13,589 bases of DNA from Alistipes sp. (GTDB lineage: Bacteria; Bacteroidota; Bacteroidia; Bacteroidales; Rikenellaceae). The notes under the pieces were generated by a model that saw nothing but the letters and a program-made list of their open reading frames with translations, had not been told where the DNA came from and ran no database searches. Within the stretch, counting starts at the first letter, position 1. The number at the start of each line of letters is the position of its first letter. Of this stretch, positions 1 through 13,589 are shown one piece after another. The translations under genes and the position numbers were made by a program. The stretch covers positions 1 to 13,589 of the forward strand of contig JAGBIR010000238.1 of the NCBI GenBank assembly GCA_017934845.1, written 5' to 3'.

Positions 1-49
1 AAATATAGCAAATATTTTTCATCTGCGAGGTATTCTATATTTATCTTGT

Positions 50-673
50 TTAGAAATAGAATCCCAGCGAGGCTTGGATGCCGTGCATTGAGCTCTCGCC
101 CGAGGCAATACCAGTAAATTCGCCCTTACCAAAGTATTTATAATAGCGAACGCCAACGTTGAATTTCCAGATGCGGGCATCGGCTCCGGCTGCAATACCT
201 ACTGGCGGGCGTTTGAAATTCCACTTCTCGGTTCTTAGCGCACCCTGCATACTCTCGCGTACAGAGCAGTCGCCGCCCGTGCCTGTGTAGAGTGAGAATG
301 TAGGACCCGCTTGCAGATTCAAGAAGCCAAACAGCTCATACTCAAACAGAATAGGGAGGTCGATTTTACTAACTTTAACATCGGGGTCGCCATTTGCGTT
401 GGGGATTTCGGCCTCCATAGCTATGTAGGAGTATAGCAACTCGGGGTGAATGCCAAAGCGATTCCACTTCAGGTCGGCCTGCACACCCGCCAAGAAACCC
501 GTGCCGGGTTTGATGTCGTAGATGGCAATCTGCTCGCCCACGAAGTCGTTAGATTGGTAGTTTACGCCAACCTTTACACCGATGCGGAACTTCGGAATGG
601 CTTTACTGATAACTTGCGATGATGCGCTCACAGAGAGCATCACTGCAGCGAGGAGTAGAATTAGTCGTTTCAT
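50..673 (-). CDS. Small outer-membrane beta-barrel protein
   Basis: Predicted 207-residue exported protein. It starts with a classical signal peptide (MKRLILLLAAVMLSVSASSQ; likely cleavage after about residue 18), followed by alternating hydrophobic/polar beta strands (for example FRIGVKVGVNY, GFLAGVQADLKW) and a C-terminal strand ending in aromatic Phe (GIQASLGFYF), as expected of substrates of the outer-membrane assembly machinery. This pattern fits the OMP_b-brl family of porin-like barrels common in Bacteroidota; cargo or function is unknown. The start at 673 is preferred over an upstream in-frame ATG at 745 because it puts the signal peptide at the N-terminus and removes overlap with ddl. 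It begins 40 bases after the ddl stop, with no terminator or convincing promoter between, so it is probably the last gene of the ddl operon. Confidence 0.75.
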   Translation of the reverse strand: MKRLILLLAAVMLSVSASSQVISKAIPKFRIGVKVGVNYQSNDFVGEQIAIYDIKPGTGFLAGVQADLKWNRFGIHPELLYSYIAMEAEIPNANGDPDVKVSKIDLPILFEYELFGFLNLQAGPTFSLYTGTGGDCSVRESMQGALRTEKWNFKRPPVGIAAGADARIWKFNVGVRYYKYFGKGEFTGIASGESSMHGIQASLGFYF

Positions 674-713
674 AGTCGTTGGGTTTAAGGTTGATAAACT
701 ATAATCGTGGCCA

Positions 714-1967
714 TTAGCACTTTGCGCCTTTCGCGCCCTTTGCACCTTTGGCTCCCGAAATCTTATAGTTGAAAATGTTCTCTTTGTAGCTTGTAACCTT
801 GGTCGATGAGTCGCGCTTACGCTGGAAGGCGATATCGATCAATCGCTCGACGAGTTTGTCGAACGAGAGTCCCGATGCCTCCCACAGGTAGAACGACAGC
901 GAACCCGGGATGGTGTTAATCTCGTTGACATATATCTTGCCGTCGGCCTCGTCAATCATAAAGTCGATGCGCGATACACCATCGCAGTTCAGGGCCTTGA
1001 AGGTCTCAACGGCTGTGTGGCGGATAAAGTCGGTAGTCGCTTGTGGCAGGTTGGCAGGAATTTCGCGCAGCGTAGAACGCATACCTTGCGACTGCTTCGC
1101 TCCGCCCTTCGCTCCGCCCTTTGCGCCGCCAAGATATTTGTCGGCATAACTCAAAATCTCGCTACTGCGAATCGGTGCTTCGCAAACCGAAGCCTCGCAG
1201 TCGTAGTAGTTACCCAAAACCGAGCAGTTAATCTCCTTGAGTTGCGACACAAGATGCTCTACGATGATACGCTTCGAGTAGGATGCGGCGTTATCCACAG
1301 CCTCAATCAACTCCTCGCGGTTGTGTACGGCCGTAATGCCTACGCTCGAGCCCGAGTCGGCAGGCTTTACAATGACGGGGTAACCCAACTTCGCCTCAAC
1401 CTTTTCGGCTACGGTCGTCTGGTTGTCGTACCACTCCTTGTCGCAGAACCATGTGTAGTCGATGACGGGGATACCGCTCTCCTTGAGGATCATCTTCATA
1501 GTGATCTTATCCATTCCGTTTGCCGAGGCCAGCACGTTACAGCCGGCATAAGGGATGCCCGTCATCTCGACTGTTCCCTGGAATGAGCCATCCTCGCAGT
1601 TTGTACCGTGCAGGGCAGGCAAGATGACATCGAGTGTTGCGGCAATCTCATCTTTACTAATGTTGAACATCTGCTTGAAGTAGCTGATTAACGGCTTGTT
1701 TACCTTATAGAGATTGTTGTCGCCATATGTGGGGCGTAGATATACCTCATCACACGATGCCAATAAACTGTCCATATGGCGATAGTTGCTGCTATCGGTC
1801 AAGGCTTTGCCCGTATACCAGCGACCCTGTTTTGAAATATATATGGGAGTTACCTCGTATCGCTCCTTGTCCAGCGCATTGATGGCTTGAATTGCCGTGA
1901 GGACCGAAATCTCGTTCTCGACCGAGCGGCCTCCAAAGATTACTCCAACTCTGATTTTGCTCTTCAT
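714..1967 (-). CDS. ddl: D-alanine--D-alanine ligase with GAK-repeat insert and tail
   Basis: ATP-grasp ligase that joins two D-Ala to make the terminal dipeptide of the peptidoglycan stem, in the cytoplasm. Visible family marks: N-terminal FGGRSVENEISV with the catalytic Glu at 17, ATP-grasp GSSVG at 206-210, omega-loop Lys277-Tyr278, metal-binding NEINTIPGS at 348-356. Tyr at 278 (equivalent of E. coli DdlB Tyr216) argues for D-Ala-D-Ala rather than D-Ala-D-Lac activity. At 417 residues it is longer than the usual 310-370. Part of the excess is a GGAK x3 run at 280-291, directly after the omega-loop Tyr, and a GAK x4 tail at 405-416 ending in Cys. It follows the MurF-like gene by 24 bases, so the two are probably cotranscribed and functionally coupled. 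It may be a second Ddl of the genome; that cannot be judged here. Confidence 0.92.
   Translation of the reverse strand: MKSKIRVGVIFGGRSVENEISVLTAIQAINALDKERYEVTPIYISKQGRWYTGKALTDSSNYRHMDSLLASCDEVYLRPTYGDNNLYKVNKPLISYFKQMFNISKDEIAATLDVILPALHGTNCEDGSFQGTVEMTGIPYAGCNVLASANGMDKITMKMILKESGIPVIDYTWFCDKEWYDNQTTVAEKVEAKLGYPVIVKPADSGSSVGITAVHNREELIEAVDNAASYSKRIIVEHLVSQLKEINCSVLGNYYDCEASVCEAPIRSSEILSYADKYLGGAKGGAKGGAKQSQGMRSTLREIPANLPQATTDFIRHTAVETFKALNCDGVSRIDFMIDEADGKIYVNEINTIPGSLSFYLWEASGLSFDKLVERLIDIAFQRKRDSSTKVTSYKENIFNYKISGAKGAKGAKGAKC
720..755 (-). repeat. Four GAK codons-triplet units at Ddl C-terminus
   Basis: Four tandem 9-base units encode Gly-Ala-Lys x4, followed by a single Cys and the stop. 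Read in the coding direction the units are GGAGCCAAA, GGTGCAAAG, GGCGCGAAA and GGCGCAAAG: all four differ at synonymous positions. The amino-acid pattern is therefore older than any DNA slippage and looks maintained at the protein level. Confidence 0.85.
1095..1130 (-). repeat. Three 12-base units encoding GGAK in Ddl omega loop
   Basis: Two identical adjacent 12-base units (CTTCGCTCCGCC on the plus strand, 1095-1106 and 1107-1118) and a third diverged unit (CTTTGCGCCGCC, 1119-1130) encode GGAK x3, residues 280-291 of Ddl. Unlike the C-terminal tail, two units are identical, which suggests recent duplication and possible length variation between strains. Confidence 0.9.
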
Positions 1968-1991
1968 TTTCTTTATGTTTTTTGTTCCTTG

Positions 1992-3548
1992 CTATTTGAA
2001 TGAATCGGGTAGGTCGTTTTCGTAAAGAACGACGTCACCCCTTTGTAGTGTAATGGTTAAAAATGCCAAAGCCTCGTTGAGCGAATCGACAACCTTAATC
2101 TTATCCTCCGGAAAATCCTTATCCGACAGACCTTCAAGCAGAGCCTGGCGGTTGGTACGATTTACCACGATAGCGATGTCGCACGCATCGGCAATCTGCG
2201 CTCCCAGCTCGCGGTTCAATGCCGCCTGACGCTCACCTAACTCAACAAAACCGGGTGTTACAACTATTCGGCGGCCACCCTGCTCGCGCTCGAAGCCAGA
2301 TAACACCTCGAGTGCCATCTGCGCACCCGTAGGGTTGGAGTTGTAGGCATCGTCGAGGATTGTAACACCACCCGCTGCGCGTTTTACGCTCAAGCGATGC
2401 TCAATCTGCTCAATTTGACGAATAGCACGTTTCTGCAACGACTCGGGGATATTGAGCCTGTCGGCAACGGCTATGGCTGCCAAGAGGTTGAGTATGTTGC
2501 CGCGACCGGCCAAACGTGTGGTGTAACCCTCGCGCGCAGAGCCGTTAATCGCGATGTCGAACGAGGTCTGCGCTGCCGAGTAGGCAATGTTGGTTGCGCG
2601 GTAGTTTGCCTTGGTTGAGTTTACGCCATAGCTCACAATGTTGGGTTTATCGCCATAGCGCGATGCAATATGCTCCGAGTCGAGGTTTATAACGCCCATA
2701 CCATCCGCAGGCAGGGCATCGATTAACTCGAACTTTGTTTTGAAGATATTATCCACAGTGTGGAACGTCTCGAGGTGCATTTCGCCAACGGCCGTAACAA
2801 TACCTATCGTGGGGTGTACCAAGTCGCAAATCTCCTTTATATCGCCCCTCTGCTTGGCTCCCATCTCGACGATAAAAATCTGATGGTAGGGCTTAAGATG
2901 CTCTCTTACGGTACGCACTACGCCCAAAGTGGTGTTAAAATTCCCCGGGGGCATCAAGACGTTATATCGCTCGGAGAGTATGCGGTAGAGGTAGTTTTTC
3001 GTTGAGGTCTTGCCAAAACTGCCCGTAATACCGATAATCGTAAGATCGGGCATCGAGCGCAAAATGCGTTTTGCATCGTTATAGTACCAACGCGAGATGG
3101 CCGCCTCGATGGGCTTGTTTACGATGTTGGCTGCCAGCATAAGTGCAGGTGTCGCAATAAGCAGCAGAGCCACGCAAGGCATTGCCGCGGGTACGAATGT
3201 CCATGTAATGCCGAGTGCCGCCGCAGTGAGCAGCAGTGTGGTGAGCAGCAGTCGCTTAACACGCATCGTATAGACAATCGGGGTTTTATATTTTGAAGTA
3301 AACTCCCTGCACGCCAACACCAGCATAAAGATTGCCGAGAAGGGTAGGAACTTCGAATTTGCAAAAAATCCTACAACGGCCAACGCGAGAATTATCAAAC
3401 TGCGGATATGCTTGTGGCCGCTTCCAAACCAACGCGCGTATCGCTCCAAGCGATAGGAGTTGAGCTGGAACATATGCACATCGTAGCGCACTACGGCAGC
3501 CCATAGCAGGGCATACATTGACCAAAATATAATATTCTCAAACAACAT
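1992..3548 (-). CDS. Membrane-anchored MurF-like Mur ligase
   Basis: 518-residue Mur ligase. Residues about 1-145 hold roughly five hydrophobic segments (about 5-20, 48-62, 66-80, 98-118, 120-143) in place of the usual MurF substrate-binding N-terminal domain. The ATP-binding core follows: P-loop GITGSFGKTSTKN at 173-185 with Lys180, EMGAK at 228-232, and the C-terminal Mur domain with DDAYNSNPTG at 399-408, a MurF-style signature. MurF adds D-Ala-D-Ala to UDP-MurNAc-tripeptide; ddl lies immediately downstream, which fits use of a D-Ala-D-Ala-type substrate. The C-terminal ENDLPDSF also sets it apart from a standard MurF. The membrane segments suggest action at the inner membrane, perhaps on a lipid-linked precursor (inference). 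It could instead be the organism's only MurF. It follows the hydrolase gene after 32 bases. Confidence 0.85.
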   Translation of the reverse strand: MLFENIIFWSMYALLWAAVVRYDVHMFQLNSYRLERYARWFGSGHKHIRSLIILALAVVGFFANSKFLPFSAIFMLVLACREFTSKYKTPIVYTMRVKRLLLTTLLLTAAALGITWTFVPAAMPCVALLLIATPALMLAANIVNKPIEAAISRWYYNDAKRILRSMPDLTIIGITGSFGKTSTKNYLYRILSERYNVLMPPGNFNTTLGVVRTVREHLKPYHQIFIVEMGAKQRGDIKEICDLVHPTIGIVTAVGEMHLETFHTVDNIFKTKFELIDALPADGMGVINLDSEHIASRYGDKPNIVSYGVNSTKANYRATNIAYSAAQTSFDIAINGSAREGYTTRLAGRGNILNLLAAIAVADRLNIPESLQKRAIRQIEQIEHRLSVKRAAGGVTILDDAYNSNPTGAQMALEVLSGFEREQGGRRIVVTPGFVELGERQAALNRELGAQIADACDIAIVVNRTNRQALLEGLSDKDFPEDKIKVVDSLNEALAFLTITLQRGDVVLYENDLPDSFK

Positions 3549-3557
3549 TCAATCTTA

Positions 3558-3580
3558 ATTTTGAATTCTGGATTTTGAAT
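3558..3580. repeat. 9-base direct repeat between hydrolase and Mur ligase
   Basis: ATTTTGAAT occurs at 3558-3566 and again at 3572-3580 (14-base period) in the 32-base gap between the Mur ligase start and the hydrolase stop. It is AT-rich; its role is unknown and it may be chance. Confidence 0.4.
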
Positions 3581-4351
3581 TTAGCACATCTCTTTACCTA
3601 AAAAACTCTCCAAGACCCTCAGAAACAGAGGCATATTCTCTAAAAACGAGAAGTGCCCTGCGCCGGCTACCGTAACCAAACCTGCGTCGGGAATCAGCTT
3701 CTCCATACGCTTGGCGTCGGCAAGTGGGGTGGCGGTATCTCTTTCTCCCCAGAAAAGTAGCGTCGGAGCTACAATCTTGGGCATCAGGTGGCATAAATCC
3801 TCGTTCACAACTTTCGACAATATGGCGCGCATCATTGGCGAGGCTTGATTATAGTCCGAAGAACCACTCTTTGCTCGGCGTTTCTCGATTAACTCCTGCG
3901 CGCGCTCTTTACCCAGGAAAACAGGTGCTATGCGTTTTAACAGCTTGAACGAATAGACCTTTGCGTAGTATTTCATACTGCGCTTGGGCTTTACGCCTGC
4001 GGCATCGACCAAGATAACCTTACGCACGCTGTTGCGAGACGAATATACAATCGACACGCGACCACCAAACGAGTGGCCTATCAAAATGGGATTTTCAATG
4101 CCCTCCGCCTTCGCAAGAGCCTCCACCGAGCGGGTGTACTCCTCGACGCCCCAAACTTCGCATGGCTCTTCACTCTGGCCGAAGCCTGCAAAATCGACCG
4201 CGATGACGCGAAAATGCTGCTCGAGCCACTGCTGTGCCGCACCAAACGTCGTGCAGTTGCATCCCCAGCCGTGCAACAGCAAAATGGTCTGCCCTGCGCC
4301 TCGGTCGGTGTAGTGCAGCCTAATATCCCTATATGTGTAAAATTTATCCAT
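3581..4351 (-). CDS. Alpha/beta-fold hydrolase
   Basis: 256-residue alpha/beta hydrolase of the esterase/lyase superfamily. Seen: oxyanion motif HGWG at 27-30, nucleophile elbow GHSFGG with Ser94, Asp205 in GERDTATP, and His233 in GAGHFSF, so the catalytic triad is intact. There is no signal peptide or membrane segment, so it is predicted cytoplasmic. Substrate unknown; the family includes esterases, C-C hydrolases and haloperoxidase-like enzymes. A frame extension to a TTG at 4366 exists, but that TTG is part of a TAACTTTG promoter-like box, so the ATG at 4351 (MDKFYTYRD) is chosen. It heads the set followed by the Mur ligase, ddl and the barrel gene, with a 32-base gap to the next gene. That places it by a cell-wall pathway but does not prove a role there. 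Confidence 0.85.
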   Translation of the reverse strand: MDKFYTYRDIRLHYTDRGAGQTILLLHGWGCNCTTFGAAQQWLEQHFRVIAVDFAGFGQSEEPCEVWGVEEYTRSVEALAKAEGIENPILIGHSFGGRVSIVYSSRNSVRKVILVDAAGVKPKRSMKYYAKVYSFKLLKRIAPVFLGKERAQELIEKRRAKSGSSDYNQASPMMRAILSKVVNEDLCHLMPKIVAPTLLFWGERDTATPLADAKRMEKLIPDAGLVTVAGAGHFSFLENMPLFLRVLESFLGKEMC

Positions 4352-4363
4352 CGTATAATCATA

Positions 4364-4371
4364 CAAAGTTA
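4364..4371 (-). promoter_or_regulatory. Possible -7 promoter box of hydrolase operon
   Basis: The minus strand reads TAACTTTG, a match to the Bacteroides -7 consensus TAnnTTTG, 12 bases before the chosen hydrolase ATG. No good TTTG was found at the usual -33 distance, and the 5' leader would be very short, so support is moderate. It lies after the terminator of the aromatic operon, where a new promoter would be expected. Confidence 0.45.
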
Positions 4372-4425
4372 CTATTTTTTTCCATATAGTGCATCGCTTA
4401 AGGCTGCGAATGGTGCATCATAACG

Positions 4426-4469
4426 AAAAAAATGCCGATTTCGTAAGAAATCGACACTTTATCAAGTGT
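4426..4469 (-). terminator. Double hairpin and T-run ending the aromatic operon
   Basis: After the DAHP synthase stop, the minus-strand transcript meets a 6-bp hairpin (4454-4469, ACACTT/AAGTGT, loop GATA in the RNA sense), then a perfect 7-bp hairpin (CGATTTC/GAAATCG, 4436-4453), a 3-base gap and a run of seven T (4426-4432). This looks like an intrinsic terminator separating this operon from the hydrolase operon. Confidence 0.75.
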
Positions 4470-4480
4470 TCTTTGCCGAA

Positions 4481-5554
4481 CTATTTGCTGTTCATAACCT
4501 CGTTCTGGCGGGCGATACTCTCCAAGTGGATTGCCTCCAAAACCGAGCGAACAAAATCTTCGCTGAGGCCCATGCCGCGAGTCATCGAGAGCATACGGCG
4601 GCAGATGTCGTCCCAACGGTTGCTCTGGAGGATGGCTACGTTGTTGGCCTTCTTAATCTTACCAATCTTCTCGGCCGTACGCATACGCTCGCTCAATAGC
4701 TCAAACAGCTCGGAATCAATCTGGTCGATCTGCTGACGGCAGACGTTAAGTTCGCTGTTGAACTCGGGGTCGTTGGCCGTCTTTGCACGCCACATTACGT
4801 TGTCGATCATCGTGATGCAGTCCTGCGGAGTAACCTGCTGCGAAGCGTCGCTCCACGCCTTGTCGGGGTTGTTGTGGCTCTCGATGATAAGACCGTCGTA
4901 GCAGAGGTCGGCTGCCTGCTGCGAAATGCCATAAAGCAACGGACGGCATCCGCAGATGTGCGACGGGTCGCAAATCATCATCATCTCGGGAAAGCGGCTG
5001 CGCATCTCGAAAATCATGTGCCACATAGGCGGATTGCGGTATTTGCTATGACCGAAATAGGAGAATCCGCGGTGGATAAGACCAATATTTTCGATGGGTA
5101 CACCCTTGTTAACCAAGCGGTTGACAGCACCTGCCCAAAGGCCGATGTCGGGAGTCATAGGGTTCTTAATCAGTATGGCAACATCCTTGTTATTCTCCAA
5201 GCTCTCGGCAATCTCCTGTACGGCAAAGGGCGAAACGGTAGTACGCGCTCCAATCCACAGCAAATCGACGCCATGCTTCAACGCGCACTCGACGTGTGAG
5301 CGGTTGGCAACCTCGACTGCGATGGGTAGGCCCGTAGCCTGCTTCACCTCGTTCAGCCACTCAAGGCCCGGCTCGCCAATGCCCTCGAAGGTTCCGGGGT
5401 TGGTGCGCGGCTTCCACACGCCGGCGCGTATAACATCGACGCGGCCCGAGCGTGCAAGTTGCATTGCTGTCTCGATGGTCTGCTCGCGTGTCTCGGCACT
5501 ACAAGGACCTGCTATGATTAAGGGACGTTTCTCCCCTAACTTGAACTTACTCAT
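4481..5554 (-). CDS. aroF: Bifunctional DAHP synthase / chorismate mutase
   Basis: 357 residues. The N-terminal part (about 1-250) is a class I-beta DAHP synthase, which condenses phosphoenolpyruvate and erythrose-4-phosphate in the first shikimate step: GPCSAE at 16-21, KPRTNP at 48-53, LIKNPM at 128-133, DPSHICG at 196-202. The C-terminal part (about 258-347) is an AroQ-type chorismate mutase: Arg263, Arg280 in LLSERMR, Lys289 region, Arg303. This order of fusion is known from Bacteroidales; the Prevotella nigrescens enzyme of this design is inhibited by prephenate (established for that enzyme). The gene is last in the pheA-aminotransferase-tyrA operon, 72 bases after tyrA, with a hairpin in the gap. 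The pathway entry step and chorismate-to-prephenate step are thereby under the same switch as both prephenate branches. Confidence 0.95.
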   Translation of the reverse strand: MSKFKLGEKRPLIIAGPCSAETREQTIETAMQLARSGRVDVIRAGVWKPRTNPGTFEGIGEPGLEWLNEVKQATGLPIAVEVANRSHVECALKHGVDLLWIGARTTVSPFAVQEIAESLENNKDVAILIKNPMTPDIGLWAGAVNRLVNKGVPIENIGLIHRGFSYFGHSKYRNPPMWHMIFEMRSRFPEMMMICDPSHICGCRPLLYGISQQAADLCYDGLIIESHNNPDKAWSDASQQVTPQDCITMIDNVMWRAKTANDPEFNSELNVCRQQIDQIDSELFELLSERMRTAEKIGKIKKANNVAILQSNRWDDICRRMLSMTRGMGLSEDFVRSVLEAIHLESIARQNEVMNSK

Positions 5555-5571
5555 AATCTAACGTAATTTAT

Positions 5572-5621
5572 TCTATTGTTGCCAGAGTTATCTATGCAAT
5601 GGCATAACTCGCTTCAATAGA
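5572..5621 (-). other. Intercistronic hairpin between tyrA and DAHP synthase
   Basis: Two nested inverted repeats: outer TCTATTG (5572-5578)/CAATAGA (5615-5621), inner GAGTTAT (5585-5591)/ATAACTC (5604-5610), with a possible further TATGC/GCATA pairing at the tip. It starts 5 bases past the tyrA stop and ends 17 bases before the next ATG. No T-run follows, so it is not a standard terminator. It may stabilise or process the mRNA, or tune expression of the last gene. Confidence 0.55.
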
Positions 5622-5626
5622 GTGTG

Positions 5627-6469
5627 TTATTTCAAAATATCTCGTATTTTGTTCGCCTTTTGCATGGCCTCGACCAAGCCCTCTCTGTCGTCGCGTTCGA
5701 TCATGCGTCGCAGAATCTGCAATTGGTGGATATGCTCGCGCAAGACATCAAGCACGTTGTACTTATTACCCAAAAATATTGGTGCCCACGTCTGCGGAAG
5801 ACTCTTGGCCAAGCGTACGGTACTCTCGAAACCTCCGCCCGCAAGGTCGAAGATATGCTCCTCCTCGCGCTCCTTCTCCAATACCGTAAGGGCCAGAGCG
5901 AATGAGGTAATGTGCGAAATATGAGATACATAGGCGCAGTGGGTATCTTGATCTTCGGCCGACATATAGCGTATTGGCATACCCAGCGTGCGATAAATCT
6001 CCTCAACCACATGCAGGGCATCGCTATCGGTCTTTTCGCGTTCGCAAATAACCACCGTACGACCCGTAAAGGCGTTATGCTCGGCAGCCTCGGGACCGCT
6101 GTTCTCGGTACCCCACATAGGATGAGTAGCAACCAATCGACCTCGGTTGGGATGTAGCATCGTTATCTCGCAAAGCTCCTGCTTTGTTGAACCCATATCC
6201 ATCAAAATCTGATTGGGACGGATCTGGTTGAGATATTTGGTTGCCATCACAGGGATGGTGTCAACGGGAGTGGCCAAAACTATTAAATCGCTCTGTTCCA
6301 GCGCCTCGTCCATAGTAACGATGGCGTCAACCAAACCCAGCTCCAAAGCCTTCAGTGCGCTCTTTTCAGAGCGTTCGATGCCTGTTACGCGTTCGCAAAT
6401 ACCCTTCTCCTTCAGACTCAAGGCAAATGATCCGCCAATAAGGCCCAATCCGACGACTGTTGCTATCAT
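5627..6469 (-). CDS. tyrA: Prephenate dehydrogenase
   Basis: 280-residue NAD(P)-dependent dehydrogenase converting prephenate to 4-hydroxyphenylpyruvate for tyrosine synthesis, in the cytoplasm. Seen: Rossmann GLGLIGGS at 7-14, ATPVDTIP near 66-73, DMGSTK at 91-96, THPMWGTENSG at 115-125 with the family's conserved His116, and the helical dimerisation domain with YVSHISHITSFAL at 180-192. There is no C-terminal ACT domain and no fused chorismate mutase, so mutase activity must come from the adjacent fusion enzyme. An arogenate preference cannot be excluded from sequence alone. It starts 16 bases after the aminotransferase stop, in the same operon. Confidence 0.93.
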   Translation of the reverse strand: MIATVVGLGLIGGSFALSLKEKGICERVTGIERSEKSALKALELGLVDAIVTMDEALEQSDLIVLATPVDTIPVMATKYLNQIRPNQILMDMGSTKQELCEITMLHPNRGRLVATHPMWGTENSGPEAAEHNAFTGRTVVICEREKTDSDALHVVEEIYRTLGMPIRYMSAEDQDTHCAYVSHISHITSFALALTVLEKEREEEHIFDLAGGGFESTVRLAKSLPQTWAPIFLGNKYNVLDVLREHIHQLQILRRMIERDDREGLVEAMQKANKIRDILK

Positions 6470-6485
6470 AATCGTTGGTGTAATA

Positions 6486-7664
6486 TTATTTTACAAAACG
6501 GCTCTTTACGCGCTCGGCAGCCTCGGCCAAACGCTCGGCAGGCATACAGAGTGAGATACGGATATACTTCTGACCCTCGCTACCAAAGATACCTCCGGGT
6601 GTTACAAATACGTCGCACTCGTTGAGTACCTTATCCGAGAATGCGAAGCAATCGCCCTCGAAATTCTCGGGCATGGCAGCCCAGACAAACAATCCTGCCT
6701 GACCTTTGGCGTAGGTACAGCCAAGTGCATCGAGCAGCTCGTAACCGCGTGCCTCACGAGCATAGTATGTCTCATTTAACTCCTCGAACCACTCATCGCC
6801 CAAGGCCAAAGCCTCGGCAGCAGCAGCCTGTACGGGGTAGAACATACCCGAATCCATATTTGACTTAAAGCGCAGGATGTCGCTCAAAATATCGGCACGA
6901 CCTGCTACAACGCCTACACGCCAGCCGGCCATTGAGTGACCTTTACTTGTCGAGTTCATCTCGATAGCTACGTCCCAAGCACCCGGAACGGCGAGAATGC
7001 TCAACTGAAGGTTGTTACGAACGAAGCTATATGGGTTGTCGTGAACGAGCAGAATATTGTGCTTGCCGGCAAAAGCAACCAACTTCTCGAACAACTCAAC
7101 AGTGGGGTGAGTTCCCGTAGGCATATTGGGGTAGTTGACGAACATCAACTTTACGCGGCTCAAATCCTCCTTCTCGATCTCCTCAAAATCTGGATAGAAG
7201 CCGTTGGCTGCGTTGAGACGGTACTCCAAAACATCACCACCTGCCAATGTTACGGCAGCGCGGTAGGTGGGGTAGCCCGGGTTGGGAACCAACACCTTAT
7301 CGCCCTGGTCGAGGAACGCCATACAGATGTGCATAATACCCTCCTTTGAGCCGAGCAGGGGCAACACCTCGTTCTTGGGATTGAGTTTTACGTTGTACCA
7401 CTTCTCGTACCACTCGGCATAAGCCTCGCGTAGAAGGTCGCTACCGTTGTAGGGCTGATATGCGTGTACGTCGGGGCGTTGAGCCTCTGTCGCCAAACGG
7501 TCGATAACCTTTTGTGCGGGGGGCATATCGGGGCTACCGATACCCAAACTGATGATGTCACGACCTGCCTTGCGCAACTCGGCTATTTCGCGGTTCTTCT
7601 TCGAAAAGTAATACTCCTTGATGCAATCCATACGGTGTGAAGGAGCGATCTCTACTCTTGCCAT
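6486..7664 (-). CDS. PLP-dependent aminotransferase (class I/II), aromatic operon
   Basis: 392-residue fold-type I aminotransferase. PLP-site marks: Asn180 in NYPNMPTG, Asp209 in VHDNPYSF, Schiff-base Lys241 in STSKGHSMAGWRVG with Arg249, and substrate-carboxylate Arg369 in YIRIS. Length is normal for the AspC/LL-diaminopimelate aminotransferase-like group. Its position between pheA and tyrA makes it the likely last-step enzyme that aminates phenylpyruvate and 4-hydroxyphenylpyruvate to Phe and Tyr (inference from context; family members also act on aspartate or diaminopimelate precursors). It follows pheA by 47 AT-rich bases with no terminator or clear promoter. Confidence 0.9.
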   Translation of the reverse strand: MARVEIAPSHRMDCIKEYYFSKKNREIAELRKAGRDIISLGIGSPDMPPAQKVIDRLATEAQRPDVHAYQPYNGSDLLREAYAEWYEKWYNVKLNPKNEVLPLLGSKEGIMHICMAFLDQGDKVLVPNPGYPTYRAAVTLAGGDVLEYRLNAANGFYPDFEEIEKEDLSRVKLMFVNYPNMPTGTHPTVELFEKLVAFAGKHNILLVHDNPYSFVRNNLQLSILAVPGAWDVAIEMNSTSKGHSMAGWRVGVVAGRADILSDILRFKSNMDSGMFYPVQAAAAEALALGDEWFEELNETYYAREARGYELLDALGCTYAKGQAGLFVWAAMPENFEGDCFAFSDKVLNECDVFVTPGGIFGSEGQKYIRISLCMPAERLAEAAERVKSRFVK

Positions 7665-7711
7665 AATGTTTGTTTTTTAGTGTTAATATTTTTTTGTTTA
7701 TCTTCTTTCGT

Positions 7712-8521
7712 TTATTTGCCACTGCGGTAAACGCCATAGACATGAATCTCCTCGGTGGCTTCATGTAGGCTGTCGAGATTGCGGATGTAATCGTCCAAAC
7801 AGTTGAATTCCAAATCGATGTGGAACAGGTAGTGCCACGGTTCGCTCGGGATGGGATATGACTGCAACTTCGAGAGGTTGATGCCATCGAGCTTGCTCAA
7901 CGCCTTTAGGAGCGAGCCCTCCTCGTGGTTGGTCTTGAAGTAGAGCGATGCTTTGTTGGCGTCGGGTGCTATGTCGTGGTCGTAACGCTTGAGAACCATA
8001 AAACGAGTGTAGTTGTTCTTTATGGTGTTAATCTCGGGTGCGATAATCTTCAAACCATACATCTCGGCAGCCAATTCGCTGGCGATGGCGGCGGTGTGAC
8101 GCAGGCCCTTCTCGGCAATATGCTTGGCACTCAAGGCGGTATCTTCCGACTCGATGAGCTTCCATGAGTGGTTATCCAGATAATCGACGCACTGTAACAA
8201 CGCCATAGAGTGTGACTCCACCTCGCGAATATCCTCCAGCTCGACATCGGGCAATACCATCAGATTCTGCTTGATAGGTTGATAGACCTCGCCTGCAACC
8301 TGCAGATTCTCATCTTGCAGGATGCTGTAGTTGGGGATGATAGAGCCTGCAATTGAATTCTCGATGGCCATAAGGCCCATGTCGGCTTCGCCCTGCTTGA
8401 CGGCTGTAGCTACCTGACGGAACGTATCGCAAGGCAGAATGTCGATTTGACGACCGAAATAATCTATGGCTGCAATGTGGTGGAAACACCCCTCATAACC
8501 CTGTATGGCAATCTTCAACAT
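7712..8521 (-). CDS. pheA: Prephenate dehydratase
   Basis: 269 residues; converts prephenate to phenylpyruvate. The catalytic domain covers about 1-178 (IAIQGYEGCFHH near the start, AIENSIAGS at 52-60, YTRFMVL at 171-177 with the TRF triad). An ACT regulatory domain covers about 190-265. The ACT motifs, GALV and ESRP in E. coli PheA, read GSLL (202-205) and QSYP (220-223) here, so Phe binding may be altered or lineage-specific. There is no fused chorismate mutase. First structural gene of the operon; its ATG lies 15 bases after the U-run of the attenuator terminator, so all expression from the upstream promoter must read through it. Confidence 0.95.
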   Translation of the reverse strand: MLKIAIQGYEGCFHHIAAIDYFGRQIDILPCDTFRQVATAVKQGEADMGLMAIENSIAGSIIPNYSILQDENLQVAGEVYQPIKQNLMVLPDVELEDIREVESHSMALLQCVDYLDNHSWKLIESEDTALSAKHIAEKGLRHTAAIASELAAEMYGLKIIAPEINTIKNNYTRFMVLKRYDHDIAPDANKASLYFKTNHEEGSLLKALSKLDGINLSKLQSYPIPSEPWHYLFHIDLEFNCLDDYIRNLDSLHEATEEIHVYGVYRSGK

Positions 8522-8535
8522 TGTAACTTAAAATT

Positions 8536-8570
8536 AAAAAATCCCGACCAAGTTAAATACGGTCAGGATT
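8536..8570 (-). terminator. Attenuator terminator hairpin (3:4) before pheA
   Basis: In the minus-strand transcript AATCCTGACC (8570-8561) pairs with GGTCGGGATT (8549-8540): 10 bp including one G-U wobble, 11-base loop, running into six T. It is an intrinsic terminator placed in the leader just upstream of the pheA start, not after a gene, which is the hallmark of transcription attenuation. Confidence 0.9.
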
Positions 8571-8629
8571 AATTATTATATATGCAAGCACCACTTATTA
8601 GCATACGACATCCTGACCGTTCGCACGGT
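8559..8629 (-). promoter_or_regulatory. Antiterminator (2:3) and 1:2 hairpin of the Phe/Tyr attenuator
   Basis: In the transcript, region 2 ACGGTCAGGAT (8620-8610) is perfectly complementary over 11 bases to ATCCTGACCGT (8569-8559), the 5' arm of the terminator and its flank. Region 2 can alternatively close a 5-bp stem with region 1, ACCGT (8629-8625)/ACGGT (8620-8616), capped by a GCGA (GNRA) tetraloop. The 1:2, 2:3 and 3:4 pairings exclude one another. Region 1 overlaps leader codons 13-15, right after the Phe/Tyr run. A ribosome stalled on codons 10-12 would block region 1, free region 2 to pair with 3 and permit readthrough. A ribosome that reaches the stop at 8598 would cover region 2 and allow termination. 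Confidence 0.9.
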
Positions 8630-8666
8630 AAAAGTAAAATCGCTTATAAAAGAAATGCTGGTTCAT
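8598..8666 (-). CDS. Phe/Tyr-rich leader peptide (22 aa)
   Basis: A 22-codon frame starting ATG at 8666 and ending TAA at 8598. It begins MNQH, then residues 5-13 are FFYKRFYFY (four Phe, three Tyr), then RANGQDVVC. Seven of nine consecutive residues are the end products of the operon downstream. The region 1/2 hairpin lies inside codons 13-18, and the stop codon is 9 bases past region 2. A leader peptide of this kind senses charging of tRNA-Phe and tRNA-Tyr through ribosome stalling. No Shine-Dalgarno is close to the ATG (AAGGA sits 13 bases upstream, too far), as usual in Bacteroidota. It is analogous to pheL of enterobacteria but not recognisably homologous. Confidence 0.9.
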   Translation of the reverse strand: MNQHFFYKRFYFYRANGQDVVC

Positions 8667-8693
8667 AAATCGTTATTTATCCTTAATGCGATG

Positions 8694-8724
8694 CAAATAT
8701 ATCATAAATAGACGATATATCAAA
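8694..8724 (-). promoter_or_regulatory. Promoter of aromatic operon leader
   Basis: The minus strand reads TTTG (8724-8721), 19 bases, then TATATTTG (8701-8694), a full match to the Bacteroides -33/-7 consensus (TTTG, TAnnTTTG). The predicted start site is near 8688, about 20 bases before the leader ATG. This places leader peptide, attenuator and pheA on one transcript. Confidence 0.85.
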
Positions 8725-8777
8725 ATGTATATCGAATAATTATGCAAAAAAATCGCGATGGTGATTCTGCTCACTAT

Positions 8778-9428
8778 TTACTCAACATATTTTATAACCT
8801 CCTTGTTGCGGGGGCGAGCTTCGGGTCGCTCGGCGGCGTAGCCGATGCCAACGCACAACAGAGGCTCGTAGCCTTCGCTAAAGCCCAGCGACTCTGTAAA
8901 AGGTTTACCCGCATCGGATTTAAGCCATACCAATGGGCCCATCATGCAAATCGAACCCAAGCCGAGCGACTGTGCTGCAAGCATCATATTGCCAGCCATA
9001 AGTCCGCAATCGACCTGTGTGCAATGGCCGGGCTTGTGGGCTACAAAAATCACCGCAGGGGCGTTGCGGAACATATTTTTGAAGGCTGGATCCTCGGTCT
9101 GCTTCGCAGCTGGCGTACCCTTGATGCTCTCGCAGTAGGCTGCCGTAGTCTTATCCAGCCACTCCTTGTTATCGACGATACGCACCTCCCATTGCTGGGC
9201 GTTCATGCCGTTGGGGGCATTGATACCGCACTCGGTAATTTGGTTGAGCAGCTCGCGCGATACACTCTGGTCGGTGTAGGCGCGGATGCTTCGACGTGCC
9301 ATGATAGTCTCTATTACGGGGTTCTTACCCTCGCAGCAGTCGTTGCACGTTGCGTTTTGTTTGCACTCGTTGCAGCAAGATGTTGCGCAAAAGAGGCATA
9401 CTGCCAATGCTGTAAAGAGGTTCTTCAT
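8778..9428 (-). CDS. Exported Cys-rich nitroreductase-family protein
   Basis: 216 residues. From about residue 36 it is a nitroreductase-family FMN enzyme: NPVIETIMARRSIRAYTDQSV at the domain start with the Arg-rich FMN phosphate motif, NAPNGMNAQQWE, then AGNMMLAAQSLGLGSICMMGP and a C-terminal VGIGYAAERPEARPR. Unusually, this is preceded by an export signal (MKNLFTALAVCLFCATSC) whose end resembles a lipobox, and by a Cys cluster: Cys at 11, 14, 18, 19, 22, 28, 31 and 32. The mature protein is predicted to be a lipoprotein or periplasmic, whereas most relatives are cytoplasmic. Reductant and substrate are unknown. It starts 19 bases after the LuxR-type gene and is probably cotranscribed. The end lies only 54 bases before the -33 box of the aromatic operon promoter. 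Confidence 0.85.
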   Translation of the reverse strand: MKNLFTALAVCLFCATSCCNECKQNATCNDCCEGKNPVIETIMARRSIRAYTDQSVSRELLNQITECGINAPNGMNAQQWEVRIVDNKEWLDKTTAAYCESIKGTPAAKQTEDPAFKNMFRNAPAVIFVAHKPGHCTQVDCGLMAGNMMLAAQSLGLGSICMMGPLVWLKSDAGKPFTESLGFSEGYEPLLCVGIGYAAERPEARPRNKEVIKYVE

Positions 9429-9447
9429 ACGGTATAGGTTTTAAGGT

Positions 9448-10041
9448 TTATAACTCTCTTACGTCCACAATGCCATTCATAACGGCATAAATCGTAAGGC
9501 GACCAATCGATTTTGAGCCTATCTTCTCGCTTATATTGCGACGATGGAATACAACGGTCGGAATCGAAATATTGAGTTTGTCGGCAATCTCCTTGTTGAT
9601 AAAGCCCTTGACAATCAGCTCCAGAACATCCTTTTCGCGTTGCGATAGCGTGAGTGATTCCTCTTGTTGCAAGGTGTGAGGCTCATTGCCGTGCGACATA
9701 TGAGCCATATTGAACATCGTAAGGAAAACCTTCAGCAACTCACGCTCCGAGCGGTACAGGTCGAGGCTATGGAAGCCCTCGATGGAGTCGCCCGCGCCCT
9801 CGGCAAGAACTATACAGCGACAATGTGGCGCGGTAAAAAATGGCATATTGTCGCGTACGGTTTGGGCATCGACAAAGAAATGGACCACATTTTGTGGCTC
9901 ATCCTCCATAAAAGAGTCCATAGAGTTATAGGATACAACTTCAACATCACGAAACATCCATACAAAAGGAGCCATATCGGCAAGGATACTCCTCATTGCA
10001 AGCCCACAAAGCGAATTGGGGTGTATGATTACAATCTTCAT
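9448..10041 (-). CDS. LuxR-family regulator with degenerate receiver domain
   Basis: 197 residues. The C-terminal GerE/LuxR helix-turn-helix covers about 130-187 (LTLSQREKDVLELIVKGF, NKEIADKLNISIPTV, HRRNISEKIG). The N-terminal 1-115 resembles a response-regulator receiver, but the acidic pair after strand 1 is replaced by His7-Pro8 (IVIIHPNS). An Asp58 sits where a phospho-acceptor could be (FFVDAQ), but the usual Thr/Ser after strand 4 is Ala80. It probably acts without standard phosphorylation. No histidine kinase is adjacent. ATG 10041 is preferred over ATG 10050 because the -7 box ends 5 bases before 10050. Divergent from the TonB receptor and upstream of the nitroreductase, it is the likely local regulator of both (inference). 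Confidence 0.88.
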   Translation of the reverse strand: MKIVIIHPNSLCGLAMRSILADMAPFVWMFRDVEVVSYNSMDSFMEDEPQNVVHFFVDAQTVRDNMPFFTAPHCRCIVLAEGAGDSIEGFHSLDLYRSERELLKVFLTMFNMAHMSHGNEPHTLQQEESLTLSQREKDVLELIVKGFINKEIADKLNISIPTVVFHRRNISEKIGSKSIGRLTIYAVMNGIVDVREL

Positions 10042-10055
10042 TCTCTGCATATCCG

Positions 10056-10085
10056 CAAAGATAATACATTTATATAAAATGCAAA
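10056..10085 (-). promoter_or_regulatory. Promoter of LuxR-type regulator gene
   Basis: The minus strand reads TTTG (10085-10082), 18 bases, then TATCTTTG (10063-10056), matching the Bacteroides -33/-7 pattern with a spacer one base shorter than the pheA promoter. Transcription would start close to the ATG at 10050, giving a very short leader to the ATG at 10041. Confidence 0.7.
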
Positions 10086-10102
10086 ACTATAACTTATGAT
10101 AG

Positions 10103-10133
10103 TTGTTGCGCACGAGGGCTTATAGTATCTTTG
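10103..10133 (+). promoter_or_regulatory. Promoter of TonB-dependent receptor gene
   Basis: TTG (10103-10105), 20 bases, then TATCTTTG (10126-10133). The -7 box is identical to that of the divergent LuxR-type gene. The predicted start near 10140 gives a leader of about 23 bases. A minimal ATG-CTA-TGA frame (10158-10166) overlaps the receptor start codon; its relevance is unknown. Confidence 0.75.
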
Positions 10134-10162
10134 TGGCGTGAAATTGACTTAAAATCGATGCT

Positions 10163-12550
10163 ATGAAACTAATGTTTGCTGTGCTGGCTCTGTTGAGCGG
10201 CACACCCGATAATGATGTTTTGGTAGAGAAAAACGACAGCTTGACGCATTATGCCGTAAACGAGGTATATGTCGAGAGCTATGTCCCTAAACGCCATTAT
10301 AAATTGGATAAACAACCCATTTCGTCAACCGTGGTGGGTCAGTCGATGATTGAGCGCGAGCATATCCTCTCGCTTAAGGATCTGTCGGCAATTGCTCCCA
10401 ACTTCTTCCAGCCCGACTACGGCTCGAAGATGACATCGTCGATCTATGTGCGAGGTTTTGGATCGCGTATCGACCAGCCGGTTATTGGAGTTACGGTCGA
10501 TGGCGTGCCTTACCTTAATAAAAATAACTACGATTTCGATATGCTCGATGTCAATCGTATCGAGCTGTTGCGCGGCCCGCAGAGTACGCTCTATGGCCGA
10601 AATACGATGGGCGGTCAGATGAATATCTATACCATTTCGCCGCTTAATTATCAGGGCGCACGAGCTACGTTGGAGTATGGTGCGGGTAATACGTTGCGTG
10701 CCAAGGCGTCGTATTATGGTTTGAGCGAGAGCGGCCGCTTTGGCTATATGATTGGCGGATACTACAACCGCACCGATGGCTTCTTCGACAATGCCTACGA
10801 TGGCAGCGACGTCGATTGGGGCGAGTCGAGTGGTGGCCGAGTACGCTTGGTTGGTCGCTTGGGTCGCGGCTGGCAGATTGAGAATACAGCCGAGGTGGGC
10901 TATAACTACGAGGGTGGCTATGCCTATGCGGCTTATGATGCTGCGACAGAGGGCGCAGCCGATGTAAACTATAACGACCCAAACCGTTATATGCGCTGGA
11001 ACGTGAGCGACGGATTAATCCTCTCGCACGATGGTGAGAAGTATAAGTTTACGGCAACAACCAGCTACCAATATACTCACGACCGTATGCGTATCGACAA
11101 CGACTTTACGCCGGCGGCAATATTTACCCTTATGCAGGAGCAGCGCGAGTATGCCATAACCGAGGATATTGTTTTGCGCACTAACGATCACAATCGCCGA
11201 TGGAATTGGATTACAGGTGTTTATGGCTTCTATAAGAGAATCGATATGGCAGCACCTGTTGAGTTTTTCGAGGATGGTATCAACGACCTTATCTTGGGAA
11301 ATATGCCCGCTATGATAAAGAGCTTCCTTACGATTGATCCCTTCTCTATCGATAGCAATTTCGATATTCCGACCTATGGTGCAGCCATCTATCATGAGTC
11401 AACCTTTAATGCCGGTAAGCGTTGGCGTTTTACCGTTGGTTTGCGCTTGGATTACGAGAGCTCGAAGATGGATTACGACAATTCATCGACCATTGTCTAT
11501 TCGTTCAATATGCCCCCGATGCGCCCGGGAATGCCGGCGATATCAATCCCTAATCGCGAATATACTCTCCCTTACAAGGGTACCGAGAAATTGGATTATC
11601 TGGAGCTACTGCCCAAGTTTGCCATCAACTATACAACGGGCGTGGGCGACCTCTATGTAACGGCTACTCGCGGCTATAAGGCGGGCGGTTTCAATACTCA
11701 GATATTCTCTGATATTCTGCAAAATAAGATGAAAACGGGCCTTATGGCCGATGCAATGTCACAGATGGGTGGCGGTGCTGGCGGTCAGGGTGGCGGTCAG
11801 GGTGGCGGTCAGGGTGGCCGACCCACAGCGCAGCGTGCCGAGCAATCTGCTGGTGGCGCAGCGGGACAGCCCTCTACGTCGTACGACGAGGCTTCGGTTA
11901 CCACCTACGATCCCGAGTATAGCTGGAACTACGAGGTGGGAGGCCACCTGCAGTTTGCCGAGGGCCGCGTAGGCTTGGATTTCGCAGCCTTCTGGATTGA
12001 GTGCCGCGACCAGCAGCTTACGGTTTTCCCCGCTGGCCAGACAACGGGTCGTATGATGTCCAATGCCGGTAAGTCGCGCAGCCGTGGTGCCGAGCTTTCA
12101 CTTCGCTGGCGTGCTGCCGAGGGCCTGATGCTGATTGGTAACTATGGCTATACGAACGCTAAATTTAAGGAGTACACCGACTTTGTCGATGGTGTTGAGG
12201 TGAGCTACGAGGGTAAGTTCCTGCCCTATGCTCCGCAACATACCGCGTCGGTGGGCGCAACGTATGCTATCGATATCCGCCGCGGTTTTTTGGATGAGAT
12301 TGTGCTCAATGCCTCATGGCAGGGCGTGGGTAAGATCTATTGGAACGAGGCGAATACCCTCTCGCAGAACTTCTACTCGCAACTTAACGCGTCGGTCGAA
12401 CTCCACGCCGGTAAATTTGCATTTGGCCTGTGGGGTAAGAACCTGACCAATACGGAGTTCAATACTTTCTACTTCCGCTCAATGGAACGTGACTTTGTCA
12501 GCCTCGGCAAACCCATCCGCTGGGGCCTCTCGCTCAGCTTCGCGATGTAA
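10163..12550 (+). CDS. TonB-dependent outer-membrane receptor
   Basis: 795-residue outer-membrane active transporter. Short signal-like N-terminus (MKLMFAVLALLSG), possible TonB box EVYVESY at 34-40, plug domain about 45-165 (SIYVRGFGSRIDQPVIGV, DGVPYLN, LLRGPQSTLYGRNTMGG), then a long beta barrel with alternating aromatic strands and a C-terminal strand ending LSLSFAM. There is no N-terminal carboxypeptidase-like domain and no SusD partner in the window, which favours a siderophore, cobalamin, metal or small-molecule receptor over SusC-type glycan uptake; the substrate is unknown. A Gly/Gln-rich loop (residues about 537-575) carries a DNA tandem repeat. A strong hairpin terminator follows the stop. 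It is divergent from the LuxR-type regulator gene. Confidence 0.93.
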   Translation: MKLMFAVLALLSGTPDNDVLVEKNDSLTHYAVNEVYVESYVPKRHYKLDKQPISSTVVGQSMIEREHILSLKDLSAIAPNFFQPDYGSKMTSSIYVRGFGSRIDQPVIGVTVDGVPYLNKNNYDFDMLDVNRIELLRGPQSTLYGRNTMGGQMNIYTISPLNYQGARATLEYGAGNTLRAKASYYGLSESGRFGYMIGGYYNRTDGFFDNAYDGSDVDWGESSGGRVRLVGRLGRGWQIENTAEVGYNYEGGYAYAAYDAATEGAADVNYNDPNRYMRWNVSDGLILSHDGEKYKFTATTSYQYTHDRMRIDNDFTPAAIFTLMQEQREYAITEDIVLRTNDHNRRWNWITGVYGFYKRIDMAAPVEFFEDGINDLILGNMPAMIKSFLTIDPFSIDSNFDIPTYGAAIYHESTFNAGKRWRFTVGLRLDYESSKMDYDNSSTIVYSFNMPPMRPGMPAISIPNREYTLPYKGTEKLDYLELLPKFAINYTTGVGDLYVTATRGYKAGGFNTQIFSDILQNKMKTGLMADAMSQMGGGAGGQGGGQGGGQGGRPTAQRAEQSAGGAAGQPSTSYDEASVTTYDPEYSWNYEVGGHLQFAEGRVGLDFAAFWIECRDQQLTVFPAGQTTGRMMSNAGKSRSRGAELSLRWRAAEGLMLIGNYGYTNAKFKEYTDFVDGVEVSYEGKFLPYAPQHTASVGATYAIDIRRGFLDEIVLNASWQGVGKIYWNEANTLSQNFYSQLNASVELHAGKFAFGLWGKNLTNTEFNTFYFRSMERDFVSLGKPIRWGLSLSFAM
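11780..11815 (+). repeat. Three identical 12-base units in TonB receptor loop
   Basis: GGCGGTCAGGGT occurs three times head to tail without mismatch (11780-11791, 11792-11803, 11804-11815), encoding repeated Gly-Gly-Gln-Gly in a Gly-rich stretch of the barrel, probably an extracellular loop. Perfect repeats of in-frame length suggest slippage-driven length variation. Confidence 0.9.
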
Positions 12551-12572
12551 AAAGTAATTACAATTAAGATAG

Positions 12573-12608
12573 AAAAATCCCGAATGATACTCTTCATTCG
12601 GGATTTTT
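12573..12608. terminator. Bidirectional intrinsic terminator
   Basis: AAAAATCCCGAATGA (12573-12587) and its exact complement (12594-12608) flank a 6-base loop: 15 bp including A/T tails that supply a T-run on either strand. It lies between the convergent ends of the TonB receptor and the LRR protein gene and can serve both. Confidence 0.93.
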
Positions 12609-12631
12609 GCTTAAAGTATATAAAAGTGTTT

Positions 12632-13589
12632 TTACATCTCTTTCTCTTCAATTATTGATGCATATTCTTTCCAGCCGTCAGCTGCTTTGTATGCTGCACC
12701 CGAACCTATGGGGACATAAATCTTGAGATTGGAATCTACTCCATTAAAAGCATCCCAATATGACCAAGGTCCAATAGTAATAGCTGGAGGTGTAACAGCT
12801 TTACAATATACGTTGGCTAATTTGTCACAACCTTGGAATGCAAAATCTTCAATAAGTTCAATTTTACTTCCTAATGTCACGCTTGTTAAGTTGTTACAAT
12901 CCTGGAAAGCCCACTCACCAATAGATTTCAAATTATCTGGCAACTCTAAGTTAGTTAAGCCGTTCATTCGTACTGCATATGGTTCAATACGTTCAAGTGT
13001 ATTTGGCATAATTATTTCGCTTAATGAGTTGCAGTTACTGAGCCCCCACAAAATTTTTAAGGATTCCCCCAAGTCTATACTAACCAAATTATCACAACTG
13101 TCAAAGGTGTTAGAATTAACAATTGTCACACTATCAGGTATTGATATACTTAATAGATCATCATTGTCATAGAACATATATTCCGTAATTTCCGTAACAA
13201 CACTATCAAATCTTATTATACCCTGTCCATTTTGATATGTATGTGAAATAATATTATCATAGTCCAGAGGTATAATCTCGTCGTTTATTGTTGTGTAGTA
13301 AATTGTTACATCATCAATCGATTTGATATAGTCAGCATATTCAGACCATCCGTTTGCTGTTTTGTATGCATTCACAGAATTTTTGGGTACATATATTTTT
13401 CTTTCAGGATGATTGTTTGCAAACATATCAACCGGAGTGTACATTGCTGTTATAGCAATCGGTTCTATTGATTCGCAAAAAACACAACGTAACTCATAAC
13501 AATCTCCGAATGCATAACCTCCAATATTTTGAACTGTTTTAGGTATTGTAATACTTGTAAGGCTGCTGCAACAATAGTATTTGCAACCA
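12632..13589 (-). CDS. BspA-like leucine-rich-repeat surface protein (3' part)
   Basis: Partial: the frame stays open to the window edge, so the N-terminus and any signal peptide are missing; about 318 residues are visible. They contain LRR_5/BspA-type repeats of about 23 residues (pattern SLTSITIPKTV-IGGYAFGDC, LVSIDLGESLK, LTNLELPDNLKSIGEWAFQDC, LTSVTLGSKIELIEDFAFQGC). A 25-residue module beginning KIYVP and containing AYK-GW-YA occurs twice (13325-13399 and 12650-12724). The second copy closes the protein, and no C-terminal sorting domain follows it. Known family members include surface adhesins of oral and gut Bacteroidota; this one's ligand is unknown. The gene is much more AT-rich than the rest: 15 G/C in 13201-13260 against 37 in 10561-10620, suggesting horizontal transfer or a fast-evolving accessory gene. 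Confidence 0.88.
   Translation of the reverse strand, partial: GCKYYCCSSLTSITIPKTVQNIGGYAFGDCYELRCVFCESIEPIAITAMYTPVDMFANNHPERKIYVPKNSVNAYKTANGWSEYADYIKSIDDVTIYYTTINDEIIPLDYDNIISHTYQNGQGIIRFDSVVTEITEYMFYDNDDLLSISIPDSVTIVNSNTFDSCDNLVSIDLGESLKILWGLSNCNSLSEIIMPNTLERIEPYAVRMNGLTNLELPDNLKSIGEWAFQDCNNLTSVTLGSKIELIEDFAFQGCDKLANVYCKAVTPPAITIGPWSYWDAFNGVDSNLKIYVPIGSGAAYKAADGWKEYASIIEEKEM

Follow-up and report, generated by a model that had tools for sequence, protein, structure and literature searches.

In enterobacteria, pheA is preceded by a short, Phe-rich leader ORF (pheL), mutually exclusive 2:3 and 3:4 stems and a U-run terminator, and the phe leader of Escherichia coli is directed at Phe alone. 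Attenuation of this type requires a ribosome that follows closely behind the polymerase, with translation starting within tens of bases. Vitreschak and others, in a 2004 survey, reportedly touched on Bacteroidetes. According to the accessible part of a 2021 Flavobacterium paper (PMC9723704), structured 5' elements without Rfam hits precede pheA and hisG and are shared by other Flavobacteriaceae, and there are hints that leader peptides mediate attenuation upstream of amino-acid operons; to the extent of that text, both a structured element 5' of pheA and a suspicion of attenuation by leader peptides are already on record for Flavobacterium. The element described there belongs to the same gene as the one analyzed here, and its description, in the same accessible part, includes no Phe/Tyr codons, stems or other families. 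The accessible portions of other papers report small ORFs in Bacteroides thetaiotaomicron that resemble leader peptides (PMC7366714), the Bacteroid-trp RNA (RF01692) as a likely cis-regulatory RNA in Bacteroidetes (PMC2864571), and uORFs with Phe and Tyr adjoining shikimate genes (PMC6429828), which resemble the present leader in being short upstream ORFs that name both amino acids; the corresponding portion of a paper on the his genes of the phylum (PMC8305728) mentions attenuation for enterobacteria only. A literature search with most subscription journals outside its coverage turned up no publication that describes a Phe/Tyr attenuator across Bacteroidia. The original prediction left open whether the element is already catalogued: it is absent from Rfam 15, yet a structured element before pheA had been reported in Flavobacteriaceae, as the accessible part of PMC9723704 indicates.

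The locus analyzed here is located on the minus strand of a stretch of 13,589 nucleotides (the window) from an Alistipes sp. assembly that is 70% complete. It shares with the enterobacterial phe attenuator a leader ORF enriched in codons for the amino acid under regulation, the exclusive 2:3 versus 3:4 stems and the terminator before pheA. Unlike the enterobacterial system, however, it contains an interleaved run of Phe and Tyr codons rather than Phe codons alone, is followed by a gene cluster that adds tyrA, an aminotransferase and DAHP synthase/chorismate mutase, and has a leader without a usable Shine-Dalgarno sequence. The parts of an attenuator, their order, spacing, conservation and specificity can all be read directly from the compared sequences, and it appears highly probable (roughly 0.92) that this element controls transcription by ribosome-mediated attenuation, with Phe-tRNA and Tyr-tRNA sensed jointly.

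The candidate promoter includes the element TTTTG (8721..8725, located by sequence), which we take to be a -33 box with the Bacteroidota consensus TTTG. The candidate -7 element, TATATTTG (8694..8701), is separated from the -33 box by a 19-base spacer and from the leader ATG by 27 bases, so that transcription would start near 8687; the Bacteroidota -7 consensus is given as TAnnTTTG in the accessible part of PMC9723704. Of the 104 leaders collected from relatives (see below), 78 have this motif in the preceding 90 nt, compared to 8% in shuffles. A scan of 401 bases for sigma-70-type promoters yielded three promoter-like sites against 2.0 in shuffles and is therefore uninformative; the sequence fits the Bacteroidota-type boxes better. 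The leader ORF (8598..8666), which encodes the peptide MNQHFFYKRFYFYRANGQDVVC, consists of 22 codons followed by TAA and is conserved in the alignment of relatives. As originally predicted, seven of the nine codons between residues 5 and 13 (codons 5, 6, 7, 10, 11, 12 and 13; 8628..8654) encode Phe or Tyr; an ATG-started ORF with at least seven such codons per ten was obtained in 1 of 200 dinucleotide shuffles of 300 nt. The claim that the leader lacks a usable Shine-Dalgarno sequence stands as well, given that the weak AAGG motif 14 nt upstream of the ATG is too distant. Motifs of this kind are present at positions -20 to -5 in 11 of the 104 leaders, the distant AAGG of the window included, a raw count with no shuffle comparison.

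The RNA stems and the terminator are encoded within and immediately downstream of the leader ORF. Region 1, ACCGU (8625..8629, located by sequence), is the 5' arm of the 1:2 stem, which is closed by a GCGA loop (8621-8624, likewise located by sequence) to give the GNRA-capped, 5-bp hairpin ACCGU-GCGA-ACGGU. Region 2, ACGGUCAGGAU (8610..8620), the first five bases of which pair with region 1 too, forms 11 perfect pairs with region 3, AUCCUGACCGU (8559..8569), a complementarity that none of 200 shuffles matched. Region 3 is also the 5' arm of the terminator, where AAUCCUGACC pairs with region 4, GGUCGGGAUU (8540..8549), the 3' arm, through 10 pairs, one of them G-U, to which RNAfold adds an 11th, also G-U. 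The terminator U-run, six T (8536..8541), ends 14 bases before pheA and is the predicted 3' end of an attenuated transcript of about 152 nt. Folding of the region with RNAfold, which had been suggested as a check, recovered the terminator and gave a z-score of -2.35 for the 161-nt leader RNA, with 3 of 200 shuffles folding equally well. A mechanical terminator scan detected nothing, since it allows loops of at most 8 bases and RNAfold gives this one 9. Altogether, the promoter, leader, stems and U-run were located on the minus strand with the coordinates and in the form originally described. The first gene behind them is pheA, encoding prephenate dehydratase (7712..8521; PF00800, E 2e-57), followed on the same strand by genes for a class I/II aminotransferase (6486..7664; PF00155), tyrA, a prephenate dehydrogenase (5627..6469; PF02153 and PF20463), and a DAHP synthase fused to chorismate mutase (4481..5554; PF00793 and PF01817). 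All four, the putative operon member aminotransferase included, are probably encoded on one transcript.

Promoter use, leader translation, stalling and termination in cells can be envisaged as follows. RNA polymerase would start near 8687, with a ribosome trailing through the 22-codon leader. A shortage of charged Phe-tRNA or Tyr-tRNA would stall the ribosome within the Phe/Tyr cluster, leaving region 2 immediately beyond its leading edge; region 2 would then pair with the emerging region 3, region 4 would be left alone, and transcription would continue into the pheA-aminotransferase-tyrA-DAHP synthase/chorismate mutase genes. When both tRNAs are plentiful, the ribosome would reach the stop codon and cover region 2, so that region 3 would pair with region 4 and transcription would stop near 8536.

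The closest named relatives of the PheA protein from the window come from Alistipes-like Rikenellaceae MAGs from ruminant guts. The pheA loci were collected from 61 relatives (a match in 35, with 30 loci taken), from GTDB contigs (55 loci) and from a sample of the phylum in which 172 of 198 genomes have a pheA match and from which we used 29 loci among the matches listed and 16 further class genomes with a listed match; other classes are represented in this sample by about one pheA locus per genus. Four of the 56 additional phylum-sample stretches are genus or order relatives from the 61-genome set; three class genomes with weak pheA matches (G072, G155 and G250) were left out of the counts, and three loci with too little upstream sequence (L022, L040 and L075) were dropped before counting. 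A leader was defined as an ORF that starts with ATG and in which six or more of ten codons encode Phe or Tyr, no more than 300 nt upstream of pheA (400 nt in the phylum sample). Most of the sampled relatives have a similar leader before these genes: it is present in 68 of the 82 scored loci from the relatives and GTDB contigs (60 of 74 distinct ones), in all 10 order-level loci scored and, within 400 nt, in 37 of the 41 loci that represent other orders of the class; in other classes, only 4 of 45 loci carry one (4 of 40, then five more without). Thus, with respect to the proposal that relatives should be searched for the Phe/Tyr-rich frame, most retain the frame, not the hairpins alone. Among the 14 distinct loci without a leader within 300 nt, three are from other phyla (L083-L085), four have a similar ORF farther upstream (with a score of 6 in L078 and L082 and 5 in L080 and L081) and seven (L057, L059, L070, L072-L074 and L079, the last covered for 539 nt) have no Phe/Tyr-dense ORF upstream. 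In the four loci with the distant ORF, which belong to Rikenella and its kin, the ORF starts 343 to 672 nt before pheA, compared to the usual 130-200, and GC-rich sequence separates it from pheA; in L078, which is from Rikenella microfusus DSM 15922, the ORF spans -645 to -540. In three of the four leaderless members of the class (L098, L108 and L116, all from family f33), pheA is located directly behind another gene, presumably an aroA-like one.

The pattern of conservation in the leaders bears on what is being sensed. In the alignment of 24 Alistipes-like sequences (A1), Phe and Tyr codons exchange freely at codons 6, 7, 12 and 13, and among the 167 cells at the seven control positions, only four are neither Phe nor Tyr (I, S, H and H). 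The 104 leaders contain, on average, 5.0 Phe and 3.7 Tyr; Phe is present in all of them, Tyr is absent only from L028, and Trp is found in 23. Peptide-sensing leaders exist, and here too the leader peptide could sense a small molecule through nascent-chain arrest rather than tRNA charging, with the same RNA switch downstream, a scenario in line with the near invariance, in the close clade, of KR ahead of the second cluster and of the subsequent R, GQ and C. The constancy of GQ is, however, explained by the fact that those codons encode region 2, the free exchange of Phe and Tyr fits the need of a tRNA-charging readout, unlike a fixed arrest peptide, and outside the close clade, mainly the Phe/Tyr density is kept but not the order or the flanking residues. 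Nascent-chain arrest therefore appears very unlikely.

Of the three stems, in which covariation had been suggested as another check, two show compensatory or wobble changes. In the Alistipes-like clade, surveyed through the same 24 sequences, stem 1:2 shows a U-A to C-G compensation in six, and stem 3:4 shows wobbles and one double change. Taken together, these two stems exceed all 500 shuffles in covariation score, percentage of paired cells and number of double-change cells, and every slid version in covariation score, but are unexceptional by two other measures, the number of pairs with a double change (reached by 67 of 500 shuffles) and of pair types (43 of 500); kinship among the sequences can inflate such counts. 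Stem 2:3 is nearly invariant in the close clade, with 90% of the cells paired and no covariation beyond that of shuffles, 301 of 500 of which pair equally well, because its core never varies. The support for this stem comes from divergent lineages, not from covariation in the close clade.

Across these lineages, 105 leaders were examined for a terminator-like hairpin with a T-run downstream, and 104 have one; among 1050 shuffled versions of these stretches, 265 contained any hairpin of this kind, 15 reached -9 kcal/mol and one was as stable as the real counterpart. Under a rule that demands an unbroken T-run, no terminator is detected in L043 and L044, and a looser rule accepts L044 but not L043. 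The 5' arm of the terminator finds an upstream partner better than in 95% of shuffles in 77 of 104 leaders, including all 23 Alistipes-like ones; in the wider groups, the corresponding fractions are 13 of 20, 12 of 20 and 29 of 41. The antiterminator complementarity is weak in 18 of the 104. In 98 of 104 leaders, region 2 starts 4-16 nt past the last clustered Phe/Tyr codon, compared to 24% when the downstream segment is shuffled. A ribosome with its A site on a codon covers about nine further bases, so region 2 would begin just outside the stalled ribosome; where the complementarity is clear (77 leaders), the footprint of a ribosome at the stop codon extends over at least part of region 2 in 67 cases. 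Many of the 104 leaders are related, so that all these counts do not represent independent events. The placement of the Phe/Tyr codons and of region 2 proposed for the window is thus reproduced, within a few bases, in most leaders.

The folding behavior of these RNAs was simulated by imposing a ribosome footprint on the unfinished transcript and calculating the equilibrium pairing of region 3 with upstream sequence. For the window, the calculated pairing is 0.81-0.89 with the ribosome stalled on the Phe/Tyr codons, 0.46 with the ribosome at the stop codon and 0.71 with no ribosome; the respective means for the 104 leaders are 0.81, 0.48 and 0.68, the first being for the best stall, and taking the best of several stalls favors the attenuation model. 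The difference between stall and stop is at least 0.3 in 56 of the 104 leaders and 0.05 or less in 16. Under this model, equilibrium folding clearly matches attenuation in about half of the leaders and fails in 16, and because region 3 pairs upstream even without a ribosome, termination without translation is not generally predicted.

The presence of a terminator and an antiterminator would equally be expected of an RNA switch that binds a protein or a metabolite, such as a riboswitch, or a tRNA-binding T-box, in which case the ORF would be incidental; the structured 5' element before pheA in Flavobacteriaceae, known from the accessible part of PMC9723704, points in the same direction. However, no Rfam 15 family, T-box included, reaches the gathering score in the window, a scan of 16 pheA loci gave no match at the leader (its two matches are Flavo-1, elsewhere in L094), and neither a T-box nor, among the six window matches up to E 10, the Phe leader family is detected below the threshold. 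Matches below the threshold, the best in the window being ncr1575 with 26.7 of 60 bits and Termite-leu with 18.1 of 51, were set aside as chance, as were ncr1175 and others. Furthermore, the Alistipes-like alignment contains no conserved aptamer-like core apart from the ORF and the stems, and it is the Phe/Tyr frame that is kept in the class-wide comparison. A switch of this kind is even less probable than arrest by the nascent chain.

Specificity was assessed in the 500 nt upstream of the Pfam match in loci from the 61 genomes, contig-end-cut loci being counted as they stand, for all 24 hisG matches, 13 of 17 trpE matches (four weak ones omitted) and the 30 of 54 pheS matches that were listed. 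Phe/Tyr-dense ORFs precede pheA in 29 of 29 loci, compared to 2 of 24 for hisG, 1 of 13 for trpE and 0 of 30 for pheS (3 of 67 together). Conversely, His-dense ORFs (at least four His) are found before hisG in 19 of 24 loci, trpE in 0 of 13, pheS in 2 of 30 and pheA in 0 of 29, and Trp-dense ORFs (at least three per ten codons) before trpE in 8 of 13, hisG in 1 of 24, pheS in 0 of 30 and pheA in 0 of 29. The Trp-dense short ORFs of the trpE loci invite comparison with the Bacteroid-trp RNA (RF01692), which differs from the element described here in the operon and the amino acid and has no match to the window; no match to the trpE-type PF04715 was detected in 37 genomes of the genus of the window, many of them incomplete. 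Because the His, Trp and Phe/Tyr ORFs match their operons, attenuation looks like an ordinary means of amino-acid operon control in these bacteria. The genome of the window itself encodes a His leader, MTNTFNIHHHHHIFIKIG, before hisG (G000:C87, locus L204, approximately 10660-10716 of the contig, plus strand), and leaders with a WWW motif precede trpE in several Bacteroidales families (L214, L216-L220, L224 and others). In a few Rikenellaceae (L255, L262, L265 and L268), pheS is preceded by short ORFs that start with M.RY/F and contain 4-5 Phe/Tyr per ten codons, below the leader threshold; two of these share ..RYFRILTFF.NFAC, and they are possibly a weaker Phe leader. That the pheA leader is merely a short functional membrane or secreted peptide followed by an ordinary terminator, with pheA under its own promoter, is compatible with its partly hydrophobic sequence but is hardly credible, given that the end of the ORF contains, at a fixed spacing, the complement of the terminator 5' arm, that the ORF accompanies pheA rather than hisG, trpE or pheS, and that the gap between terminator and pheA (median 24 nt, range 12-229) usually leaves little room for a separate promoter.

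The evolutionary history of the attenuator was explored using a maximum-likelihood tree of 55 PheA proteins chosen to span families. A branch with support values of 100/99 separates 17 leaderless proteins from other classes from 34 proteins of Bacteroidia together with the four leader-bearing proteins from other classes (L086 in G216, L101 in G074, L103 in G126 and L113 in G193), all four of which are PheA of the Bacteroidia type; no leader is present in the upstream DNA of any of the 17. The PheA of L086 belongs to a supported group (100/97) with the type of the window, and those of L101, L103 and L113 branch near the base of the clade without a resolved placement. Families f58, f43 and f40 include both kinds of loci, and their leaderless members carry the other PheA type; frames resembling the aminotransferase and tyrA follow pheA in L086 and L101, as judged by eye. 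The simplest reading is that the operon and the attenuator were likely transferred together into these four genomes; alternatively, the contigs could have been misbinned.

Taking all these observations together, we lean towards an evolutionary scenario in which a dual Phe/Tyr attenuator that responds when either amino acid is short was already present in the ancestor of Bacteroidia, was kept with the pheA-aminotransferase-tyrA operon and moved with it into a few bacteria of other classes. Under this scenario, given the his and trp leaders, amino-acid operons of the class would be run by ribosome-mediated attenuation and would hence depend on tight coupling between transcription and translation. 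What sets the system apart is the readout of two amino acids, the class-wide spread and its occurrence in hosts that rarely use the Shine-Dalgarno sequence for initiation, as is the case for Bacteroidia. With class-wide apparatus and few Shine-Dalgarno-like motifs, both the coupling and Shine-Dalgarno-free initiation in Bacteroidia become testable with a small reporter, and the leaders are candidates for a new Rfam family. For gut Bacteroidales, the predicted outcome is a control circuit for aromatic amino-acid synthesis, in which the leader and the switchable hairpins most likely let the bacterium express the genes for Phe and Tyr synthesis only when those amino acids run short.
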